Shown here: positions 1-64,000 of the stretch, in pieces | Layout: each line of letters opens with the position of its first letter | Numbering within the stretch: the first letter of the stretch is position 1 | Source of the DNA: Candidatus Proelusimicrobium volucris | Lineage (GTDB): Bacteria > Elusimicrobiota > Elusimicrobia > Elusimicrobiales > Elusimicrobiaceae | Length of the DNA: 64,000 bases | Assembly (NCBI GenBank): GCA_944324665.1 | Contig: CALUXD010000001.1 | Span: 558,001 to 622,000 of the forward strand | Direction: 5' to 3' | The notes under the pieces: generated by a model | What the model was told of the DNA's origin: nothing | Database searches by the model: none | The model's input: only the letters and a program-made list of their open reading frames with translations | Made by a program: the position numbers and the translations under genes

Positions 1-506
1 ATTATGCCAAGGAATCAATGCTGTATACCGCAAAGCAATTAAGCAAAAAATCGCAGGATTTTATAAAAAGTTTCGGGCGGGAATACCACGGCAAGGATTT
101 TTGCATGGTGCACGGCTCCTTCTTGGACCCGTTTAGGGATTATCTGCTCAGCGCGGAGCAGTTCGTGCTGAATTTGGACAAGTGGAAAGGGCAGTTGTGT
201 TTTGTGGGGCACAGCCACGTACCGTTCATTATGAGCTATAAGAGCAATCATATGCCGCAGATAGATTTGTTCTTGGGTTCGGACGTTACGATAAAAATGC
301 TCCCCGGTATACGCTATATGATAAACCCCGGCTCCATAGGGCAGCCGCGCGACACTAATGCTAAGGCTTCTTTCGGGATATTGAATACTAAGGAACAAAC
401 TTTCCGTCTTATCCGCCTGCCTTACGATATAGAGGCCGTACAGTCTAAGATAGAAAGCCGCGGTCTGCCGACGATACTTTCCACCCGCCTAAAGCAAGGA
501 AAATAA
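1..506 (+). CDS. Metallophosphoesterase, C-terminal part (cut by window edge)
   Basis: The frame is open to the left edge, so only the C-terminal ~167 residues are visible. The fragment contains a VHGS motif, a GHSHVPF motif and an NPGSIGQPRD motif. These are the later metal-binding and active-site blocks of the calcineurin-like phosphoesterase family (YfcE/MJ0936 type), which uses two metal ions to hydrolyse phosphodiesters. The first metal-binding motifs must lie upstream of the window. The substrate cannot be told from this fragment. The gene ends 20 nt before a promoter for tRNA-Ala and no terminator is evident between them. Confidence 0.85.
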   Translation, partial: YAKESMLYTAKQLSKKSQDFIKSFGREYHGKDFCMVHGSFLDPFRDYLLSAEQFVLNLDKWKGQLCFVGHSHVPFIMSYKSNHMPQIDLFLGSDVTIKMLPGIRYMINPGSIGQPRDTNAKASFGILNTKEQTFRLIRLPYDIEAVQSKIESRGLPTILSTRLKQGK

Positions 507-525
507 ATATCTGTCGGATAAAAAG

Positions 526-554
526 TTGACAAGGTTGCAATTTTGAACAATATT
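526..554 (+). promoter_or_regulatory. Promoter of tRNA-Ala
   Basis: A perfect -35 TTGACA (526-531) is followed after 17 nt by AATATT (549-554, 4 of 6 matches to TATAAT). This puts the start of transcription near 561, about 11 nt before the mature tRNA. Confidence 0.6.
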
Positions 555-571
555 TGTTAATATATAGGTAC

Positions 572-647
572 GGGCCTGTAGCTCAGCTGGGAGAGCGCCT
601 GCATGGCATGCAGGAGGTCATCGGTTCGATCCCGTTCAGGTCCACCA
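572..647 (+). tRNA. tRNA-Ala (anticodon GGC)
   Basis: A cloverleaf can be drawn by hand. The 7-bp acceptor stem pairs GGGCCTG with CAGGTCC. The anticodon stem CCTGC/GCAGG encloses the loop ATGGCAT, which gives anticodon GGC. The T-arm carries GGTTCGATCCC. The 3' CCA is encoded (645-647). A strong promoter lies upstream and an intrinsic terminator follows 12 nt downstream, so this is a single-gene unit. Confidence 0.95.
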
Positions 648-658
648 GATTTGATTAA

Positions 659-684
659 CCGCCGCTTTAAGCGGCGGTTTTTTT
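659..684 (+). terminator. Intrinsic terminator after tRNA-Ala
   Basis: Stem CCGCCGCTT/AAGCGGCGG followed by seven T residues. Confidence 0.85.
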
Positions 685-793
685 ATTGGGAATTTCCTTT
701 TGGCGGGGCAAAACCGTTTTATATCTGTGCATTTGGGCGGAGGAATAATTTCTTCTCTGTGCGGGTAAAGCGGAGTTTATATGCGTTTGCTTC

Positions 794-822
794 TTGACAA
801 TGCCCGTTTTAAGTGGGAAAAT
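794..822 (+). promoter_or_regulatory. Promoter of the envelope lipoprotein operon
   Basis: A perfect TTGACA (794-799) is followed after 17 nt by GAAAAT (817-822, 4 of 6 matches). The next gene starts at 853 and has an AGGAGAG ribosome-binding site at about 843-849. Confidence 0.5.
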
Positions 823-852
823 AAACTATATATCAATTTTTGAGGAGAGAAA

Positions 853-1446
853 ATGAAAAAGATTTTAATTGCAATGCTCTTGCTTCCGCTTTTGTTTGCC
901 TGCGGTACCAAGGTTGAGCGTATGGACGTAGACGTAACAAAAGATTTAAGCGGCAAATGGAACGATACCGATTCTCGCTTGGTGGCGGAAACTATGATAC
1001 AGGAATGCCTTAACGGTGCGTGGTATGCCAAAGCCGTAAAGGAAACGCGCGGAAAAGAACCCGTAGTAATAGTCGGTACAGTCGTCAATGACACTATGGA
1101 GCATATCAATACCGGCGCTTTTGTGGAAGAACTGCAAAGAGCTTTAATCAACAGCGGCAAAATAGAATTTGTAGCCAGCTCATCGGAACGGGGCGAAATC
1201 CGCCAGGAGCGCCTTGAACAGGACGAATATGCCTCCGAAGCCACCAGAAAGGCCTTTGGGCAGGAAGTCGGCGCGGATTATATGTTAAGCGGCGTATTGA
1301 GCTCTATCGTAGATCAAGAGGGCCGCAAGTCTGTAGTGTTTTATCAGGTAAATTTAAAGCTAATCAATATAGAAACGAATAAAATACTGTGGAACGGCCA
1401 AAAACAAATTAAAAAATATGTAGCGAAGAAATCTCTTAAATTATAA
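853..1446 (+). CDS. LpoB-like lipoprotein (putative penicillin-binding protein activator)
   Basis: 197 residues. A lipoprotein signal peptide ends in the lipobox LFAC with the modified cysteine at residue 17. The mature part resembles the LpoB/CsgG-like fold family: it starts near GTKVERMDVDVTKDLSGKWNDT, continues with a VGTVVNDTMEHINT block, and ends with ADYMLSGVLSS and a late NKILWNGQKQ strand. In enterobacteria LpoB is an outer-membrane lipoprotein that activates PBP1B. A PBP1A-type synthase is encoded elsewhere in this window (45324-47444), but a direct link is only an inference. It is the first gene of a co-directional set with two more lipoproteins, 5 nt before the next one, and has a clear promoter and SD. 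Confidence 0.8.
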   Translation: MKKILIAMLLLPLLFACGTKVERMDVDVTKDLSGKWNDTDSRLVAETMIQECLNGAWYAKAVKETRGKEPVVIVGTVVNDTMEHINTGAFVEELQRALINSGKIEFVASSSERGEIRQERLEQDEYASEATRKAFGQEVGADYMLSGVLSSIVDQEGRKSVVFYQVNLKLINIETNKILWNGQKQIKKYVAKKSLKL

Positions 1447-1451
1447 AGAAT

Positions 1452-2762
1452 ATGAAAGCCCGGTTTGCCCTTTTAATAATTGCGTTAAGCGTATTAACGG
1501 CGTGCGCCGGGCCTTCTTTACGCTATAAAAAAGACGTCTTTTCCAAAATGGACGAGGGCCGTTTTGACAAAGCGCAAACTTTGATAGAAGAAAACAAATC
1601 TAAATCTTACGGCGATAAGAACGCTGTTTTGTATTATCTTGATTTAAGCTCACAACAAACGGCGCGCCGCGACAGCGCGGGCGCGATTTCTTCTTTATCG
1701 GCGGCGGGCGAGATAACGGAATCTTTATACACCAAGAGTATAAGCGCCTCTTTAGGAACCTTGATGATAAACGATAATACCGTCGCTTATGTTCCCCCGT
1801 TGTTTGAACGAGCTATGCTTCATCTTAACAGCGCCGTCAATTATCTTTATGAAGGCGAGGAAAACTCCGCTTTGGTGGAAGCCAACAGAATAGTTTTTAT
1901 GCTGGACAGAAACCGCGAGGACCACCCCAAGGACCTGTATAATGATGACGCTTTCGCGCAGTATCTCGCCAGTATGATATACGAGGACAACGGAAAGGTT
2001 TCCGACGCCAGAATATCGCGCCAAAACGCCAAAAACGCCTATGAAAGGCAAGCGGGTTCATCGGCCAGTATGCCACAAATTGATTTGCCGTCCGATTATC
2101 AAGAAAAGGGCGAGGCGGTAATTCTCCACTATAACGGCAAAGCTCCGATAAAAATATCCAAGAGCGTTATGCTGGCTTGGAACGATATTTGGTTCGCGGT
2201 GGAGGACAACAGTGATTTGGCTTCCACCAGCCAAGGTCTTATTAATGCGGTGTATGCCGGTGCTTTCGGGCGGTCGATAACGGTAAGCTTCCCCGAATTT
2301 CAGGATATGCCTTACAAAATAAAATATTCGGAAGTGTCGGCAGACGGCGGCACGCCCGTTCGCACACAGCTGGTCAGCGACGTCGCCTGGCAGGCGAAGG
2401 CCGACCTTAGCCAAAGTATGAAGGGTATTTATACCCGTACCGTCATAAGAGCGGTAACCAAATATATTTTAAGCGTGCAGGCCCGGCATATAGCGGAGAA
2501 AAATTGGGGCGAGGATATGGGGTTTATAGTAGGCTCCATTATGAGCATTCTGTCCAACGCGACGGAAATAGCCGATACCCGCTCCTGGTTTACGCTGCCC
2601 GCCCAGATAAGAATGGCGAATCTGTTTTTGGCGCCCGGCATACATAATATCAAGATTAAATTTATAAGCGCGCAGGGGCATACTATTGACGAATACCTCT
2701 TTGAAAATGTACAAATTATAAAAGGGAAGAGAACGTATTTGCACACAAGGACTTCCCGATGA
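1452..2762 (+). CDS. COG3014-like lipoprotein
   Basis: 436 residues with lipobox LTAC, cysteine at 18. The N-terminal half is helical and TPR-like (KMDEGRFDKAQTLIEENK, then AMLHLNSAVNYLYEGEENSA). The C-terminal half is rich in beta strands and ends in GIHNIKIKFISAQGHTIDEY. This architecture matches an uncharacterised lipoprotein family often found next to LpoB-like and LPP20-like lipoproteins. It lies 5 nt after the LpoB-like gene. The function is unknown. A role in an envelope complex with its neighbours is an inference from the gene order. Confidence 0.7.
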   Translation: MKARFALLIIALSVLTACAGPSLRYKKDVFSKMDEGRFDKAQTLIEENKSKSYGDKNAVLYYLDLSSQQTARRDSAGAISSLSAAGEITESLYTKSISASLGTLMINDNTVAYVPPLFERAMLHLNSAVNYLYEGEENSALVEANRIVFMLDRNREDHPKDLYNDDAFAQYLASMIYEDNGKVSDARISRQNAKNAYERQAGSSASMPQIDLPSDYQEKGEAVILHYNGKAPIKISKSVMLAWNDIWFAVEDNSDLASTSQGLINAVYAGAFGRSITVSFPEFQDMPYKIKYSEVSADGGTPVRTQLVSDVAWQAKADLSQSMKGIYTRTVIRAVTKYILSVQARHIAEKNWGEDMGFIVGSIMSILSNATEIADTRSWFTLPAQIRMANLFLAPGIHNIKIKFISAQGHTIDEYLFENVQIIKGKRTYLHTRTSR

Positions 2763-2772
2763 GGAGCTGAAA

Positions 2773-3699
2773 ATGAAGAAAATCCTTTATCTTTTGCTTG
2801 CGGTTTTGACTGTCGGCGCGTGTACCGCCAATAGAAATATATTGAATGAAAAAATGTCCAAATATCCGGCCGATAAGTACATAACCAAGGTGGCCTTCGG
2901 CCAAACCAAGAATGATGCCAAAGACGCGGCGGTGGCGGAACTTGCCAAATTGTTTGACGGTTTACCGCAGGATGATGCTTCTCAAATACGGCGGGATAAT
3001 ATCATATCCCAGATAAAGGCTGTACAATGGTGGAAGAACAGGGAAAACAAAAGGTATTATGCCATAGCCGTCTTGGAAAGAGAACCGGCGTTGGAAACTA
3101 TACAACCTTATTACGCTCCGATAGAAGGACAGCTTAACGGAGTGGTATCCAAAATAGCGGGCGAAAGCGATAAATACGTAAAACTTAAACACGCATTTAC
3201 CATGCCGCCTCTGCTAGACAAAAGGGAAGAGCTTGACCGCGAATACCGCAAGATATCTTTTGACGGGTCCGCTTATGACGAAGACGCCCTGTATTCTTAT
3301 AAAAGCATATACAATAAAACTTTATATGACGTCAAAATAAACGCCGCGCTTTCTGGCTCGGACGATATAACGGTAAAGACGTATATAATAGACGCTTTAA
3401 ACGAATTGGGTTTTGGCGTCGGTGAAGATTTAAAAACTTACGATATTAAATTGACTATGGATATAAAAATAGACAATTACGAATCCGATACTTTGCAAGG
3501 CCTTTATTGGAGTACGGCTACCGCCACGGTGTCTTTAAAAGACGTGGAAACGGGCGGAATATTCGCCACCTTCAGCGAGAGTGAACGTGTAGGGTCGGCG
3601 CGCGGCGAGGACGCAAAAAGACGCAGTTTAGTGGCGGCCGGGAAGAAATGCGCGCCCGTAATTAAGGAGAAATTTGTCGAATATATAGAGAAGAAATAG
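2773..3699 (+). CDS. LPP20-like lipoprotein
   Basis: 308 residues. Signal peptide with lipobox VGAC (cysteine at 17). The segment ITKVAFGQTKNDAKDAAVAELAKLF is typical of the LPP20 family (first described as a Helicobacter lipoprotein). A C-terminal domain with SATATVSLKDVETGGIFATF looks like a second beta-rich LpoB/CsgG-like unit. It follows the COG3014-like gene by 10 nt with a GAGGAG ribosome-binding site. Together the three lipoproteins form a conserved-looking set whose function is unproven. Confidence 0.65.
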   Translation: MKKILYLLLAVLTVGACTANRNILNEKMSKYPADKYITKVAFGQTKNDAKDAAVAELAKLFDGLPQDDASQIRRDNIISQIKAVQWWKNRENKRYYAIAVLEREPALETIQPYYAPIEGQLNGVVSKIAGESDKYVKLKHAFTMPPLLDKREELDREYRKISFDGSAYDEDALYSYKSIYNKTLYDVKINAALSGSDDITVKTYIIDALNELGFGVGEDLKTYDIKLTMDIKIDNYESDTLQGLYWSTATATVSLKDVETGGIFATFSESERVGSARGEDAKRRSLVAAGKKCAPVIKEKFVEYIEKK

Positions 3700-3709
3700 G
3701 AGCCTTTGA

Positions 3710-4417
3710 ATGAAAAAATTGTTGCTTTTGCCTGTATTGATGATATGCGCCTGTTTGGCCTTTGCTCAGGAGCAAACTGCTCAGGAAAATAATCAAGCCG
3801 CAAATAAAACCGCCGACGCTTCTAGCGAGAAAGTACTGTATTCCCTCGGCTATTTGCTGGGCGAGAATTTAAAGAATAATCTTATGCTTAGCAGCGAAGA
3901 AGACTTTAAAGCCGTTTCACAGGGAATGAGGGACGCTCTTTTAAACCGCAATTCGCAGACGAATTTGGAAGATTATAAGCCTCTGGTTGAAAAGCGCTAC
4001 CGCGAAGATACGACCGCGGTTATGAATAAACGGAAATTGGAACAGGACGAGTTTCTAAAAGAAGCCAAAAAAGATAAAAAGAATACGGTCTTGGCCAATG
4101 GCGTAGTAATGCGCGTGACAAAAAAGGGTAAAGGCAAAAGCCCTAAGGCTTCAAGCTTGGTTAAAGTTCATTACGAGGGCAAGTTGTTGGACGGGACTGA
4201 ATTTGACAGCTCTATAAAAAGAGGCAAACCGGCAGAGTTCCCGCTTAACGGCGTTATCGCCTGTTGGACCAGCGCCTTGCAGGAAATGAAAGAAGGCGGC
4301 AAGGCCACCTTGTACTGCCCGCCCGATACCGCCTATGGCAATGCTCAGGCCGGGCCGATACAGCCCGGTTCGCTGTTGGTGTTTGATGTCGAATTGTTGG
4401 ATGTTATGGACAAATGA
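3710..4417 (+). CDS. Exported FKBP-type peptidyl-prolyl isomerase (Mip/FklB-like)
   Basis: 235 residues. A Sec signal peptide ends around CLAFA-QE. Residues ~35-110 form the helical dimerisation domain of the Mip/FkpA group (SLGYLLGENLKNN). Residues ~125-235 form the FKBP domain: VKVHYEGKLLDGTEFDSS, then VIACWTSALQEMKEGGKATLYCPP and a final GSLLVFDVELLDV. The usual VIPGW is VIACW. It should act on proline bonds of envelope proteins. It starts 10 nt after the LPP20-like gene, and its stop overlaps the next start by 4 nt (ATGA), so it belongs to the lipoprotein operon. Confidence 0.9.
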   Translation: MKKLLLLPVLMICACLAFAQEQTAQENNQAANKTADASSEKVLYSLGYLLGENLKNNLMLSSEEDFKAVSQGMRDALLNRNSQTNLEDYKPLVEKRYREDTTAVMNKRKLEQDEFLKEAKKDKKNTVLANGVVMRVTKKGKGKSPKASSLVKVHYEGKLLDGTEFDSSIKRGKPAEFPLNGVIACWTSALQEMKEGGKATLYCPPDTAYGNAQAGPIQPGSLLVFDVELLDVMDK

Positions 4418-5076
4418 CTTTTAAATCAAAGATATATGTCGCGATAATAGCTTTTTCCCTTGCCGTTATAGTAGCGGTGCTTGCCGCACGCCGTATAGAG
4501 AGCGTGTGGCTAAAGCCTGCCTCTTCGGAAGAAAGCGAAGATATACAGCTGGAAGAAGATTTCTATTACCCGTTTATAAACGAGGCGGAGAAAGCCGCCC
4601 AAAGCGATACGCAGGAGCCTCTGCCCGACAGAATGGTAATAGCCTTGGAAGAAGATGAGGCCTATGTCCCGGAAAAACAAATGCAGAAGCCGTTTTTTGG
4701 CGGACAGATCGATTTGCCGGCATTGGCAAAGGAGCAGGAAGCATATATAAACGCGCAAAGCGCTTCGCCCAGAGAAATATCGCCGGATCAATTTAAGAAT
4801 AACGAGGAGTTGGAACTGCGGTTCAATAACGGTTACGAGAACGATCCCGAATTGCAGCGTTTTGTGCGGGATATGCGCAGGGCGATGGGGGAGGATATAA
4901 CTAATACACAGTTGTCCCCGCAGGAAATGATGGATAAAATATTAAATAATCCACAAATGCGAAAAATTTTGCTTGAATATAGTAAGAACCCTAAAATCAT
5001 GCAAATAGCGGAAGATTTAATAAAAGACGCCGAGAAAAGGGCTCAAAACGGGAGCAAAGGCGCCGATAATAATTGA
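4414..5076 (+). CDS. Unknown membrane-anchored acidic protein
   Basis: 220 residues with no family recognised. One N-terminal membrane segment (about residues 8-25, VAIIAFSLAVIVAVLAA) is followed by a highly acidic stretch (EEDEAYVPE and similar). A helical C-terminal region carries several Met-rich stretches (PQEMMDKILNNPQMRKILLEYSKNPKIMQIAEDLIKD), which resembles an STI1/heat-shock-chaperonin-binding-type helix array, although this is weak. The start overlaps the FKBP stop (ATGA), so translation is probably coupled to the exported isomerase. A chaperone-partner role would fit but is an inference. Confidence 0.6.
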   Translation: MTFKSKIYVAIIAFSLAVIVAVLAARRIESVWLKPASSEESEDIQLEEDFYYPFINEAEKAAQSDTQEPLPDRMVIALEEDEAYVPEKQMQKPFFGGQIDLPALAKEQEAYINAQSASPREISPDQFKNNEELELRFNNGYENDPELQRFVRDMRRAMGEDITNTQLSPQEMMDKILNNPQMRKILLEYSKNPKIMQIAEDLIKDAEKRAQNGSKGADNN

Positions 5077-5090
5077 CAGGAGAACATAAA

Positions 5091-5582
5091 ATGGGTGTAT
5101 TTATAGCCGTAATAATAATATTGGTTTTAGTTTTGTATTCGATAAAAGATTTGCTGGCGGAAAAAGATATGTCGTCTTGGATAAATACGGCATTGACTTC
5201 GCTGGTGCTTTTTACGGTTATATTGTCGATATTTATGATTTTAAATAAAGGCGGCAATACGCCTTCGGCGGCTACTCCCCAGAGCAAACCCGCTGCGGAG
5301 CAAGTATCGGAAGAAGAAAAACCGATAGAAGAAAAAAGCGACGAAGAAGTAATGCTGGAAATAGCGGAGGAATATACTCTTATAGAGGACGATTACAGAA
5401 AGCGCAATCCAGAAGCGACGGATTATGAAGAAGTATCCTCCAATTACATCAAACAGAAATACGGCTTTACCGATGACGAGTGGAGCAATTTTATGACTCA
5501 TGCCAAAGAAAGCGGGCTGTTTGATCAAGCGCGCCAGAAGATAAAAGGCGACAATGATTTGGACTATTTGATAGCGCAATAA
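5091..5582 (+). CDS. Unknown protein with two membrane segments
   Basis: 163 residues. The chosen ATG at 5091 has an AGGAGA site 8 nt upstream; an earlier TTG at 5073 overlapping the previous gene is less likely. Two hydrophobic segments lie near the N-terminus (about residues 2-20 and 34-55), followed by an acidic linker (EEEKPIEEKSDEE) and a helical C-terminal domain (YTLIEDDYRKRNPEATDYEE, then KYGFTDDEWSNFMTHAKESG). No family recognised. It is the last gene of the unit that starts with the LpoB-like lipoprotein and is followed directly by a terminator. Confidence 0.65.
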   Translation: MGVFIAVIIILVLVLYSIKDLLAEKDMSSWINTALTSLVLFTVILSIFMILNKGGNTPSAATPQSKPAAEQVSEEEKPIEEKSDEEVMLEIAEEYTLIEDDYRKRNPEATDYEEVSSNYIKQKYGFTDDEWSNFMTHAKESGLFDQARQKIKGDNDLDYLIAQ

Positions 5583-5600
5583 TTGTTTTTGGAATTTGAC

Positions 5601-5632
5601 AAAAACCCCGATTTTTAAATCGGGGTTTTTTA
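5601..5632 (+). terminator. Terminator of the envelope operon
   Basis: AAAAACCCCGATTT/AAATCGGGGTTTTT hairpin followed by T residues, 19 nt after the stop. The A-rich left flank means it could also act on the other strand, toward the convergent gene end at 5820. The stretch 5633-5819 between the two units holds nothing I can identify. Confidence 0.85.
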
Positions 5633-5819
5633 TGCGCTCTCTCGTTTGAAAATGTTTTATGTTTGCTGCTTGTCTTATGTCGCGTAAGGCTAAGGCGATG
5701 GGGCATTGCCGGCAGCCTCTTACTTAGCGATTGGAGGGATAAATATTTGGCTCCAATATGTTTGGAGTTATTTCCAATTTAGCTTATGGGCGGAAAGCCC
5801 TCTTTTGGCAAAACGGCTT

Positions 5820-6425
5820 TTAAAATTTTTTTATTATTTCCGCCATTTGCTTAAAAGCGCGGAAGCGGTGGCTGATTTTATTTTTTTCTTCCCTGCTCAT
5901 TTCCGCCATTGTTTTAAATGCCTCGGCAACAAAGAATAAAGGGTCGTATCCGAAGCCATTGGAACCTTTATAATCTTCTATGATAAAGCCTTCCACTTTG
6001 CCTTGCGTAAAAATTATATCCTTGCCTGGTGCGGCCAAAGCCGCTACGGTAGAAAAATGAGCTGCGCGTTCTTTGCCTTTATAAGGCAAAAGCTCCTTTA
6101 AGAGTTTTCTGTTATTGGCTTCATAGTCGGCTTTATTGGGATCGGCGTAGCGTGCGCTTAACACGCCCGGTGCGCCGTTCAAAGCGTCCACCATAAGGCC
6201 GGTATCGTCGGCTATGCTGATAAGGCCCGTATTCTCAAGCCCGCAGCGCGCTTTAATGGCGGCGTTTTCCTGCAGAGTGAGGCCTGTTTCCTCAGGTTCG
6301 GCTATGGCGGGGAAATCCGCGAAAGAAAGGTATTCTATCTTTTCGCCTTTTGCCGTACTTGGGGGCAATATTTCCAAAAGTTCCGCGAGTTTATGGCGGT
6401 TGTGTGTCGATATAAGTATCTTCAT
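5820..6425 (-). CDS. rdgB: XTP/dITP diphosphatase (RdgB/HAM1 family)
   Basis: 201 residues, the usual family length. Hydrolyses non-canonical purine nucleoside triphosphates to keep them out of DNA and RNA. Visible motifs: N-terminal ISTHNRHKLAEL (family pattern [AS]T.N..K..E), SIADDTGLMVDALNGAPGVLSARYA (substrate loop and catalytic Asp) and GSNGFGYDPLFF near the C-terminus. The start is fixed by the conserved N-terminus, yet no Shine-Dalgarno is present. The codon sits a few nucleotides after the terminator hairpin of valS, so it must be expressed by read-through or from a promoter overlapping that region. Confidence 0.95.
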   Translation of the reverse strand: MKILISTHNRHKLAELLEILPPSTAKGEKIEYLSFADFPAIAEPEETGLTLQENAAIKARCGLENTGLISIADDTGLMVDALNGAPGVLSARYADPNKADYEANNRKLLKELLPYKGKERAAHFSTVAALAAPGKDIIFTQGKVEGFIIEDYKGSNGFGYDPLFFVAEAFKTMAEMSREEKNKISHRFRAFKQMAEIIKKF

Positions 6426-6459
6426 AAAATTATAAAATCCCCGCTTTTTGGCGGGGATT
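6426..6459 (-). terminator. Terminator after valS, abutting the rdgB start
   Basis: On the minus strand a 9-bp stem (AATCCCCGC/GCGGGGATT) is followed by TTTTATAATTTT, directly before the rdgB ATG. Confidence 0.7.
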
Positions 6460-6463
6460 GTTA

Positions 6464-9172
6464 TTAGTTCAAGTCTTCTTTCGCCGTTTTGATTTGCTGC
6501 GCTCTTAAAAGCATTTGCTCAAGTTCGTTTTTGGCTTTTTCCACCTGCTCTTTAGGCGCGTTCTTGACGAAGTTCTCGTTGCCCAGCATTCTTTTGCGGT
6601 TGTTTATTCCGTTTTCTATTACCGCAAGTTCCTTATCCAGACGGGCTTTTTCCTTATCGAAGTCTATAAGCCCTTCAAGCGGGATGTATACCGTCGCAGT
6701 GCCGTAAACGCCGGTGGCGCTCTGTTTGGGTTTGGCGATATCGGAACCCGTTTCAAGGTTTTCAACTTTCGCCATACTGGTTATGTAATTGTGATATTTA
6801 TCTATTATGGCCAAGTCGTTTTTGTCGGACGTATTCAAAAGCACTTTAATCTTAAGGCCCGGCGGAACGTTAAACTGCGCTCTTATAGTCCTTATCTGCG
6901 TTGTTACGCCCTGAATCAGAGCCATCTGCGTTTGAGCCTCTTCGTCCGATAAGGTGGGGTTATAGACGGGATATTCTTCCTCAATTAAAAACTCCTTATG
7001 ATCTTTTATGTATTTCTTTAAGCTCATCGCTATTTCTTCCGTGATAAACGGCATAAAAGGATGCAAGGCCTTAAGCGTGTTGTAAAGAATATTGATAAGG
7101 ATAGAGATGACTTCTTTCCTATCCTCCCCGTCGAAGCGTTGTTTTGCGAGTTCTATATACCAATCGCAGAAGTCGCCCCAGAGGAAGTGATATAAAGTAT
7201 CTGCGGCCGTGGCCATATTGTATTTTTTGATTTCGTCGGAGGCTTGCTTTATCGCGTTATTGTAGCGCGATATTATCCACCTGTCGCAGAGCTCTTTGGG
7301 TTTGGCAGGCAGTTCAAGCGGACCTTCTATGCCTTCGCTGTTCATCTGTATGAAACGGGAAGCGTTATAAATTTTATTGCAGAAGTTTCTGGCACCGATA
7401 ATGCTTTCCTCGCCATAGGGGATATCTTTGCCCAGCACCGATTGGGACAAAAGCGAAAATCTTACCGCGTCGGCGCCGTACTTTTGCGTCAGGTCGAGCG
7501 GGTCGACCACATTGCCCAGGGATTTGGACATTTTCTTTCCCGTTTTATCTCTGACTATACCGTTTAATAAAACGTCTTTGAAAGGTACTTCGCCCTGAAA
7601 CTCAAGGCCCATCATTATCATTCTGGCCACCCAAAGGTAAATGATTTCGTAGCCCGTAACCAATATGCTGGTAGGGTAGTAATATTTAAGCTCTTTGGTC
7701 TGTTCCGGCCAGCCGAAAACCGACATCGGCCACAAAGCGGAGGAAAACCAAGTATCCAAAACGTCGGGGTCTTGAATGGTGTCATGGCCGTGGCAGTGTG
7801 GACATTCGGGCTTTTCGAAGGAAACTATCGGCTTTGCGCCGTCTTCAAAAGAAACTTTGGAAAGCTGCTCTTTGCCTTGTTTGTCCGTGGTGAAAGTAAG
7901 GCCCTTTTCGCTGCAATGTCGGCAGTACCACACGGGTATTCTGTGTCCCCACCAAATTTGCCTGGATATACACCAATCTTGTATATTCTTAAGCCAATTT
8001 GTCAGGGGGCCTTTCCAGTTGGCGGGGTGGAATTTTACTTTGTCTTCCTCTATCGCTTTTAAGGCGTTTTTGGCCAGTTCGTCCATTTTGACGAACCACT
8101 GTTCGCTTAAATAAGGCTCTATGGCGCTGTGGCAGCGGTAGCAGGTGCTGACGGCGTTATTGTATTTTTCTTCTTTGATTAAAAGGCCCGCCGCTTCCAA
8201 ATCTTTGACGGTTTCTTTGCGGCAGAGGTCTCTATCCATACCGAGGTATTTCTCGGGCAGGTTTATCATCTTGCCTTTATCGTTGATTACTATGAAAGTT
8301 TCCAAATTGTGTCTTTGGCCGACTTCGTAGTCCACTGGGTCGTGCGCGGGCGTTATTTTTAGGGCACCGGTGCCGAATTCCATTTCCACCGCTTCGTCGG
8401 CTATTACCGGGATTAAGCGGTCTATTAAAGGTATGCGCACTTTTTTGCCGATAATATTTTTGTATCTTTCGTCTTTGGGGTTTACCGCGATAGCCGAATC
8501 GGCGAAAATGGTTTCGGGCCTGGTGGTGGCTATAACTACACCGTCGGATCCGTCCTCCATCTTATAATGCAAATGCCAAAGCTTACCCGCATGCTGTTCG
8601 TGTTCAACTTCTATATCGGAAAGCGCGGTAGAGCATCTTACGCACCAGTTTATCATGCGCTTGCCGCGGTAAATGTATTTTTTGTTCCAAAGATTGCTGA
8701 AGCTTGCGTATACGGATTTGGCTCTGGCTTCATCCATTGTGAAGCGGATATTGCTTTGATCCAGCGCCCAGCCCATCTTCTCAAATTGATTGTAAATGGC
8801 GTTGCCGCATTCTTTATACCAATCCCATACGGTTTGAACGAATTTTTCCCTGCCCAGATCGTGACGGGATAGTTTCTGCTCTTTTGAAAGTTTCTTTTCT
8901 ATTACGTTTTGCGTCGCTATGCCGCCATGGTCGGTGCCGGGCACCCAGTTGGCGCATTCGCCGTTCATTCTGTGGAAGCGTATTAAAGTATCCTGCAAAG
9001 TATTGTTAAGCCCATGGCCCATATGTAAGGCGCCGGTTATGTTTGGCGGCGGGATTACTATTACGTATGGTTTTTTTGTTTCGTCTATTTCGGCTTTAAA
9101 AACCTGTTTATCTTTCCATAATTGGGATATTTTTTCTTCTACTTCTTTAGGGTCATAAGCTTTAGGCAACAT
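6464..9172 (-). CDS. valS: Valyl-tRNA synthetase
   Basis: 902 residues, complete. Class I synthetase charging tRNA-Val. The HIGH-type motif is in NITGALHMGHGLNNT near residue 45, and the KMSKS motif is in GKKMSKSLGNVVDP around residue 555. Between them is the editing (CP1) domain with TTRPETIFADSAIAVNP. The anticodon-binding domain follows, and the C-terminus ends in the coiled-coil arm typical of ValRS (DKEKARLDKELAVIENGINN). Zinc-type cysteine pairs are visible in the CP region (CRHCSEKG and CPHCHGHDTIQDPDVLDTWFSS). The start has an AGAGGA site. Monocistronic or loosely joined to rdgB through a terminator. Confidence 0.98.
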   Translation of the reverse strand: MLPKAYDPKEVEEKISQLWKDKQVFKAEIDETKKPYVIVIPPPNITGALHMGHGLNNTLQDTLIRFHRMNGECANWVPGTDHGGIATQNVIEKKLSKEQKLSRHDLGREKFVQTVWDWYKECGNAIYNQFEKMGWALDQSNIRFTMDEARAKSVYASFSNLWNKKYIYRGKRMINWCVRCSTALSDIEVEHEQHAGKLWHLHYKMEDGSDGVVIATTRPETIFADSAIAVNPKDERYKNIIGKKVRIPLIDRLIPVIADEAVEMEFGTGALKITPAHDPVDYEVGQRHNLETFIVINDKGKMINLPEKYLGMDRDLCRKETVKDLEAAGLLIKEEKYNNAVSTCYRCHSAIEPYLSEQWFVKMDELAKNALKAIEEDKVKFHPANWKGPLTNWLKNIQDWCISRQIWWGHRIPVWYCRHCSEKGLTFTTDKQGKEQLSKVSFEDGAKPIVSFEKPECPHCHGHDTIQDPDVLDTWFSSALWPMSVFGWPEQTKELKYYYPTSILVTGYEIIYLWVARMIMMGLEFQGEVPFKDVLLNGIVRDKTGKKMSKSLGNVVDPLDLTQKYGADAVRFSLLSQSVLGKDIPYGEESIIGARNFCNKIYNASRFIQMNSEGIEGPLELPAKPKELCDRWIISRYNNAIKQASDEIKKYNMATAADTLYHFLWGDFCDWYIELAKQRFDGEDRKEVISILINILYNTLKALHPFMPFITEEIAMSLKKYIKDHKEFLIEEEYPVYNPTLSDEEAQTQMALIQGVTTQIRTIRAQFNVPPGLKIKVLLNTSDKNDLAIIDKYHNYITSMAKVENLETGSDIAKPKQSATGVYGTATVYIPLEGLIDFDKEKARLDKELAVIENGINNRKRMLGNENFVKNAPKEQVEKAKNELEQMLLRAQQIKTAKEDLN

Positions 9173-9291
9173 AATAATTCCTCTTTTTTTAATTTGCGTA
9201 ATGTGACTCTACGCCTTTATTATTATATTTTACAATTTTAAGAGTTATAAAAGTATTTGCGGTTGCTTTTGCGATAATCTTACGTTTGTGC

Positions 9292-9320
9292 TTGGCAATT
9301 TATGCTTTTTTTGCAAAAAT
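9292..9320 (+). promoter_or_regulatory. Candidate promoter giving a leaderless transcript
   Basis: TTGGCA (9292-9297), 17-nt spacer, TGC extended element and AAAAAT (9315-9320). The predicted transcription start falls at or next to the ATG at 9328, and no Shine-Dalgarno is present. Confidence 0.4.
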
Positions 9321-9327
9321 ATAAAGT

Positions 9328-9624
9328 ATGGAAAACAAAAACAAGAAATATGAAGATTTGGAAGTTATAGAGCCAGAAGTATTTGACGAGCAGGGCCGCA
9401 AAATATCGTCCCCTGGGGAGCCTCGCGCGGAAAGCGTAAAAAGAGATTTTGATCCTTTGCGCAGAGGCCTAATGGGGGTGTTGGGCGCGGCCGCAGCGCT
9501 GCTTAGCGGTTTTATGACTTTGTGTGTTTTTCTGGCAGTTTTTGTCGTTATGGCGATACCGATGCTGATACTAAGCCTGTTTGGGCGCAAACCGAATATA
9601 AAAATCTTTAAGTACAAAATGTAA
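9328..9624 (+). CDS. Small unknown membrane protein
   Basis: 98 residues. The N-terminal ~45 residues are charged (DLEVIEPEVFDEQGRKISS). A long hydrophobic stretch from about residue 47 to 88 can make two membrane segments (LMGVLGAAAALLSGFMTLCVF and AVFVVMAIPMLILSLFG), followed by a basic tail. No family recognised. It is divergent from valS and has no Shine-Dalgarno; its start codon coincides with a predicted transcription start. The methyltransferase gene follows 37 nt later. Confidence 0.55.
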   Translation: MENKNKKYEDLEVIEPEVFDEQGRKISSPGEPRAESVKRDFDPLRRGLMGVLGAAAALLSGFMTLCVFLAVFVVMAIPMLILSLFGRKPNIKIFKYKM

Positions 9625-9661
9625 ATACATAGGGGCTTCTTACAATAGAAACAGCAGATAA

Positions 9662-10549
9662 ATGGCGAAATGTTTAATATGTTCCAGCGAGAATGTTAAG
9701 ATAAAACCCGCGAAATTGGCCCCTTTTCTGGCGTACAGGATGTATTCCTCTAGGCTGGAGAGCACCTCCCTTATATATTGTAAAGAATGCGGGTTCTCTT
9801 TTTTTGAATTAAGGCCTGGTGCCGAGGAGTTTCGCAAGCTTTACAAGGGTTATAGAGACGAAGCCTATCAAAAAGAACGGCAAAAATATGAACCGTGGTA
9901 CAACCGGGAAATCAATTCTTTGCTGGCCGATTACTATGAAGAAGCAGAAAGCAGAAGAAACAATTTGCTGAATTTTTTGAATAAACATATCCAAACCGAC
10001 ACGATAAAAAACATTTTGGATTTTGGCGGTGACAAAGGCCAATATATCCCGAATATTTGCAGTTGCCGCGATAAATATGTCTACGATATTTCCGGCGTAG
10101 AAGCGAAAAATGGTGTCATTTCCCTAAATAAATTGGAAGATGTTTTTGGACTCTCTTTCGATTTAATAATGTGCTGCCATACCTTGGAACATATAAGTTA
10201 TCCTTCGGAAGCAATAAAAATGATAAAAAAGATAGGAAACAAGAACAGCTATTTTTATTTTGAATTGCCCTTTGATTCGCCTTTTTACTGCGGGATAAAG
10301 GAAAAGCTTCAATTTGTTTTCAATAGATATTTCAAATTTAAGGATCTGATAGTCAAGGGGGTAGAGATATTAAAAGATCGTAGTTTTCAGATGCATGAAC
10401 ATATTAATTATTTTACGCCTAAATCGTTGAGGATATTGCTAAAGAAACAAGGTTTTGATATAGTGGCCGAAGAAATCGTGTGGGTAGATTCCAAATGGCG
10501 TAAACAGAAAGTGATGTGTATTTTGGCGAAGCTTGGCAAACAAGCATGA
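9662..10549 (+). CDS. SAM-dependent methyltransferase with N-terminal zinc-type cysteines
   Basis: 295 residues. The first ~45 residues contain two cysteine pairs (CLICSS at 4-7 and YCKECGF at ~40-43), likely a zinc ribbon as in the C-methyltransferase/methyltransferase type 11-12 group. A Rossmann methyltransferase core follows: ILDFGGDKGQYIP (motif I, with GGD in place of the usual GCG), then LIMCCHTLEHISYPSEAIK, the Methyltransf_23-type CxHxLEH block. A late HINYFTPKSLRILLKKQGF is also typical of that group. Such enzymes often act in surface-sugar or lipid modification; the substrate is unknown here. No ribosome-binding site is visible before the ATG. Confidence 0.8.
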   Translation: MAKCLICSSENVKIKPAKLAPFLAYRMYSSRLESTSLIYCKECGFSFFELRPGAEEFRKLYKGYRDEAYQKERQKYEPWYNREINSLLADYYEEAESRRNNLLNFLNKHIQTDTIKNILDFGGDKGQYIPNICSCRDKYVYDISGVEAKNGVISLNKLEDVFGLSFDLIMCCHTLEHISYPSEAIKMIKKIGNKNSYFYFELPFDSPFYCGIKEKLQFVFNRYFKFKDLIVKGVEILKDRSFQMHEHINYFTPKSLRILLKKQGFDIVAEEIVWVDSKWRKQKVMCILAKLGKQA

Positions 10550-10597
10550 AAGGCCGTTGATCGGTACGATTGATGTGATTGTTCTTTCCCAATTTGC

Positions 10598-10603
10598 TAT
10601 AAT
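10598..10603 (+). promoter_or_regulatory. -10 element of tRNA-Ser
   Basis: A perfect TATAAT preceded by TGC (extended -10), 19 nt before the mature tRNA. No good -35 element is seen at the right distance. Confidence 0.5.
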
Positions 10604-10622
10604 ATAAATACGCAGTAATTTT

Positions 10623-10710
10623 GGAGAGGTGTCCGAGCGGTTGAAGGAGCAGTCCTGGAAAGACTGTATACCCCAAAAGGGTATCGAGGGTTCGAATCCC
10701 TCCCTCTCCG
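10623..10710 (+). tRNA. tRNA-Ser (anticodon GGA)
   Basis: 88 nt with a long variable arm, as in type II tRNAs. Acceptor stem GGAGAGG/CCTCTCC with discriminator G. Anticodon stem CAGTC/GACTG encloses CTGGAAA, giving GGA. The variable arm stem is TACCCC/GGGTA. The T-arm has GGTTCGAATCC. CCA is not encoded; a T run follows at once. Confidence 0.95.
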
Positions 10711-10744
10711 TTTTTTATTTAATAGTTCGGCAAATGTTTTTTTG

Positions 10745-10771
10745 GCGCGGCTTTTTTGGCCGTGCTTTTTT
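10745..10771 (+). terminator. Terminator after tRNA-Ser
   Basis: 7-bp stem GCGCGGC/GCCGTGC with one G-T pair, followed by six T residues. Confidence 0.7.
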
Positions 10772-10798
10772 ATTGGCGTATTTCGTTATGCCGATTAA

Positions 10799-10825
10799 TT
10801 AAAAGGCCCCGCTTTTATGCGGGGC
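10799..10825 (-). terminator. Terminator of the thioesterase gene
   Basis: Stem GCCCCGC/GCGGGGC, followed on the minus strand by a T-rich tract, 7 nt after the stop codon. Confidence 0.75.
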
Positions 10826-10831
10826 TGAACT

Positions 10832-11569
10832 TTACTCCCATCTGGTATAAATCGCCGCAATTTCCTTATCGTCTAAGGGGCGTTTTAATATATGCCAATA
10901 ACAGTCTTGGCCCGCCGAGTATAGGTCGGAAAGTACTTCATCGCCGTGGCGCACTTCCGCTTTGAAGTGTATGATAATCTCAGCGAGGGTTTTGCCTTCC
11001 GTTCTTTCCGCGCTCAGGCTTTCCAGCGCCCAAGCCGAGAAATGGCTGTTGTTTACGTGGTTGTTGCTATCCAGATCTTCAAGACGGGCGGTCAATTTAA
11101 CGGTATTTAGAAGTTCGCCCAGTTCCGTTTCGCGCGGGGGTTTCTCCATAGATGGCTCCATAATCGGGGCGGGGTTTTTGTCGTTTAAATCTATTAAGCT
11201 TTGCGGCGAGCGGGTTATTTTGCGTTTATTCAAATCCATAATCAGCCACCAGCTTACGCCTTTGGCGATATGTTCGCCAACTTCGTTAAACATAACGAAA
11301 TCCCTTCTGCTTTGTATTTTGTCGGAATAGCAGTGCCAAGTCTTTACTTTTATTTTTTGGGATCCGCCGACTATAGGCTTTAATATTTGCATTTGCAGCT
11401 TAGTCAATATCCACGCTACGCCGTTTATCGAAAGCTCTTCCCAACCATAGGAAAGGTTATGGGCGTCTATGCCCGCGGCTTCCTGAAAGTAATTTTGCAA
11501 TACCCAAACGGGTATTTGGCCCTTTGGGTTCATTTCGTGGTATCTGGTTTTAAAAATTTCTTCCTGCAT
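10832..11569 (-). CDS. Acyl-ACP thioesterase (FatA/FatB family)
   Basis: 245 residues, the normal bacterial length. It releases free fatty acid from acyl-carrier protein. Two hot-dog folds are visible. The first covers residues ~1-125 (TRYHEMNPKGQIPVWVLQNYFQEAAG, then ILTKLQMQILKPIVGGSQKIKV). The second carries the catalytic block DLDSNNHVNNSHFSAWALES, with the Asp/Asn/His residues of this family. A GGGGGAT ribosome-binding site precedes the start. It lies downstream of the Fe-ADH gene but a strong terminator separates them. Confidence 0.9.
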   Translation of the reverse strand: MQEEIFKTRYHEMNPKGQIPVWVLQNYFQEAAGIDAHNLSYGWEELSINGVAWILTKLQMQILKPIVGGSQKIKVKTWHCYSDKIQSRRDFVMFNEVGEHIAKGVSWWLIMDLNKRKITRSPQSLIDLNDKNPAPIMEPSMEKPPRETELGELLNTVKLTARLEDLDSNNHVNNSHFSAWALESLSAERTEGKTLAEIIIHFKAEVRHGDEVLSDLYSAGQDCYWHILKRPLDDKEIAAIYTRWE

Positions 11570-11594
11570 AGTATCCCCCTAAGGGTTATTTTAT

Positions 11595-11626
11595 CAAAAA
11601 AAGGCTCTCCCTAAGGAGAGCCTTTT
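11595..11626 (-). terminator. Terminator of the alcohol dehydrogenase gene
   Basis: A 12-bp perfect stem (AAAAGGCTCTCC/GGAGAGCCTTTT) with a 4-nt loop and a T run on the minus strand. Confidence 0.9.
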
Positions 11627-11642
11627 AATTGTTTATGGCAAG

Positions 11643-12857
11643 TTATTTATTGTAAGGAGTCAAAGATTCCTGATATATGGCTTTGACTCTTTCTTTGGTG
11701 CTTTCATTGGGTGCCATGCTGAGCAGTAGCCCCAAAGACGGAGTCGTGAAGGCAAGCTCCGTCATTTTGTCCACGTCCTCTTCGTGGAAGCCTTCGTCTT
11801 TGAGCTTTGCCGTAGAACCTACCGAGAACAGCCATTTTTCCACTGCCTTTGCCGCGTCTTCGGCTTGGCTCGGGCAGCCGCTGAGGCCCGGCGCTATCGG
11901 CGCGAGCACCGCGGCTAAAGTGTGGGACTTCTCGGCATATATTTGCTTGACCACCGCCGGAAGCAGTATCGCCAGGCCGAGCCCATGGGTAAGTTCCGGT
12001 TTTACGGCGCTGAGCGGGTGTTCTAGGGCGTGGGTATAGTGCAAAAGCCCGTTATCAAAACTTACGCCCGCTATCAATGCGGCATAAGCCAAGAAGTAGC
12101 GCGCTTCCAAATTGTGGGGTTCTTTCAGCGCTATCGGCAGATATTTGCCGACAAGCTGCACCACCGACACCGCCAAATCTATCGAGAACGGCGAAGCAGC
12201 CTTTGTCGTAGAGGCCTCCACTACGTGGTTTACCGCGTCGATAGATACGTATCTGGTCTGGTTTTCCGAAAGATTCGCCATTAAGGCCGGGTCGTCTATG
12301 GAGTACATAGGATATATGCAGTCGTAAGCGATGGCGGGTTTAAAATTCTTCTCCAATATCGTTACTACCGCAAAACGGTTGGCTTCGCTGCCGGTGCCAT
12401 GTGTCAGGTTGATGGCTATTATCGGGGCGGCCTTTTCCGGCGTGAATTTAAACTCGTACAATTCTTCCGCCGTTTTGCCCGGGTTTTCCATCAGTATAGC
12501 CACGCTCTTGCCAGCGTCTATGGCGGAACCTCCGCCTATCGCGAGCATTGCTTTGGCGCCAAATTCTTTGGCCATTTTCGCCGCTTCGTTTACCTGATGG
12601 GTATTGGGGTTGGGCGTTACGCCGTCATAATGAACATAGGTTATATTATGGTTTTTTAAAGCCGCCTGAACATAATCCCAGGCGCCGGTCTTTTTGTAGG
12701 CCCCTTTACCGGTGACTACTACCAATTTGTCCAAGCCCTTCGCTTTTAGATCTTTTGCTATATCTTCTATCTTTTTTATCGCGCCCACTCCGAAATATAC
12801 AGTAGTGCGTACGCGTATTTCTTTAACTTCATTTATGTCAATGTCTTTTTCCCACAT
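11643..12857 (-). CDS. Iron-containing alcohol dehydrogenase
   Basis: 404 residues, full length for the group III Fe-ADH family (butanol/lactaldehyde-type dehydrogenases). An N-terminal Rossmann-like domain carries the [11 protein letters not shown] nucleotide-binding motif. The C-terminal helical domain supplies the metal ligands: Asp/His in [12 protein letters not shown] and the histidines of [22 protein letters not shown]. Likely reoxidises NADH or NADPH by reducing an aldehyde in fermentation. It is divergent from methylglyoxal synthase, 122 nt away; a link through methylglyoxal or lactaldehyde reduction would be plausible but is an inference. Confidence 0.92.
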
Positions 12858-12979
12858 ACATCCCCCTTATTTGTTTAAACTCCAGTTATATTATATCCGT
12901 ACTTGTTCAACTTATCAAGGTATCGTCTAGGGTTGCGCTTTGGGGTAAATTATATAGAATAATATCAAAGGGGGAAAAT

Positions 12980-13426
12980 ATGCCTTTAATGAAAAAATGC
13001 AAAAATATCGCCTTGGTGGCGCATGACAACAAAAAGAAAGATTTACTTGAATGGGCTGTTTATAATAAAGGATCGCTTCTTAAACATAAGCTATGTGCTA
13101 CGGGTACCACCGGTGCTTTGCTTAAGGAGGCTTTAGACTGCGAAGTGCTGCGCTATAACAGCGGTCCTTTTGGGGGAGATCAGCAGATCGGCGCGGCGAT
13201 AGCGGAAGGAAAAATAGATATACTTATCTTCTTTTGGGATCCGCTTAATCAGCTGCCGCACGACCCTGACGTCAAAGCGCTTTTGAGGCTTGCCGCCGTA
13301 TGGAATATACCCGTAGCCTGCAACAGAGCTAGTGCGGATTTTTTAATTTCCTCGCCCCTGTTTGACAGCGAGTACGAAAACGTCCTCCCCGATTATAAGC
13401 CCTATTTGGAAAGATTCAACAAATAG
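12980..13426 (+). CDS. mgsA: Methylglyoxal synthase
   Basis: 148 residues. Converts dihydroxyacetone phosphate to methylglyoxal and phosphate, a bypass of lower glycolysis when phosphate is low. Family blocks in order: [24 protein letters not shown] (phosphate-binding), [13 protein letters not shown] with the catalytic Asp, [20 protein letters not shown] and [23 protein letters not shown] ribosome-binding site precedes the ATG. A weak promoter (TTGCGC at 12933-12938 and TAGAAT at 12955-12960, 16-nt spacer) can be drawn upstream. Confidence 0.96.
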
Positions 13427-13443
13427 GAAAAATATACAAAGCA

Positions 13444-13467
13444 GAGCCTCTTCTTAAGAAGAGGCTC
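13444..13467. terminator. Palindromic hairpin between convergent genes
   Basis: A perfect 24-nt palindrome with half-site GAGCCTCTTCTT lies between the ends of mgsA and the minus-strand membrane protein. It can fold on both strands. No long T tract follows, so its strength as a terminator is uncertain. Confidence 0.55.
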
Positions 13468-13489
13468 CGCCTAATATTGAAAGAGAAAC

Positions 13490-14245
13490 TTAAAAGAAAG
13501 TTATCAAAAAGGAAAGTATCATTCCAGAAGAATAGCCTGCTACATTGGCAAAAAGCGTGAGACCGAAAATTTCTTTACACAGCCTTCTTTTTGCAAAGAA
13601 TAGGCAAAGAAGTACAAACTCCACCAAAAATGCCGCCGTCCATAATATGCCATCGCTTTGTACATAATTTGCAAACATCAGCCAATTCAACGGTATGGTA
13701 ATTAAGTTTAAAACGAGGAATGCTAGAAATACCCCCGCGGGCAATTTGTTCATGTATACAAAGACTGCCGCAGCGAGCGCTTCCGCCAGAAAGACGAAAA
13801 TCATCGCGCTGACTATGTAACCTTTTGTAAGGTGATCCGGCGCAAGGGGGACTTCTTCCCGTTCCACCTTCAAAGCGTCGGGCGTTACGGTTACGCGCAT
13901 GGCATTTTTTCTGCCGGCGGGTTTTGGGAATACTTCCGATTCGCGTAGGGTGCCGTCTTCAAATTTAACTATAAGTTTTTGGTAGGGGCTAAAATCGTAA
14001 GATACCGCATAGCAGGAAATCTCGTCGCAGTTTAACGCTTGTATGCCGAACTTTCCCAAAGGTTTGGGATCAAGGCACTGATTATCTTGGCATTGCAGCT
14101 GTTCGCTTTGATTTGCCGCTATTTTTACGGGGGCAATTCCGTCGAAATGGAAAGTATAGCTTATTTGTTCGGCCGGGGCGATATCGGCAAAGGCCGATAA
14201 AGACATGGATAAAAAAGCAATAAGGGTAAAAAGAAGTTTTCTCAT
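13490..14245 (-). CDS. Unknown exported membrane protein
   Basis: 251 residues, no family recognised. A Sec signal peptide (to about AFA-DIAPA, residue 20) is followed by a ~125-residue extracytoplasmic domain with two close cysteine pairs (QCQDNQC and NCDEISC), probably disulfide-bonded. Four hydrophobic segments follow from about residue 145 to 251 (IVSAMIFVFLAEALAAAVF, GVFLAFLVLNLITIPLNWLM and two more). It is convergent with mgsA and divergent from the aminopeptidase gene. Confidence 0.6.
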   Translation of the reverse strand: MRKLLFTLIAFLSMSLSAFADIAPAEQISYTFHFDGIAPVKIAANQSEQLQCQDNQCLDPKPLGKFGIQALNCDEISCYAVSYDFSPYQKLIVKFEDGTLRESEVFPKPAGRKNAMRVTVTPDALKVEREEVPLAPDHLTKGYIVSAMIFVFLAEALAAAVFVYMNKLPAGVFLAFLVLNLITIPLNWLMFANYVQSDGILWTAAFLVEFVLLCLFFAKRRLCKEIFGLTLFANVAGYSSGMILSFLITFF

Positions 14246-14300
14246 ATTAGCCGCCTCATATTTTTTGTATCATAAATATTATATATAAAAGGAGAGAAAA

Positions 14301-15491
14301 ATGGACCTTAAAAAATACGCCGATATAATGATTTTTGCTTTAAAGTCCGCAAGAAAAGGCGGGAAGTTCAAACAGGGCGAAAATATTCTCGTAAGTTATG
14401 ATATGCCCGCGTTGCCATTGGCCGAAGAAATTTACGCCAAACTTATAGAAGAAAGATTCAATGTCGTTTTAAGACCCTACGCTACGGAGAAAATGTCTAA
14501 AATCCTATATACCAAAGGCAGCGACAAACAAATAAAGTTTATGCCTCCGTGGGAAAAGCTCTTTACAGAAAATCTTAACGGGTTAATCGCTTTAAGAGCG
14601 CCGCAGGATTTGGCGAACTTAAAAGATGTTGACCCCAAGAAAATAGCACTCGCCACTATCGCCAGGAAACCCGTGCGGGAAATTATGGACGATAGGGAGG
14701 AGAGGGGGTTGTTCTCCTGGGCTTTGGCCAATTTCCCTACCGAGGGCCTTGCCAAACAAGCCGGTCTTAGCATAAAAGAATATGAAGCGCAAATAAGCAA
14801 AGCCTGTTTCTTAAACGAGAAAAATCCCGCCAAAAAATTCGCCGAGGTTACCCAAGCCATAAACGAAGTTAGCAAAAGGCTTTCCTCTTTGCCGATAGCC
14901 AAACTGCGCACCCAGTCGGAAAGTATGGATTTGGAAATACTTTTAGGCGAGAAGCGCCGCTTTATAAGCGGCGGCGGCTGCAATGTCCCTTCTTTTGAGA
15001 TTTTTACCTCGCCCGATTGGCGCGGTACCCGCGGCGTCTATTACAGCGATTTGATGAGCTTTAGAAACGGAAACTACGTAAAAGATATCCATCTGGAATT
15101 TAAGGCGGGGCGCGTGGTAAAGGCCAGCGCGGGACAGGGGGAAGACTTCCTAAAAAAGATGCTCTCTTTGGACAGAGGCGCCTGTCAAATCGGGGAATAC
15201 TCTTTGACAGATACCAGATTCTCCAAAATAGACCGCTTTATGGCCGATACCCTATATGACGAGAACTTCGGCGGCAAATATGGCAACAGCCATATAGCTT
15301 TGGGTTCCAGCTACAGCGATACTTTCAGCGGGAATATCGCCAAGCTCGACAAGAAACTTAAAAAAGAGCTCGGTTTTAACGAATCCGCGTTGCATTGGGA
15401 TTTGGTGAATACGCAAAATAAATTGGTCAGCGCAATACTAAAAAACGGGAAACATTTGACTATTTATGAAAATGGCCGTTTTTTGGTCTGA
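14301..15491 (+). CDS. M29-family metallo-aminopeptidase
   Basis: 396 residues, the usual length of the thermophilic aminopeptidase (AmpS/AmpT) family, which uses two metal ions to remove N-terminal residues. The family block appears as GGGCNVPSFEIFTSPDWRG, where the commoner form is N[IV]P.GEVFT[AS]P; the Glu is kept and Gly is Phe. Later metal-site blocks are seen in GKYGNSHIALGSSYSDTF and ALHWDLV, which hold the His and Asp ligands. The start has a GGAGAG site 4 nt upstream. Cytosolic, no signal peptide. Confidence 0.85.
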   Translation: MDLKKYADIMIFALKSARKGGKFKQGENILVSYDMPALPLAEEIYAKLIEERFNVVLRPYATEKMSKILYTKGSDKQIKFMPPWEKLFTENLNGLIALRAPQDLANLKDVDPKKIALATIARKPVREIMDDREERGLFSWALANFPTEGLAKQAGLSIKEYEAQISKACFLNEKNPAKKFAEVTQAINEVSKRLSSLPIAKLRTQSESMDLEILLGEKRRFISGGGCNVPSFEIFTSPDWRGTRGVYYSDLMSFRNGNYVKDIHLEFKAGRVVKASAGQGEDFLKKMLSLDRGACQIGEYSLTDTRFSKIDRFMADTLYDENFGGKYGNSHIALGSSYSDTFSGNIAKLDKKLKKELGFNESALHWDLVNTQNKLVSAILKNGKHLTIYENGRFLV

Positions 15492-15778
15492 TTGAGAAAA
15501 AATAGCCTCAAAAAATAATCTAAAAACAGTAAAAAAACACTATTTGTCCACAGTAATAATTACTGTGGACAAATGTTTGCTTCTCCGACGTAAAAAAGCT
15601 TGTTGATAACTCTCTAAAAATCTTTTCTTAGACGTGATTTGAAATCTTTGGCCAACTTATGTAGAATTTTAAAGGCGATAAGCTGAAAACGGCCTGTTTT
15701 TTATGTTTTTAAAGGTGTATTTATCAACTTTTATCCACAACATAAGCCGTTGTTAAAACTTTTAAAGAGGATAATGCC
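15492..15778. promoter_or_regulatory. AT-rich regulatory region upstream of nrdD with DnaA-box-like 9-mers
   Basis: 287 nt without a gene. The first 50 nt are A-rich. A perfect inverted repeat occupies 15542-15574. Sites close to the DnaA-box consensus TTATNCACA occur at 15544-15552 (TTGTCCACA), 15564-15572 (its inverse), 15601-15609 (inverse of TTATCAACA), 15721-15729 (TTATCAACT) and 15731-15739 (TTATCCACA, a perfect match). This may be a DnaA-responsive promoter of the reductase operon or a replication-origin-like element. The ACACTAT at the left edge of the repeat also resembles an NrdR half-site. Confidence 0.5.
15542..15574. repeat. Perfect 33-nt inverted repeat (16-bp arms, 1-nt centre)
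   Basis: The arm ATTTGTCCACAGTAAT is followed by one A and its exact complement. It lies 50 nt after the aminopeptidase stop. No T tract follows on the plus strand, so it looks more like an operator or protein-binding site than an intrinsic terminator. Each arm contains TTGTCCACA. Confidence 0.85.
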
Positions 15779-17839
15779 ATGCCCAATAACGATATTCTGC
15801 TGAAAATCATCAAGAGAGACGGAACGACCCAGGTTTTTGATTCCAAGAAAATAACCGATGCCATATATAAAGCCGGACAGTCGACCAATGAATTTGACTT
15901 GGATACGGCCAAGAAACTTACCATCAGAGTGGTGAATATTCTTCAGCAGCTTTATTCGGAAATTACCCCGAGCGTGGAAAATGTGCAGGATGTTGTGGAA
16001 GATGTGCTTTTGACCTCCAATTTCCATAAAACGGCGAAGGCCTATATCTTGTACAGGGACCAGCGCGCTAAGGTAAGGGAAATTTCTTCCAAATTTAACG
16101 TTGAGTTGGTGGACCAATATTTGCAGAAGCTGGACTGGCAGGTAAACGAAAACAGCAATATGGGCTATTCCCTGCAAGGGCTTAACAATTATGTATCTTC
16201 GGAAATAACGAAGATCTACTGGCTTAATAAAATATATCCCGAGAATGTAAAGAAGATGCACACTTCCGGCGATTTTCACTTACACGATTTGGGCCTTTTA
16301 GGCGCCTATTGCGTAGGCTGGGACTTGCAGGATCTTTTGATAAGCGGTTTTAAAGGTGTGGCCGGCAAGGCGGAATCCAGGCCGGCAAAACACCTGAGAA
16401 CGGCTTTGGGGCAGGTTGTAAACTTCTTTTACACTTTGCAGGGAGAAAGTGCCGGTGCCCAGGCGTTTTCGAACTTCGACACCTTGTTGGCGCCGTTCAT
16501 TTATTATGACAATTTAAGCTATAAAGAGGTAAAACAGGCCTTGCAGGAGTTTCTGTTCAACGTGAACGTACCTACTAGGGTAGGCTTCCAAACGCCGTTT
16601 ACCAACGTAACTATGGATTTTGTGGTGCCTTCTTATTATAAGAATCAGGGCGTTATAATCGGCGGACAGATACAGGATAAGAAATACGGGGAGTTCCAAA
16701 AGGAAATGGATATGTTCAACAAAGCGTTTTTGGAACTTATGTTAGAAGGCGACGCGAAGGGACGCGTATTCACCTTTCCTATCCCCACCTATAACATAAC
16801 AAAGGATTTCGATTGGGATAATCCGGCCTATAAACCTTTGTGGGACATAACGGCTAAGTACGGCATACCGTATTTCGCGAACTTCGTAAATTCCGATATG
16901 AATCCGGAAGACGCGCGTTCCATGTGCTGCCGCTTGAGAATAGACAACCGCGAACTTAACCGCCGCGGCGGCGGGCTTTTTGGATCGGCTCCGCTTACCG
17001 GTTCAATCGGAGTGGTAACGATAAATATGCCCAGGATAGGCTATTTGGCCTCTACGGAAGAGGAGTTCTTTAAACTTTTGGAAGATAGAATGGACGTCGC
17101 CAAACTGAGCCTTGAGATCAAAAGAAAGGTAATCGAGCGCTTTACCAGTGCCAACTTATACCCTTATATGAGTTTCTATTTAAGGAGCGTAAAGCAGCGT
17201 TTTAACGAGTATTGGAAGAACCATTTCTCCACGATCGGACTTGTGGGGTTGAACGAGGCTTGCTTAAATCTTTTGGGCGAAAGCGTCGGCAGCGAGAAAG
17301 GCAGGAAGTTCGGCGTAAAGGTTATGGACTTTATGCGCGCCAAACTCATAGAGTATCAAAAGGAAACCGGCAACAATTATAATTTGGAAGCGACGCCGGC
17401 GGAAGGAACCTCTTACAGATTGGCCAAATTGGACAGGGAGAGATTTCCCGATATTATCGTGGCCGATAATGAACAGGCCGCGCAGGGCAGGCCTCCTTTC
17501 TATACCAACTCGAGCCAGCTGCCGGTTAACTATACCGACGACATTTTCGAGCTGTTGGACTTGCAGGACGAAATACAGGCGAAATATACTGGAGGAACGG
17601 TGCTTCATATCTTTATGGGCGAGAGGATAAAAGATACGGAAGCGTTAAAGAGGTTTATCAGGAAAGTATGCGAAGGTTATCAGCTGCCGTATTTCTCGAT
17701 AACGCCGACTTTCAGCGTATGTCCCAAATGCGGATATATAGAGGGTGAACATTTTGAATGCCCCAAATGTAAAGCCGAGAAGATAGAAAACATAGAAAAG
17801 CAGATAGCGCTCCTCGAGGAGCAACTGTACAGCAAGTAA
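15779..17839 (+). CDS. nrdD: Anaerobic ribonucleoside-triphosphate reductase, main subunit lacking the glycyl-radical loop
   Basis: 686 residues. An N-terminal ATP-cone allosteric domain (residues ~5-100, LKIIKRDGTTQVFDSKKITDAIYKAG) precedes the class III reductase barrel. Visible features: SGDFHLHDLGLLGAYCVGWDLQ with Cys178 (position of the formate-site cysteine), SMCCRLR with Cys383/384 (candidate thiyl-radical cysteine) and NEACLNLLGE. The zinc site is at Cys648, Cys651, Cys661 and Cys664 (CPKCGY and CPKC). In known NrdD proteins the R-V-x-G-Y radical loop follows this zinc site within the same chain. Here the chain instead ends in a 22-residue charged helix (residues 665-686). The radical loop is encoded by the next gene. 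AGAGGA ribosome-binding site. Confidence 0.95.
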   Translation: MPNNDILLKIIKRDGTTQVFDSKKITDAIYKAGQSTNEFDLDTAKKLTIRVVNILQQLYSEITPSVENVQDVVEDVLLTSNFHKTAKAYILYRDQRAKVREISSKFNVELVDQYLQKLDWQVNENSNMGYSLQGLNNYVSSEITKIYWLNKIYPENVKKMHTSGDFHLHDLGLLGAYCVGWDLQDLLISGFKGVAGKAESRPAKHLRTALGQVVNFFYTLQGESAGAQAFSNFDTLLAPFIYYDNLSYKEVKQALQEFLFNVNVPTRVGFQTPFTNVTMDFVVPSYYKNQGVIIGGQIQDKKYGEFQKEMDMFNKAFLELMLEGDAKGRVFTFPIPTYNITKDFDWDNPAYKPLWDITAKYGIPYFANFVNSDMNPEDARSMCCRLRIDNRELNRRGGGLFGSAPLTGSIGVVTINMPRIGYLASTEEEFFKLLEDRMDVAKLSLEIKRKVIERFTSANLYPYMSFYLRSVKQRFNEYWKNHFSTIGLVGLNEACLNLLGESVGSEKGRKFGVKVMDFMRAKLIEYQKETGNNYNLEATPAEGTSYRLAKLDRERFPDIIVADNEQAAQGRPPFYTNSSQLPVNYTDDIFELLDLQDEIQAKYTGGTVLHIFMGERIKDTEALKRFIRKVCEGYQLPYFSITPTFSVCPKCGYIEGEHFECPKCKAEKIENIEKQIALLEEQLYSK

Positions 17840-17954
17840 AAGATTTGCTTTGTAAATAGAGCAAAGGACCTACAAAAAAATGGGTCTTGTTAGTAAAAAA
17901 ATAATTTGCAAAAATAATAAAGGCGGCCAAAAAAGCCGCGTAGGAGGAAGGTTT
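17840..17954 (+). other. Spacer between nrdD and the glycyl-radical gene
   Basis: 115 nt. Reading on in the nrdD frame gives a stop after 17 codons with no resemblance to NrdD. A small hairpin GCGGC/GCCGC (17923-17939) ends just before an AGGAGG site (17942-17947), 7 nt from the next ATG. The hairpin could tune translation or RNA stability of the two parts. Confidence 0.6.
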
Positions 17955-18149
17955 ATGACAGCACAAGAAAGACACAATATAGAAGCAAAAATTTCCGAAC
18001 TTAAAGCCGCGAAAGAAGCGGTAAAAGGTACGAACTGCGAAGTATATTCCAGAGTAGTAGGTTATTTAAGGCCGGTACAGAACTGGAACAAAGGCAAAAA
18101 GGAAGAGTTTGCGCTTCGCAAGAATATAAAACTTTCGTGCGGGTGCTAG
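17955..18149 (+). CDS. Free-standing glycyl-radical domain of anaerobic ribonucleotide reductase
   Basis: 64 residues. Residues 29-58 (EVYSRVVGYLRPVQNWNKGK onward to the FALRKNI segment) match the C-terminal radical loop that is normally fused to NrdD just after the zinc site. Gly36 in RVVGY is the predicted radical residue. Residues 3-24 form a charged amphipathic helix (QERHNIEAKISELKAAKEAV), absent from the fused form. The protein ends in CGC, like the Cys-rich tails near zinc sites. ATG 17955 is chosen because of the optimal AGGAGG site; an upstream ATG at 17880 in the same frame has no such site. It lies between nrdD and nrdG. It may complete NrdD in trans, comparable in principle to GrcA (YfiD) for pyruvate formate-lyase. 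Confidence 0.85.
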   Translation: MTAQERHNIEAKISELKAAKEAVKGTNCEVYSRVVGYLRPVQNWNKGKKEEFALRKNIKLSCGC

Positions 18150-18191
18150 TTTTTTAAATTGATATTTTTATCCTAAGGCAGGTGTGTAGTA

Positions 18192-18806
18192 GTGAAGATT
18201 AGCGGACTTTTGAAATTTTCAATGATAGATTTTCCGGGCAGTATTTCTGCCATAGTATTTACGCAAGGTTGTAATCTGCATTGTGCATATTGTCATAATC
18301 CGGAACTTATACCGCCTGCCCAGGATAAAAATAACGCCATAGCGGAAGAAGATATTTTAGACTATCTTAATATGCGCAGGAAGGCGCTTGACGGGCTTGT
18401 AATAACAGGGGGAGAGCCTACTCTTCAGCCTGATTTGGAGCAATTTGCCGAGAAAGTCAAGGCTATGGGTTACCTGATCAAGCTGGATACCAATGGCACC
18501 AATCCTGCCGTATTAAGAAGACTTATCGATAAAAAACTGCTGGATTTTATAGCCATGGACATAAAGGCCCCGTTTGAAAAGTATGAGGCCATCTGCGGCA
18601 AGACTAATCTTGACGCGGTAAAGGAAAGTATGGCCATGATTATATCTTCCGGTATAGACTACCAATTTAGAACCACCTACTATAAAGAAGTGCTTAACGA
18701 TGCTGACATCGAGGCCATTAAGGCGATGGTGCCGGATCAAAGCAAATTCAAACTGCAGGAATGCCTGCCCGTAAAAAAGAAAGATGTTCTTAAAATAGAA
18801 CATTAG
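18192..18806 (+). CDS. nrdG: Anaerobic ribonucleotide reductase activase, radical SAM
   Basis: 204 residues, GTG start. Radical-SAM cysteines Cys27, Cys31 and Cys34 in QGCNLHCAYCHNPEL bind the [4Fe-4S] cluster that cleaves S-adenosylmethionine to put the glycyl radical on the reductase. A GGEPTLQ motif follows near residue 76. The sequence begins ISGLLKFSMIDFPG, typical of the NrdG2 type (TIGR02495). Third gene of the nrdD operon, 42 nt after the glycyl-radical gene. Its natural substrate here would be the 64-residue protein, alone or docked on NrdD. Confidence 0.93.
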   Translation: MKISGLLKFSMIDFPGSISAIVFTQGCNLHCAYCHNPELIPPAQDKNNAIAEEDILDYLNMRRKALDGLVITGGEPTLQPDLEQFAEKVKAMGYLIKLDTNGTNPAVLRRLIDKKLLDFIAMDIKAPFEKYEAICGKTNLDAVKESMAMIISSGIDYQFRTTYYKEVLNDADIEAIKAMVPDQSKFKLQECLPVKKKDVLKIEH

Positions 18807-18826
18807 TCTGTCTTTTCCCGTTTTTG

Positions 18827-18832
18827 TATAAT
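18827..18832 (+). promoter_or_regulatory. -10 element upstream of lemA
   Basis: A perfect TATAAT, 26 nt before the ATG. A GGGAGGG ribosome-binding site lies between. No clear -35. Confidence 0.4.
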
Positions 18833-18858
18833 ATATAGGTATTTTACGGGAGGGTTTT

Positions 18859-19431
18859 ATGTTAACGGGAATAATTTTAATTTTGATTATCGCGGCGCTT
18901 GCCGTTGGTTTTTACGTTATAAGCATATATAACGGGCTTATCACTTTAAAGAACAGGGTAAAAGAGGCCTGGAGCGACATACAGGTACAGCTCAAAAGGC
19001 GATACGATCTTATACCGAACCTGGTTGAAGTGGTAAAGGGCTATGCCGCGCACGAAAGTTCCACCTTGCAAAAAGTGATAGAAGCGCGCAATATGGCTAT
19101 AAACTCCCAAAGTGATATGGCGCAGCAGGCCCAGGCGGAAAATATGCTTACTTCCACGCTTAAAAGTTTGTTTGCCGTATCGGAAAACTATCCCGATTTA
19201 AAGGCTAATCAGAATTTTTTGAAGCTTCAGCAGGAACTTACGGAAACGGAAGACAGACTGCAAGCGGCGCGCAAATTCTATAATACCAATGTAAATCAAC
19301 TTAATATAGAGATAGAATCTTTCCCGTCAAATATAATCGCCAAGCAATTTAAATTCGAAAAAGCAGAGCTTTTTAAACTTGATGAGGACGAAGCCGCGCA
19401 GGCACAGAAGGCTCCATCCGTTAAGTTCTAA
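18859..19431 (+). CDS. lemA: LemA family membrane protein
   Basis: 190 residues. One N-terminal membrane segment (residues ~3-24) followed by the helical bundle of LemA: YNGLITLKNRVKEAWSDIQVQLKRRYDLIPNLVEVVKGYAAHE, a VIEARNMA segment and ENYPDLKANQNFLKLQQELTETEDRL. These blocks are diagnostic of the family, whose function is poorly defined. The usual partner, an HtpX or TPM-domain protein, is not next to it; a terminator follows. Confidence 0.95.
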   Translation: MLTGIILILIIAALAVGFYVISIYNGLITLKNRVKEAWSDIQVQLKRRYDLIPNLVEVVKGYAAHESSTLQKVIEARNMAINSQSDMAQQAQAENMLTSTLKSLFAVSENYPDLKANQNFLKLQQELTETEDRLQAARKFYNTNVNQLNIEIESFPSNIIAKQFKFEKAELFKLDEDEAAQAQKAPSVKF

Positions 19432-19446
19432 GATTTTTGGCGATCT

Positions 19447-19480
19447 AAAAGCCCCGCGCGCAAAAGCCGGGGCTTTTTTA
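19447..19480 (+). terminator. Terminator after lemA
   Basis: 10-bp stem AAAAGCCCCG/CGGGGCTTTT followed by a T run. Confidence 0.9.
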
Positions 19481-19621
19481 TGTATTTGGGAATTGCCTTC
19501 GCTTTTAAGAGCTTTGCAGGAGAAAAAATCCGGTAAAAAATCATTTTTATTTCTCCTCAAGTCTGCTTGTATTTTTAATTTTAAAGGCAGTGCCGTTTTA
19601 TTTCGTATAAGTATATGCCCA

Positions 19622-19649
19622 ATAAAAAAGCCCGCATTTCTGCGGGCTT
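19622..19649 (-). terminator. Terminator of the accB-to-acyltransferase operon
   Basis: Stem AAGCCCGCA/TGCGGGCTT with a T run on the minus strand, 22 nt after the last stop codon. Confidence 0.85.
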
Positions 19650-19671
19650 AAAAATTTTAGGCGATATATTC

Positions 19672-20766
19672 TTATATGTTTTTTTGGTAAAGGCGGTAAG
19701 TCTTGGTTTTTTTACAGCCCGCTTCCTCTATTACCGATATTATCGCTTTATTATCCTCAAGCATCCAGGAAAGTTCAGCCTTGTTCCAGCCTTTTGCTAT
19801 GCCGTTGTCTACGACATGTTTTACCAAGAGAAGTTCCAACCCTCGTCCACGGTGTTCAGGATGTACGCCCAGCATTATCATACGGCAATCGCGTATTTTC
19901 CGCCAAGCCAGCAGTGCCTTTGGCAGTTTAAAAGGATTTAAATTGCCGTTAAGGATTTTTAATACGTGGTTCATATTGGGTATTGAAATGGCAAAGCCCG
20001 CCACCTCCCCTTTAATTTCTATCATACACGTAAGTTCCGGCTTGACTATCATCTTTAATTGTTTTGCCGTATCGTTTATTTCGGCTTCCGTTATGGGTAC
20101 AAAACCGTAGTTTTGGCTCCAGGCAGCATTGTATATTTCGCGTACGTATTTGACTTCATTGTCAAAATCGTTCATATTGATGGAGCGTATGGTAAGTTCG
20201 GGATTTCTCAATATGCGGAGGATAATTTTTTCCATACGCGGCGAAAAGCTGTCCTTATCAGTCCTTTCAAAAGCGAGTAGATCTTTGGCTTTTTCAAGCC
20301 CTGTACTTTTCAGAAGTTCGTCGTAGTATGGGAAATTGTAAGGCATCATTATACAAGGCATGGAGTCGAAGTTGTCGCTCAGTACACCGCAGGTATGGTT
20401 GGTGCTTGGGTTTACCGGGCCGCGTATGGCGTCTTTGCCTTTTGCTTTAAGCCAATCAGCTGCGGCTTGTATTAAGGCTCTTGCCGTTTCGGGGTTGTTT
20501 TCGCACTCAAAAAAACCGAAAAACCCTATATTATCGCCCGCATGTTTATTGTGGTTTTCATTGACTATGGCCGCTATTCTGCCTACGGCTTTACCATCGC
20601 GCTTGGCCAAAAAAAGTTCCCTTTCGGCGTGAAGCCAAAAGGGATCTTTGGTCAAAAGGTGTTTAGTTTCGGTTTTAAGTTCGGGCACATAAAACTCGTT
20701 TCCCTTGTATAAATCGAAAGGGAAAGCTATAAACTCCTTAATGTCGGCTTTTTCTACTTTGCACAT
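19672..20766 (-). CDS. GNAT-superfamily acyltransferase (YghO-like), possible ceramide-type N-acyltransferase
   Basis: 364 residues, longer than simple GNAT enzymes. The N-terminus FIAFPFDLYKGNEFYVPELK and the later FFGFFECENNPETARALIQAAADWLKAKG, GPVNPSTNHTCGVL and MMPYNFPYYDELLKSTGLEKAKDLLAF are hallmarks of a large two-domain GNAT-fold family. The acetyl/acyl-CoA loop is near LGVHPEHRGRGLELLLVKH. Its ATG starts 1 nt after the stop of the alpha-oxoamine synthase, so the two are probably made together. In bacterial sphingolipid pathways a GNAT-fold enzyme N-acylates the product of serine palmitoyltransferase. That role here is an inference from the pairing, not shown by the sequence. Confidence 0.7.
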   Translation of the reverse strand: MCKVEKADIKEFIAFPFDLYKGNEFYVPELKTETKHLLTKDPFWLHAERELFLAKRDGKAVGRIAAIVNENHNKHAGDNIGFFGFFECENNPETARALIQAAADWLKAKGKDAIRGPVNPSTNHTCGVLSDNFDSMPCIMMPYNFPYYDELLKSTGLEKAKDLLAFERTDKDSFSPRMEKIILRILRNPELTIRSINMNDFDNEVKYVREIYNAAWSQNYGFVPITEAEINDTAKQLKMIVKPELTCMIEIKGEVAGFAISIPNMNHVLKILNGNLNPFKLPKALLAWRKIRDCRMIMLGVHPEHRGRGLELLLVKHVVDNGIAKGWNKAELSWMLEDNKAIISVIEEAGCKKTKTYRLYQKNI

Positions 20767-20767
20767 T

Positions 20768-21958
20768 TTATTTTATTATGCCCAAAGCTCTGCCCGCATT
20801 GGCGAATACTTCTATAATCCTATCGATTTGTTCGTCGGTATGGGTAGCCATGAGCGTAACCCTCATCATGCATTTGTTTGGCGGTACGGCCGGCGGAATA
20901 ACCGGCGTGGTAAATATGCCGCCGTCGAAAGTGGCGCGCCACATTTTAAAGCAGTTTTCCATGGTACCGATAAATACCGGCACTATCGGTGTCTGCGTTG
21001 CGCCGATGTTAAAACCGAGTTTCTTAAAGCCTTCTTTCAAGCGATTGGTATTGGCCCAAAGTTTGTCTTTGCGGGACATATCGTCCCAAATCAAATCCAA
21101 AGCCTTGCTTATGGAGGCTATCGACGCGGGCGGCAAAGCCGCGGAGAATATCTGGCTCCTGGCATTATGCCTTATATAGTGGATAACATCTTCGTCGCCC
21201 ACCACGAATCCGCCTACCGTCGCGAAGGTCTTTGAGCAAGTACCTACGACCAAATCCACTTCACCGTTTTCAAGTCCGAAGTGCTCGCAGGTTCCGCGTC
21301 CTTTTTCGCCGAGTATGCCTGTGGCATGGGCGTCGTCGACAATAATCCTTGCGCCGTATTTCTTTGCCAGTTTGACTATCTCCGGCAGATTGCAGATATC
21401 GCCTTCCATGCTGAATACGCCGTCGACTATGATGAGCTTGCCTTTACTGTCGTCTATTTTTGAGAGTATGCGCTCCAAATCTTCCATATCATTGTGTTTA
21501 AAGCGCACCATTTCCGCTTCAGAGAGTTTTACTCCGTCCAGTATGCTGGCGTGATCAAGTTTATCTACTATGGCGACGTCACCTTTTCTCAGCAAGCTGG
21601 ATATTACGCCCAAATTCATCTGGTAACCCGCAGAAAATATCAATCCCGCCTCTTTTCCTTTAAACTTTGCCAATTTGGCTTCAAGCTCGTCTGCGTATTT
21701 GGTGTTCCCATTTAAAAATCTGGATCCGGCCGAGCCCGTTCCCCTGGATAAAGCGGCTTCCGCGGCGGCTTTCTTCATTTCGGGATCATTTGCCAAGCCC
21801 AAATAATTGTTCGAGCCCGCCATAATGTATTTCTTCCCGTTTAATTCTATTTCAGGCGCCTGCGCTGAAGATATCGGCTGGAAGTAGCCGTAAATCCCCA
21901 AACGCATTAAAGCTTTAGCGTCTTTAAAGTTCCTGCATTTCTCAAAAATATCTGCCAT
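20768..21958 (-). CDS. PLP-dependent alpha-oxoamine synthase, serine-palmitoyltransferase-like
   Basis: 396 residues. The family (AONS/KBL/SPT/ALAS) condenses an amino acid with an acyl thioester and releases CO2. Visible: NNYLGLANDPEMKKAAAEA, RGTGSAGSRFLNG, FSAGYQMN, VDKLDHASILDG, IIVDDAHATGILGEKGRG and the PLP lysine Lys243 in GTCSKTFATVGGF. The SK...TVGGF form recalls serine palmitoyltransferases, and biotin-type AONS usually has GT.GKA.G..GA. No other biotin genes lie nearby. The N-terminal GYFQPISS is also SPT-like. Downstream coupling to a GNAT acyltransferase and upstream acc genes suggest lipid synthesis. AONS or KBL activity cannot be excluded. Confidence 0.8.
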   Translation of the reverse strand: MADIFEKCRNFKDAKALMRLGIYGYFQPISSAQAPEIELNGKKYIMAGSNNYLGLANDPEMKKAAAEAALSRGTGSAGSRFLNGNTKYADELEAKLAKFKGKEAGLIFSAGYQMNLGVISSLLRKGDVAIVDKLDHASILDGVKLSEAEMVRFKHNDMEDLERILSKIDDSKGKLIIVDGVFSMEGDICNLPEIVKLAKKYGARIIVDDAHATGILGEKGRGTCEHFGLENGEVDLVVGTCSKTFATVGGFVVGDEDVIHYIRHNARSQIFSAALPPASIASISKALDLIWDDMSRKDKLWANTNRLKEGFKKLGFNIGATQTPIVPVFIGTMENCFKMWRATFDGGIFTTPVIPPAVPPNKCMMRVTLMATHTDEQIDRIIEVFANAGRALGIIK

Positions 21959-22016
21959 AGTCTTTTACCTTCAATTTATTTAATATAGTTTTATCGTTTT
22001 AAAGATAAACTTAAAT

Positions 22017-22484
22017 CTATTTTTGCGCCGCTTTCTTTATGGTATTTGTCGTGGAGCGGCCTTCAAGCAGCGGGAAAAGCGCCACTTTTTTGGCAAATTC
22101 CCGGCCGACGACTTGATCTTCTTTGTAATCGGCCCCTTTTATAAGTACGTCGGGCTTTATCAGTTTGATAAGCTCATAAGGCGTATCCTGATCAAAAATA
22201 GCTACGGCGTCCACCGCCTGCAAGGAGGCGCATACCAAAGCTCTGTCCTGCTCATTGTTAATCGGGCGGGAAGGGCCTTTTAAACGTTTTACAGAAGCAT
22301 CGCTGTTGATACCCAAAACAAGAATATCCGCCTGCTCTTTTGAAAATTCCAATATGCTGACGTGCCCCGCATGCAATATGTCAAAGCAGCCGTTGGTAAA
22401 AGCGATGCTTTTGCCTTGCGCTCTTTGTTCTTTAAGATAATCCTCAAGCTGGGGCCAGGTAAGGATTTTATTTCTTGCTTTCAT
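22017..22484 (-). CDS. rfaE2: D-glycero-beta-D-manno-heptose 1-phosphate adenylyltransferase
   Basis: 155 residues. Nucleotidyltransferase of the cytidylyltransferase-like superfamily with FTNGCFDILHAGHVSILEFSK (HxGH motif), LGINSDASVKRLKGPSRPIN and VLIKGADYKEDQVVGRE. These blocks match the C-terminal domain of HldE, which makes ADP-heptose for lipopolysaccharide; here it stands alone (RfaE2 form). It overlaps the accC end by 17 nt. The matching kinase and other heptose genes are not in the window. Confidence 0.92.
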   Translation of the reverse strand: MKARNKILTWPQLEDYLKEQRAQGKSIAFTNGCFDILHAGHVSILEFSKEQADILVLGINSDASVKRLKGPSRPINNEQDRALVCASLQAVDAVAIFDQDTPYELIKLIKPDVLIKGADYKEDQVVGREFAKKVALFPLLEGRSTTNTIKKAAQK

Positions 22485-23844
22485 TTTTCTTTATAATCCT
22501 TTCCACCAAGCCGGTATTCATATTGCCGCTTGCGAAGTCCTCGTCGTTTACCATTATTTTATGGAAGTCCAAGGTAGTCGTTACGCCTTTGACATAAAAT
22601 TCGTTCAAAGCTCTTCTGCTGCGTTTTAAAGCTGTTTCTCTATCCGGCGCGAAGACTATAAGCTTCGCTATCAAACTGTCATAAAAAGAAGGTATAGTAT
22701 AGCCGGCGTGTACGTGGCTGTCGAGCCTTACTCCCAGCCCGCCCGCGGGTATCCATTCCTCTATCGTGCCGGGGCAGGGCATAAAATTCCTTTTATAGTC
22801 TTCGGCGTTGATGCGGTGCTCTATCGCGTGACAGCGCACTTCAAGCGCGCGCTGGGCGCTGATGTCGAGCTTTTTGCCTTGCGCTATGTCTATTTGCAGT
22901 TTTACCAAGTCCGTCCCGCTGACGAGTTCCGTTACCGGATGTTCCACCTGCAAACGGGTGTTTACTTCCATAAAATAGAAGTTATGGTTTTCGTCCATCA
23001 AAAATTCTACCGTACCCACGCCGCTGTAATTAGCCGCTTTTGCCAAGCGTATGGCGGCGGAGCAAAGCTCTTGCCTGACTTTGTCGGTAACGAAAGGAGA
23101 GGGCGATTCCTCGATAAGTTTTTGGTTCTTGCGCTGCATGGAACAATCCCTTTCCGGGAATGCCACTACATTGCCGTAATTGTCGGCCGCCATTTGCACT
23201 TCTATATGGCGCGGGTTTAAAACCAGCCTTTCAAAATATACTCTGCCGTCGCCGAACGCAGCCTTTGCCTCGCCCTGCGCGGTATCAAGCGCTTTTTGGA
23301 AATCTTCTTCCCCGAACGCAGGGCGCATGCCTCTTCCGCCGCCGCCCATAGTCGCTTTTATCATTATCGGGAAACCGACTTTCTTTGCCGCTTTAAGAAA
23401 ATCCTTTTCTACAACGCCGTCCGAACCGGGTATTACCGGCACCTTGGCGGAAATAGCCAAAGCTCTGGCGTGTGCTTTCTCTCCAAGTTTTAAAATGGCT
23501 TGGGGAGTGGGGCCGATAAAAGTCATGCCGTTGTCTATGACGGCTTGTGCAAAGCGTGCGTTTTCCGATAAAAAGCCGTAACCGGGGTGTACCGCTTGCG
23601 CCCCGCTGATTTTGCACGCGGCTATTACCGCGTCTATATCCAAATAGCTGGAGGAGGACGGCCCCGCGCCTATACAAACGGCTTCGTCGGCCTGGCTTAC
23701 GTGCGCGGAATATTTATCCGCCTCGGAATATATGGCTACGGATTTGATGCCCATTTCTTTCAATGTGCGTATAATGCGCAGCGCTATTTCGCCCCTGTTG
23801 GCGATTAGAACTTTAGTAAAAGGTTTTATAGTTTCTTTAGTCAT
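22468..23844 (-). CDS. accC: Biotin carboxylase subunit of acetyl-CoA carboxylase
   Basis: 458 residues, the usual length. ATP-grasp enzyme carboxylating the biotin on AccB. Visible: KVLIANRGEIALRIIRTLKE at the N-terminus, HPGYGFLSENA, KATMGGGGRGMR (ATP-binding loop), PERDCSMQRKNQKLIEESPSP and FMEVNTRLQVEHPVTE. It begins 3 nt after the accB stop. The carboxyltransferase subunits accA and accD are not in the window. Confidence 0.97.
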   Translation of the reverse strand: MTKETIKPFTKVLIANRGEIALRIIRTLKEMGIKSVAIYSEADKYSAHVSQADEAVCIGAGPSSSSYLDIDAVIAACKISGAQAVHPGYGFLSENARFAQAVIDNGMTFIGPTPQAILKLGEKAHARALAISAKVPVIPGSDGVVEKDFLKAAKKVGFPIMIKATMGGGGRGMRPAFGEEDFQKALDTAQGEAKAAFGDGRVYFERLVLNPRHIEVQMAADNYGNVVAFPERDCSMQRKNQKLIEESPSPFVTDKVRQELCSAAIRLAKAANYSGVGTVEFLMDENHNFYFMEVNTRLQVEHPVTELVSGTDLVKLQIDIAQGKKLDISAQRALEVRCHAIEHRINAEDYKRNFMPCPGTIEEWIPAGGLGVRLDSHVHAGYTIPSFYDSLIAKLIVFAPDRETALKRSRRALNEFYVKGVTTTLDFHKIMVNDEDFASGNMNTGLVERIIKKNESKK

Positions 23845-23847
23845 AGT

Positions 23848-24222
23848 CTATGGCTCTATAAAGAAAAGAGGCTGGCCGTATTCCACTGCCGCGCCTTCCG
23901 AGGCTAAAATGATTTTTAAAGTCCCTTTTACGGGTGAGGAAACCTCTTTTACGGTTTTGTTCATTTCGACATAACCCAAGATATCGCCCTGTTTTACGGC
24001 CATATTTTCTTTAACGGTTACGGCTTTGCCTTTTTTGCCCAAGCCGTATATGCCTACCGCAGGCGCTTTTACCGCCGTAAGTTTGCAAGAAAAATCGGAC
24101 GCTTTGGGGTTTTTCGCCGCGGTGGATATTTCCACGCTGACGCCGTCTTTTTTAAACACTACTTCCTGTAAATCGGTGGTTTTGGACCACGCTATAAAAT
24201 CCGAAAGGGTTTTCGTATCCAT
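23848..24222 (-). CDS. accB: Biotin carboxyl carrier protein with an altered biotinylation motif
   Basis: 124 residues from ATG 24222, chosen because an AAGGAGA site lies 5 nt upstream; an ATG at 24243 would place that site inside the gene. N-terminal helix (TLSDFIAWSKTTDLQEVVFKKDG) and linker, then the biotinyl domain (residues ~52-124, VKAPAVGIYGLG and GQPLFFIEP). The normal carrier motif EAMKM is here E-M-N-K-T, with Lys89 at the expected hairpin tip. The methionines on both sides of the lysine are therefore missing or shifted. First gene of the operon with accC. Confidence 0.9.
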   Translation of the reverse strand: MDTKTLSDFIAWSKTTDLQEVVFKKDGVSVEISTAAKNPKASDFSCKLTAVKAPAVGIYGLGKKGKAVTVKENMAVKQGDILGYVEMNKTVKEVSSPVKGTLKIILASEGAAVEYGQPLFFIEP

Positions 24223-24337
24223 AAAATCTCCTTGTATATACATATTACCATTTATGAAATAATATTGAAAGTTTTAAGGGATATTCCGATATATCTCTTT
24301 ATAATCTGTTTCCGTTAGTTTTACCGTTATTTTTAAA

Positions 24338-24369
24338 AACAAAAACGGGGCGATATTGCCGCCCCGTTT
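24338..24369 (-). terminator. Terminator of the pgm-to-rluD operon
   Basis: 10-bp stem AAACGGGGCG/CGCCCCGTTT with a T-rich tract on the minus strand. Confidence 0.85.
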
Positions 24370-24396
24370 GTTTTGCCGATATTAAAAAGGTGTTTT

Positions 24397-25305
24397 TTAG
24401 ATTTTTCCTTCTTTTATCTTTTCCCAACAGCCCGCGAAATCTTTTGGCGGTTCCGCTTGAAAAGAAAGTCTTTTCCCGGTAAAAGGGTGCGCAAATTCCA
24501 GCTTTCTTGCGTGAAGCATCAACCTGGGCGCCTGCGCGCCTTTATAAAGCCAGTCGCCCAATACGGGGAATCCCAGCCAGCTCATATGCACGCGCAGCTG
24601 ATTTGTCCGCCCCGTTTTAGGGCGCAGTTCCATAAAGCAGAAGCCGTTGGCCCGTTCTTTAACTTTGTATTCGGTTATAGCCTCTCGTCCGAGGGGGGAG
24701 GCTTTTATTTTCCCGCCGCTCACCCTGCCGATAGGGACGTTTATTATCCCCTCGTCCTGCGGCAGATTCCCGCAGCAAATGGCGTTGTAGGTCTTTGACA
24801 TTTCCCTCTCGGCAAACATCGCGCTTGCCGCCTGTTGGAAGTCCTCGTTTTTCGCGATTAGCATAATGCCGCTGGTTTCCCTGTCCAAACGGTGCACGAG
24901 CCCCGCTCTGGGCGGATTTTCAAAGTTTTTTATTTTGCTTTTCAGCAGGGCGCTTACCAAAGTTTCCTCCATATTGTCCAATACTTCTGGATTTTCCTCC
25001 CAGGAGGAGCTTTGCGGGTGCACTAAAAGTCCGGCGGGTTTGTTGATTACCAAAAAGTCTTTGGTTTCCGCTACGGTTATGTCTTTTATATTCAAACTGA
25101 CGGAACTTTGCGGCCAGTTTATTTCCACTATGTCGCCGTCTTCAAGCGGCCAGGAGGGTTTCCTCTCTTTCCCGTTCACCGATACCGCCCCGCCTTTTAT
25201 CAGGTTCTGTATAAAATTCCTGGGATAATTTTCGCAATATTCCGTAACGAAAATATCCAAACGTTTGCTTTTGCCCTCAAATATTATCGTTTGCTTTTTT
25301 TGCAT
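24397..25305 (-). CDS. RluA/RluD-family pseudouridine synthase
   Basis: 302 residues. An N-terminal S4 RNA-binding domain (RLDIFVTEYCENYPRNFIQNLIKGGAVSVNG) is followed by the catalytic domain with GLVHRLDRETSGIMLIAKN, where Asp141 is the catalytic residue. RTNQLRVHMSWLGFPVLGDWLYKG follows. It probably modifies 23S rRNA uridines (RluD/YlyB group); the exact sites cannot be told. Its start lies 29 nt inside the end of lgt and it closes the operon. Confidence 0.93.
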   Translation of the reverse strand: MQKKQTIIFEGKSKRLDIFVTEYCENYPRNFIQNLIKGGAVSVNGKERKPSWPLEDGDIVEINWPQSSVSLNIKDITVAETKDFLVINKPAGLLVHPQSSSWEENPEVLDNMEETLVSALLKSKIKNFENPPRAGLVHRLDRETSGIMLIAKNEDFQQAASAMFAEREMSKTYNAICCGNLPQDEGIINVPIGRVSGGKIKASPLGREAITEYKVKERANGFCFMELRPKTGRTNQLRVHMSWLGFPVLGDWLYKGAQAPRLMLHARKLEFAHPFTGKRLSFQAEPPKDFAGCWEKIKEGKI

Positions 25306-26056
25306 AGTTCCTCTTGGCCAAAAAGACCGCGGTCGCCGCCGCCAAAATCAGGGCGATTATCTGCGAGGGCGAAAGCCCAAGGAAAAATCCGCCTCTGTCG
25401 TCGGCGCGCATAAATTCCGTAAAAAATCTTATCAGCGAATAACCCAATACGTATGCCGCGGTTACATTGCCTTCTTTTTGGGGTTTTTTCGCCATTTTGT
25501 TAAGCGTCAGAAAAAGTATGAATACCAAACCCGCTTCTATAATTTGCACGGGGTAAAGCGCGTGGCCGTGCAAATGGTCCGGCACCAGCGAATCGGGGCT
25601 GGTAAAACGGACTCCCAAATATTGCGGGGCTTCTTTGCCGTAGCAGCAGCCAGCCAGAAAACAGCCCACTCTGCCTATGGCGTGGCCAAGGGCGACTGCC
25701 GGCGCAAAGAAATCCGCCGCTTTAAAAAACGGAATTTTATTTTTTCTTACGGCCCATAATCCCGCCGCTCCCGCGCCGATAAGCCCGCCGAAAAACACAA
25801 AGCCGTAGCGCAGTTTTTCAATTAAAGTCGAAGCGGAAAAAGCGTCGTAATTAAACAATATAAAAAATAATTTACCGCCTATCAGCGCGCCCAAAATAAG
25901 ATAGAAAATAATATCGAGCAGCTTATCTTTGTTTAAGCCCAGCCGCTCTCTGTATTGAAGGCAATAAAATATCGCCGCCAAATAGCCCAGCGCCGTCATT
26001 ACGCCGTACATCGGTATGGCTTTGCCGAAAATTTCAGGCAGCAGATAAGGATACAT
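25277..26056 (-). CDS. lgt: Prolipoprotein diacylglyceryl transferase
   Basis: 259 residues from ATG 26056, which has a GGAGGG site 4 nt upstream and the family N-terminus (MYPYLLPEIFGKAIPMYGVM). A longer reading from 26155 adds 33 residues encoded inside the HAD gene and is rejected. About seven membrane segments. The signature block appears as GRVGCFLAGCCYGKEAP, a common variant of HGRIGNF.NGE. It transfers diacylglycerol to the lipobox cysteine, which fits the many lipoproteins in this window. Confidence 0.94.
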   Translation of the reverse strand: MYPYLLPEIFGKAIPMYGVMTALGYLAAIFYCLQYRERLGLNKDKLLDIIFYLILGALIGGKLFFILFNYDAFSASTLIEKLRYGFVFFGGLIGAGAAGLWAVRKNKIPFFKAADFFAPAVALGHAIGRVGCFLAGCCYGKEAPQYLGVRFTSPDSLVPDHLHGHALYPVQIIEAGLVFILFLTLNKMAKKPQKEGNVTAAYVLGYSLIRFFTEFMRADDRGGFFLGLSPSQIIALILAAATAVFLAKRNYAKKANDNI

Positions 26057-26687
26057 TTTCCCTCCGTAACAAGGCCAAAGCGGCGGTATAATCTTCAAAA
26101 TGGTTATACGGAATAGCGTTCTTTTGGAGCAGGGCGGCAAGCCTGGAAGTCGCAAATATCATATCCGCCGCTTTTGCCGCGTTGAAATCGCCCGGCCCGT
26201 CGCCGAAGAATATTACTTTATACCCCAGTTCCTTATAATGCCTTACTCTGGATTCTTTAAATTCTTCCATACTAAGACCGTTATAATTGGGGAAAGATAC
26301 TTCTATGCCTTCGGGCTTTATTACGCCCGTAACGCTGCCGATGTCTATCGGGCCGCAGTCAAAAGCCCTGAGTACGGGCTTGATGTAAATGTCAAGCCCG
26401 CCCGATGCTATTTCAAATGGAATATTATTTTCTTTGGCGTAGCGGCACAGCTCCTTAAAGCCTGGGCGCACCAAAGCCTTTTGTAATATTATCGCCTCAA
26501 AATCCTCTTTCGTGGTTTTTACCGAGCCGAAATGGCTTTTCATCCATTCGCGCGCGTCGGCTTTACTGTTATAGGCGTGTTCTATTTTTTGCGGGGTCGT
26601 AAGCCCGTAATGAAGGCACAAGGCATTGCCTATGTCCTCGGTAGTGATGGTTCCGTCAAAATCGGTAATAAGGGCGTATTTCGTCAT
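26034..26687 (-). CDS. HAD-family phosphatase (MtnX/phosphoserine-phosphatase-like)
   Basis: 217 residues. HAD motif I DFDGTITTED (nucleophile Asp9, acid/base Asp11), motif II in EIASGGLDIYI, and motifs III/IV around Lys and FFGDGPGDFNAAKAADMIFA. A small C1-type cap lies between. This arrangement matches HAD-IB enzymes such as MtnX, but no methionine-salvage genes are near, so the substrate stays open. It overlaps the MBL gene by 4 nt (ATGA) and lgt by 23 nt. Confidence 0.82.
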   Translation of the reverse strand: MTKYALITDFDGTITTEDIGNALCLHYGLTTPQKIEHAYNSKADAREWMKSHFGSVKTTKEDFEAIILQKALVRPGFKELCRYAKENNIPFEIASGGLDIYIKPVLRAFDCGPIDIGSVTGVIKPEGIEVSFPNYNGLSMEEFKESRVRHYKELGYKVIFFGDGPGDFNAAKAADMIFATSRLAALLQKNAIPYNHFEDYTAALALLRRENVSLSAA

Positions 26688-27310
26688 ATAATGTCTTCAA
26701 AGTTATCTGGCTCCCTCAAGGCCATTTTGATAAAGGGATTATTTTTTACTTCCTTCTCTATTGTGGTATTGCCAGTGCCGTCCGCCCCGTAGGAATGGCC
26801 CGCGTAGACTATGGTTTTGCCGGGCAGTTTTGCCAAACGTTGGAGGCTTTTTGACATCTCCCTCGGGTTGGATCCCGGCAAATCGGTTCTGCCGCAGGCA
26901 TTGGGGAATAGCGTGTCGCCCGTAAAAAGTATATCGCCTATTTTAATGCATACGGAGCCTTTAGTATGCCCGGGCGTGCTTAAAAACTCCACGTTCAAGC
27001 CCGCTATTTTGGTCTTGTAATCGCCTTCATAAGTAATGAGGTCTTCCTCAGGCAGATTGCTGTTATAGGCGTCGGCCGCGTTGATGTATCCTTTGATTTT
27101 ATATTTTGTCATCAATTCGTGCGAGCCGGTAACGTGGTCATAGTGGCCGTGCGTAAACAGTACGGCTTCGGGCGTCAGTTTTTCTTCTTCTATAAGTTTA
27201 TAGATGGCTTTCATATCCCAAGTGGGGTCTATTATCAAAGCCTTGCCTTTGTGTTCCACTACATAGGTGCAGTTGGCCATTTCGCCAAGTTGGAGAATGT
27301 ATACTTTCAT
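26684..27310 (-). CDS. MBL-fold hydrolase (glyoxalase II-like)
   Basis: 208 residues. The metal motif HxHxDH is seen in FTHGHYDHVTGS, with later ligands in STPGHTKGSVCIKIGD, FTGDTLFPNACGRTDLPG and VYAGHSYG. It belongs to the hydroxyacylglutathione-hydrolase-like group without the C-terminal glyoxalase II domain. It could hydrolyse thioesters; a role in methylglyoxal detoxification (mgsA is in the window) is only a guess. ATGA overlaps on both sides show coupled translation. Confidence 0.88.
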   Translation of the reverse strand: MKVYILQLGEMANCTYVVEHKGKALIIDPTWDMKAIYKLIEEEKLTPEAVLFTHGHYDHVTGSHELMTKYKIKGYINAADAYNSNLPEEDLITYEGDYKTKIAGLNVEFLSTPGHTKGSVCIKIGDILFTGDTLFPNACGRTDLPGSNPREMSKSLQRLAKLPGKTIVYAGHSYGADGTGNTTIEKEVKNNPFIKMALREPDNFEDII

Positions 27311-27582
27311 TTTTCTATCCTAAATTCAATTTCGCCCGGCTTTACCATATGGTATTTGACGCGCGCCGTCCTTTGCAGATAGGAGGTATCGCCGTCCAAT
27401 ATTTTTTGGTATTCCTCGGTAAGTTCTTTATATTCTTCGTCAAGAGCGGCGGAATGGGCGTTGAGTTTTTTCAGCTCAAAGATATTGTGCATCAAACTGA
27501 AGAAATTTCCGTTGAACAGAAGTATCGCCGCCATCGCTGCCGCTATTATCAGAAAAGTTTTCGCTTTCTTTATAAAACTCAT
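27307..27582 (-). CDS. Septum formation initiator (FtsB/DivIC-like)
   Basis: 91 residues. One membrane segment (about residues 8-25, TFLIIAAAMAAILLF), a coiled coil (FELKKLNAHSAALDEEYKELTEEYQKIL) and a short C-terminal block YLQRTARVKYHMVKPGEIEF, which is the FtsB/DivIC signature. Part of the FtsQLB-type division complex. It lies directly after eno with a 4-nt overlap, an order also well known from proteobacteria. Confidence 0.9.
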   Translation of the reverse strand: MSFIKKAKTFLIIAAAMAAILLFNGNFFSLMHNIFELKKLNAHSAALDEEYKELTEEYQKILDGDTSYLQRTARVKYHMVKPGEIEFRIEK

Positions 27583-28847
27583 TTCGCAAACACCGTATCT
27601 TTAGCGTAAAGCGCCTTTTTGCCCAGTTCCTCTTCTATCAGCAAAAGGCGGTTGTATTTAGCCAAACGTTCGCTTCTGGCGGGTGCGCCCGTTTTTATGG
27701 CGCCCGCGTTTACGGCTAGTGCCAAATCCGCTATAAAACTGTCTTCCGTTTCACCAGAACGATGCGAAATTATGCAGGAATAGCCCGCCGCCTTGGCCAA
27801 ATATATCACGTCTATCGTTTCGCTTACGCTGCCTATCTGATTTAATTTTATCAAAATTGAATTGGCCGCCTTTTCCGCTATGCCCCGCTCCAGACGGATT
27901 TTATTGGTTACGAATAAATCGTCGCCCACTATATTTATCTTCTTGCCCAGCTTGGCCGTCAAATGGCGCCAGCCGTCCCAATCGTCTTCGTGAAGAGGGT
28001 CCTCTATCGAAAGCAGCGGATAGCGTTTAATCCAATCGCCGTAAATTGCCGTCATTTGGGCGGAAGTCTTGTTTTTGCCTTCAAATTTGTAAAAGCCGTT
28101 ATGATAAAATTCGCTCGCCGCCGCGTCCAGCGCGAGGCTCATTTTTGGGTATCCCGCCTTTTTAGCCGCTTCAATAATTGTTTTTAACACATCGGAGTGT
28201 TTGCTTATTTTGGGGGCGAAACCACCCTCGTCGCCTACCGCGGTCACCATACCCTTTTTAGCCAAATCCTTTTTTAGAACGTGATACGTTTCCGCCGCAG
28301 CGCGCAGCGCTTCTTTGAAAGACGGCGCGAAAGCGGGCACTATCATAAATTCCTGTACGTCCAGGCCGCTGTCGGCGTGTTTGCCGCCGTTGATTATGTT
28401 GAGCATCGGCGTAGGCATCAGCCATTTCTTTTCTTTAAGGCCGTACACTTCCCTTATGTGGCGATAGAGCGGCTTTTTCGCCGACGCGGCGCCCGCCCTC
28501 AAGGCGGCCATCGATACCGCCAATATCGCGTTTGCGCCCAAGCGGGATTTGTTTTTTGTTCCGTCCAAATCCAGCATTGCTTGGTCAAGCGCACGTATAT
28601 CGTTAACGTCTTTGCCTTTAAGGATTTTCTCTATTTTCGATATGTTCTTTACGGCCTTGAGTACGCCTTTGCCGTTGTAGCGAGAGTCATTGTCGCGCAG
28701 TTCCAAGGCCTCGTGGCTGCCTGTTGAAGCACCGCTTGGTACGGCTGCGGAACCTGCCGCGCCGTCTTGCAAGACGATGTCGGCCTGCACGGTGGGAAAA
28801 CCGCGCGAATCCAGAATTTCCCTTGCTTTTACCGCCTTTATCTTCAT
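27579..28847 (-). CDS. eno: Enolase
   Basis: 422 residues. Interconverts 2-phosphoglycerate and phosphoenolpyruvate. Visible: AREILDSRGFPTVQADIVL, PSGASTGSHEALELRD, NIINGGKHADSGLDVQEFMI, GDEGGFAPK, SIEDPLHEDDWDGW, VGDDLFVTN, LIKLNQIGSVSETIDVI and SHRSGETEDSFIADLA. The VGDDLFVTN and SHRSGETEDS blocks hold metal- and substrate-binding residues. Glycolysis; placed between pgm and the division gene. Confidence 0.98.
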   Translation of the reverse strand: MKIKAVKAREILDSRGFPTVQADIVLQDGAAGSAAVPSGASTGSHEALELRDNDSRYNGKGVLKAVKNISKIEKILKGKDVNDIRALDQAMLDLDGTKNKSRLGANAILAVSMAALRAGAASAKKPLYRHIREVYGLKEKKWLMPTPMLNIINGGKHADSGLDVQEFMIVPAFAPSFKEALRAAAETYHVLKKDLAKKGMVTAVGDEGGFAPKISKHSDVLKTIIEAAKKAGYPKMSLALDAAASEFYHNGFYKFEGKNKTSAQMTAIYGDWIKRYPLLSIEDPLHEDDWDGWRHLTAKLGKKINIVGDDLFVTNKIRLERGIAEKAANSILIKLNQIGSVSETIDVIYLAKAAGYSCIISHRSGETEDSFIADLALAVNAGAIKTGAPARSERLAKYNRLLLIEEELGKKALYAKDTVFAK

Positions 28848-28873
28848 ACTTATACCCCCTGTTAAGGACGGCT

Positions 28874-30355
28874 TTAATCTTCCGATAAAGACTGTATTAT
28901 CTTTTGGGCTTCGGCTATCAATTTCGCGGGTGCCGCTTCTTCCTTAGCCTCGGCGTAGATCCTTATCAGATGTTCCGTGCCGGAAGGCCTTAAAGCCAGC
29001 CAGCTGCCGTTCCTTAAAATAAATTTAAATCCGTCGGTTTGGTCAATCCTCCAAACGGAAGTCTTGTTGATGGACAGCGGCGGACGGAGGTTCAACTTCT
29101 CCATAATTTGGTTGATTTCAAGTTCGCGCTTGGGTATGCTGACCTTTTTATCGTAATACATATTGTATTTCTTGTAGAAATCCTTAAACAACTGTTTTAG
29201 CGTTTTGCCGCTTACCGCCAGCATTTCCAACGTGAGCATACAAGCCGCCAAACCGTCTTTGTCTGGCATGTGGTTTGATATGGCTATGCCGCCCGATTCT
29301 TCCGCACCGAAGATGTATTGGCCTGTCATCATAAGTTCGTTTATGTATTTAAATCCGACAGGCGTTTCCCTTACCGCCAAACCGTGCGCTTTTGCCACTT
29401 CGTCTATCAAATTTGTGGTGATTAAACTCCTGCATACCCTGCCTTTTTGGCCGCGGTATTCTATTATATGTTCCAGCAGTATAGGCGCGATTTGGTTGGG
29501 GGATATCCAATAACCATCGGGCCCGATTATGCCGAATTTATCGCAGTCGCTGTTGCAGGCGATACCGACGTCAAGTTTCTTTTTAACTACCAATTTGCTT
29601 AACTCCGCGAGGGCTATCGGCCCGGCATTGGGGACCTTGCCCCCGAAAAGCACGTCCGTGCCTTCGTGCAGGCCCTCCACTTCGCAGCCGCAGAGTTTCA
29701 AAAATTCCCTAAAATAATTGTCAGCCGTGCCAAAAAGAGGATCTATGCCCACTTTGAGTTTTGCTTTCTTTATCGCTTTTACGTTTATCAAAGAGGCTAA
29801 ATGTTTGATATATTCGTCTCTAAAGTTAAATTCGCTTACCGCCGAATTTTTGTAGCCGAACTCCGGCAGTTCTTTTACGGAACTGGCGGCAGGGGTATTG
29901 GCTTCTATGTCGGCGATAACCTCGTTATTGGCTATACCGCCGTAATAGGAAATCCATTTAAGGCCGTTTTGGGTATAATCGGCTTCGCTGGCGGTGATTA
30001 CCACCGCGCCTACGGCGCCTTCCTTAAGCACCGCCCATTCAGCTACCGGCGTAGGCAAAGGATAAAACGCCCTCTTGACGCTTATGCCTTTTGAGGCCAA
30101 AACGTCGCAGACTATATCGGCGAATTTATCCGACATAAATCTGGTATCGGTGCCCACTATCACAAGCGGCCTTTTGAATTTAAAACCTCTTTCGTGTATA
30201 TGCTTTTGGTATCCTTCGCCTTCAAATCCGTAATATTCGTCCGTAAAGATATGCTCGGCTATGCCAACGGAGAGTCTGTAAATGGTTTGGGCGGTAACAT
30301 TTTCCGCGATGGTGCCTCTGAACCCGGCGGTAGAAAACTTGATATCATTGGCCAT
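28874..30355 (-). CDS. Phosphoglucomutase/phosphomannomutase family protein with altered catalytic motifs
   Basis: 493 residues from ATG 30355, which has a GAGG site and the family N-terminus IKFSTAGFRGTI. The longer reading from 30478 adds 41 unrelated residues. The usual phosphoserine loop TASHNP reads TASEADYTQNG; the serine is kept. The metal loop DGDxDR reads NSDCDKFG, with the first Asp replaced by Asn and Arg by Lys. The sugar-binding GEESGG (AEESGGIA) and phosphate-binding RPSGTEHLIRIY are intact. Probably a hexose-phosphate mutase of an unusual subgroup. It starts the operon with eno, 26 nt upstream. Confidence 0.85.
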   Translation of the reverse strand: MANDIKFSTAGFRGTIAENVTAQTIYRLSVGIAEHIFTDEYYGFEGEGYQKHIHERGFKFKRPLVIVGTDTRFMSDKFADIVCDVLASKGISVKRAFYPLPTPVAEWAVLKEGAVGAVVITASEADYTQNGLKWISYYGGIANNEVIADIEANTPAASSVKELPEFGYKNSAVSEFNFRDEYIKHLASLINVKAIKKAKLKVGIDPLFGTADNYFREFLKLCGCEVEGLHEGTDVLFGGKVPNAGPIALAELSKLVVKKKLDVGIACNSDCDKFGIIGPDGYWISPNQIAPILLEHIIEYRGQKGRVCRSLITTNLIDEVAKAHGLAVRETPVGFKYINELMMTGQYIFGAEESGGIAISNHMPDKDGLAACMLTLEMLAVSGKTLKQLFKDFYKKYNMYYDKKVSIPKRELEINQIMEKLNLRPPLSINKTSVWRIDQTDGFKFILRNGSWLALRPSGTEHLIRIYAEAKEEAAPAKLIAEAQKIIQSLSED

Positions 30356-30498
30356 AAATACCTCATAAATATATAAATCTGTTAAAGCAATATACAAAAA
30401 TTTAAGCCAAAAGGAAAGACGCGCCGCAAATATGCTTGGCAAGATATTTCGCTTTCCGCCTTTTGCGCGCCCGCGCAACGGGACTTGTATATATTTGC

Positions 30499-30504
30499 TA
30501 AAAT
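30499..30504 (+). promoter_or_regulatory. Extended -10 element at the lptF start codon
   Basis: TGC-TAAAAT; the predicted transcription start is the G of the GTG codon at 30511. No Shine-Dalgarno is present. Confidence 0.4.
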
Positions 30505-30510
30505 AATTCT

Positions 30511-31620
30511 GTGCCGGGAATAATATTTAGATATATATCAAAAAACTTGGCGATATTCTTTTTGGGAATATTGTTCGTGTTCGTTTTTGTCGTTTTTATG
30601 GGGCAGTTCTCCCAAATATTTACCTATGCCATGAACTACGGAGCCGACGTGTTTTGGGTCTTCACCACTATGCTGTATATGGTGCCCGATATATTGGTGC
30701 TTAGCGTGCCTATGGCTTTGCAGATCGCCATTTTGATGACGCTTACCTCCATGGGCCAGACGGGCGAGATTATGGCGCTGCGCGCGGCGGGTTTTTCTTT
30801 TACGGAAATAGCGCGCCCTGTCCTTATTTTCGCGCTGTTGCTTGTGGCCGTAATGACGGGCCTTAACGGCTGGCTCAGCCCTTTGGGCCGCCACCATGTG
30901 GAGCAAAGCAAGGAAGATATAGCCTCCAAAATATCGAAAGTAAACATAGAACCGCGCACTTTCATCGATTTGGGCGATTGGGATTTATTCGCCGAAGACG
31001 TCGATAAGGACAATAATATTATCTATCAGGTCCATCTCTCTCGCAAAAACGACGACAGCGCCCTAAGCACCAAGGTAAACGCTTCCAGAGGCAAGGTTGA
31101 TATAGGTTCGCAGGGAATAAGGCTCACTTTATTTAAGGGGCAGATGCAGAGGGTATATTCTTTGGAAAGCAGGAAGATAATCACCTCCGAATTTAATAAG
31201 TACGAAGTTTATATCCCTCTAAGCCAAAAGAGTACTGACGACCGTCGTTTAAAAGCGGCCGAGCTTACAACGCCGGCGCTTATTAAAGCGGTAAGGCAAG
31301 GCAAGGATTCAATGGGGGAAAAGGAGTGGCGGGAGTATCGCCCCGCGATTAGCTATCGTATGTCTATGGCTTTATGTCCTTTGATATTTTTTCTTTTAAG
31401 CTGCCCGGTAGCTTTTATCACCACCAAAAAAGCAGGCCGCGCCGGCGCGATGATATACAGCTTGGCGTTTATCTTTGCTTATTTCGGGCTGATAACCATA
31501 GGCAACAGCGTAGCGGAAAAGACCGATATTACATTTTTGGTATATAGCGCGCCGTTTTTGCCGGTAATAGCCGGTTTGGCGGCGGGCGTTTATTTGTGGA
31601 AGAAGAGGCTTTCAGACTGA
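30511..31620 (+). CDS. lptF: LPS export permease LptF
   Basis: 369 residues, GTG start. YjgP/YjgQ family: three N-terminal membrane segments (about 11-33, 47-75 and 97-117), a periplasmic beta-jellyroll (~130-270), then three C-terminal segments. Visible: LSVPMALQIAILMTLTSMGQTGEIMALRAAGFSF, the coupling-helix block of this family. With LptG it forms the membrane part of the LptB2FG transporter that extracts lipopolysaccharide from the inner membrane. lptB is not in the window. Its stop overlaps the lptG start (TGATG). Confidence 0.92.
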   Translation: MPGIIFRYISKNLAIFFLGILFVFVFVVFMGQFSQIFTYAMNYGADVFWVFTTMLYMVPDILVLSVPMALQIAILMTLTSMGQTGEIMALRAAGFSFTEIARPVLIFALLLVAVMTGLNGWLSPLGRHHVEQSKEDIASKISKVNIEPRTFIDLGDWDLFAEDVDKDNNIIYQVHLSRKNDDSALSTKVNASRGKVDIGSQGIRLTLFKGQMQRVYSLESRKIITSEFNKYEVYIPLSQKSTDDRRLKAAELTTPALIKAVRQGKDSMGEKEWREYRPAISYRMSMALCPLIFFLLSCPVAFITTKKAGRAGAMIYSLAFIFAYFGLITIGNSVAEKTDITFLVYSAPFLPVIAGLAAGVYLWKKRLSD

Positions 31621-32705
31621 TGAAGATTATAGACAGATACATAGCCAAGAAATTTTGGGGCCCCTTTATATTTATTATCAGCATATTTGCCGTGTTGATA
31701 TTCTTGGGCGACAGCTTGGAAAAAATGCGCTGGATAAACACCTACGGCACTACTTTGGCCTTGGTTCTTAAGTACAGCTTCTTGACTATGCCTTCCTGGC
31801 TGATACAAGTATTGCCCGTAGCGTGTCTGCTCAGCGCGCTGTTTGTGATATCGGATATGATTTCCGGTGGGGAATGGACTGCGTGCTTGGCGGGCGGATA
31901 TTCGGTAAGGCAGATATTCAAACCTTTGATTTTATGTATTTTCATAATAGCGGCGGCGGGCTTTTGCGTGCAGGAATTTTTCGTGCCGGATATGAGCAAG
32001 AAAGCAGAACTTACCCGCCAGCGCAAAATAAGGGGTGAAAAGGATTGGTATTTTAACGTTCAAAACGACGTTACTCTGAGGCTGGACGGCAAGCGCGTGC
32101 TTTTCGCGAAAACGGTCAAAGCCGATGAAGGCCTTATGGAAGGTATGTTTATAGACGTTTACGATGATAACTGGGCGATAAGCTCTCAAATAAGCGCGCG
32201 GCGCTTTGTTTGGAACGAAGGCAAAGGCGTATGGGTGTTTGAAGACGGTTTTACCAGAAACTTCGGCAAGAATGCCAGTATAAAAGAGGAAAGTTTTGAT
32301 ATTATGGATTCCGATTTTTCCGTGCCGCCCGATCAAATAGCGGTGGGCAGCGCGAAGGCTTCTTATCTCAGTATAAGCGATTTGCTAAGACGCATAAAAT
32401 TTTTAAAGGCGAGCGGGCTTACCAGCTATCAGGAGGAAACTTTCCTAAACGCGAAACTGGCCGCGCCTTTCGCCACGGTGATAATGTGCCTTTTGGGTAT
32501 GCCGTTCGCGATAGCTTTAAAGCGTTCGAGCAAACTGCTTAACATAATTGCGGCGATAGCGATAGGCTTTACTTTTTGGTGGATAGTTTCCATGCTTACT
32601 TCCGCCGGACAAAGCGGAATGATAAACCCGATAGTGGCGGGTTGGCTGCCGGTAGGCCTTTTTGCGATAGTGGCTTATGTGGAGTTTAAAATCCTAAGAA
32701 TATAA
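31620..32705 (+). CDS. lptG: LPS export permease LptG
   Basis: 361 residues from ATG 31620, which overlaps the lptF stop and gives the family N-terminus KIIDRYIAKKFWGPFIFI. Six membrane segments with a periplasmic jellyroll between (about residues 125-260). ISGGEWTACLAGGYSVRQIFKPL is the coupling region. Partner of LptF. A terminator follows, so lptFG are a two-gene unit. Confidence 0.92.
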   Translation: MKIIDRYIAKKFWGPFIFIISIFAVLIFLGDSLEKMRWINTYGTTLALVLKYSFLTMPSWLIQVLPVACLLSALFVISDMISGGEWTACLAGGYSVRQIFKPLILCIFIIAAAGFCVQEFFVPDMSKKAELTRQRKIRGEKDWYFNVQNDVTLRLDGKRVLFAKTVKADEGLMEGMFIDVYDDNWAISSQISARRFVWNEGKGVWVFEDGFTRNFGKNASIKEESFDIMDSDFSVPPDQIAVGSAKASYLSISDLLRRIKFLKASGLTSYQEETFLNAKLAAPFATVIMCLLGMPFAIALKRSSKLLNIIAAIAIGFTFWWIVSMLTSAGQSGMINPIVAGWLPVGLFAIVAYVEFKILRI

Positions 32706-32738
32706 CTATTTAATATTAAACATAATATTTTACATATT

Positions 32739-32781
32739 TAATAAGCAAGCATATAAATGATACGCTTGCTTATTATTTTTT
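32739..32781 (+). terminator. Terminator after lptG
   Basis: 12-bp stem TAATAAGCAAGC/GCTTGCTTATTA, 13-nt loop, T run. Confidence 0.85.
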
Positions 32782-32805
32782 ATAAAATCTAAAATGGAGG
32801 ACTTT

Positions 32806-35800
32806 GTGCTTAAAAAGATATTAAGACTGGTTTTAAGCTTTTGTTTGATGACGGAAGGTCTGGGCCTTAACGCATACGGTGCGCAGGCGCCTGCGTCTTC
32901 CGCCGCGCAGGAGCGCGAACAGGGGTTTGAAAATTCGGTCTTTAAAGATCCCAATCGCTTCGGTGACGGGATAAAACTTTTTGAGCCTTCCAAATACGGC
33001 TTTTTGGCCGAGGATAAACCACTCCTTTTGCCTTATGAGGAGGATTCTTCCGAAGACGAGGACGAATATTACAAATATAACCGCGCCTATCTGGAAAAAG
33101 TGATAAAGGATATGGACGGCGGAGTCCAGCTTAGGGAACAGGCTACGGAGTATATCGAAATATTAAACCCCTCTCTCCTCTTGCCGATATACGGTACCAC
33201 AATATCGATGACGGGGCGAAAGACTTTCGGCATCAAGTATGACGCAAAAAAATATAAAGAGAATAAAAGCACCGTAACCGACCGAGATACCAGCAGTATG
33301 GAGTTTGAGCAGGAAATGCAGCTTAAGGTGCAGGGCAAGATAAGCGACAGAATCTTTGTAGACATCGATTATGACGACCAGCGCGAAGACGCCCAAAATA
33401 TAGGCGTATCCTATCGTGGCAAGCCGGGCGAGATTGTCCAAAGTGCGGACTTCGGCGATATAGAATTATCCCTGCCGGGAACGGAGTTTATATCTTACAG
33501 CAAACAGGTTTTCGGCGCGAAAATGCACCTTCAATACGGTGACGCGCATTTAAGGCTTATCGGCAGCCAAAACAAAGGCGAGAACAAAAGTAAGCAGTTC
33601 AAAGGCGATAGCGTCTTTGAAACGGTAAACATCAAAGACTTGCAATATATCAGACGCAAGTATTACGATTTGACCTTCGGCTATCAAACCGGCGCCAGCA
33701 CCAGCACGCAGTGGACCTACGCCATAAAACAGGGTACGGAAAAGGTTTATATTGACGATCATACCAACGGCGGTTATCAGGTGGCGAGCAAGGCGGTGGA
33801 TATAAAAACCGGCGCCGTATATCCCACCAACGGCGGGACGGCGGCCTTCAAATTGCTGACGCGCGGCGTGGATTACACGATAGACTATAACCAAAATATC
33901 CTAATATTCAACAACGGCCTCAGCGCGACGGATGTCGTAGCGATAGATTATCAAAACTCGCAGGGGGTTTGGGCCAGTTCCGCCCAGCCGGACGGTTATC
34001 CGATACTAATAAAGACGAATAACGAACGCCCGCTTGTTTCAAACGACGAACTGGATTATCAGCTGGAGATGAAGCGCTATTACAGTATAGGCACCACGCA
34101 AATCACGCGCGACGACGGCAGCGGCAATTTTATTTTGAAATTGCTTGAATCCGACGGCACGGAAGTTTGCGCCGCCAATGACAGCCGCCCCTTTTGCCAA
34201 TTTACCGTCGATTACGATAAGGGTATATTTAAGATAGGCGGCAGATTCAGCGACGTCAGCTTGTATAACGCTACGCCGGCGTCTTCCACAAACAGATATT
34301 TTTTCGTGCAATATACCTCTACGGTAAAGACCTACTTTTTGGAGCCTGATTTAGTCGTCCAATCCGAAACTGTAAAAGTAAACGGGGCGACTATGGAGCG
34401 CAATAAAGACTATTACGTCGATTATGCTTCGGGCTTTATAACTTTCTACAATTCCGATTTGATAGGCTCAAACAGCGTTGTCGATGTTACCTACGATGTT
34501 GCCGGCGGCAGTGAGGATACGGCGCTTATGGGCGGGCGGTTCAATTATGATTTTACCGATAAAATATCCGTCGGCGCCAGTTTATTGAACGAATCGGGCA
34601 GTGAGCCAAAACGCGTACCGAACGTCGGGGCGACAACAAGCAGCTTGATGGCTATGGAAGCGGATTTTAAGGTGGACAATGTGGAAGTGGTTGACGGCGT
34701 GCACGTAACTTTGGGCGCGGAGGCGGCGCAAAGCAGAAAAGACGAAAACCTTTTCGGTTACGCAATGGTGGACAGTATGGAAGAAACCAAAGAATACGTA
34801 AAAGCCTCCACTATATACAGCGATTGGAAAATAGCTTCAAACCCCACTGCGGGCACAAACTTCTTTGATGCCATTAAATGGGATTCACAGGATATTCCGA
34901 TGCTTCAGATAAACCCTTCCGCGATAGCCAACGGCGACGACAAGCAAAACGTACTGTTGATAGATTACGATTTCAGCATAGCGCAGGATAAGGGCTTTGG
35001 CGACAGGGACGAGGTATCCATAGTCTACCCGATAAGCAGTTCGGGGGTCGACTTCTCCAACAAGACATTGTTCGAACTGACTATGCAAGGCGAAGAAAAC
35101 GGCCCGCTTATCAATATTTCGTTTGGTACGATAAACGAAATGTCTGACAATTACACCGATTACAGCGCATTGTTGGCAGACGGATTTTCGCTGGATCAGA
35201 TTTTCCCGGTATGCAGTAAATACTATGTAGCGGGAATGAACACCGTCCCCAAGACGGAAGATTTAAGATGTACCGGGAAATTGACCAATTCCGAAGATAT
35301 GGGCTGGCTTTACATCAACCCGGACGGCTCGTATCAGAGATACAATCCTTTTGCCAATAACGTTTATAATCCTTGGCCTCAGCCTACGGGTGTGATAGAA
35401 ACGCAGGACTTAAACGGCAACGGTTTATTGGATTCTGAAGATTTGACTTCGGGCGGCAATTTCGGTTTTGCGGGGCAGGAGATTAACGGCCTACCGGGCG
35501 GGGAGATAAACTTCAGCGGCTGGAAGACTTTTAATCAGGAGGTGGATTTCGGCTCCGCCACAAATGTTTGGGGTACTGACTGGACTTCCATACAGCAAAT
35601 GCGCATTACCTTAAAGAGAAACCCCAACGGCGGTAAACTTAAAGGCCAAATCAAAATAGCGTCTTTGGGTGTATCTGGCAGCGTGTGGCAGCCGCTTGAT
35701 ACAGATGAGGAAGTCCTTTTAAGCTACGGCATAAACAATGTCGACAATATGAACTATAAGCCTATTTTCAGCGATAACGGCGACGGAGGGGAAGTCTTCC

Positions 35801-38244
35801 GAACTTTATACGGTTCTGTAAACGACTTAAAAAAAGACGACGGCACAAACAATATAGAAGAACAATCTCTGGCTTTGCAGTACGACTTCAGCAAGAATCC
35901 GCTGCTTGATAAGGTTTCGGTGCAGAGGAACTTCAGCGCGATGGATTTTTCCAAGCACAAACAATTTAGATTTTTACTTTACAATAACGGCGAAATAGAC
36001 GAGGATACATATTTCTTCCTGCGTATAGCGGCCGACGAAAACAATTACAGCGAGGTGCGAGTCCCTCTCAATTTTAAAGACGCCTGGCATCTGTACAGTT
36101 TGGAACTTATAGATACCAACGGCGACAATATCCCCGACAGGTGGGAAAATGTTTCCAAATACGATGCAACCATCACCAATGAGGGTATGTTAAATTACAA
36201 GAGGGTTGGTATAATAACTTCCGGTATTATGAAAAGCGGCGGGACAACTCCGCAGGGCGAGGTATGGCTGGACGATATTTTCTTGGCGGAATCAATAGTA
36301 ACCGTCGGCAACGCTTATATGGCCCAGGCGCAGGTGAGCGTGGATAATTGGTTTGACGCGGGCGGCAAGGTAACTTATGTCGATGAGAACTTCCAAACGC
36401 CGGTGGCGGTGGCGGCCAATCAGAAGAATACTCAGGAAGATTATTACTTCAAATTTAAGAGATTTAAAAATTTGCCCATCAACGCCAAATATAACCGTTC
36501 CAATACCGTGACGCCGGATGTTTTGGGTTACAACAGCAGCAATACGGTCAGCCTCTTGGACAAAGGAGAAGTGAACCGCGACAGCGGCAGCATAAACGCC
36601 GAATATATAAATTCCAACTTCCCGCAGATAGGCGTGAATTATTCTTTTGAAAACGCCGACTATCAACTGCTGGAAAGAAACGACGACAGCGATACCTACA
36701 GCGTTACCCTTAACCATACCGCCAAGAGCAAGGACAATATAATAAAAAGCCTTTCGGCGGGCACTTCTCTGGTAAAGAGCAAGATAGATTACAGCGATTC
36801 GCAGCTTATCGCCGCGCAGGGCACCAGCTATAACAGCGACACCACCACGCAAAACTATAATTTTAAGATGACGCTTTCTCCTTGGCAGGGGACTTCCATC
36901 GTACCAAGCTACACTCTAAGCACCGCCGACGAAAAGAGAAAATATTACGACGCTTCCGTCGGGATAGAGGAATTCAGAAACAAAAAGTACAGCAAATCGG
37001 CCGCGGAGACGGCCTCAATCAGTACTGCGTTCAGGATAGCACCCTGGCTTACCCCTACCGCCAGTTACAGCGTCAGCATTAACGAGAACAATAACCTTAC
37101 GCCCACTTCCTATAAAGTGAACGATAACACCTATACTTTTGACATTGGCGACGTAAAAAGTATTAACAGAAGTTCTGAGGGAAATGTGTCGCTCTCTTTA
37201 AACGGGCGCGATATGCTGCCCAAATCAAAATTATTTTCCGCGCTTACGATATCGGGCTCTTACAGAATGCAAGATGGCGACGCGTGGGAAAATGTACCTG
37301 ATTCCTTCGAGACTTTGGACAAACTTTGGCTTAGGAGTTCCATGGGATTAAATTCGCCCTACAGTTACAGGAGCAGTATGACTCTGCGCGACACTTACAG
37401 CGCGGCTATGAGGTGGTCGCCTTTTAAGGAATACGGTTTTAGCGGAATGGCCGCGCCGATAAAAACGATTTCCATAATAAACAACTTCTCGCAGAGCTAT
37501 CAGACCAGTGAGGATTTGGGCTCGCAGTACGAAACGGTGACTTCCACTCTGCCGGACGTGGTTTTCTATATAGACGAGTTGGAAAAACTGTTCGGCGCGT
37601 CGGACAAAATACTTTCCGGTACTAATTTGAAACTCAAATATGCCTTATCTACGAATGAAACCCTCGGCACCAGCTATAAGGAAGATGTAGCTTACGGCGG
37701 CGATTTGCGCTTTGTTCTATTCAATTATTTCGATACTACCTTAAGCTATACCCAACAGGAGCAGGATCAGACGGACTTGCTGGTCAATCAGCCTTTGGCG
37801 AGCTATTTGAGGAAAGATTTTTCCGCGCAGACTTCTTTCTCGCATCGCGCCTTCCGTTTTACTCCCAAGATAACCTATATCTATGACCGCAGCGAGGAAG
37901 TGGGCGACGTCTTGGTCGACAGCGTGGAGGAAATCGTACCCAGCCTTAATATCCGGGTGGACTTCAATTTGCCTTTCAGCTTCCGCCTGCCGATTTTGGG
38001 CGCGCAGTATCTTATGACAAACCGTGTGATATGGAATACAACCGCCAGCTATTCGCGCAGGCGTTCTTTTACCGTGGAAGAAAACCGCGATCTCTTGGAT
38101 ATTACCACTAGTTTGGATTATGAAATTTCCAAAAATATGCGCATAACGCTTTCCGGCGCTTTCCAGAATTTCAAACATCTTTATATAGCGGAGGATTCTT
38201 ATACCGCTTACAATATCGGCACGGTGCTTACTATACAGTTCTAG
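32806..38244 (+). CDS. Very large SprA-like outer-membrane beta-barrel protein
   Basis: 1812 residues from GTG 32806, which has GGAGG 5 nt upstream and gives a clean signal peptide (MLKKILRLVLSFCLM to about AYGA-QA); the ATG at 32794 lacks a site. The block QSADFGDIELSLPGTEFISY and the following KQVFGAKMHLQYGDAHLRL, then GSQNKGENKSKQFKGD, resemble the SprA (type IX secretion translocon) repeats. Long beta-rich regions follow with alternating aromatic strands, two DxNxNGxxD-type loops (TQDLNGNGLLDSEDL and TNGDNIPDRWENV), and a C-terminal half of barrel strands ending in ...IGTVLTIQF, with the terminal Phe expected by the Bam machinery. SprA proteins of Bacteroidota are longer (over 2000 residues). 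No other T9SS gene is in the window. Confidence 0.75.
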   Translation: MLKKILRLVLSFCLMTEGLGLNAYGAQAPASSAAQEREQGFENSVFKDPNRFGDGIKLFEPSKYGFLAEDKPLLLPYEEDSSEDEDEYYKYNRAYLEKVIKDMDGGVQLREQATEYIEILNPSLLLPIYGTTISMTGRKTFGIKYDAKKYKENKSTVTDRDTSSMEFEQEMQLKVQGKISDRIFVDIDYDDQREDAQNIGVSYRGKPGEIVQSADFGDIELSLPGTEFISYSKQVFGAKMHLQYGDAHLRLIGSQNKGENKSKQFKGDSVFETVNIKDLQYIRRKYYDLTFGYQTGASTSTQWTYAIKQGTEKVYIDDHTNGGYQVASKAVDIKTGAVYPTNGGTAAFKLLTRGVDYTIDYNQNILIFNNGLSATDVVAIDYQNSQGVWASSAQPDGYPILIKTNNERPLVSNDELDYQLEMKRYYSIGTTQITRDDGSGNFILKLLESDGTEVCAANDSRPFCQFTVDYDKGIFKIGGRFSDVSLYNATPASSTNRYFFVQYTSTVKTYFLEPDLVVQSETVKVNGATMERNKDYYVDYASGFITFYNSDLIGSNSVVDVTYDVAGGSEDTALMGGRFNYDFTDKISVGASLLNESGSEPKRVPNVGATTSSLMAMEADFKVDNVEVVDGVHVTLGAEAAQSRKDENLFGYAMVDSMEETKEYVKASTIYSDWKIASNPTAGTNFFDAIKWDSQDIPMLQINPSAIANGDDKQNVLLIDYDFSIAQDKGFGDRDEVSIVYPISSSGVDFSNKTLFELTMQGEENGPLINISFGTINEMSDNYTDYSALLADGFSLDQIFPVCSKYYVAGMNTVPKTEDLRCTGKLTNSEDMGWLYINPDGSYQRYNPFANNVYNPWPQPTGVIETQDLNGNGLLDSEDLTSGGNFGFAGQEINGLPGGEINFSGWKTFNQEVDFGSATNVWGTDWTSIQQMRITLKRNPNGGKLKGQIKIASLGVSGSVWQPLDTDEEVLLSYGINNVDNMNYKPIFSDNGDGGEVFRTLYGSVNDLKKDDGTNNIEEQSLALQYDFSKNPLLDKVSVQRNFSAMDFSKHKQFRFLLYNNGEIDEDTYFFLRIAADENNYSEVRVPLNFKDAWHLYSLELIDTNGDNIPDRWENVSKYDATITNEGMLNYKRVGIITSGIMKSGGTTPQGEVWLDDIFLAESIVTVGNAYMAQAQVSVDNWFDAGGKVTYVDENFQTPVAVAANQKNTQEDYYFKFKRFKNLPINAKYNRSNTVTPDVLGYNSSNTVSLLDKGEVNRDSGSINAEYINSNFPQIGVNYSFENADYQLLERNDDSDTYSVTLNHTAKSKDNIIKSLSAGTSLVKSKIDYSDSQLIAAQGTSYNSDTTTQNYNFKMTLSPWQGTSIVPSYTLSTADEKRKYYDASVGIEEFRNKKYSKSAAETASISTAFRIAPWLTPTASYSVSINENNNLTPTSYKVNDNTYTFDIGDVKSINRSSEGNVSLSLNGRDMLPKSKLFSALTISGSYRMQDGDAWENVPDSFETLDKLWLRSSMGLNSPYSYRSSMTLRDTYSAAMRWSPFKEYGFSGMAAPIKTISIINNFSQSYQTSEDLGSQYETVTSTLPDVVFYIDELEKLFGASDKILSGTNLKLKYALSTNETLGTSYKEDVAYGGDLRFVLFNYFDTTLSYTQQEQDQTDLLVNQPLASYLRKDFSAQTSFSHRAFRFTPKITYIYDRSEEVGDVLVDSVEEIVPSLNIRVDFNLPFSFRLPILGAQYLMTNRVIWNTTASYSRRRSFTVEENRDLLDITTSLDYEISKNMRITLSGAFQNFKHLYIAEDSYTAYNIGTVLTIQF

Positions 38245-38255
38245 CGGCATTGTTT

Positions 38256-38987
38256 ATGAATCGGAAAATTTTTATAAAAGCGCGCGATTTGTTTTTGCAT
38301 TTATTTTTCCCGCGGACCTGTTTTTGCTGCGGGCGGGATATCCCGAAGTCAAATCCCGCTTTGCTGTGCAGGGAATGTTTGCTTAAACTTGAGCGCTGCG
38401 AAGGGCTTATCTGCCGCCGCTGCGGACTGCCTTTAAAAAACGGCGGGGCTTATTGTTTTAACTGCCGCGGCGGCAAAGCCTCAAAATATAAATGTTCGTT
38501 TATACGCTCTTCCTTGGTTTTCAATGAGCCTTCACGTTCTTTAATCCACTCGTTTAAATACGAAAAATATACCGACATATCCAAATTCTTCGCCGCATTG
38601 ATGTATAAAACATATAAGGAAAACCCGCCTTATTTTGAGGCTGATTTTTTAATGCCCGTCCCAATACACACCCGCCGCTTGAGGGAAAGGGGTTTTAATC
38701 AGGCTTTTCTCCTGGCAAAAGAACTTTCCAAATTAAACGGTGTGGAAGTAAACGATATATTGATAAGAACGCGCAAGACGAAAAGCCAAACTTCGCTCGG
38801 GCGCGCCGAACGCAAAGAGAATATAAAAGACGCTTTCGCCTTAAAAGCCGGGGCCGATGTCAAAGGCAAGGCTTTTATTTTGATTGACGACGTTTGCACT
38901 ACCGGCGCCACTTTGGAAGAATGCGCCCGCATTCTAAAGGAAAACGGCGCGCGGGAAGTTTTGGCTTTAACCGCTCTTAGAGAGTAG
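38256..38987 (+). CDS. comF: ComF family phosphoribosyltransferase
   Basis: 243 residues from ATG 38256 (a TTG two codons earlier is also possible; no clear ribosome-binding site for either). N-terminal zinc-ribbon cysteines (CFCCGRDIP, LCRECLLKL, LICRRCGLP and YCFNCRGG) precede a PRTase domain with VPIHTRRLRERGFNQA and the PRPP-binding loop ILIDDVCTTGATLEE. ComF takes part in natural DNA uptake in several bacteria; elsewhere its role is less clear. It follows the SprA-like gene by 11 nt. Confidence 0.93.
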   Translation: MNRKIFIKARDLFLHLFFPRTCFCCGRDIPKSNPALLCRECLLKLERCEGLICRRCGLPLKNGGAYCFNCRGGKASKYKCSFIRSSLVFNEPSRSLIHSFKYEKYTDISKFFAALMYKTYKENPPYFEADFLMPVPIHTRRLRERGFNQAFLLAKELSKLNGVEVNDILIRTRKTKSQTSLGRAERKENIKDAFALKAGADVKGKAFILIDDVCTTGATLEECARILKENGAREVLALTALRE

Positions 38988-39012
38988 GCCGATTTTCCCT
39001 TGTTGTTTGATT

Positions 39013-39912
39013 CTATTTGGATAAAGCGTATTTAACTGCCGCCAGCATTGAAGATTCGTCGGCTTTGTTTTTGCCCGCGATGTCAAAAGCGGTGCCGTGC
39101 GTCGGCGATACTCTTAAAAATTTAAGGCCCGCGGTTATGTGTATTACAGGCTCTTTGGCGGCCAATTTGAGGCCGAGCAGCGCCGCGTCGTGGTAAGTTA
39201 TTAAAATCGCTCCGCTAAGCCCTTTCTTATGCCGAAGCCACAGAGCGTCTATCGGATATGGGCCTGATATGTTGAGGCCTTCTTTTTTAAGCTCTTTTAC
39301 TGCCGGCATTATCGTTTGGATTTCCTCTTTTCCTATCTTGCCGCCGTCGCCGCAATGAGGATTGAGGGCGGAAACTTCAATGGGAGTATTTCTCCCCGCG
39401 ATGTTTGCCAATATTCTGGCGGCGTCTTTAATGCGTTTTTTGTCTATGGCTTTGCTTAAATCTTTTACGGCGTAATGTTCGGTTATCAGGGCGCAAATCA
39501 ATTTGCCGCTTTTAAACGTCATAAGGGCGCCTTCCCGCGCGGCTTTATCTCTTAGAAATTCTGTATGCCCCATATATTTTACGCCCGCTTTTTGCCAGGC
39601 CTCTTTTGATATTGGCGCGGTAACAAGAGCGTCGGCTTGTTTGGCGAGCATTAAATCCACCGCCTTTTTAAGAGCTTTAAAAGAAACATCTCCGCCCCGT
39701 CTTGAGGGTTTTGCCTCTTTGGGGGCACGAAAGGGGGATTTTATGTCGATATATTTTATATCGCCCTTAAGCGGGCCGAATTTTTTAAAGTTTTCAATAT
39801 CTCCGATCAGCGTAAATTCCGCCGCGCCTGGTTTGATTTTTTTTAAAGCCTTGAAAGTTGTTTCGGGCCCTATGCCGTAGGGGTCGCCCAAGGTTATTAT
39901 TATTTTCTTCAT
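39013..39912 (-). CDS. pdxA: 4-hydroxythreonine-4-phosphate dehydrogenase
   Basis: 299 residues, slightly short for the family (about 320-330). Pyridoxal phosphate synthesis, DXP-dependent route. Visible: ITLGDPYGIGPETTFKAL, ALVTAPISKEAWQKAG, GHTEFLRDKA, LNPHCGDGGKIGKEE (metal His), DALWLRHKKG, YHDAALLGLKLAAKE and LRVSPTHGTAFDIAGKNKAD. These include all metal-ligand histidines. The ATG lacks a Shine-Dalgarno and follows the T tract of the upstream gene's terminator by 5 nt. Confidence 0.95.
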   Translation of the reverse strand: MKKIIITLGDPYGIGPETTFKALKKIKPGAAEFTLIGDIENFKKFGPLKGDIKYIDIKSPFRAPKEAKPSRRGGDVSFKALKKAVDLMLAKQADALVTAPISKEAWQKAGVKYMGHTEFLRDKAAREGALMTFKSGKLICALITEHYAVKDLSKAIDKKRIKDAARILANIAGRNTPIEVSALNPHCGDGGKIGKEEIQTIMPAVKELKKEGLNISGPYPIDALWLRHKKGLSGAILITYHDAALLGLKLAAKEPVIHITAGLKFLRVSPTHGTAFDIAGKNKADESSMLAAVKYALSK

Positions 39913-39917
39913 AAATT

Positions 39918-39945
39918 AAAAAAGGGCGGGACTGCCCCGCCCTTT
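39918..39945 (-). terminator. Terminator of the foldase pair, abutting the pdxA start
   Basis: 10-bp stem AAAGGGCGGG/CCCGCCCTTT, then six T residues on the minus strand. Confidence 0.85.
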
Positions 39946-39960
39946 GAAATAAGCCTAAAG

Positions 39961-41172
39961 CTATTTTTTCTTTTCGGTTTTGGCGGGCTCGGCTTTTGCC
40001 TTGTCGGACTGCGTTTTCGCGTCGTCTTTTGCCGATTGCGCTTTTCCGTCCGCAGAGGCATTTGCCGGCTGCGAATATTCAAATTTGACCATTACCTTAA
40101 TTTCCGCTTTATCTTTAAGCGAGGCCAAATAATCCAAATTGGCTTTTTGCATTTCCGTAGCTGTCAGGAACTGGGCCAATTCGGGTTCTATATCCTTGTA
40201 GGTAAAATCTTTCTGCGCTTTTTTCTCGTTAACTTTTATTATATAGTAGCCGTCGTCCGTCTTGATGGGGTCGCTAATCGCGCCCACTTTGATATTGAAC
40301 ACTTTCTCATCGAACTCTTTGGGCATAAGGCCTTTAATCAAAATCATTTCGCCGCCGGTGGCCAAAGAGGCTTTGTCGTTGGAATATTTCTCTATCGCCT
40401 CGACAAAAGTAATCTTGCCGGAGGTTATTTGTTTTTTAATGTCTTTGGCTTCCTTCTCTTTAAGTTTCCAGTTGGCCTGCGTGGCGTTTTTATCCACCTT
40501 TATGAATATGGGGGAGAGTTTTATTTGTTCCGCAGTAAGCTGGGTAAGTTTCGCGGCCAAAGGGGCGGCCAAAGTGAGTCTTTCTCTGGAAAGCTTCTTT
40601 ATTTCCGTTTCGTTGCCCTTCATCAATACGCGTATATCGTCGTAGAGCTGTTCGGTCTGTTCCTTGGTGGGTGCTTTCGCTTTTTCTCTGGCGACGGCGT
40701 CTATCATTTTCTTTACCGCAAGCTGATCTTTTATGCGTTCTTCAAATTGCTTATAGGTAAGCCCTTCTTTTTTGAGTTCCGCGTTAAAGGCTTTTTGGGC
40801 TTCTTTCTCGGAGAGGGCTTTGCCGTTCTCGTCCTTTTCAAAACGTTTTTTGATTTCTATTACATTTTCGTTGACTTCGCTGTCTTTTACTTTTATATTC
40901 TGTTCTTTTGCCGCTTGTAAAAGAAGCTGCTCTATTATCATTTGGTTTAAAACTTCTTCTTTTATGGCCGTTACATTGTCCTGATTTTCCAGCAGGGCCG
41001 GATTTTGCTTTTTGTAGACTTCCATTGTGGTGTCTATTATTTTTTGATATTCGGAATTCATTATGGGAGTTCCGTTTACCGTAGCCACGGTGGAATCCAC
41101 CACTTTCGCATTAAGCAGAGCCGTACCTAAAAATAAGGCCGCCATAATTACGGTTATTTTATTTGCTTTCAT
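39961..41172 (-). CDS. SurA-like peptidyl-prolyl isomerase/chaperone
   Basis: 403 residues. Signal peptide (to about LLNAK), then the SurA N-terminal chaperone domain (VDSTVATVNGTPIMNSEYQKI, VLNQMIIEQLLLQAAKEQNI). A parvulin domain sits near residues ~250-350 (AIEKYSNDKASLATGGEMILI, DEKVFNIKVGAISDPIKTDDGYYIIKV). The C-terminal tail is low-complexity and Lys/Ala-rich (QSAKDDAKTQSDKAKAEPAK). It should escort outer-membrane proteins through the periplasm, for example the large barrel at 32806. It overlaps the upstream lipoprotein foldase by 14 nt. Confidence 0.9.
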   Translation of the reverse strand: MKANKITVIMAALFLGTALLNAKVVDSTVATVNGTPIMNSEYQKIIDTTMEVYKKQNPALLENQDNVTAIKEEVLNQMIIEQLLLQAAKEQNIKVKDSEVNENVIEIKKRFEKDENGKALSEKEAQKAFNAELKKEGLTYKQFEERIKDQLAVKKMIDAVAREKAKAPTKEQTEQLYDDIRVLMKGNETEIKKLSRERLTLAAPLAAKLTQLTAEQIKLSPIFIKVDKNATQANWKLKEKEAKDIKKQITSGKITFVEAIEKYSNDKASLATGGEMILIKGLMPKEFDEKVFNIKVGAISDPIKTDDGYYIIKVNEKKAQKDFTYKDIEPELAQFLTATEMQKANLDYLASLKDKAEIKVMVKFEYSQPANASADGKAQSAKDDAKTQSDKAKAEPAKTEKKK

Positions 41173-42007
41173 TATTTATTACCTCCACGCCGTACTTGCC
41201 TTTTAGGGAATTTAAGTAGGCGTCCATTTTTTGTCTTTCCAAAATTTCTTTTATACGGTCCTTAGCTTTATTGTAGCTAAGTTTTTCTTCGCCCGTTTTC
41301 ATTATTATATGAAATCCGCGCGGCGTTTTTATGAATCCTTGCACCTGATAGGCGGGCGTATTGGCCGCGGCCACCTCTATCTGGGGCAGATATTCGCCAG
41401 GAATGAAGGGGGGCAATTCGCCTTTATTTTTCTTGGAAACTGGATCTTTTGAAAATCTTTTTACCGCGTCCTGGAACGTCTGTTTGGTTTTCGCGTTGCG
41501 TATGGCGCGGGTAACGTCGGCCGCTTCTTTGGCGTCTTGCAGCACTATTTCCATAAGATAGATCTGATAGGGATATTTATCGTGGTAGGCTTTTATTTCC
41601 TCTTCGCTTACGGCTATTGTACCGTCGTCATAGAGTTTTTGCGCCATCAATCTGGAAAGCGAATACTCTTTTGCTTTGGCCAGGCTTCTTTTTTGCTGGT
41701 CTTCGATATCTTTTATTTCCTTAATATATTTTGGGTCTTTTTCCAAGCCGCTGTCCTTTGCGGCTTTTATGATAAGTTTCTCGTTGATCAAATAATTAAG
41801 GAAGTTTTCCCTTCCGATATCCGTATCCAAATATTTTTGGAACGAATCGTCCAAAGAAGACGCTTCCGTTTCAAAATCGGTTTTAGTTATAGGTTCGCCC
41901 GCCACTGTCGCCAGGACGTCCCCACTTTGCGTATTATTGTTTAGCGGCATTTTCTCGCAGGCGCACAGTATAAGCAGAGCCGCTGCCAAAAGAGTTAATT
42001 TCCTCAT
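41159..42007 (-). CDS. Parvulin-type foldase lipoprotein (PrsA/PpiC-like)
   Basis: 282 residues. Lipoprotein signal peptide with lipobox LCAC (cysteine at 16). SurA_N-like region (VLATVAGEPITKTDFETEA, FLNYLINEKLIIKAAKDSG), then a PPIC domain (IRNAKTKQTFQDAVKRFSKD, VQGFIKTPRGFHIIMKTGEEK). The domain order matches the neighbouring SurA-like protein, so the pair probably arose by duplication, one copy soluble and one membrane-anchored. Confidence 0.9.
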   Translation of the reverse strand: MRKLTLLAAALLILCACEKMPLNNNTQSGDVLATVAGEPITKTDFETEASSLDDSFQKYLDTDIGRENFLNYLINEKLIIKAAKDSGLEKDPKYIKEIKDIEDQQKRSLAKAKEYSLSRLMAQKLYDDGTIAVSEEEIKAYHDKYPYQIYLMEIVLQDAKEAADVTRAIRNAKTKQTFQDAVKRFSKDPVSKKNKGELPPFIPGEYLPQIEVAAANTPAYQVQGFIKTPRGFHIIMKTGEEKLSYNKAKDRIKEILERQKMDAYLNSLKGKYGVEVINNESK

Positions 42008-42109
42008 ACATACAGTTTAGCAGTTTTAAGGCAGATAAGACAATAAAGGCGGATAAAAGCGTTATGTTCGTACAGGCGGCGGCAGAAAGGAGTCCGTATA
42101 AATTATGTT

Positions 42110-45100
42110 TTATTTTACTTGAGCGGCGTCATTTGCGTTTTGTTCGCCCAGCATTACGGTGTTTAATACGGCCATAAGTTTTTTGGCTTGCGTGATAGGT
42201 TCGCCGCTTTTATGGTATATTCTAAGGCCGTCGCCGTTGGGTGCGGGAAGGAACTTCAAATTTTGGCGGAAAACTTCCAGCAGTTTGCCGATTGAGTGTT
42301 CCGGTATTTTAAAGGTTCGGGTAAAGAAAAATTCCGTAAAATTCTCCCCGCTTTCTATATGTCGGATATTTATTTTGCCCGCGTCCATGGAGAGCTGCAT
42401 AATCTCTATCAGGTTGAGCAGTTCTTTAGGCGCTTTGCCCGCCATATTTTCCAATTTGGCCAACAGCAGTTTTTTGCCTTCGTAATCCGATGCCATCAAT
42501 TCTTTATAGTATCTCAGGCGTTCGCTGTCGTTGGGCATATAGTCTGGCGGGATATAGGCCGGCACTTTGAAGTTTGTGGTGGCGTATAAAGTTCTTGCCA
42601 CCGGTATACCCTTTAGGCGTTTGACCTCGTTGGCCACCAAATCGCAGTATAAGGAAAGCCCAACCTCGTTTACGTATCCGTGTTGGCGCACGCCAAGCAA
42701 TTCGCCGCCGCCCCTTATTTCCAAATCGCGCAGGGCCAGCTTAAAGCCGCTGCCCAGCTCGCTAAATTCCATTATCGCGCTGAGGCGTTTTCGGGCTTCG
42801 TCGTTGACGTCTTTTTTCTTCTTGGCTATTTTCCCGAAGAAACTATCCACCGAGTATTCCACTTCTTCCTCTTTTCGCTTTAAAAGCCATTGCGGGTGCA
42901 GTAGGTAGCAGAACGCTTTGTTTGAAGAGCGCCCTATTCTGCCGCGCAGCTGATATAACTGCGCCAGCCCGAAATCCTGTGCGTTTTCTATTATAAGAGT
43001 ATTGGCGTTGGTGACGTCCAGTCCCGATTCTATTATGGTGGAAGCCAAGAGTACGTCGTAGCGTTTGTTATAAAAATCCCAAAGGGTATTTTCCAGGGAG
43101 CGTTCATCCATTTGGCCGTGCGCGGCGCAGATGCGGACTTCGGGCAGAAGTTTTTGCAGATAGGCCAGTTTTTCCTGCATAGTTTCGACTTTGTTGTAAA
43201 GATAAAACACTTGTCCGCCGCGGGCGATTTCATCCCGTATGGCAGTGGTAACCAGCTCGTCGCTGTAAGGCAATACTCTGGTTTTTATCGACATTCTGCC
43301 CTGCGGCGGCGTTTGGATTATAGACATTTCCCTCAAGCTGGAAAGCGATTGGTTTAAAGTTCTTGGTATCGGCGTGGCCGAAAGCATTAAGGTGTGCACC
43401 CCCAGTGACTTGGCTTTTATTTTCTCTTTCTGTTTTACGCCGAAGCGGTGTTCTTCGTCTATAATGCAAAGGCCGAGATTTTTAAAGTCCACGTCTTTTG
43501 AAAGAAGCCTGTGCGTGCCTATGGCTATATCGACAAGCCCCTTCTTTATCCTGCCGACGATGTCTTTTTGTTCCTTTTTCGTCTGGAAGCGGCATAGCAT
43601 TTCTATCGTTACGGGGAAGGCGGCCATTCTCTGCGTGAAGGTTTTATAATGCTGGGCGGCCAAGACGGTGGTCGGCACCAGTACAAGCACCTGCGTTCCG
43701 CTTAAGGCCGCGCGCAAAGCCGCGCGCATCGCCACTTCCGTCTTGCCGAAGCCTACGTCGCCTATAAGAACCCTGTCCATCGGGCGGGACTGTATCAAAT
43801 CGGCCATAATCTCTTCTATGGCTTTGGTTTGGTCGGGCGTTTGTTCGTAGGGGAAGGAATCGGCAAATTCCCGCTCGAGTCTATCGTCGCCAAACAGTTC
43901 TTGGGCTTTATTGGCTCTGCGCAGAGCTTCAAGGCGTAAAATTTCCTTGGCGGTTTTCTGCGCGTCTTCTTTTACTCTTTTCTTAACCTCGCGCCAAGCA
44001 TTTCCGCTGAGAGATGAAATCCTGGGCGCTTTGCCTTTCAAACCTATGTATTTTTGTATTTTCCTGAAATCGCTTACGGGAATGTAAAGTTTCTCGCCGC
44101 GTTTGTATTCGATAATAAGACAGTCTACGGGAAGACCGTCATTCATGAGGGTTTTCATTCCCTGGTAGCGGCCTATGCCGTGTTCCTGATGTACGATATA
44201 ATCACCAGTTTCCAGCTCCTTAAAACGGATATGCTTGGCTTGATTGCTGTCGAATTTCTTTATCAGCGAGGAGCCCCTGTAAGTCCTGTTCAAAACTTGA
44301 GTGGAAGTATAGATTACGAATTTTCCTTTGGGGCTGTAAAAGCCTTCTCTTAACGGGGCTATCAGAAGGGGAATTTTACGCAGATTTTCATAATCGGCGA
44401 AGACGTCCTGCAGTCTTCTCAGCTCGCCCATATTAAGGCAGTATAGTTTTAGGGAGTAACCCTCTCTCAGTCTCTCGCCCGCCAATGAATCGAAAAGTTT
44501 AAAATCTGCGTTAAGGGAGGTGTTCTGCTTTAGCCCGCCGTCTTCAAAGCCCTCTACGGGCAAATTATAAAAAGCGGTTTGCGCCTGCGGCAATAGGGGG
44601 GCCGCGGCCTGTTCGGGCGGATTATAGAGAAAGACATCAAAATCCTTTGTCCAGTTCGCCAAATTGGAGGGCGTTTTTTCAAAGGCGAGCGGGGAAACGG
44701 CATAGCTTTCCAAATTCTCCTTGGTGTTTTGCGTTTCTATATCAAACAAAGATAGCGTGCTTATCATATTCCCGCTGAAGTATATTCTGCACGGGCTTTC
44801 GTAATTGGGGCTGAAAATATCGACTACGGAACCCCTTACGGCGTATTGGCCGGATTTTTCTGTAAAGTCCGCGCGTTCGTAGCCGTATTTTTCCAGTTTA
44901 AAGAGCAAGTCACCCCTGGTTATGGTTTGGGCTATATTTAAATTGATTATCCCGTCCGAGAAATCCTTTTTGCCGGGCAATTCTTTGGCGCAGGCGGAAT
45001 ATAAAGCCGCCGCGGCGACGGGTTTGTCAGAAGAATAAATATCGTAAAGCCCGGCGCTTAGGGAGTATTTGTCTTCCCCTATCAATGGGGAAATGAAATC

Positions 45101-45262
45101 TTTTTGCGGGGCGAAGGTTTTTAAAGCGAAGATGAAATCTTCCATTTCCTGTTCGTCCCGGCAGACAAAAAGGGTGTTCGCGACACCCTCTTTTTTGAGT
45201 TTGTCGGCTATCAAAAAAGCCGCGGCCGAAATATTAGGCAGCAATATGTTCTTTATCGACAT
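42110..45262 (-). CDS. mfd: Transcription-repair coupling factor
   Basis: 1050 residues. The N-terminal UvrB-like region is followed by the RNA-polymerase-interacting domain (DYIVHQEHGIGRYQGMKTL) and a RecG-like helicase core: Walker A GDVGFGKTEVAMRAA, DEEHRFGVKQKEK, LMLSATPIPRTLNQSLSSL and GLDVTNANTLIIENAQDFGLAQLYQLRGRIGRS. The C-terminal TRCF domain follows. It removes stalled RNA polymerase and recruits UvrA. No Shine-Dalgarno; the ATG lies about 13 nt after the terminator of PBP1A, preceded by TATAAT. Confidence 0.97.
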   Translation of the reverse strand: MSIKNILLPNISAAAFLIADKLKKEGVANTLFVCRDEQEMEDFIFALKTFAPQKDFISPLIGEDKYSLSAGLYDIYSSDKPVAAAALYSACAKELPGKKDFSDGIINLNIAQTITRGDLLFKLEKYGYERADFTEKSGQYAVRGSVVDIFSPNYESPCRIYFSGNMISTLSLFDIETQNTKENLESYAVSPLAFEKTPSNLANWTKDFDVFLYNPPEQAAAPLLPQAQTAFYNLPVEGFEDGGLKQNTSLNADFKLFDSLAGERLREGYSLKLYCLNMGELRRLQDVFADYENLRKIPLLIAPLREGFYSPKGKFVIYTSTQVLNRTYRGSSLIKKFDSNQAKHIRFKELETGDYIVHQEHGIGRYQGMKTLMNDGLPVDCLIIEYKRGEKLYIPVSDFRKIQKYIGLKGKAPRISSLSGNAWREVKKRVKEDAQKTAKEILRLEALRRANKAQELFGDDRLEREFADSFPYEQTPDQTKAIEEIMADLIQSRPMDRVLIGDVGFGKTEVAMRAALRAALSGTQVLVLVPTTVLAAQHYKTFTQRMAAFPVTIEMLCRFQTKKEQKDIVGRIKKGLVDIAIGTHRLLSKDVDFKNLGLCIIDEEHRFGVKQKEKIKAKSLGVHTLMLSATPIPRTLNQSLSSLREMSIIQTPPQGRMSIKTRVLPYSDELVTTAIRDEIARGGQVFYLYNKVETMQEKLAYLQKLLPEVRICAAHGQMDERSLENTLWDFYNKRYDVLLASTIIESGLDVTNANTLIIENAQDFGLAQLYQLRGRIGRSSNKAFCYLLHPQWLLKRKEEEVEYSVDSFFGKIAKKKKDVNDEARKRLSAIMEFSELGSGFKLALRDLEIRGGGELLGVRQHGYVNEVGLSLYCDLVANEVKRLKGIPVARTLYATTNFKVPAYIPPDYMPNDSERLRYYKELMASDYEGKKLLLAKLENMAGKAPKELLNLIEIMQLSMDAGKINIRHIESGENFTEFFFTRTFKIPEHSIGKLLEVFRQNLKFLPAPNGDGLRIYHKSGEPITQAKKLMAVLNTVMLGEQNANDAAQVK

Positions 45263-45276
45263 ATATTATAAAGATA

Positions 45277-45310
45277 AAAAACGCCCTTTATCTCAGGATA
45301 AGGGCGTTTT
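45277..45310 (-). terminator. Terminator of the PBP1A gene
   Basis: Stem AAAACGCCCT/AGGGCGTTTT extended by further imperfect pairs, with a T run on the minus strand close to the mfd start. Confidence 0.85.
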
Positions 45311-45323
45311 CTGAAATTTAACT

Positions 45324-47444
45324 TTAGAAAGAGCTCGGCTCCGTCCCTTTCTTGAACGCTTCCAGGAATTTGTTTTTATCGCCCGGCAAAGCCAGCTTGC
45401 CCGTATCGGGATTGATAAAAGCAAAGGATATGCCGTCCGGTACGGGGAAGTCGTCGGCCGGTTCGTCTTTTAATACTTCCTGCATTATGGCCGTCCACCA
45501 CGGCGCTACCGCGCCGCCGCCGGTCCAGCGTCCGCTTTCCTGCGAGGTGTCATCATCGTATCCCATCCACGCGCCCGCGGCTATATTGGGTGTCATTCCT
45601 ATAAACCAGGTATCTCTGTGGCTTTGCGAAGTTCCCGTTTTACCGGCTAAAGGCTTTTTTAATGCTCTGGCTACTCCGCCTGTGCCGCGCTGTACTACGC
45701 CTTTCATCATATTTATGAGAATAAAAGAATCCTGCGGGGAAAACGCTTCGCGTTCGTTGGGGATATGCTGTTCCAGCACGCGTCCGTTTTGGTCTTCCAC
45801 GCGTTCTATGGCGTATTCCTCAACGTAAATACCGTTATTGGCAAAGGTGCTGAGCGCGCTGACAAGTTCGTCAAGGCTCATCACGGATACGCCCAAAGCC
45901 AAAGCCGGTGCATTTGGCAGTGCCGATTTTACGCCTGCCCTTCTTGCCACGTTTATCGTGTTCCTTACGCCTACGGCGTCAATCAGGTTTACCGCCACGA
46001 GGTTTTTGGAAAGCTCCAAAGCTCTTCTTAAAGTGGAAAAACCGGAAGATCCGCCGCCAAAGTTCCTCGGCGCCCAGACGTCAAAATCTTTGCTGTACAT
46101 AAAAGGCTGCGCCGCCAGCTGCAGTGAATATTGGTCTTTTGCTTCGTCAAATACGCGCCAGTTGGAACCGTCGTAATAAAACACCATTTCCAAATCTTTT
46201 ACCATTGAAGAGGGTGTGTAGCCCTTTTCCAAAGCGGCCATCCAAACAAATGGTTTGAAAGCGGATCCGGGCTGCCTTTTGGCCTGAGTTGCCCTGTTAA
46301 AACGGGATTCTTCATAGTTCCTTCCTCCCACCATTACCCGTATGGCACCCGTTTTGACGTCCCTGGCGAAAAACGCCCCTTGCAGTTGGGGATATTCTTC
46401 CTGTTCCGGTTTTTCTTCGGAGGTTTGCTCGTCCTCGTTTTCGAGATTTTCTTCCGATGGGATATCTTCATCTATAATTTCTATACCCAAATTCTTGGCT
46501 ATTTTTAAATCGTATTCGTGCAGGCGTTCATTCATTATTTGTTCGGCGAGGGCCTGTTTTTCTATATCTATCGTGGTGTAAATGTTAAGACCGCCTTTCC
46601 AAAAGGTATCCATTCCGTACTTGGGTTCGAGTATGCGTCTTACGTATTCGATAAAGTAAAGGCCGGGCTTTTCGTCGGCTTGTTTCTTTTCCGGCAAAGG
46701 TTCCTCTTTTGCGGCTTTGGCTTCATCTTCGGTTATAAAGCCCATTTCCAACATGGAGTTTAATACCAAAGCCCTTCTTTGTTTTGCCATTTCAGGATGC
46801 GCGAAAGGATTGTACCTGCTGGGCAACGGTATTACGCCGACCATCATGGCGCTTTCGCCTAAAGTCAGTTCGCTTAAGTCCTTGTTGAAGTATTTCTTCG
46901 CGGCCGCTTTAACGCCGTAAGCGCCTTCACCCAAATAAATTTCGTTAAGGTACATTTGCAGGATTTCCTGCTTGCTGAAAGCGTGTTCTATTTGTACGGA
47001 AAGGAAAATTTCCCTTACTTTTCTAATGATTTTCTTCTCTTTGGTTAAGAATACGCCCCTGGAAAGCTGTTGTGTCACCGTAGAACCGCCTTGAGCGGCT
47101 TTTCCTATCAAGAGGTCGTTTATCAAAGCCCTCAAAATGCCTTTGAGCGAGAACCCGGCATGCTTAAAAAAATTTCTGTCTTCCATCGCAATTACGGCGT
47201 TTTGGATGTCTACGGGTATTTCGTCAAGCGGGACGAGTTGTCGTTTTTCTACGGAAAATTCGTATATAAGGTTATTGTTCCTGTCAAAAACTTTAGTGGT
47301 TAAAGAAGGGGAGTATTCCTCAAGCTCATAAACGGGGGGGATACCCGATACGATATAGTATGTAACCGCCGCGGAAACAAATATGACGAACAGCGCCGCG
47401 CAGATAAAGGAAAGTATAAAAAACTTAGACTTAAATATATTCAT
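45324..47444 (-). CDS. Class A penicillin-binding protein (PBP1A-like)
   Basis: 706 residues. One N-terminal membrane segment (about 8-30). Glycosyltransferase family 51 domain with catalytic Glu88 in AMEDRNFFKHAG, GGSTVTQQLSRG, RKVREIFLSVQIEHAFSK and YLNEIYLGEGAYGVKAAA. The transpeptidase domain has Ser394 in PGSAFKPF and the KTGTSQ motif. It polymerises and cross-links peptidoglycan in the periplasm. The LpoB-like lipoprotein at 853 is a candidate activator. It is divergent from the histidine kinase gene, 61 nt apart. Confidence 0.95.
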   Translation of the reverse strand: MNIFKSKFFILSFICAALFVIFVSAAVTYYIVSGIPPVYELEEYSPSLTTKVFDRNNNLIYEFSVEKRQLVPLDEIPVDIQNAVIAMEDRNFFKHAGFSLKGILRALINDLLIGKAAQGGSTVTQQLSRGVFLTKEKKIIRKVREIFLSVQIEHAFSKQEILQMYLNEIYLGEGAYGVKAAAKKYFNKDLSELTLGESAMMVGVIPLPSRYNPFAHPEMAKQRRALVLNSMLEMGFITEDEAKAAKEEPLPEKKQADEKPGLYFIEYVRRILEPKYGMDTFWKGGLNIYTTIDIEKQALAEQIMNERLHEYDLKIAKNLGIEIIDEDIPSEENLENEDEQTSEEKPEQEEYPQLQGAFFARDVKTGAIRVMVGGRNYEESRFNRATQAKRQPGSAFKPFVWMAALEKGYTPSSMVKDLEMVFYYDGSNWRVFDEAKDQYSLQLAAQPFMYSKDFDVWAPRNFGGGSSGFSTLRRALELSKNLVAVNLIDAVGVRNTINVARRAGVKSALPNAPALALGVSVMSLDELVSALSTFANNGIYVEEYAIERVEDQNGRVLEQHIPNEREAFSPQDSFILINMMKGVVQRGTGGVARALKKPLAGKTGTSQSHRDTWFIGMTPNIAAGAWMGYDDDTSQESGRWTGGGAVAPWWTAIMQEVLKDEPADDFPVPDGISFAFINPDTGKLALPGDKNKFLEAFKKGTEPSSF

Positions 47445-47493
47445 TATTTAATTATATCAATTTATGTAACTATAAAACATAATTGAAAATTAG

Positions 47494-47499
47494 TACAAT
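47494..47499 (+). promoter_or_regulatory. -10-like element at the histidine kinase start
   Basis: TACAAT with exactly 6 nt to the ATG at 47506 and no Shine-Dalgarno; consistent with a leaderless mRNA. Confidence 0.35.
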
Positions 47500-47505
47500 A
47501 AAATT

Positions 47506-48609
47506 ATGGATATTTGTAAGAAAAAAAATTCGCTCTGTTGCCGCGTGGGCAAGAAGGAGCTGGATTTTTCCTGCGCGCCGCAAAAGGAATTGCCGGAGGC
47601 TAGCCAAACCTCCGCTTCCAAATATACCTGTCTGTATCTTTTGGACAGAAGCCATAAATGCGCTTTCATTTACGGCTGTGGGAATGAATTTCCTAAAAAT
47701 TTTAAAGATCAGATAAAGAAAAGCGCCCTGCACGTAAATTCCCACAAAAAGGCTTTCGAAAATCAAAAAATATCTTATGAATGGTTTTTGGACGGCTCCA
47801 AGAAAAAGCCGGAATTGTACCGGACTATGCTTGTGCCTCTTGGCGAAGAAAACGGGGAAGTAGATAAGATTTTGGGCATAGTCAGAAAGGTTAACGATAA
47901 GCCGGAAACGCAAAATTTGTCCTATAGCGTTGCGGAAGGCGAGGCGCCCAGCATGGTTCGCCTTTTGATGAATAGCCGAGAGGCGGAAAAAAAGAAAATA
48001 GCTTCTCTTCTGCATGACGAAATCGGTTCGGCAGCGGTAGCGATAAATTCTCTCTTGTCTATCCTTAAGGAAGACATAAAAGATGGCAAAAAGGCTCAAG
48101 CTCTTAAAGACGCGGACAAATTACAAAAAGCGGTGGCCAGTTCCATGGAGAGAATGAAGAAGGCCATAATCAATTTGAGGCCACCTCAGCTCGACGATGT
48201 CGGGCTGGACGCCGCCCTTCGGCATTTGGTCGACGGCGTTGCGGAAAGTTCTTCTCTTGAAATAGACTATAAATATAAAATAGAGGAGGAAGTAAAACTT
48301 TCCGAAGACGTAAAAACCGTCCTGTTCAGAACGGTTCAAGAGGCTTTAAACAATGTAGTTAAACACTCCAAAGCCGATAAAGTGAAAATAAGCCTTAAGC
48401 AGGATGCGGACAAAATTCTGCTTTTGGTGGAAGACAACGGTATCGGCTACGAGGAAGAGGGTAGCAAATCCGCCGACAAACTGGGGATACTGGGAATGAA
48501 AGAAAATATATCCTATATCGGCGGCAGTATGGCTATAGAAGGCAAACGCGGAAAGGGAACAAAAATAAAGGTTGTTTGCCCGATAATTTCATATAAGAGG
48601 TTTCTATGA
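47506..48609 (+). CDS. Cytosolic sensor histidine kinase (NarL/NreB type) with cysteine-rich N-terminus
   Basis: 367 residues, no membrane segment. Residues 1-140 form an unusual sensor region with seven cysteines in the first 58 residues (positions 4, 11, 12, 23, 42, 52, 58) and a PAS-like beta pattern. HisKA_3 domain: AEKKKIASLLHDEIGSAAVA with phospho-acceptor His170. HATPase: VQEALNNVVKHSKADKV (N box), VEDNGIGYEEE (G1) and GILGMKENISYIGG. The architecture recalls NreB, a cytosolic Fe-S oxygen sensor. The cysteine spacing is different, so redox or metal sensing is an inference. Coupled to the regulator gene by ATGA. Confidence 0.88.
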   Translation: MDICKKKNSLCCRVGKKELDFSCAPQKELPEASQTSASKYTCLYLLDRSHKCAFIYGCGNEFPKNFKDQIKKSALHVNSHKKAFENQKISYEWFLDGSKKKPELYRTMLVPLGEENGEVDKILGIVRKVNDKPETQNLSYSVAEGEAPSMVRLLMNSREAEKKKIASLLHDEIGSAAVAINSLLSILKEDIKDGKKAQALKDADKLQKAVASSMERMKKAIINLRPPQLDDVGLDAALRHLVDGVAESSSLEIDYKYKIEEEVKLSEDVKTVLFRTVQEALNNVVKHSKADKVKISLKQDADKILLLVEDNGIGYEEEGSKSADKLGILGMKENISYIGGSMAIEGKRGKGTKIKVVCPIISYKRFL

Positions 48610-49250
48610 TAAAAATAGCGATGGCTGATGATCACGTAATAGTACGCGATGGCATAAAAGCCGTAGTGGAGCGCAAAGGAAAGGATATGCGCCTTGTAGC
48701 GGATTTTTCAAACGGGAAGGACCTGCTTGAATTTGCCAAGAAGGAAGGCGCGGACGTATATTTGGTAGATGTTTCAATGCCCGTTTTAAACGGTATAGAA
48801 ACTGCTTACAAACTTCAGAAGGCGCAGCCTTCGTCCAAGGTTATAATGCTTAGCATGTACGATGACAGAATTACGGTGGAAAAATCGTTAAAAGCGGGAG
48901 CCAAAGGCTTTGTGGTTAAGGTGAGCGAAGCCGACGAAATTTTGGAGGCGGTAAAAGCCGTAACGGAGGATAAAGTTTTTCTTTCGCCTTCTGTAAAAGG
49001 CTATTTTGAGAACGGCCTCCCCGGCGGCAAGATAAGCAGGGCGCGCCGCAGAAAACAGCTTACCCCCAAGGAAAAAGAGATTTTACAGCTTATCGCGGAA
49101 GGATACAGCAGCAAACGCATGGCCGAAGAATACGGCCTTTCTGTAAACACAATACACGTGCACCGCAATAATATAATGAGGAAGCTAAATATACACAAGC
49201 AGGCCGATCTTATAAGATACGCCATAAAAGAGGGCATAGCGCACATATAG
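48606..49250 (+). CDS. NarL/LuxR-type response regulator
   Basis: 214 residues. Receiver domain with acidic pocket Asp8-Asp9, phospho-acceptor Asp55 in VYLVDVSMPVLNG, and KAGAKGFVVKV. LuxR-type HTH at the C-terminus: LTPKEKEILQLIAEGYSSKRMAEEYGLSVNTIHVHRNNIMRKL. Start overlaps the kinase stop, so the two form a cognate pair. Targets cannot be told. Confidence 0.95.
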   Translation: MIKIAMADDHVIVRDGIKAVVERKGKDMRLVADFSNGKDLLEFAKKEGADVYLVDVSMPVLNGIETAYKLQKAQPSSKVIMLSMYDDRITVEKSLKAGAKGFVVKVSEADEILEAVKAVTEDKVFLSPSVKGYFENGLPGGKISRARRRKQLTPKEKEILQLIAEGYSSKRMAEEYGLSVNTIHVHRNNIMRKLNIHKQADLIRYAIKEGIAHI

Positions 49251-49251
49251 T

Positions 49252-49848
49252 ATGAGGATAATAGCCGGTACGGCCAGGGGCCGCAAAATATTTTCTGTAT
49301 CCAAAAACTTACCTGTCAAACCGATATCGGACAGGATAAAGCAATCGGTTTTTGATATAATCCGCCCGCGCATAACGGGCGCAATTATGCTTGACTTGTT
49401 CGCGGGAACGGGGAACGTATCTTTGGAGGCTTTGTCGCGCGGCGCGCTTAAGGCGGTTATGGTGGATAAGGAGCCGGCCTGCCTTAAAGCGCAAAGGCGT
49501 AATTTGGAGCATTTGGGCTTTGAAGACAGGGGTAAATCCCTAAAGGGCGATTTGCTCGCCAAAGATTTGGCTTGGCTCTACGCTTACAGCGAGGGCGAAG
49601 GCTACGACATTATTTTTATGGGTCCGCCGTACAGGGACATAAACAACAAGCCGCTTAAATTTTCCGCTCCGGTTCTGGAAAAAGTGGCGCAGGCTAAACT
49701 TTTGGCTAAAGACGGCATAATAATTTTGCAGCATCACAAGACGGAAGAGTTTGCCGTGCCGCCCTCTCTGGAAATTTACAGGGAAGAGAAATACGGCGAT
49801 ACTTTGGTGCACTTTCTGAGAAATAAAAATGATACCCAACAACCCTAA
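49252..49848 (+). CDS. rsmD: RsmD-family 16S rRNA guanine-N2 methyltransferase
   Basis: 198 residues. MRIIAGTARGRKIFSV and VKPISDRIKQSVFDII are the RsmD N-terminal blocks. LDLFAGTGNVSLEALSRGA is the SAM-binding motif I. The catalytic motif, normally (D/N)PPY, is GPPY at residues 124-127, confirmed in the codon GGT. Known members modify G966 of 16S rRNA; whether the Gly change affects activity is unclear. It starts 1 nt after the regulator stop. Confidence 0.85.
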   Translation: MRIIAGTARGRKIFSVSKNLPVKPISDRIKQSVFDIIRPRITGAIMLDLFAGTGNVSLEALSRGALKAVMVDKEPACLKAQRRNLEHLGFEDRGKSLKGDLLAKDLAWLYAYSEGEGYDIIFMGPPYRDINNKPLKFSAPVLEKVAQAKLLAKDGIIILQHHKTEEFAVPPSLEIYREEKYGDTLVHFLRNKNDTQQP

Positions 49849-50566
49849 AGAATTAAATTATTCCAAAGTAAAGACATACAGGGATTGCCCGTACCTTTTC
49901 AAGCTGAAATATATAGACGGTAAAAGGGAGGGCCTTATCCCTGCGACGTCGCTTGGCGTTTCGATACACCGCACCTTGGAGGCGTACCACGCGCAAAGCA
50001 ACGACCCGAGCGAACTGCTTAGATACTATAACCGTTTTTGGCTTGGCGCGGGCTATGGCAGTGCGGGCGAGCAGATGGAATATTATCTTAAAGGCAAGCG
50101 AATGCTTGAGGTGTATGAGCAGAAAGAATATTCGCGCGACACTACGGTAGACAGTACGGAGCGGGAATTTATTTTTGAGTACGAGGGATGGCGCTTCCGC
50201 GGCAAGATAGACCGGGTGGATCGTTTGCCCGACGGCAGTTGGGAAGTGATAGATTATAAAACCGACGCGGCGATGGATGAAAATTTCGACATAAAAGATT
50301 CTCTTCAGCTGGGGATATACAGCATCGGCGCGCGGCGCGCGTGGAATATGCAAAAGGGGAAAGCGACGATGTATTTTGTCGCTTTGGACAAGAAAATATC
50401 GGCCGATTTTTCAATTTTCGACGAGAAGTTTATACTTGATACTTTTATTTTGGCGGGGCAAAGCATAGAAGCGGGCGAATTTGAGCCCGATACCCGCCAT
50501 TGCAAGTATTGTCTTATGAACAACCGTTGCCCTTACAGCACGGAAAAAGGGGAGGATAAAAAATGA
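49829..50566 (+). CDS. RecB/AddB-like PD-(D/E)XK nuclease with Fe-S cluster cysteines
   Basis: 245 residues. Nuclease motif with Asp128 (GKIDRVD), Glu139/Asp142 and Lys144 (EVIDYKTD), plus a Gln-helix LQLGIYSIGARR. Four cysteines in the pattern of AddB and Cas4: Cys20 (RDCPY) and Cys225, Cys228, Cys234 (HCKYCLMNNRCPY), which bind a [4Fe-4S] cluster in relatives. No helicase domain is fused and no cas genes are near, so this is a stand-alone exonuclease-like protein of unknown pathway. Overlaps rsmD by 20 nt and the TPR gene by 4 nt. Confidence 0.88.
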   Translation: MIPNNPKELNYSKVKTYRDCPYLFKLKYIDGKREGLIPATSLGVSIHRTLEAYHAQSNDPSELLRYYNRFWLGAGYGSAGEQMEYYLKGKRMLEVYEQKEYSRDTTVDSTEREFIFEYEGWRFRGKIDRVDRLPDGSWEVIDYKTDAAMDENFDIKDSLQLGIYSIGARRAWNMQKGKATMYFVALDKKISADFSIFDEKFILDTFILAGQSIEAGEFEPDTRHCKYCLMNNRCPYSTEKGEDKK

Positions 50567-52497
50567 AATTTTTCGCGGGTCTTGTTATCGGAGTATTGCT
50601 TTGCGCCGCGTTGGCGGGTTTTGGAGGATATTATCTGCTTGGCGAATTGAAGAATATGGGGCAGACGCAGAAGGCTACTTATGCGCAGAATACCGCGGCG
50701 GCGGATCCTGCGCAGGAGGCGCTTAGGCAGGCTTTGGAATCTTTCAACGCCGCTTCCGATCCGCGGGATATGATTGCGGGATTGGATAGGATAATAAGCC
50801 TCCGCCCCGACGAGCCGCAAGCCTATGCGGCCAAAGCGGCCCTGCTGATGAACCAAGGCGATTATCAAGGCGCGCTTTACAACTATAACAAGGCTTTGTC
50901 TTTGAATCCCAATTCGGCCGATTTATATTTGGGCAGAGCCACCGCTTTAATGATGAACGGCGATTATGAACGCGCCAATATGGACTTGAGTACGGCTTTG
51001 AATTTAAACCCCAGCTTGGCGCAGGCCTATTATAACAGGGGCGTGAGCAATATCAATTTAGCCAGAATAAGGCCAGCGATGGCAGATTTTGCGCAGGCCC
51101 AAAAACTGTTTGCCTCCGCGGGCGACAGAGCAAATTATATGCAGGCCGCCCAAGCGTTGAACTTAATCAAAAGTCAAAGTGCGGCTTTAAATAAAAATTC
51201 GGCCGCGGCAAAGGCGGATATGGCTAAAACGGCGAAGGAACTGAGAGTTTCTTCTTCTCCCGCGGCAGACCGAAATACGGCGGCTAAACTAAAAAGCGAA
51301 CTTACCCGCAGTTTGAGCGGAATGTCGGAGAGCCTGAAAAACGGCGACAATAAGAATATGCTGGAGAAATTTAAGCAGGTATCGGCGGGGCTCAATTCCG
51401 GCGAAGTCGACCTGGGCGATTTTAATTCCTTCCTTAATTCCGCCTCCGAGAAAATGGCGCAAGAACAAGGCTCCGCTAAGAAAACCCTTTTGGATTATAC
51501 ATCCGACGCCAAAGAAAAAATGGCGAAGGGCGATTATCAGGGCGCAGTGGCGGATTTGGATAAAGCGATAGAATTGTCTTCCAGTCCGTCCAGTCTTTAC
51601 GCCCAGCGCGCGGCGCTCAATATGCAAAATAAGAATTATAAAGCCGCGTATGAAGATTATTCCAAAGCGATAGAGGCCGATAAAAATAACGCTTCTGCTT
51701 TGTTAAACAGGGCCAAGCTGCTTTCGTCCATGGGCAACAGCAAAGCCGCCGCGGCGGACGCGGACGCGGCAAAAGCTCTATACGAGCAGCAAGGCAATAA
51801 GGAAGGCGCCATACAGGCAGAAAACATTTCTAATTTGGCGCGCGGCGTAAGCACGCAGAAAAGGAGCGTAAGGGACGGGATATCGGAGGCTCTTTTCAAA
51901 GACGCTTCCAACGCATACGCCAGCGGGAACTACCAAGAATCTTTAAATAAATTTAACGAGCTGGCCCAGCGCCAACCCGATGTGCCTGAGGTCTATTATA
52001 ACAGGGCGATAGTCAATGCGGCGGCGGGCAATAAAGAGGCCGCTTTGAAAGACTACCGTCAGGCCTCGGCGATGAACCCCAATTTGCCCGATGCGCGCAT
52101 TGGCGCCGCTTCTATACTTATGGAGCAGGGCAAAGGCGAGGAAGCCATTAAGGAAATAAACGCCGCGCTTGAAATCAATCCCAATATAGCATCTGCCTAC
52201 AAGATGAGGGGTATGCAGACTCTTCAAAACGGCGACGCGCAAAAGGCTGTGGAAGATTTGTCCAAGGCGATAGAGCTGGACAATAAAGATGGGGCAAGTT
52301 ATTTTTCCAGAGCTTTGAGTTATGCCCAGCAGGGTAACTTCGATAAGGCTCGGGAGGACTTCGCCAATGCCAATGCCTTGGCAGCAGAGCAGGGCAATCA
52401 GGAACTGTTAAATGAGGTCGCCAAATACCAGAAAATGCTGGAAGACGTGCTAACCCAGCAGGCTCAACAGGCTCGGCAGCAGGCTGCGCAGCAGTAA
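50563..52497 (+). CDS. Membrane-anchored TPR-repeat protein
   Basis: 644 residues. One N-terminal membrane segment (FAGLVIGVLLCAALAGFGGYYLL). At least nine tetratricopeptide repeats are visible in three groups: near residues 75-200 (PQAYAAKAALLMNQGDYQGALYNYNKAL, ADLYLGRATALMMNGDYERANMDL), near 310-400 (DAKEKMAKGDYQGAVADLDKAIEL) and near 450-630 (PEVYYNRAIVNAAAGNKEAALKDY). An Ala-rich, Gln-rich C-terminus follows. A scaffold for protein contacts at the inner membrane; no specific partner is indicated. Confidence 0.88.
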   Translation: MKFFAGLVIGVLLCAALAGFGGYYLLGELKNMGQTQKATYAQNTAAADPAQEALRQALESFNAASDPRDMIAGLDRIISLRPDEPQAYAAKAALLMNQGDYQGALYNYNKALSLNPNSADLYLGRATALMMNGDYERANMDLSTALNLNPSLAQAYYNRGVSNINLARIRPAMADFAQAQKLFASAGDRANYMQAAQALNLIKSQSAALNKNSAAAKADMAKTAKELRVSSSPAADRNTAAKLKSELTRSLSGMSESLKNGDNKNMLEKFKQVSAGLNSGEVDLGDFNSFLNSASEKMAQEQGSAKKTLLDYTSDAKEKMAKGDYQGAVADLDKAIELSSSPSSLYAQRAALNMQNKNYKAAYEDYSKAIEADKNNASALLNRAKLLSSMGNSKAAAADADAAKALYEQQGNKEGAIQAENISNLARGVSTQKRSVRDGISEALFKDASNAYASGNYQESLNKFNELAQRQPDVPEVYYNRAIVNAAAGNKEAALKDYRQASAMNPNLPDARIGAASILMEQGKGEEAIKEINAALEINPNIASAYKMRGMQTLQNGDAQKAVEDLSKAIELDNKDGASYFSRALSYAQQGNFDKAREDFANANALAAEQGNQELLNEVAKYQKMLEDVLTQQAQQARQQAAQQ

Positions 52498-52523
52498 GAA
52501 AAGAATTATTTAAACCCAAAAAT

Positions 52524-52560
52524 ATCGGGCAAGTTTCCTGCTTGCCCGATTTGTTTTTTT
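52524..52560 (+). terminator. Terminator after the TPR gene
   Basis: 10-bp stem ATCGGGCAAG/CTTGCCCGAT followed by a T-rich tract. Confidence 0.85.
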
Positions 52561-52697
52561 TGTTCGTTTTTATTTTAAACGAAAAAAAGAGCTCCTTCCA
52601 AAAAATATTCGTTTTTCGTATTATTACCCGCCGAGCCCCACCGTTATAGAGCGGACGGCATTTGGCTAAACAATATTAAAAATATAAAATATATTAA

Positions 52698-54188
52698 ATG
52701 ACAGAGGAATTGTTTGCTAAATTTTCCGCTTCCAGAACGCCCTGCCCGCAAGATTTTCCCGCGGGTAAAATGTTTATTCTTTTGCAGGACCCTTTCGGTT
52801 TATGGTGCAATTTCCATGCACCAAAAGAGGCGGCGGTAGAAGAGCCTAATTTATATGAACATCTGCGCGGTAAAACCGATAAGAGCAACCGCGACGCGTG
52901 GATATATGCTCATTGCCAAAAAGTTACGGTTATATGCGGCTCAAGCGAAGGCGAAAAATTCAAAAAAACGCTTGAGGCTATGGCCAGGGGCGATGACGGT
53001 ATCATCGGCGGAGTGCTTTGGGATTTAAGACAGCCCCGTGGCGTATACGGCAGCGTAAATTTGCTTTTTAAGGTAAACGAGGGCAAAAGCGTTTTCGGCG
53101 ATTATCATTACAAGATAGTCCAGCTTAAGCGCGCGGGCGAACTTAAAGAGCATTATTCCATGCAAACCGCTTTAATGAACAATATTCTTGCCGAGATACA
53201 AAATTACAATCACGGATCTGCCCTTTTTATTCTTAAAGAGAAAGAACAAATTTTAGATTGCGTTAGAGTTTTGCCCCGCGCCTTGGAATATGTCGCGCAA
53301 TGGCACGACATTAGGGAGAACAAACTTTTGCCCGAAGCGAAGAAACCCCCCAAGGCAGCTCTCTCGCCTTGGCGGGTATACGCTAACGAATATGTTTTCA
53401 AGAACAAAGATTTGGTTCTCTTTCCGCATTTAAGCGCGCAAATGCGCAAAGTTTTGAGAGATAACGGCCTCGCTACTTACGAAGACGTATATAAAGCGGG
53501 TTTGGAAAAAATAAAAGAGATTTTAAAAGAGCCCGTCGCCGATGAGGCCCTGGCCGTGGAAACTTACGCGCACGCTTTGGCCTATCACGAGAATATGCCT
53601 GTAAAGAGGGATGTCTCCCATTGGCCGCCGTCGCCAAAAAAACGGAATTTGTATTTCGACTTTGAGGCTACGGAAACTTTTACCGCGCACAGCATATCGT
53701 TTGTGTATCTTATAGGGATATGGGATAAGGAAGCGGACAAATTTGTCTACTTCGTAGCAAAAGACGAGAGCGAGGAGAAAATTATATTCAAGCAGTTTGC
53801 CGATTATGTCGGCCAAGACGATGCGGTGTTGTATCATTGGACGGAGTACGAAGTAAAGAAAATGCGTTCTTTATGCGAAAAATATCCCGACATAAAAACC
53901 GATTTGGAAAAATTGGTGTCGCTCTGCGTAGATTTGAAGATAGCGGTGGAAAAGGCCTTTTATTTGCCCGCGCCCAGCTTGTCTTTAAAAGCGGCCGCGC
54001 CCGCTTTCGGGTTCCGCTGGCGTCAGGACGACTGCGGCGCCATGGACAGTATGGTATACTTCACCAATTGGCTTAAAACCGGCAACAAGGAACAGCTTGA
54101 TAAAGTGCTTATGTACAATGAAGACGATTGCAAAGCTATGCTTTTTGTCGAGAACTATTTAAACGATAACGAGGTCCTTTCATTATGA
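52698..54188 (+). CDS. TM0106-family nuclease with RNase H-like (YprB) domain
   Basis: 496 residues. The N-terminal half (CPQDFPAGKMFILLQDPFGLWCNFHAPK, then GVLWDLRQPRGVYGSVNLL) matches the TM0106-type RecB-like nuclease family. The C-terminal ~190 residues form an RNase H-like exonuclease domain (NLYFDFEATETFTAHSISFVYLIGI, LYHWTEYEVKKM, then YNEDDCKAMLFVENYL) with the expected acidic residues. Between them is a helix-hairpin-like LRDNGLATYEDVYKAG. It probably degrades nucleic acid; the biological role is unknown. No Shine-Dalgarno; a TAAAAT hexamer ends 7 nt before the ATG. Confidence 0.8.
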   Translation: MTEELFAKFSASRTPCPQDFPAGKMFILLQDPFGLWCNFHAPKEAAVEEPNLYEHLRGKTDKSNRDAWIYAHCQKVTVICGSSEGEKFKKTLEAMARGDDGIIGGVLWDLRQPRGVYGSVNLLFKVNEGKSVFGDYHYKIVQLKRAGELKEHYSMQTALMNNILAEIQNYNHGSALFILKEKEQILDCVRVLPRALEYVAQWHDIRENKLLPEAKKPPKAALSPWRVYANEYVFKNKDLVLFPHLSAQMRKVLRDNGLATYEDVYKAGLEKIKEILKEPVADEALAVETYAHALAYHENMPVKRDVSHWPPSPKKRNLYFDFEATETFTAHSISFVYLIGIWDKEADKFVYFVAKDESEEKIIFKQFADYVGQDDAVLYHWTEYEVKKMRSLCEKYPDIKTDLEKLVSLCVDLKIAVEKAFYLPAPSLSLKAAAPAFGFRWRQDDCGAMDSMVYFTNWLKTGNKEQLDKVLMYNEDDCKAMLFVENYLNDNEVLSL

Positions 54189-54979
54189 AAAAAGAATACG
54201 AGATAATGATAAAAGCCGTAAAGCGCGCGGCGGCTTTGGCTAAACGGCAGATAGGCAAAGTGGTCTATGAGCTTAAAGGCAGGAGCAATTTGGTAACGGC
54301 CGCGGATATAGCCTGCCAAAAAGAAATAGTAAAAATAATATCGAAAGCCTTCCCAGAGCACGCTTTTTTGGCGGAGGAAAAACAACCCGGCCTAAAAAAG
54401 GAAGGACGGTATGTCTGGGTAATAGATCCGATAGACGGCACGACAAATTACGCGCATACTTTCGCGCACAGTGCGGTATCGGTGGCGCTGACCGATAACG
54501 GCGAGCCGATTATGGGCGCGGTTATGGACATTTTTAAAGGGGAGCTGTTTACCGCGGTTAAAGGCAAAGGCGCAAAACTTAACGGCAAGAAAATAAAAGT
54601 GTCTTCCGTTGCCAAGCTGAAAGACAGCCTTTTGATAACGGGTTTCCCTTATGATCGCGCTCCGATAAGGAAAGTGCATATCCCGATATTTGCCGATTTT
54701 CTTTTTGAAAGCCACGACGTCCGCCGCAGCGGTTCTGCCGCTTTGGACTGCTGTTGGATAGCTTGCGGCCGCGCGGACGGATATTGGGAATTTTCGATAA
54801 ACCCTTGGGACTGCTGCGCCGGCACTTTGATAATAAAAGAGGCCGGCGGGAAAGTTACCGATTTTAAGGGGCGGGAATTTTCCGAATTGGAGCGGTACGG
54901 AGCGGAATTTTTGGGCAGTAACGGCAAAATCCATAAAGAAATGCTAAAAATAATAAATAAGACTTTGGGGTGTTTATGA
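54185..54979 (+). CDS. suhB: Inositol-monophosphatase family protein (SuhB-like)
   Basis: 264 residues. Metal site: EEKQPG, WVIDPIDGTTNYAH (the family signature) and INPWDCCAGTLIIKEAGG near the C-terminus. Also HDVRRSGSAALDCCWIACGRADGYWEF. Could dephosphorylate inositol phosphate or act as the transcription-antitermination factor SuhB; the sequence does not decide. ATGA overlaps with both neighbours. Confidence 0.93.
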   Translation: MKKEYEIMIKAVKRAAALAKRQIGKVVYELKGRSNLVTAADIACQKEIVKIISKAFPEHAFLAEEKQPGLKKEGRYVWVIDPIDGTTNYAHTFAHSAVSVALTDNGEPIMGAVMDIFKGELFTAVKGKGAKLNGKKIKVSSVAKLKDSLLITGFPYDRAPIRKVHIPIFADFLFESHDVRRSGSAALDCCWIACGRADGYWEFSINPWDCCAGTLIIKEAGGKVTDFKGREFSELERYGAEFLGSNGKIHKEMLKIINKTLGCL

Positions 54980-55428
54980 AAGTATCTAAAGTAAATCAAT
55001 ACAGCGTATTTTTGATAAACGAACCTGGCGCTTTGGAAAAATTTGCCAATTTGCTATACTCGGCGGGATTGGATATATCTGGGCTGTCTTCTGAAGTCCG
55101 TTATGAAGCCGCTGTGGTTAAATTCGTCTTAAGCGACAGCGAACGCGATAAACACGAAGTTCTTAACCTGATGACGCGCGGCGGCTATACCGCGGTAAGG
55201 ACGGAAGCCATCTGCGTAGAAGTAGACAGCCGCCCCGGCATAATGGCGAAATTAGGCAGAGTGTTAAGCGGAAACAGTATAAATATCACTACGATATTTG
55301 GCAGTTCTTTCGCCGGTTCGCCCAGCAGAATATATCTTGTGGTGGACGAAATAGACAGGGCTTTAAAAGTATTGGATAAAGAATTCCGCCCCGAAGAAGA
55401 AAAAACGCCCGTGGACGTAAAAAAGTAA
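54976..55428 (+). CDS. ACT-domain protein (two ACT repeats)
   Basis: 150 residues from ATG 54976, which overlaps the suhB stop; a GTG at 54970 is less likely. Two ACT domains: VNQYSVFLINEPGALEKFANLLYSAG and ICVEVDSRPGIMAKLGRVLSGNSINITTIFGS. Such stand-alone tandem-ACT proteins are usually small-molecule (amino-acid) sensors. The partner is unknown. Confidence 0.87.
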   Translation: MKVSKVNQYSVFLINEPGALEKFANLLYSAGLDISGLSSEVRYEAAVVKFVLSDSERDKHEVLNLMTRGGYTAVRTEAICVEVDSRPGIMAKLGRVLSGNSINITTIFGSSFAGSPSRIYLVVDEIDRALKVLDKEFRPEEEKTPVDVKK

Positions 55429-55463
55429 AGTCAAAATATTTGCGAATATGGTAATATATCTAT

Positions 55464-55883
55464 ATGCCTACAATAATTATTAGCTTAGCGGGTTTCCTTC
55501 TTTGTTTGGTGTTTCTGTTTTACTTCATAGCCAAATACAGAGCTTGCGGCCCGAAAGAACAGGAAAACGATTTCGACCTTTTAGAAGACGCACCGTCTGC
55601 GGCGACGACCGCAGCTTTGGATGCAAGGCGTCTTTTTGCCAAAAGCGGTGCGCTAAACGCGCGCGAAGCGGCGGAAATTAAGGAAAAACTTAAAGAATTG
55701 CACTATCGGATAGAAGAAATCAAACTGGTGGAAGAAAAACGCAATTTGGAGTTTTCAAAAGCGCTTGCCAAAATTGAGCAGCGTATAAACACTTTTGAGA
55801 ATGAATACGTAAACAAGCTCCAGCCTACTTTGCATAGCCTTATTAACGAACTTGAAAATATTCCGCGCCCCAAATCCGAATAA
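55464..55883 (+). CDS. Small membrane-anchored coiled-coil protein
   Basis: 139 residues, no family recognised. One N-terminal membrane segment (TIIISLAGFLLCLVFLFYFIA), then an acidic linker and a coiled coil (AREAAEIKEKLKELHYRIEE to the C-terminus). An extended -10 (TGG-TAATAT, 55452-55457) ends 6 nt before the ATG and no Shine-Dalgarno is present. A strong terminator follows. Confidence 0.6.
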   Translation: MPTIIISLAGFLLCLVFLFYFIAKYRACGPKEQENDFDLLEDAPSAATTAALDARRLFAKSGALNAREAAEIKEKLKELHYRIEEIKLVEEKRNLEFSKALAKIEQRINTFENEYVNKLQPTLHSLINELENIPRPKSE

Positions 55884-55902
55884 ATAAAGTTTTATAAAAA
55901 TA

Positions 55903-55934
55903 AAAGAAGCGCTTTTTTAAGCGCTTCTTTTTTC
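55903..55934 (+). terminator. Terminator after the coiled-coil gene
   Basis: 12-bp stem AAAGAAGCGCTT/AAGCGCTTCTTT, then a T run. Confidence 0.9.
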
Positions 55935-55968
55935 TTTAAAAATATTGGCGCGGATATGCGAATTTATA

Positions 55969-56487
55969 TTACCACTTTTCCGCCAAAAGCTCCAGCTTTT
56001 TCTTGGCTTCGGCCTTTTCCGCGGGCGGGAGCAAATCTATAAATACCCGTCCGTTTAAATGGTCTATTTCGTGCTGCATGATTATAGCCAAGAAACCGTC
56101 GGCTCTTATCTCGACGGGCATACCTTTTTCGTTAATATATTTTACGTTTATTCTCTGTGCCCTGTTTACTTTTATGTCCAAACCCGGGAACGATAAACAG
56201 CCCTCATTGCTTATTACGCTGCCTTCCTGGCGTGATATTTCAGGATTGATTAAAACGTATCTTTTGTATTTTTCGCCTTCGTCATCAAGCGGATACATTA
56301 CTACCGCTATCGACAAATCAAGCCCCACTTGCGGTGCGGCAAGCCCTACGCCGTTCATCGCAAGGCAGGTTTGCGTCATATCGTTTATTATTTTGGGCAG
56401 CTTCTTTTCCATAAGGTTGAAGTTTACGCGCCGCGTCTTTTTGCCTAAAATATCTTCGCCGTATTTATATATTTTCAATATAGCCAT
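55969..56487 (-). CDS. def: Peptide deformylase
   Basis: 172 residues. Removes the formyl group from new proteins. Motifs I-III: GVGLAAPQVGLDL, EGCLSFPG (metal Cys) and QHEIDHLNGRVF (metal histidines and catalytic Glu). It starts 2 nt after the stop of the APC permease gene, an unusual place for def, which is often beside fmt. Confidence 0.97.
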   Translation of the reverse strand: MAILKIYKYGEDILGKKTRRVNFNLMEKKLPKIINDMTQTCLAMNGVGLAAPQVGLDLSIAVVMYPLDDEGEKYKRYVLINPEISRQEGSVISNEGCLSFPGLDIKVNRAQRINVKYINEKGMPVEIRADGFLAIIMQHEIDHLNGRVFIDLLPPAEKAEAKKKLELLAEKW

Positions 56488-56489
56488 AG

Positions 56490-58517
56490 TTAAAATTTAT
56501 AGGAAACTTCCCTTCCCTCCCAAAGTATTCTGGCCGTCATAGGAATATGCGGCTGTCCGTTTTGCAGGACGCCCCAGGCCATTACCAAGCGTTCCATTTG
56601 GTCATGCGCGCCGTATGAACCGGAAACGCCCATAATAATTTCCTTGGCTTTGGCCGCAATCGCCACTTGGCTTATGGCGTAGAAGACTTCATTGCTGTTG
56701 ATTTCTATGGGGAAAACCTCGTGTCCGTATTTCTCCGCCGTTAAAATAATATTGGTAAAAAGTTCATTTTCGTCAACGGTTTTTGCCATTTCACGCTTTC
56801 CTATGCGCCAATGTCCCACGGGTTTGACATAGAGTACTATTACGTCGGTTTCGTCGTCTTTTAAATCCTTAAGCACCGCATCAAGCGGATACATATTGTC
56901 AGGATCGCGCATCGCGACAAGGATTCTTTTTTCCTTGCTTAGCGCCGATAGGGCCTTTTCCAAAGTGTCTGTTTCAATATGATTTAATTTCTCGCGGTGT
57001 CCTTCCTCAAAAATGTCGTTGGCTTTCTGCGCGTTTAATCTTTCCGATACACTGAATATCAAAAAGAAAAACGCCGCAAAAGATATGCCAGTAACGGCCG
57101 CGACTTGCTTGGTAATTAAATTGGTAAGCGCCAGCAATACAACTACTATTACCACTAAAATACCGCCTGCGGGTATCAAATAATGGTCAAATTTTATGTT
57201 GAAAGGCATAAGGAAAAGGCGCTTCCTCTCCCGTTCTTTAAAACGCAGAACAACTATTGACGCCAGTTCAAACACAAAACTCCACAGAACGCCGAAGGCA
57301 TAAGCCTGGCCTATTAAATACAAATTGCCTCTGGAAAACAGTATCACTATAATCTGCATTACGCAGATCATATTTATCATGTGATAAGTAGTTCCGTATT
57401 TGGGGTGTATTTTACGGAACCAATCGGTTAATATGCCCGTTTCGGCCATTCTGTTCATAATTCCGTTGGCACCGATTATGGAGGTGTTTACCGCGCCAGA
57501 AAGCATTACCGCGCCCGCCGCCACTATACAAGCCTGCAATATCAATTTAAATACCGTTGGCCCGCTTAAGTTCATCGCCAATCCGGCCAAAAGATTGTCT
57601 TGATATTTAGTAACTATAAGGTCCGGGGGGATAATCAGTGCGGCCAGAAAAGTCAAACCGCCGGTAAATACCAAGGCGAACACAAAGATGATTAAAGCGG
57701 CTTTCTTCAAATTTTCTATTTTGGGATACTCTATTTCCCTAAACACTTGCGCCAATGTTTCTATACCGCTCAAAGCCAATACTGAGTGCCCAAGCGCCAT
57801 CAGTATGCCGAATATCCCTATATGCTGTAAAAACGGTATATCCGCCGCCCAGCCCAGAGAATGCTCGTTAAAGTGTGGTTTTATGGGCGGGAGGGATATG
57901 CCGTCTTTTATAAATAAAGTAATAATTGCCCATACCACCACTATCGCGCATACCATTACGGAAAATTTTATTATGTGAGAACTTTTCTCGCTGGAGTCTT
58001 CAATCCCTTTTATATTTTGATACCAAAAATATATGGTTACAGCTATGGCAAATAATATGGAAAAGCCGTCGCCGGTCAAAGCGGTATCTACGTTTATAAA
58101 TTCCAATATCGAGTTTATAAAACCCACTATATATTGCCCCGCGGATATACCGCTGATAGGGCCAGTGAGGAGGAAATCGAACAATATCGCGGCGGTGGCT
58201 AATTTCGCGGCGTTTTCGCCCAGCCCCGCTTTGACTACCGGGAATATCCCTCCGCGGGTGAACATGGAACAGGCTTCCATATACATAAGCAAAATCGGCC
58301 CGGCGAATATCATTATCGCCAATATGTACCAAGGGAAAGCCGGCCCGATAGCCTTCATCGCTATGCTGCCGGCATAGAATGCGCTCGACCCGAAGTCGCA
58401 TAGCACTATCGCCGCGGCTTTCCAAAAGGTTATAAAAGTCAGCATGGCGGTAGTCATTACGACTACGCCTTTCAGTTTAAATCTGCTTGTTTTTTCCGCG
58501 GAGGGGTCTGCATTCAT
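56490..58517 (-). CDS. APC-family permease with C-terminal cytosolic domain
   Basis: 675 residues. About 12 membrane segments in residues ~15-480 of the amino acid-polyamine-organocation type (TFWKAAAIVLCDFGSSAFYAG, LLTGPISGISAGQYIVGF, ALSGIETLAQVFREIEYPK). The C-terminal ~180 residues look like a universal-stress-protein-type domain (KRILVAMRDPDNMYPLDAVL, VIVLYVKPVGHWRIG, KEIIMGVSGSYGAHDQMERL). The substrate is unknown. The gene follows a PtsN-type EIIA gene by 6 nt, which suggests control of transport by phosphorylation state. Confidence 0.85.
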   Translation of the reverse strand: MNADPSAEKTSRFKLKGVVVMTTAMLTFITFWKAAAIVLCDFGSSAFYAGSIAMKAIGPAFPWYILAIMIFAGPILLMYMEACSMFTRGGIFPVVKAGLGENAAKLATAAILFDFLLTGPISGISAGQYIVGFINSILEFINVDTALTGDGFSILFAIAVTIYFWYQNIKGIEDSSEKSSHIIKFSVMVCAIVVVWAIITLFIKDGISLPPIKPHFNEHSLGWAADIPFLQHIGIFGILMALGHSVLALSGIETLAQVFREIEYPKIENLKKAALIIFVFALVFTGGLTFLAALIIPPDLIVTKYQDNLLAGLAMNLSGPTVFKLILQACIVAAGAVMLSGAVNTSIIGANGIMNRMAETGILTDWFRKIHPKYGTTYHMINMICVMQIIVILFSRGNLYLIGQAYAFGVLWSFVFELASIVVLRFKERERKRLFLMPFNIKFDHYLIPAGGILVVIVVVLLALTNLITKQVAAVTGISFAAFFFLIFSVSERLNAQKANDIFEEGHREKLNHIETDTLEKALSALSKEKRILVAMRDPDNMYPLDAVLKDLKDDETDVIVLYVKPVGHWRIGKREMAKTVDENELFTNIILTAEKYGHEVFPIEINSNEVFYAISQVAIAAKAKEIIMGVSGSYGAHDQMERLVMAWGVLQNGQPHIPMTARILWEGREVSYKF

Positions 58518-58523
58518 AGTGGG

Positions 58524-58982
58524 TTAGAGTGAAACTTTCTTTAAAAGGCGGCCCTTATCGGCCGTTTCCGACAGCTCTTTTATAAAATCGGAGTTAAACT
58601 TCTCGGCCAAGGCGGCCAGAAGTTTCAAATGGCTGGAAAAATAAGGCTGCCCCGCCGGCGAAAAGAACAAAAACATCGCCTTTACGTCTAGGCCGTAATC
58701 GTCCTTTATCGGTGCAGGCAGTACTGCCAAAGCCGCTTGGAACGCGTCCAAATCTTCCACCCTGGCGTGGGGAATACTCAATCCGGTATCCAGCGTAGTG
58801 CTGATACCTTGCTCTCTCTTTAATACGGAAGAAAGCACTTCCTCTTCGTTTAAATTAGGCAGATCCACACAAATCGAATGCACCAACTTGGAAACCAAAT
58901 CCGCCTTAGTTATATTTTCCCTTATGATAAATATTCTATTCTCATTAAGTATCAAAGGGATATTGTTATTTTGATTATCCAT
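58524..58982 (-). CDS. PTS EIIA-like regulatory protein (PtsN type)
   Basis: 152 residues. EIIA fructose/nitrogen-type domain with phosphorylatable His in LDTGLSIPHARVEDLDAFQAALAVL, plus AMFLFFSPAGQPYFSSHLKLLAALAEKF. No EIIB/EIIC domains are fused or adjacent, so a regulatory role is likely. It is the first gene of the unit with the APC permease and def. Confidence 0.9.
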   Translation of the reverse strand: MDNQNNNIPLILNENRIFIIRENITKADLVSKLVHSICVDLPNLNEEEVLSSVLKREQGISTTLDTGLSIPHARVEDLDAFQAALAVLPAPIKDDYGLDVKAMFLFFSPAGQPYFSSHLKLLAALAEKFNSDFIKELSETADKGRLLKKVSL

Positions 58983-59078
58983 ACTTAGAAATATATGGTA
59001 ACAAAAGGATATCTTATAGTCAAGGCGGCAAGGGGTGTCAATCCGCTTTTGCTTTATCCGCGTAAAAAGTTTTTGCCG

Positions 59079-59109
59079 TAATAAAGGCCGCCTTTAAACA
59101 GGCGGCCTT
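59079..59109 (-). terminator. Terminator of the TldD/TldE-like pair
   Basis: 9-bp stem AAGGCCGCC/GGCGGCCTT, T-rich tail on the minus strand, 12 nt after the stop. Confidence 0.75.
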
Positions 59110-59120
59110 ATCTAAATTGA

Positions 59121-60749
59121 TCAGTTCAGGGGAGGTTTTTTCAACTTTGGCGGCTTCTTGTTTTCCACCTGGCTTTCTTTAAGTTCCATTTCGCTTAAGA
59201 TTACCGAAGGCGATATTATGGAATAATAGGGCTCTGTGTTGGAGGCAAAGTTGAAAACGTTTAAATCGTCTCCCGCGGCGATAATGTCTCTTAGAGTTCT
59301 TGTCGAAAGGCTGGGCATTTCCAAACCGTAAGTCAAAGTTTCTTCGCCGGTTTTGGCGTCCACTTTATAAGCCATTATATTGGACCCGTCAAAACGGCGG
59401 ATTATATAGCAATAATCCAAATTCTCCTTACGGCAGGTTTTCATCAGTTCCTCTTTTAGTTCCTTCTTTGAAAATGTCCTTTGCGGAAGAAAGAATAAAT
59501 TGCTGACCGATGCTTGGGCAAAAAGTTTTTCTTCAAAAAAACCTAGCCTGGCATGTCCGTTTGTTTCGCCAGAACTTCTTGTGGCGGGGAGGTCAGTCAG
59601 TTTTCCGTTTTTGACTATTTGCAACTTCTTTGGCGCGACGCCTTCATCGTCCACTTTATAGGCCCCCATAAGTTTCCGGCCGTTGAAAGACTCTATTTGC
59701 GGATCGTCGGTTACATTGAAGTCTGATGGCATAATTCTGAGGCCCTTTTTCCTGGCGAAGTCCCCCATATCATAGTCTGTATCACGGTTAAGGGAAAGCA
59801 CCTTCTTTGTTTTTTGAGCATTTTTGGCGAAAACCCTGTCAAATAAAGTCGCTGCAGCTTCCTCTTCCAATAATACTGGGCCTATATAAGCCTCGCCTTT
59901 TGGCGAGTTAACCGCTTTTTGCATTTCCAAAGATAAATCTTTCGCCGTTTTTATCAGCTCTTCTTTGGATGGGAGTTCAGACATGTCTTTATAGACCATT
60001 ACTCTAGAGGCATTCAGGGGAAAGCCTTCCGGCGTATCGGCCTGCGCGCTTAAATAAATGGTTATATTGGACTCGTCTTTTATGTATTCGGCGCCTTCGC
60101 TTGATAAGTAGAATGTCGGCTCATGGGAAACGAATATGCGGGTATAGAACCTTTTGAGCTCTTTGACATTGCCTTGGGCGGACATTTCTTCGGCCAGGGA
60201 AATTATGTAGTCTTTATCAAAAGGCTTAAACTCCAGCTGTGGTTTGTCGGACGAGATTTCCGCTTTTGAGAAGTCCGGGTTTTCCTCCTTGACTTCTTTT
60301 TTCTTTAAATAAGCCAATTTCTTTGTATACTGGTCCAATGCTTGTTTGTAGGCTTGGTCGCTTTTAAGCCATAGGGCCTGTCTTAAACTGCCGTAAGAGA
60401 GGCTGGGCAGTTGGCTGCCGGCCGTGGTTATTACGGTGTTTTCAAAGAAACTGCTGTCCGTTTTTTCGTTCCCGACGCGCATCGTTACGCTTACGCTTAC
60501 GTCGCCTTTAGATAAAGCGTCAAAAAACTCTTCCCCCATAAAAGAGTTGACCGCAAAAAAATCCTGTATTTTAACCTTATAAGTTGCGTAGTAAGGCCTT
60601 GGCATTCCTTTTGTTTTAAGGTTTTTCATCGTGCGGGCCATCTCGTCACGCATCGCTTTAAAGACTGTCTCTTGCGTAGTTTTAAAGTCAGACGCGTTTA
60701 ACGGGCCGATAAAAAACAGCGTAAATATTAAAATCAGAAATTTCTTCAT
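59121..60749 (-). CDS. Exported TldE-like protein lacking the metal motif
   Basis: 542 residues from ATG 60749, which gives a clean signal peptide (MKKFLILIFTLFFIGPLNA); the longer frame from 60839 adds 30 unrelated residues within the neighbour gene. TldD/PmbA family: GAYKVDDEGVAPKKLQIVKNG, ATRSSGETNGHARLGFF and ISPSVILSEMELKE align with its neighbour. The HExxxH position holds LFDRVFAKN, and the late metal cysteine is missing (NFASNTEPY). It is therefore probably the non-catalytic TldE-type half of a pair. It begins 1 nt after the stop of the upstream copy. Confidence 0.82.
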   Translation of the reverse strand: MKKFLILIFTLFFIGPLNASDFKTTQETVFKAMRDEMARTMKNLKTKGMPRPYYATYKVKIQDFFAVNSFMGEEFFDALSKGDVSVSVTMRVGNEKTDSSFFENTVITTAGSQLPSLSYGSLRQALWLKSDQAYKQALDQYTKKLAYLKKKEVKEENPDFSKAEISSDKPQLEFKPFDKDYIISLAEEMSAQGNVKELKRFYTRIFVSHEPTFYLSSEGAEYIKDESNITIYLSAQADTPEGFPLNASRVMVYKDMSELPSKEELIKTAKDLSLEMQKAVNSPKGEAYIGPVLLEEEAAATLFDRVFAKNAQKTKKVLSLNRDTDYDMGDFARKKGLRIMPSDFNVTDDPQIESFNGRKLMGAYKVDDEGVAPKKLQIVKNGKLTDLPATRSSGETNGHARLGFFEEKLFAQASVSNLFFLPQRTFSKKELKEELMKTCRKENLDYCYIIRRFDGSNIMAYKVDAKTGEETLTYGLEMPSLSTRTLRDIIAAGDDLNVFNFASNTEPYYSIISPSVILSEMELKESQVENKKPPKLKKPPLN

Positions 60750-60750
60750 T

Positions 60751-62475
60751 TTATTTGCCTCCCTTCTTGTTTTCTTCAGCCGGCGGCGGAGTAAGTATCG
60801 GCAGATTGTCATAAGAGCGTTGTACCCTTTCCACCTCAAGTTCCGATATCAATACGCTGGGCGCTATGGCCGATACCGGCACCCAGCCCGATTCCGCCCC
60901 GCAAGACCCGTTGAAAACGTCATAATCGTTTGCAGCGGCTATTATTTTGTTAAAGCTGGTTAAAGGCGTTCCCACTATATCGGCACCGCGGATTATTTCG
61001 TCGGGTCTGTCGTCGGGATAAACTTTGTATACCAACAGCGGGTTGACTTTAAACGCCTGAGGATTGGAAGTGTCTATCATCGTAAATCCGCCCGAAATAT
61101 CGTCTATTATCAAACCATAGGGTTTGTTTTGTTTCTTTATTTCCTCTTTAAGCATCTGCTTTAGAGTGTCAAACGGTACTGTTTGTTCGGCTTCAACTAT
61201 GGTTACGCCCATTCTGGATACCGGACGATATCCGGCTTGTTTCCTGCCGTGTCCGTTGGAAACGTCGAAGCCTTTTATGGGTGAGCGGCTCATAAGAAAA
61301 TTACTTAAAACGCCCTTTTCGATTATCATTACATTTTGGGAGGCGACGCCTTCATCATCATAAGCATAATATCCGCGCAGCGGGATATTGTTAAAGTATT
61401 TCATTGTGGGATTATCGTATACGCTTATTAACGGTGATATTACCTGTTCGTTGATTTTATTGGTGAAAGTCTGTCCGAAGTCGTCGTCTTTTTGGCGGTG
61501 TCCTTCAACCCTGTGTCCCAAAATCTCGTGGAAGAATACGCCAGTAGCTCTGTTTCTTAATATTACAGGCCCATGGAACGGTTCTGCCGCTGGCGCATTT
61601 TGCAAGGTTTTGAGTTCGGCTATGGACTGTTCTATGTCGCTGATTACCTTTTCGGAAGAGGGGATTTCATCGGGGGTGGTAAAATCGTAATAATTGTTCC
61701 TTTCCAAAATCATACCGTCTTTGTTGCGGGATGTTATATTATACGACAGCCTGGCCAATATTTGCCCCTGTACTATTTTTGTTCCTTCCGAATTGACGAA
61801 ATATTTATTGTTCAGAGTGGCGGAATAAGATACTGCCGAGGACAATATAAAATCCTGATTTTTGAATATGGCGGAATACTCGTCCGTGCGCTTTATCATC
61901 TCGTCGAGCATTTGCTGTGATATTAAGGGGGAATCCGCTATCGGAGCATAATAAGAAGCAGCTTTGCCTTTGTCGGAGAAATCATTGGAATTATCTTCCC
62001 GCTGGGAGGATGTCAGAGCATTTGTCTTTACCTTAAGATAATCTTCTTGAGCCGAGGTTACCGCGTCCTCGGTTAAAATCCAAAGCATATTCCTTATTTG
62101 TTTTGGCGATGGCATATAACCGTTTACAAGAATATTTGGATTGCGTTGCCCATAGTCTAAGGATTTAAGTTTGCGGGTATTATCAAGTTCCCTGCTGCCG
62201 GCTCTTGCGTCGATGTCGGCGGTATAGCGGTTATTTTTATAGGAATAGGCATTTTCGCCCAAGGTGGATGCTATTGATACATTTTTTTCCAAGTTGATCT
62301 GATAGGAGAGAAAATAGATGGGAGGATCCAACTTGGATAATTTCTTCATAGAGCGTTTTAGCTCCGCATCCATAGCTTTTATTATAGGGTCTTTGCCGAG
62401 AGCCTTAGCATCATCTGCCGCAAAGAGGTTTGAGACTAAAAACAACGAGAAAAAAATCGTCAATAATCTTTTCAT
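60751..62475 (-). CDS. Exported TldD-like metalloprotease
   Basis: 574 residues. Signal peptide cleaved near NLFA-ADD. TldD family with metal motif HEILGH (His316, Glu317, His321) in FFHEILGHRVEGHRQKDDDFG and the third ligand, a cysteine, in NGSCGAESGWVPVSAIAPSVLI. Also LRGYYAYDDEGVASQNVMII and GHGRKQAGYRPVSRMG. Known TldD/TldE work in the cytoplasm; both members here are exported. Substrates are unknown. Confidence 0.87.
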   Translation of the reverse strand: MKRLLTIFFSLFLVSNLFAADDAKALGKDPIIKAMDAELKRSMKKLSKLDPPIYFLSYQINLEKNVSIASTLGENAYSYKNNRYTADIDARAGSRELDNTRKLKSLDYGQRNPNILVNGYMPSPKQIRNMLWILTEDAVTSAQEDYLKVKTNALTSSQREDNSNDFSDKGKAASYYAPIADSPLISQQMLDEMIKRTDEYSAIFKNQDFILSSAVSYSATLNNKYFVNSEGTKIVQGQILARLSYNITSRNKDGMILERNNYYDFTTPDEIPSSEKVISDIEQSIAELKTLQNAPAAEPFHGPVILRNRATGVFFHEILGHRVEGHRQKDDDFGQTFTNKINEQVISPLISVYDNPTMKYFNNIPLRGYYAYDDEGVASQNVMIIEKGVLSNFLMSRSPIKGFDVSNGHGRKQAGYRPVSRMGVTIVEAEQTVPFDTLKQMLKEEIKKQNKPYGLIIDDISGGFTMIDTSNPQAFKVNPLLVYKVYPDDRPDEIIRGADIVGTPLTSFNKIIAAANDYDVFNGSCGAESGWVPVSAIAPSVLISELEVERVQRSYDNLPILTPPPAEENKKGGK

Positions 62476-62539
62476 AACAATCCCCTTTTAAAAATACTTT
62501 ATCCAATTATATCATTTATCCTGATTATTGTTGGTTATG

Positions 62540-62566
62540 TTGCCAAAGCGATAATAATGTTATAAT
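62540..62566 (+). promoter_or_regulatory. Promoter of greA
   Basis: A perfect TATAAT (62561-62566) with TTGCCA (62540-62545) 15 nt upstream; the spacer is short. Confidence 0.45.
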
Positions 62567-62613
62567 AAAAAGTAGCTTTAGAGCTTATGGCCTAAAGCGT
62601 GGGAGGACAGACA

Positions 62614-63087
62614 GTGAGTGAAATTTTTTATCTAAGCCGCAAAAACTATGAGAAGATGAGAGCGGAACTTGACGAGTTAAAGAAAATAAAAGCACAGCTC
62701 TCCGAGGAAATAGGCGAGGCGGCAAGACAAGGCGATCTTAAAGAAAACGCGGAATACGTTGCCGCGAAGGAAAAGCAAGCCGAGACCTTGTCAAAAATAA
62801 ACGATTTGGAAATACGGCTGCGCAATACTCAGATTACCGATGATTTGGACGTAGACCGTACGGAAGCCAGAATTGGCGCCACAGTTACGATAGAGGATTT
62901 ATCCGACGGTGAGCAAACAACGTATACTTTGGTAGGATCGATGGAGTCCAACCCCGATGAGGGCCGTCTTTCCGTCAAGACGCCGCTGGCGTCTGGCTTA
63001 TTGGGCTGTAAAGAGGGCGATACTTTTGAAGTTTCTCTGCCTAAGAGCAAACGCAAATACAAATTGGTGAAATTAGAGTATAAATAA
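62614..63087 (+). CDS. greA: Transcription elongation factor GreA
   Basis: 157 residues from GTG 62614, which has GGGAGGA 6 nt upstream and gives the family length (158). N-terminal coiled coil: YLSRKNYEKMRAELDELK and GDLKENAEYVAAKEKQ, with the acidic Asp/Glu at the tip that stimulates RNA polymerase cleavage of backtracked RNA. C-terminal FKBP-like domain with GATVTIEDLSDGEQTTYTLVG and LLGCKEGDTFEVSLP. Confidence 0.96.
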   Translation: MSEIFYLSRKNYEKMRAELDELKKIKAQLSEEIGEAARQGDLKENAEYVAAKEKQAETLSKINDLEIRLRNTQITDDLDVDRTEARIGATVTIEDLSDGEQTTYTLVGSMESNPDEGRLSVKTPLASGLLGCKEGDTFEVSLPKSKRKYKLVKLEYK

Positions 63088-63098
63088 GGAGATTTAAG

Positions 63099-63791
63099 AT
63101 GAGTTCTGAATTGGAAACTATAGCCAACCGCACCATAGAGCCGTTTGTCGTTCTTTTCAACAAGTCTGTGGAATTGATACCGGGTATAATAGTGGCTCTT
63201 GTGATGCTGTTTTTGGGTTTGTTTTTGTCCAGATGGACAAGCGCGATAGTACGCAAACTCTTAAACGCGATAAAACTGGACACTTGGACTTCCAAAATCG
63301 GCGTAAACGAGATACTAACCAGAATCGGATTCGGCAAAAGCCCAACCTATGTTATAGCGTTTGTGCTTTCATGGGCGGTGATGATAACCTTCATTATGAT
63401 AGCGGCCGACTCTTTGGGTTTGGGCACGATAAAGACTTTGCTTTATAATTTGCTTGCTTTCATCCCGAAATTGTTTGCCTGCATAGTGATACTTTTTGCC
63501 GGATTGATTTTCGGCCGTTTTGTGGAGAATGTGGTACATAACTCTGCTAAAGCCAACAATATAAAAGGGGGGGTGTTCTTCTCCAAGATAATAAATGTAG
63601 TGGTTGTTATCTTCGCGATACTTTTGGCGTTGGAGCAGGTAAATATCAACTTTGCTTTGATTAACGATGTTATATTGATATTGCTTGCGTCGATGGGCCT
63701 TGGTCTTGCGATAGCGTTCGGCTTGGGCGCGCGCGATATTGTGGCGGAATTTTTAAGGGAAACCCTTAAAAAGGAAGACGGCGATAAATAA
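63099..63791 (+). CDS. Small MscS-like membrane protein with TM-helix repeats
   Basis: 230 residues. Four to five membrane segments. PGIIVALVMLFLGLFLSRWTSAIVRKLLNAIKLD and the later FIPKLFACIVILFAGLIFGRFVENVVHNS repeat the TM_helix motif found in MscS-type channel proteins. SMGLGLAIAFGLGARDIVAEFLRE resembles the MscS pore-lining segment. The cytosolic MscS beta domain is absent. Function as a channel is plausible but unproven. It follows greA by 11 nt. Confidence 0.75.
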   Translation: MSSELETIANRTIEPFVVLFNKSVELIPGIIVALVMLFLGLFLSRWTSAIVRKLLNAIKLDTWTSKIGVNEILTRIGFGKSPTYVIAFVLSWAVMITFIMIAADSLGLGTIKTLLYNLLAFIPKLFACIVILFAGLIFGRFVENVVHNSAKANNIKGGVFFSKIINVVVVIFAILLALEQVNINFALINDVILILLASMGLGLAIAFGLGARDIVAEFLRETLKKEDGDK

Positions 63792-63814
63792 GTTTTTGCT
63801 TATTCATATTTATA

Positions 63815-63842
63815 AAATCCCCCGTAAAAACGGGGGATTTTT
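63815..63842 (+). terminator. Terminator after the MscS-like gene
   Basis: Stem AAATCCCCCGT/ACGGGGGATTT followed by T residues. Confidence 0.85.
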
Positions 63843-63933
63843 GTTTTATGTCTATTAGATTGTTATTCCTTAGAAAGGGATCTTCGTAGCGAAATAAAGC
63901 CGTCATTGGGCGCGCTTGGCATTATTAAGGGGG

Positions 63934-64000
63934 CTATATCGCCAGCTTTTGTATGGCCAAGGTCAAATCGTCCATATCAAAGGGTTTGTATAGAATATCG
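63934..64000 (-). CDS. Response regulator receiver domain, C-terminal end (cut by window edge)
   Basis: Only the last 21 residues are visible: ILYKPFDMDDLTLAIQKLAI, then TAG. The K-P-F motif and following helix are the end of a CheY-type receiver domain, here at the very C-terminus of the protein, so any output domain would be N-terminal or absent. Confidence 0.75.
   Translation of the reverse strand, partial: DILYKPFDMDDLTLAIQKLAI

Follow-up and report, generated by a model that had tools for sequence, protein, structure and literature searches.

An inverted pair of predicted DnaA boxes precedes the ribonucleotide reductase genes nrdD and nrdJ in the genus of Candidatus Proelusimicrobium volucris

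A perfect palindrome lies upstream of nrdD, the gene of a class III anaerobic ribonucleotide reductase, in the window analysed here (the whole 64-kb stretch, G000:C1:558001-622000, of a 1.5 Mb source genome in four contigs). Since each of its arms carries the DnaA box TTGTCCACA, the palindrome is an inverted DnaA-box pair, and we consider it probable, at roughly three chances in four, that together with a third box it forms a DnaA-binding promoter element of nrdD and that an element of the same kind stands at nrdJ. That DnaA binds the pair and affects transcription is what we infer from the sequence of these sites. The first-pass annotation had favoured control of nrdD by DnaA, and this reading is supported by the conservation of the pair in the genus, by its fixed spacing to the promoter and by a pair of the same kind before nrdJ. 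The features upstream of nrdD are as follows.

15542-15574, no strand: perfect palindrome with 16-bp arms and a 1-bp centre; inverted DnaA-box pair and probable terminator hairpin of the upstream gene
15544-15552, plus strand: DnaA box 1, TTGTCCACA, distal half of the pair, predicted by sequence match
15564-15572, minus strand: DnaA box 2, TTGTCCACA, proximal half of the pair, predicted by sequence match
15601-15609, minus strand: DnaA box 3, TTATCAACA, predicted by sequence match
15639-15667, plus strand: predicted nrdD promoter, TTGAAA-17-TAGAAT, which aligns across all 15 loci of the genus
15721-15729, plus strand: weak box-like site TTATCAACT, sequence match
15731-15739, plus strand: exact TTATCCACA in the 5' leader, at about +58 to +66, sequence match

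The palindrome reads ATTTGTCCACAGTAAT-A-ATTACTGTGGACAAAT, with arms that are 100% complementary as had been claimed for this 33-nt repeat, and no other perfect short-loop inverted repeat in the window is as long. It is single-copy in the genome with up to 3 mismatches allowed (the search used the inner 29 bases), which excludes a dispersed repeat. The first-pass annotation had also described one exact TTATCCACA with near matches, two of them in the palindrome, and an adjacent A-rich tract; five box-like sites were located and the tract is present at about 15492-15541. Boxes 1 and 2 are separated by 11 bp in the window (9-11 bp across the nrdD pairs of the genus) and boxes 2 and 3 by 28 bp. Four of the five sites, all within 196 bp, fit a strict set of box forms (TTWTNCACA, TTRTCCACA, TTRTCAACA). 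With 34 boxes per 305,934 sampled bases taken as the background, the Poisson probability of at least four strict boxes in 196 bp is ~1e-8, or roughly 1e-4 genome-wide; the background is slightly overestimated because the sample holds one 6-kb stretch twice as well as the dnaA region. By this test on the window locus, DnaA boxes are clustered before the nrdD promoter beyond chance. The two downstream sites are narrower in distribution: the TTATCAAC core of the weak site is confined to the window genome among the loci compared, and the leader TTATCCACA is found in 5 of 15 loci, the closest ones (L010-L014).

Conservation was assessed in 18 genomes of the genus, of which 16 carry nrdD, the window genome included. 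The inverted pair is present at all 15 genus nrdD loci with upstream sequence; the sixteenth (G012), having only 20 bp upstream, is outside this count. One genome in which nrdD was not found (G016) has a contig that ends directly after the pair, a CGACG element and a third box. As the genus genomes are relatives, 15/15 does not amount to 15 independent events. The pair is absent from 14/14 other nrdD loci compared in the family, and among 80 named nrdD loci, largely from the same genomes, it is present in 13 and absent in 66 (2 of these with less than 100 bp upstream), with one, L170, not judgeable. The closest named relatives of this nrdD are uncultured Elusimicrobiota, several labelled Elusimicrobiaceae and many from animal guts. 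Being conserved in the genus loci and missing from the other nrdD loci, the predicted box pair is a trait of this one genus. Across 15 distinct nrdD palindrome sequences, box positions 2 and 4-9 are invariant, and 10 of them have C or A at position 1, unlike TTATCCACA; two genomes (G004 and G009) have TTATCCACA exactly on both arms. Box 3 is recognisable at 11 of 15 loci, of which L016 and L017 match a loosened form only, and is not recognisable at the other four (L014, L015, L018, L019). Its position holds an exact TTGTCCACA or TTATCCACA in G008 (L023) and G015 (L025).

At 15/15 genus loci, 94-97 bp separate the downstream edge of the pair from the last base of the -10 hexamer; the hexamer was placed by pattern within a search range, and the alignment agrees. 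The distance from the pair to the nrdD ATG varies from 135 to 216 bp among the same loci. Transcription would start near 15674, judging from the predicted promoter, which puts the pair at about -130 to -102 and box 3 at about -73 to -65. No box overlaps the -35/-10 region at nrdD or at nrdJ. Judged by C-terminus, at least four kinds of gene occur upstream of nrdD, and in 13/13 named loci the upstream gene is codirectional with nrdD.

The first-pass annotation had proposed a scan for the palindrome at other reductase genes. One such gene is nrdJ, which encodes the class II reductase and has high-scoring matches in four genomes of the genus. The three of these with upstream sequence, to which the nrdJ evidence is limited, all have a pair TTATCMACA-N10-TGTKGATAA with a gap of exactly 10 bp. 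In two of the three the arms are unequal, one box being TTATCAACA, and two of the three form no hairpin (-3.9 and -5.1 kcal/mol). In these pairs the proximal box lies immediately before the -35, with its centre some 41-44 bp ahead of the inferred start. In G012 the only TCCACA palindrome found is the one upstream of nrdJ. No such pair is present at nrdJ in other genera (15 loci compared). The window genome has no match to PF02867, the barrel domain of class I/II reductases. A partial second reductase-like ORF with PF02867 was seen at a contig edge in another genus genome (G004:C63:2-991).

The pattern TCCACA-N3-12-TGTGGA has 22 sites in the 18 genus genomes and its reversed control has 1. Of the 22, nrdD accounts for 15, and the G016 contig end and nrdJ have one each; the other 5 comprise 1 before rpsF-ssb (G003), 3 in prophage-like tail ORFs and 1 in a DnaA-box cluster of G016. 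The mixed form TCCACA-N8-12-TGTTGATAA has 2 sites in the same genomes, both at nrdJ (control 0), and pairs with two TTATCAACA arms were not found in any of the 18. Of the matches outside the genus, the one inspected, in G020, falls in coding sequence. The G003 copy (L098:1421) lies upstream of a series of ORFs resembling rpsF-ssb-rpsR-rplI, named by sight. Several sister-genus loci (L026-L036) have an AT palindrome around AGTAATAATTACT upstream of nrdD; that core equals the centre of the window palindrome, which may be chance.

The explanation that best survives beside DnaA control is that the palindrome is merely an intrinsic terminator of the upstream gene whose likeness to DnaA boxes is incidental, although we regard it as unlikely. 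The arms at nrdD form a stable predicted hairpin of -15 to -27 kcal/mol, followed by a T-rich stretch in most loci (weak in the window); the palindrome lies 24-55 bp after a codirectional stop in 13/13 named loci and scans as terminator-like on both strands. The hairpin also covaries, which was absent from the first-pass annotation. In a set of 15 distinct nrdD palindromes (L011 was left out since its palindrome is identical to that of L010), 97.8% of the cells in 12 base pairs are paired and 5 pairs have changed on both sides. Cells changed on both sides number 30 compared to 9.2 in shuffles, with 0/500 shuffles reaching 30, and slid controls give 1 to 8. The first base outside the box is paired in all 15. 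The complementarity of the arms thus extends beyond the boxes, so that the sequence is kept as it would be for an RNA hairpin. Some of the symmetry at nrdD therefore has a source other than DnaA, which counts against the DnaA reading. No Rfam match exceeded the gathering score. However, termination alone would require neither that the TCCACA core stay unchanged behind four different upstream genes nor that the distance to the next promoter be held at 94-97 bp, and the nrdJ pairs of two of the three genomes keep both boxes yet are not hairpins. The nrdD palindrome therefore probably doubles as the terminator of the upstream gene, a role predicted from its fold and position, and we think that termination is an added role and not the whole function. 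An inverted repeat may also stay perfect in the absence of selection, through template switching that corrects quasi-palindromes; this possible alternative reason for the perfect arms leaves the fixed promoter distance and the nrdJ pair unexplained.

It is improbable, though less so than the readings that follow, that the pair is bound by a lineage-specific dimeric regulator whose site resembles a DnaA box. A symmetric, low-copy site with fixed spacing is typical of a dimeric repressor or activator, and the pair occurs at nrdD and nrdJ of the genus wherever upstream sequence exists. Against such a regulator, several genomes have the exact DnaA consensus at this site, the tolerated variant TTATCAACA is that of the dnaA-dnaN region, and box 3 stands alone as one more box of this kind, in variable form. 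The region after dnaA in the window genome has two TTATCAACA and one TTGTCAACA. In the 420 bp after dnaA at 16 genus loci there are 11 TTATCAACA, 3 TTATCCACA, 3 TTATACACA and 4 others, with none of those boxes at 3 or more of the 16. TTATCAACA is thus the commonest box after dnaA in the genus, and this occurrence suggests that it is a DnaA-box form of the genus.

The reading of the locus as a DARS- or datA-type site that stores or reactivates DnaA, with nrdD as a bystander, has still less to recommend it. One of the three boxes points against the other two, as in the E. coli DARS core (PMC5742627). Yet the pair stays with nrdD while the upstream gene changes, and it recurs at nrdJ; moreover, the tandem boxes 3 bp apart listed for DARS1 in Table 1 of PMC11317965 have no counterpart here, where boxes 2 and 3 are 28 bp apart. 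Elsewhere in the genome, five exact TTATCCACA occur in 285 bp at L040:4709-4993 (G000:C2:588709-588993), upstream of a pal/ompA-like gene and near mnmE-mnmG-rsmG-like ORFs (names by sight), and a similar cluster is visible in 10 of the 16 genus loci compared. This cluster at C2:588.7 kb is a candidate DnaA reservoir or reactivation site by its boxes. It was also considered as an origin, which was dropped since the skew is negative on both sides and flips at dnaA.

A replication origin at the nrdD locus, for which clustered DnaA boxes beside an A-rich tract might speak, is hardly credible, as the locus has no lasting skew change and both the flip and a box cluster are found at dnaA-dnaN instead. 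GC skew around nrdD is positive in 17 of 18 6-kb bins (the remaining bin is -0.058), with no lasting change of sign across about 108 kb. On the same contig it is negative up to C1:353 kb and positive beyond, passing from -0.115 to +0.112 at dnaA-dnaN. The dnaA gene is at G000:C1:352293-353600, about 220 kb from nrdD, and it is intact, its product passing TIGR00362 and having the DnaA helix-turn-helix domain. The dnaA-dnaN region is the likely origin, because the skew flips there and not at nrdD and boxes cluster there. The GC-skew check proposed in the first-pass annotation thus upheld its preference for nrdD control over oriC.

That annotation had named an NrdR site as a third option for the palindrome, which fails: NrdR is over the cut-off in 0/18 genus genomes, although its absence is weaker for the seven of the 18 that are less than 90% complete. 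Two weak NrdR matches coincide in position with nrdD. In the set as a whole, NrdR is over the cut-off in 8 of 36 genomes, all of another family of the order.

Two conserved elements that are not DnaA boxes, and that the first-pass annotation had not described, flank box 3.

15586-15590, no strand: element A, CGACG in TTCTCCGACGTAAAAA, conserved non-DnaA motif
15630-15634, no strand: element B, AGACG in TTAGACGTGATTTG, 44 bp downstream of A and directly upstream of the -35

The elements (CGWCG/AGWCG) frame box 3 with their spacing held at 44-45 bp. The joint pattern is present in 10 of 13 genus loci and in 23 of 46 other Elusimicrobia loci; it is in 0/9 Endomicrobium loci and 0/9 loci of other phyla. 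Both elements are conserved in the genus and in a sister genus, and these GACG-like elements may be the site of an older regulator. Element A was rejected as a genome-wide operator, the strict pattern returning one site, elsewhere than nrdD. In a matrix scan of the window the nrdD copy ranks top, though only modestly ahead (18.8 vs 15.5), with a matrix partly built from that copy. An element similar to A/B also sits in the C2:588.7 kb box cluster.

The reductase genes themselves are arranged as follows.

15779-17839, plus strand: nrdD, class III anaerobic ribonucleotide reductase with ATP cone and without the glycyl-radical segment (NCBIfam PRK08270 and NrdD)
17880-18149, plus strand: separate 89-aa ORF with a glycyl-radical motif (SRVVGY), from sequence
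18192-18806, plus strand: nrdG, NrdG2-type activating radical SAM protein (domain matches)

The class III reductase (15779-18149) is therefore split, with an NrdD of 686 aa and its glycyl-radical segment in the small downstream ORF. Of the 68 nrdD loci L159-L226, which are all Elusimicrobiota by record title or identity, 67 have NrdD split in this way (the remaining one, L222, is cut off); in other phyla it is in one piece at 11/11 judged loci (L233, cut off, is outside the count). No report of a split NrdD was found in the open-licence literature.

Under DnaA control, the protein, probably as a dimer or short oligomer, would occupy two boxes spaced by roughly one turn of the helix. It would bind upstream of RNA polymerase, and reductase transcription would be tuned to the amount and nucleotide state of DnaA. 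At nrdJ the same kind of pair would be used directly upstream of the -35. We think that activation is the more likely sign of regulation, since no predicted box covers the core promoter at either gene. Where the leader box is present, which among the 15 loci means the window genome and the four nearest to it, high DnaA might in addition cause repression or a roadblock. The nrdD palindrome would also be kept complementary as RNA, probably ending transcription of the upstream gene. A more tentative proposal, to which we give less than even odds, is that DnaA replaced NrdR as the common reductase regulator by means of the inverted pair, which at nrdD forms part of the hairpin that terminates whichever gene precedes it. 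If true, one short sequence insulates a gene and couples DNA-precursor supply to replication initiation.

Matching DNA-precursor synthesis to replication is an old question, addressed mostly in E. coli, in which DnaA and NrdR each play a part. A genus in which no NrdR was detected, and which has the same kind of pair at two unrelated reductases, offers a natural test of the initiator as the coupling factor, and the conserved pair in this genus of gut bacteria suggests a direct link between the replication switch and the supply of DNA precursors. DnaA control of nrd genes is already known as a kind from E. coli; the inverted geometry and the reach to nrdJ appear new, and no report of either, or of the merger with a hairpin, was found in the open-licence literature.

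The nrdAB promoter of E. coli is controlled by DnaA (Augustin 1994 and Olliver 2010, as cited in PMC8203912); in the account given there, DnaA-ADP or low DnaA-ATP activates and high DnaA-ATP represses. Both systems place initiator boxes upstream of a ribonucleotide reductase promoter. In E. coli, however, the reductase is class Ia and the site a tandem double box (PMC11317965, Table 1), whereas in the genus the reductases are class III and II, the boxes are inverted and 9-11 bp apart, and NrdR was not detected. By ChIP-seq, E. coli DnaA is also bound in vivo upstream of both nrdA and nrdD (PMC11317965), and nrdD there, as at the predicted site here, is a class III reductase gene. The E. coli nrdD site is a tandem double box with a 2-bp gap (Table 1 of that source), unlike the inverted, promoter-fixed pair with a third box and a covarying hairpin seen here, and E. 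coli nrdDG has NrdR boxes as well (PMC12176259). With the DARS1 and DARS2 cores the genus site shares three DnaA boxes, the first opposite to the other two (PMC5742627); its spacing differs, and its boxes are tied to reductase promoters. The NrdR regulon is similar in that one regulator is common to several reductase classes, although NrdR itself was not found in the genus (0/18). Binding of DnaA in E. coli is reported to require tandem boxes 2-3 bp apart (PMC11317965), and the genus boxes, being inverted and 9-11 bp apart, do not have this form. Set against the tandem 2-3 bp rule, the inverted geometry of about 10 bp is a testable second mode for DnaA on promoters.

What the first reader, a model, noticed from the sequence alone, without database searches (positions are those of the whole stretch)
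32806..38244. 1812-residue SprA-like barrel without neighbouring type IX secretion genes
Residues ~200-265 carry the SprA-like block (FGDIELSLPGTEFISY, then QVFGAKMHLQYG), and the C-terminus ends as an outer-membrane barrel. SprA is the giant translocon of the type IX secretion system, best known in Bacteroidota. If this is a true homologue outside that phylum, it may mark a reduced or ancestral export system. It sits between lptFG and comF rather than among por/gld genes.
Basis: partly seen in the sequence, partly recalled or inferred. Interest (0 to 1): 0.6.

Follow-up and report, generated by a model that had tools for sequence, protein, structure and literature searches.

The report
SprA-type secretion channel in Elusimicrobiota
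The giant protein is a real relative of SprA, the outer-membrane channel of the type IX secretion system that recent papers call exclusive to Bacteroidota and their close kin, and it occurs almost throughout another phylum together with the matching carrier proteins and cargo signals but without any recognisable motor.

Summary
The 1812-residue ORF (32806-38244) is a true, diverged SprA/Sov homologue. It matches TIGR04189 at E 8e-35 (119 bits, below the 200-bit cut-off). Family profiles find only SprA in the PDB (E 1e-36), and AlphaFold models of both halves have SprA chains as top Foldseek hits (E 2e-46 and 5e-26). The host is an Elusimicrobiaceae bacterium (Elusimicrobiota). The gene occurs in 105 of 120 sampled phylum genomes, usually between lptFG and comF. 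Its partners are elsewhere in the genome: PorV-family carriers and proteins with T9SS-like C-terminal domains (CTDs). Cargo and carrier genes are paired: 27 CTD-then-PorV pairs, none reversed, about 0.16 expected. The window's own genome has two such sets: an M4-like metallopeptidase plus PorV, and a giant multi-Ig protein (cut by a contig end) plus PorV beside a Tad pilus operon. GldL, GldM, GldN and a PorU catalytic domain were not recognised in 60 genomes, but those negatives lack a positive control. Most likely this is a reduced or divergent T9SS in which each cargo leaves SprA on its own PorV carrier. What powers it is unknown. It is a new variant of a known kind.

The parts
32806..38244 (+). 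sprA-like gene, 1812 aa (1816 aa if read from ATG 32794)
32796..32800 (+). GGAGG, probable ribosome-binding site for GTG 32806
   Evidence: sequence
33193..33675 (+).
34288..34866 (+). second SprA block (TIGR04189 positions 580-797)
36205..38241 (+). C-terminal transmembrane beta-strands (29 strands of 9 or more residues in the model)
30511..31620 (+). lptF neighbour; lptF/lptG upstream of sprA in 55 of 63 related loci
31596..32705 (+). lptG neighbour
38250..38987 (+). comF neighbour; downstream of sprA in 59 of 70 related loci

Best explanation
The protein is the outer-membrane translocon of a divergent, reduced type IX-like secretion system. Shown: SprA homology of sequence and fold over nearly the whole length; PorV-family proteins and CTD proteins in the same genome; strong genetic pairing of CTD cargo with a PorV gene directly downstream. 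Inferred: cargo crosses the inner membrane by Sec, enters the SprA pore, its CTD docks on the loops of its own PorV carrier, and the pair leaves sideways so that the carrier holds the cargo on the cell surface. In this genome the predicted clients are an M4-like metallopeptidase and a giant multi-Ig surface protein encoded beside a Tad pilus operon. The energy source is unknown. It may be a diverged GldLM not recognised by the models, another inner-membrane motor such as a Tol or Exb type, or none.
For: TIGR04189 E 8e-35. Profiles of the family hit only SprA entries in the PDB, E 1e-34 and 1e-36. Foldseek ranks the four SprA chains first for both halves: N-half 1.9e-46 with the next unrelated hit 2.5e-7, C-half 4.8e-26 with the next 1.1e-5. 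VIA-align: N-half Z 18.0, 731 residues aligned, chain residues 129-1565, SprA rows on top; the C-half aligns to chain residues 959-2305 with 797 residues. PorV_fam in 59 of 60 genomes, and the Elusimicrobiota PorV profile finds F. johnsoniae PorV 6h3i_F at 6e-35. TIGR04183 CTDs over cut-off in 42 of 60 genomes. 27 CTD-then-PorV pairs within 600 bp in 15 genomes, 0 in reverse order, about 0.16 expected. Own genome: cargo L161:7570-11082 with a PorV gene starting directly after its stop codon, and PorV L160:89-1072 whose cargo is cut by a contig end but whole in five relatives. Genomes without intact sprA (G008, G017 pseudogene, G050) have no TIGR04183 match; G048, which seemed to lack it, has it at a contig edge.
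Against: SprA score is below the curated cut-off in every genome of the phylum. No motor or ring genes recognised. The CTD of the window genome's own cargo scores below the TIGR04183 cut-off and slightly better as a FlgD Ig-like domain. No experiment shows secretion. In the C-half VIA alignment ordinary TonB-type barrels score as high as SprA, so that half rests on Foldseek and on the length aligned.
Confidence: 0.8

Rival explanations
1. A complete type IX system is present, including a GldLM-type motor and a ring, but these parts have diverged beyond the reach of the NCBIfam models.
For: SprA itself scores under cut-off in all genomes, so other parts could be more diverged. The GldM and GldN searches had no positive control.
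Against: PorV and CTD models do reach the phylum above cut-off, while GldM and GldN gave 0 of 60 and GldL one coiled-coil match.
Confidence: 0.35
2. The protein kept the SprA fold but does another envelope job, for example lipid or LPS handling, as its conserved neighbourhood with lptFG suggests.
For: lptF/lptG lie upstream of sprA in 55 of 63 loci.
Against: lptFG are mostly divergently transcribed from it (50 of 55). PorV and CTD cargo are there and pair with each other, and no CTD match is seen in the three genomes without intact sprA.
Confidence: 0.08
3. The CTD-like domains are ordinary FlgD-type Ig domains and the PorV-like proteins are FadL-type uptake channels; the pairing has nothing to do with SprA.
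For: FlgD_ig is a competing match, and UPF0164 and Toluene_X match the carriers weakly.
Against: NF033709 matches the cargo-linked carrier over its full length at 89.4 of 90 bits, the profile finds real PorV at 6e-35 with TodX at 1e-4, and the one-way pairing is far above chance.
Confidence: 0.07

Closest known systems
SprA/Sov translocon of Flavobacterium johnsoniae and Porphyromonas gingivalis (TIGR04189; PDB 6h3i, 6h3j, 8gl6, 8gl8)
   Same: Fold of both halves, conserved N-terminal blocks, co-occurrence with PorV and CTD cargo
   Different: 1812 against 2403 residues; low sequence identity (18% over the aligned N-half); not near por/gld genes
Type A CTD and PorV carrier (TIGR04183, NF033709)
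   Same: Ig-like C-terminal domain and a PorV-family carrier
   Different: In F. johnsoniae type A substrates all use PorV (PMC12618676); here many cargo genes have their own PorV gene directly downstream
Type B CTD and PorP/SprF shuttle pairs (PMC12618676, PMC9143113)
   Same: Shuttle gene directly downstream of the cargo gene
   Different: The shuttle here is of PorV type and the signal is of type A, not PorP/SprF with type B
CTD proteins in Poribacteria without Por genes (PMC3909097)
   Same: TIGR04183 signals outside Bacteroidota whose export route was left open
   Different: Here the matching SprA and PorV are found; Poribacteria were not examined

Membership tests
SprA/Sov (TIGR04189) | Profile match above the curated cut-off of 200 bits | tested here: not met
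   119.4 bits, E 8e-35; 0 of 120 genomes over cut-off
SprA/Sov (TIGR04189) | SprA fold over the length of the protein | tested here: met
   SprA chains ranked first by Foldseek for both halves; VIA-align covers chain residues 129-1565 and 959-2305
SprA/Sov (TIGR04189) | Closed 36-strand barrel with lateral opening | not testable with these tools
   Prediction limited to 1200 residues, so only halves were folded; 29 strands of 9 or more residues in the C-terminal part
Type IX secretion system | PorV carrier | tested here: met
   Phylum: 39 of 60 genomes over cut-off, profile finds PorV 6h3i_F at 6e-35. Own genome: 89.4 bits against cut-off 90, full length
Type IX secretion system | Cargo with type A CTD | tested here: met
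   42 of 60 phylum genomes over cut-off; the window genome's own cargo is below cut-off, 17.2 of 23 bits
Type IX secretion system | GldL/GldM proton-driven motor | tested here: inconclusive
   GldM 0 of 60 with no positive control; GldL one weak coiled-coil match in 60
Type IX secretion system | GldK/GldN ring | tested here: inconclusive
   GldN 0 of 60 with no positive control; GldK not searched
Type IX secretion system | PorU sortase | tested here: not met
   All listed NF033707 matches lie in model positions 861-1095, the CTD end; no catalytic region matched in the places listed for 60 genomes
Type IX secretion system | Secretion of CTD cargo dependent on SprA | not testable with these tools
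   Needs an experiment

The most novel reading that the evidence does not exclude
A type IX-like translocon working across a whole phylum without the GldLM motor, in which cargo has its own PorV-type carrier that doubles as its permanent surface anchor: a simpler or older form of the system.
Probability: 0.35. Interest if true: 0.85.

Novelty: new variant of a known kind. Interest (0 to 1): 0.68.

Why it matters
Papers of 2024 and 2025 state that T9SS genes are absent outside the FCB phyla, or exclusive to Bacteroidota (PMC11285876, PMC12618676). A phylum-wide SprA, PorV and CTD set in Elusimicrobiota contradicts that. It gives a candidate export route for CTD proteins of the kind left unexplained in Poribacteria (PMC3909097). 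And it offers a natural case for asking whether the motor is needed, since in F. johnsoniae blocking the motor traps cargo on the translocon (PMC10994853).

Tried and rejected
A single-sequence search of the PDB found no SprA; profiles were needed. The named-genome scan kept 80 of 257 relatives, all with titles naming Elusimicrobiota or only 'bacterium', so no tree against Bacteroidota could be built and no Bacteroidota genome was available as a positive control. The weak GldL match in G033 is a coiled-coil stretch that also matches many unrelated families. PorU matches were rejected as PorU because only the CTD end aligns. Three long antisense ORFs were dropped from the alignments. Papers naming both Elusimicrobia and type IX secretion were checked: in two (PMC7031533, PMC8542988) the phrase occurs only in the reference list; in PMC12204202 none of the passages shown discusses T9SS in Elusimicrobia; PMC8857248 and PMC8026616 were not opened.

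Full report
Observation. The ORF at 32806-38244 is real. GTG 32806 has GGAGG five bases upstream, and close orthologues share the 1812-aa length. TIGR04189 matches in four stretches (E 8.3e-35, 119 bits, cut-off 200). Pfam finds nothing significant. The genome holds one copy.

Identity. A profile of 19 relatives finds only SprA in the PDB (1e-34), and a profile of 54 N-terminal halves gives 1.2e-36. AlphaFold models of the two overlapping halves (mean pLDDT 82.7 and 82.1) have the four SprA chains as their top Foldseek hits, far ahead of anything else. In the VIA-align second look the N-half again has SprA on top (Z 18.0, 731 residues aligned, rmsd 7.8). For the C-half generic TonB-type barrels tie with or exceed SprA in Z, but only the SprA chains align with more than 670 residues. 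The full closed barrel could not be folded because of the length limit.

Host and distribution. The nearest named loci are uncultured Elusimicrobiales and Elusimicrobiaceae (98% identity). In an even sample of the phylum 105 of 120 genomes match TIGR04189, none above cut-off. Of 15 apparent absences, one (G048) is a contig-edge artefact and one (G017) a decayed gene with stops; G102, a weak match, also looks decayed. The gene lies next to lptFG in 55 of 63 loci and before comF in 59 of 70.

Partners. PorV_fam matches 59 of 60 genomes, up to dozens of copies each, and the Elusimicrobiota PorV profile finds F. johnsoniae PorV at 6e-35. TIGR04183 CTDs are over cut-off in 42 of 60 genomes. Among the 150 best places listed for each family, 27 CTDs are followed within 600 bp on the same strand by a PorV, none in the opposite order; random placement gives about 0.16. 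Because the lists are truncated, 27 is a lower bound.

The window's own genome. One cargo (1171 aa, FTP, PepSY and M4_C domains, HEYVH motif, CTD-like end) is followed directly by a PorV gene of 367 aa. A second PorV opens contig C2, upstream of a Tad pilus operon. The front 770 aa of its presumed cargo end contig C4. In G003, G034, G032, G057 and G007 the giant multi-Ig cargo, the PorV and the Tad operon are contiguous, and the CTD-then-PorV order recurs across the family.

What is missing. GldM, GldN: 0 of 60; GldL: one spurious match. PorU: only its CTD end matches. The GldM and GldN negatives had no positive control, so 'not recognised' is all that can be said.

Mechanism. In F. johnsoniae the CTD binds PorV loops in the SprA pore and leaves sideways with PorV, and energy input is proposed to pull PorV away (PMC10994853). 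Type A cargo there uses PorV, whereas type B cargo commonly has its own shuttle gene downstream (PMC12618676). Elusimicrobiota combine the two: type A-like signals and PorV-type carriers in dedicated pairs. Without a sortase, the simplest reading is that the carrier stays as the anchor. That step, and the energy source, are inference.

Known or new. A 2024 paper says T9SS genes are absent outside FCB phyla (PMC11285876). CTDs outside Bacteroidota with no known exporter were noted in Poribacteria in 2014 (PMC3909097). No paper found in this library describes SprA in Elusimicrobiota. Verdict: new variant of a known kind, interest 0.68.

Noticed in passing
L160:89-8355 (own genome, contig C2 start): A PorV-family gene directly precedes a Tad-type pilus operon (TadE, CpaB, secretin, CpaF, TadB, TadC); the same order with a giant multi-Ig CTD protein in front occurs in other Elusimicrobiaceae.
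   Followed up: partly
G037:C6:90200-90490, G004:C3:110811-111176, G028:C6:189653-189958: CTD-like ends on extremely long open frames of 17343, 14455 and 13077 codons in other Elusimicrobiota.
   Followed up: no
window 39961-42007, - strand: Two SurA/PrsA-like peptidyl-prolyl isomerase genes near sprA, kept in the same genus but not seen beside sprA in other families; the known SprA core also has a PPI subunit.
   Followed up: partly
L205, L206 (G017) and L204, L207 (G102): Decaying sprA remnants with in-frame stops in small-genome members of the phylum.
   Followed up: partly
L069, L120, L146: Very long antisense open frames (over 1600 codons) opposite sprA in some relatives, probably a composition effect.
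   Followed up: no
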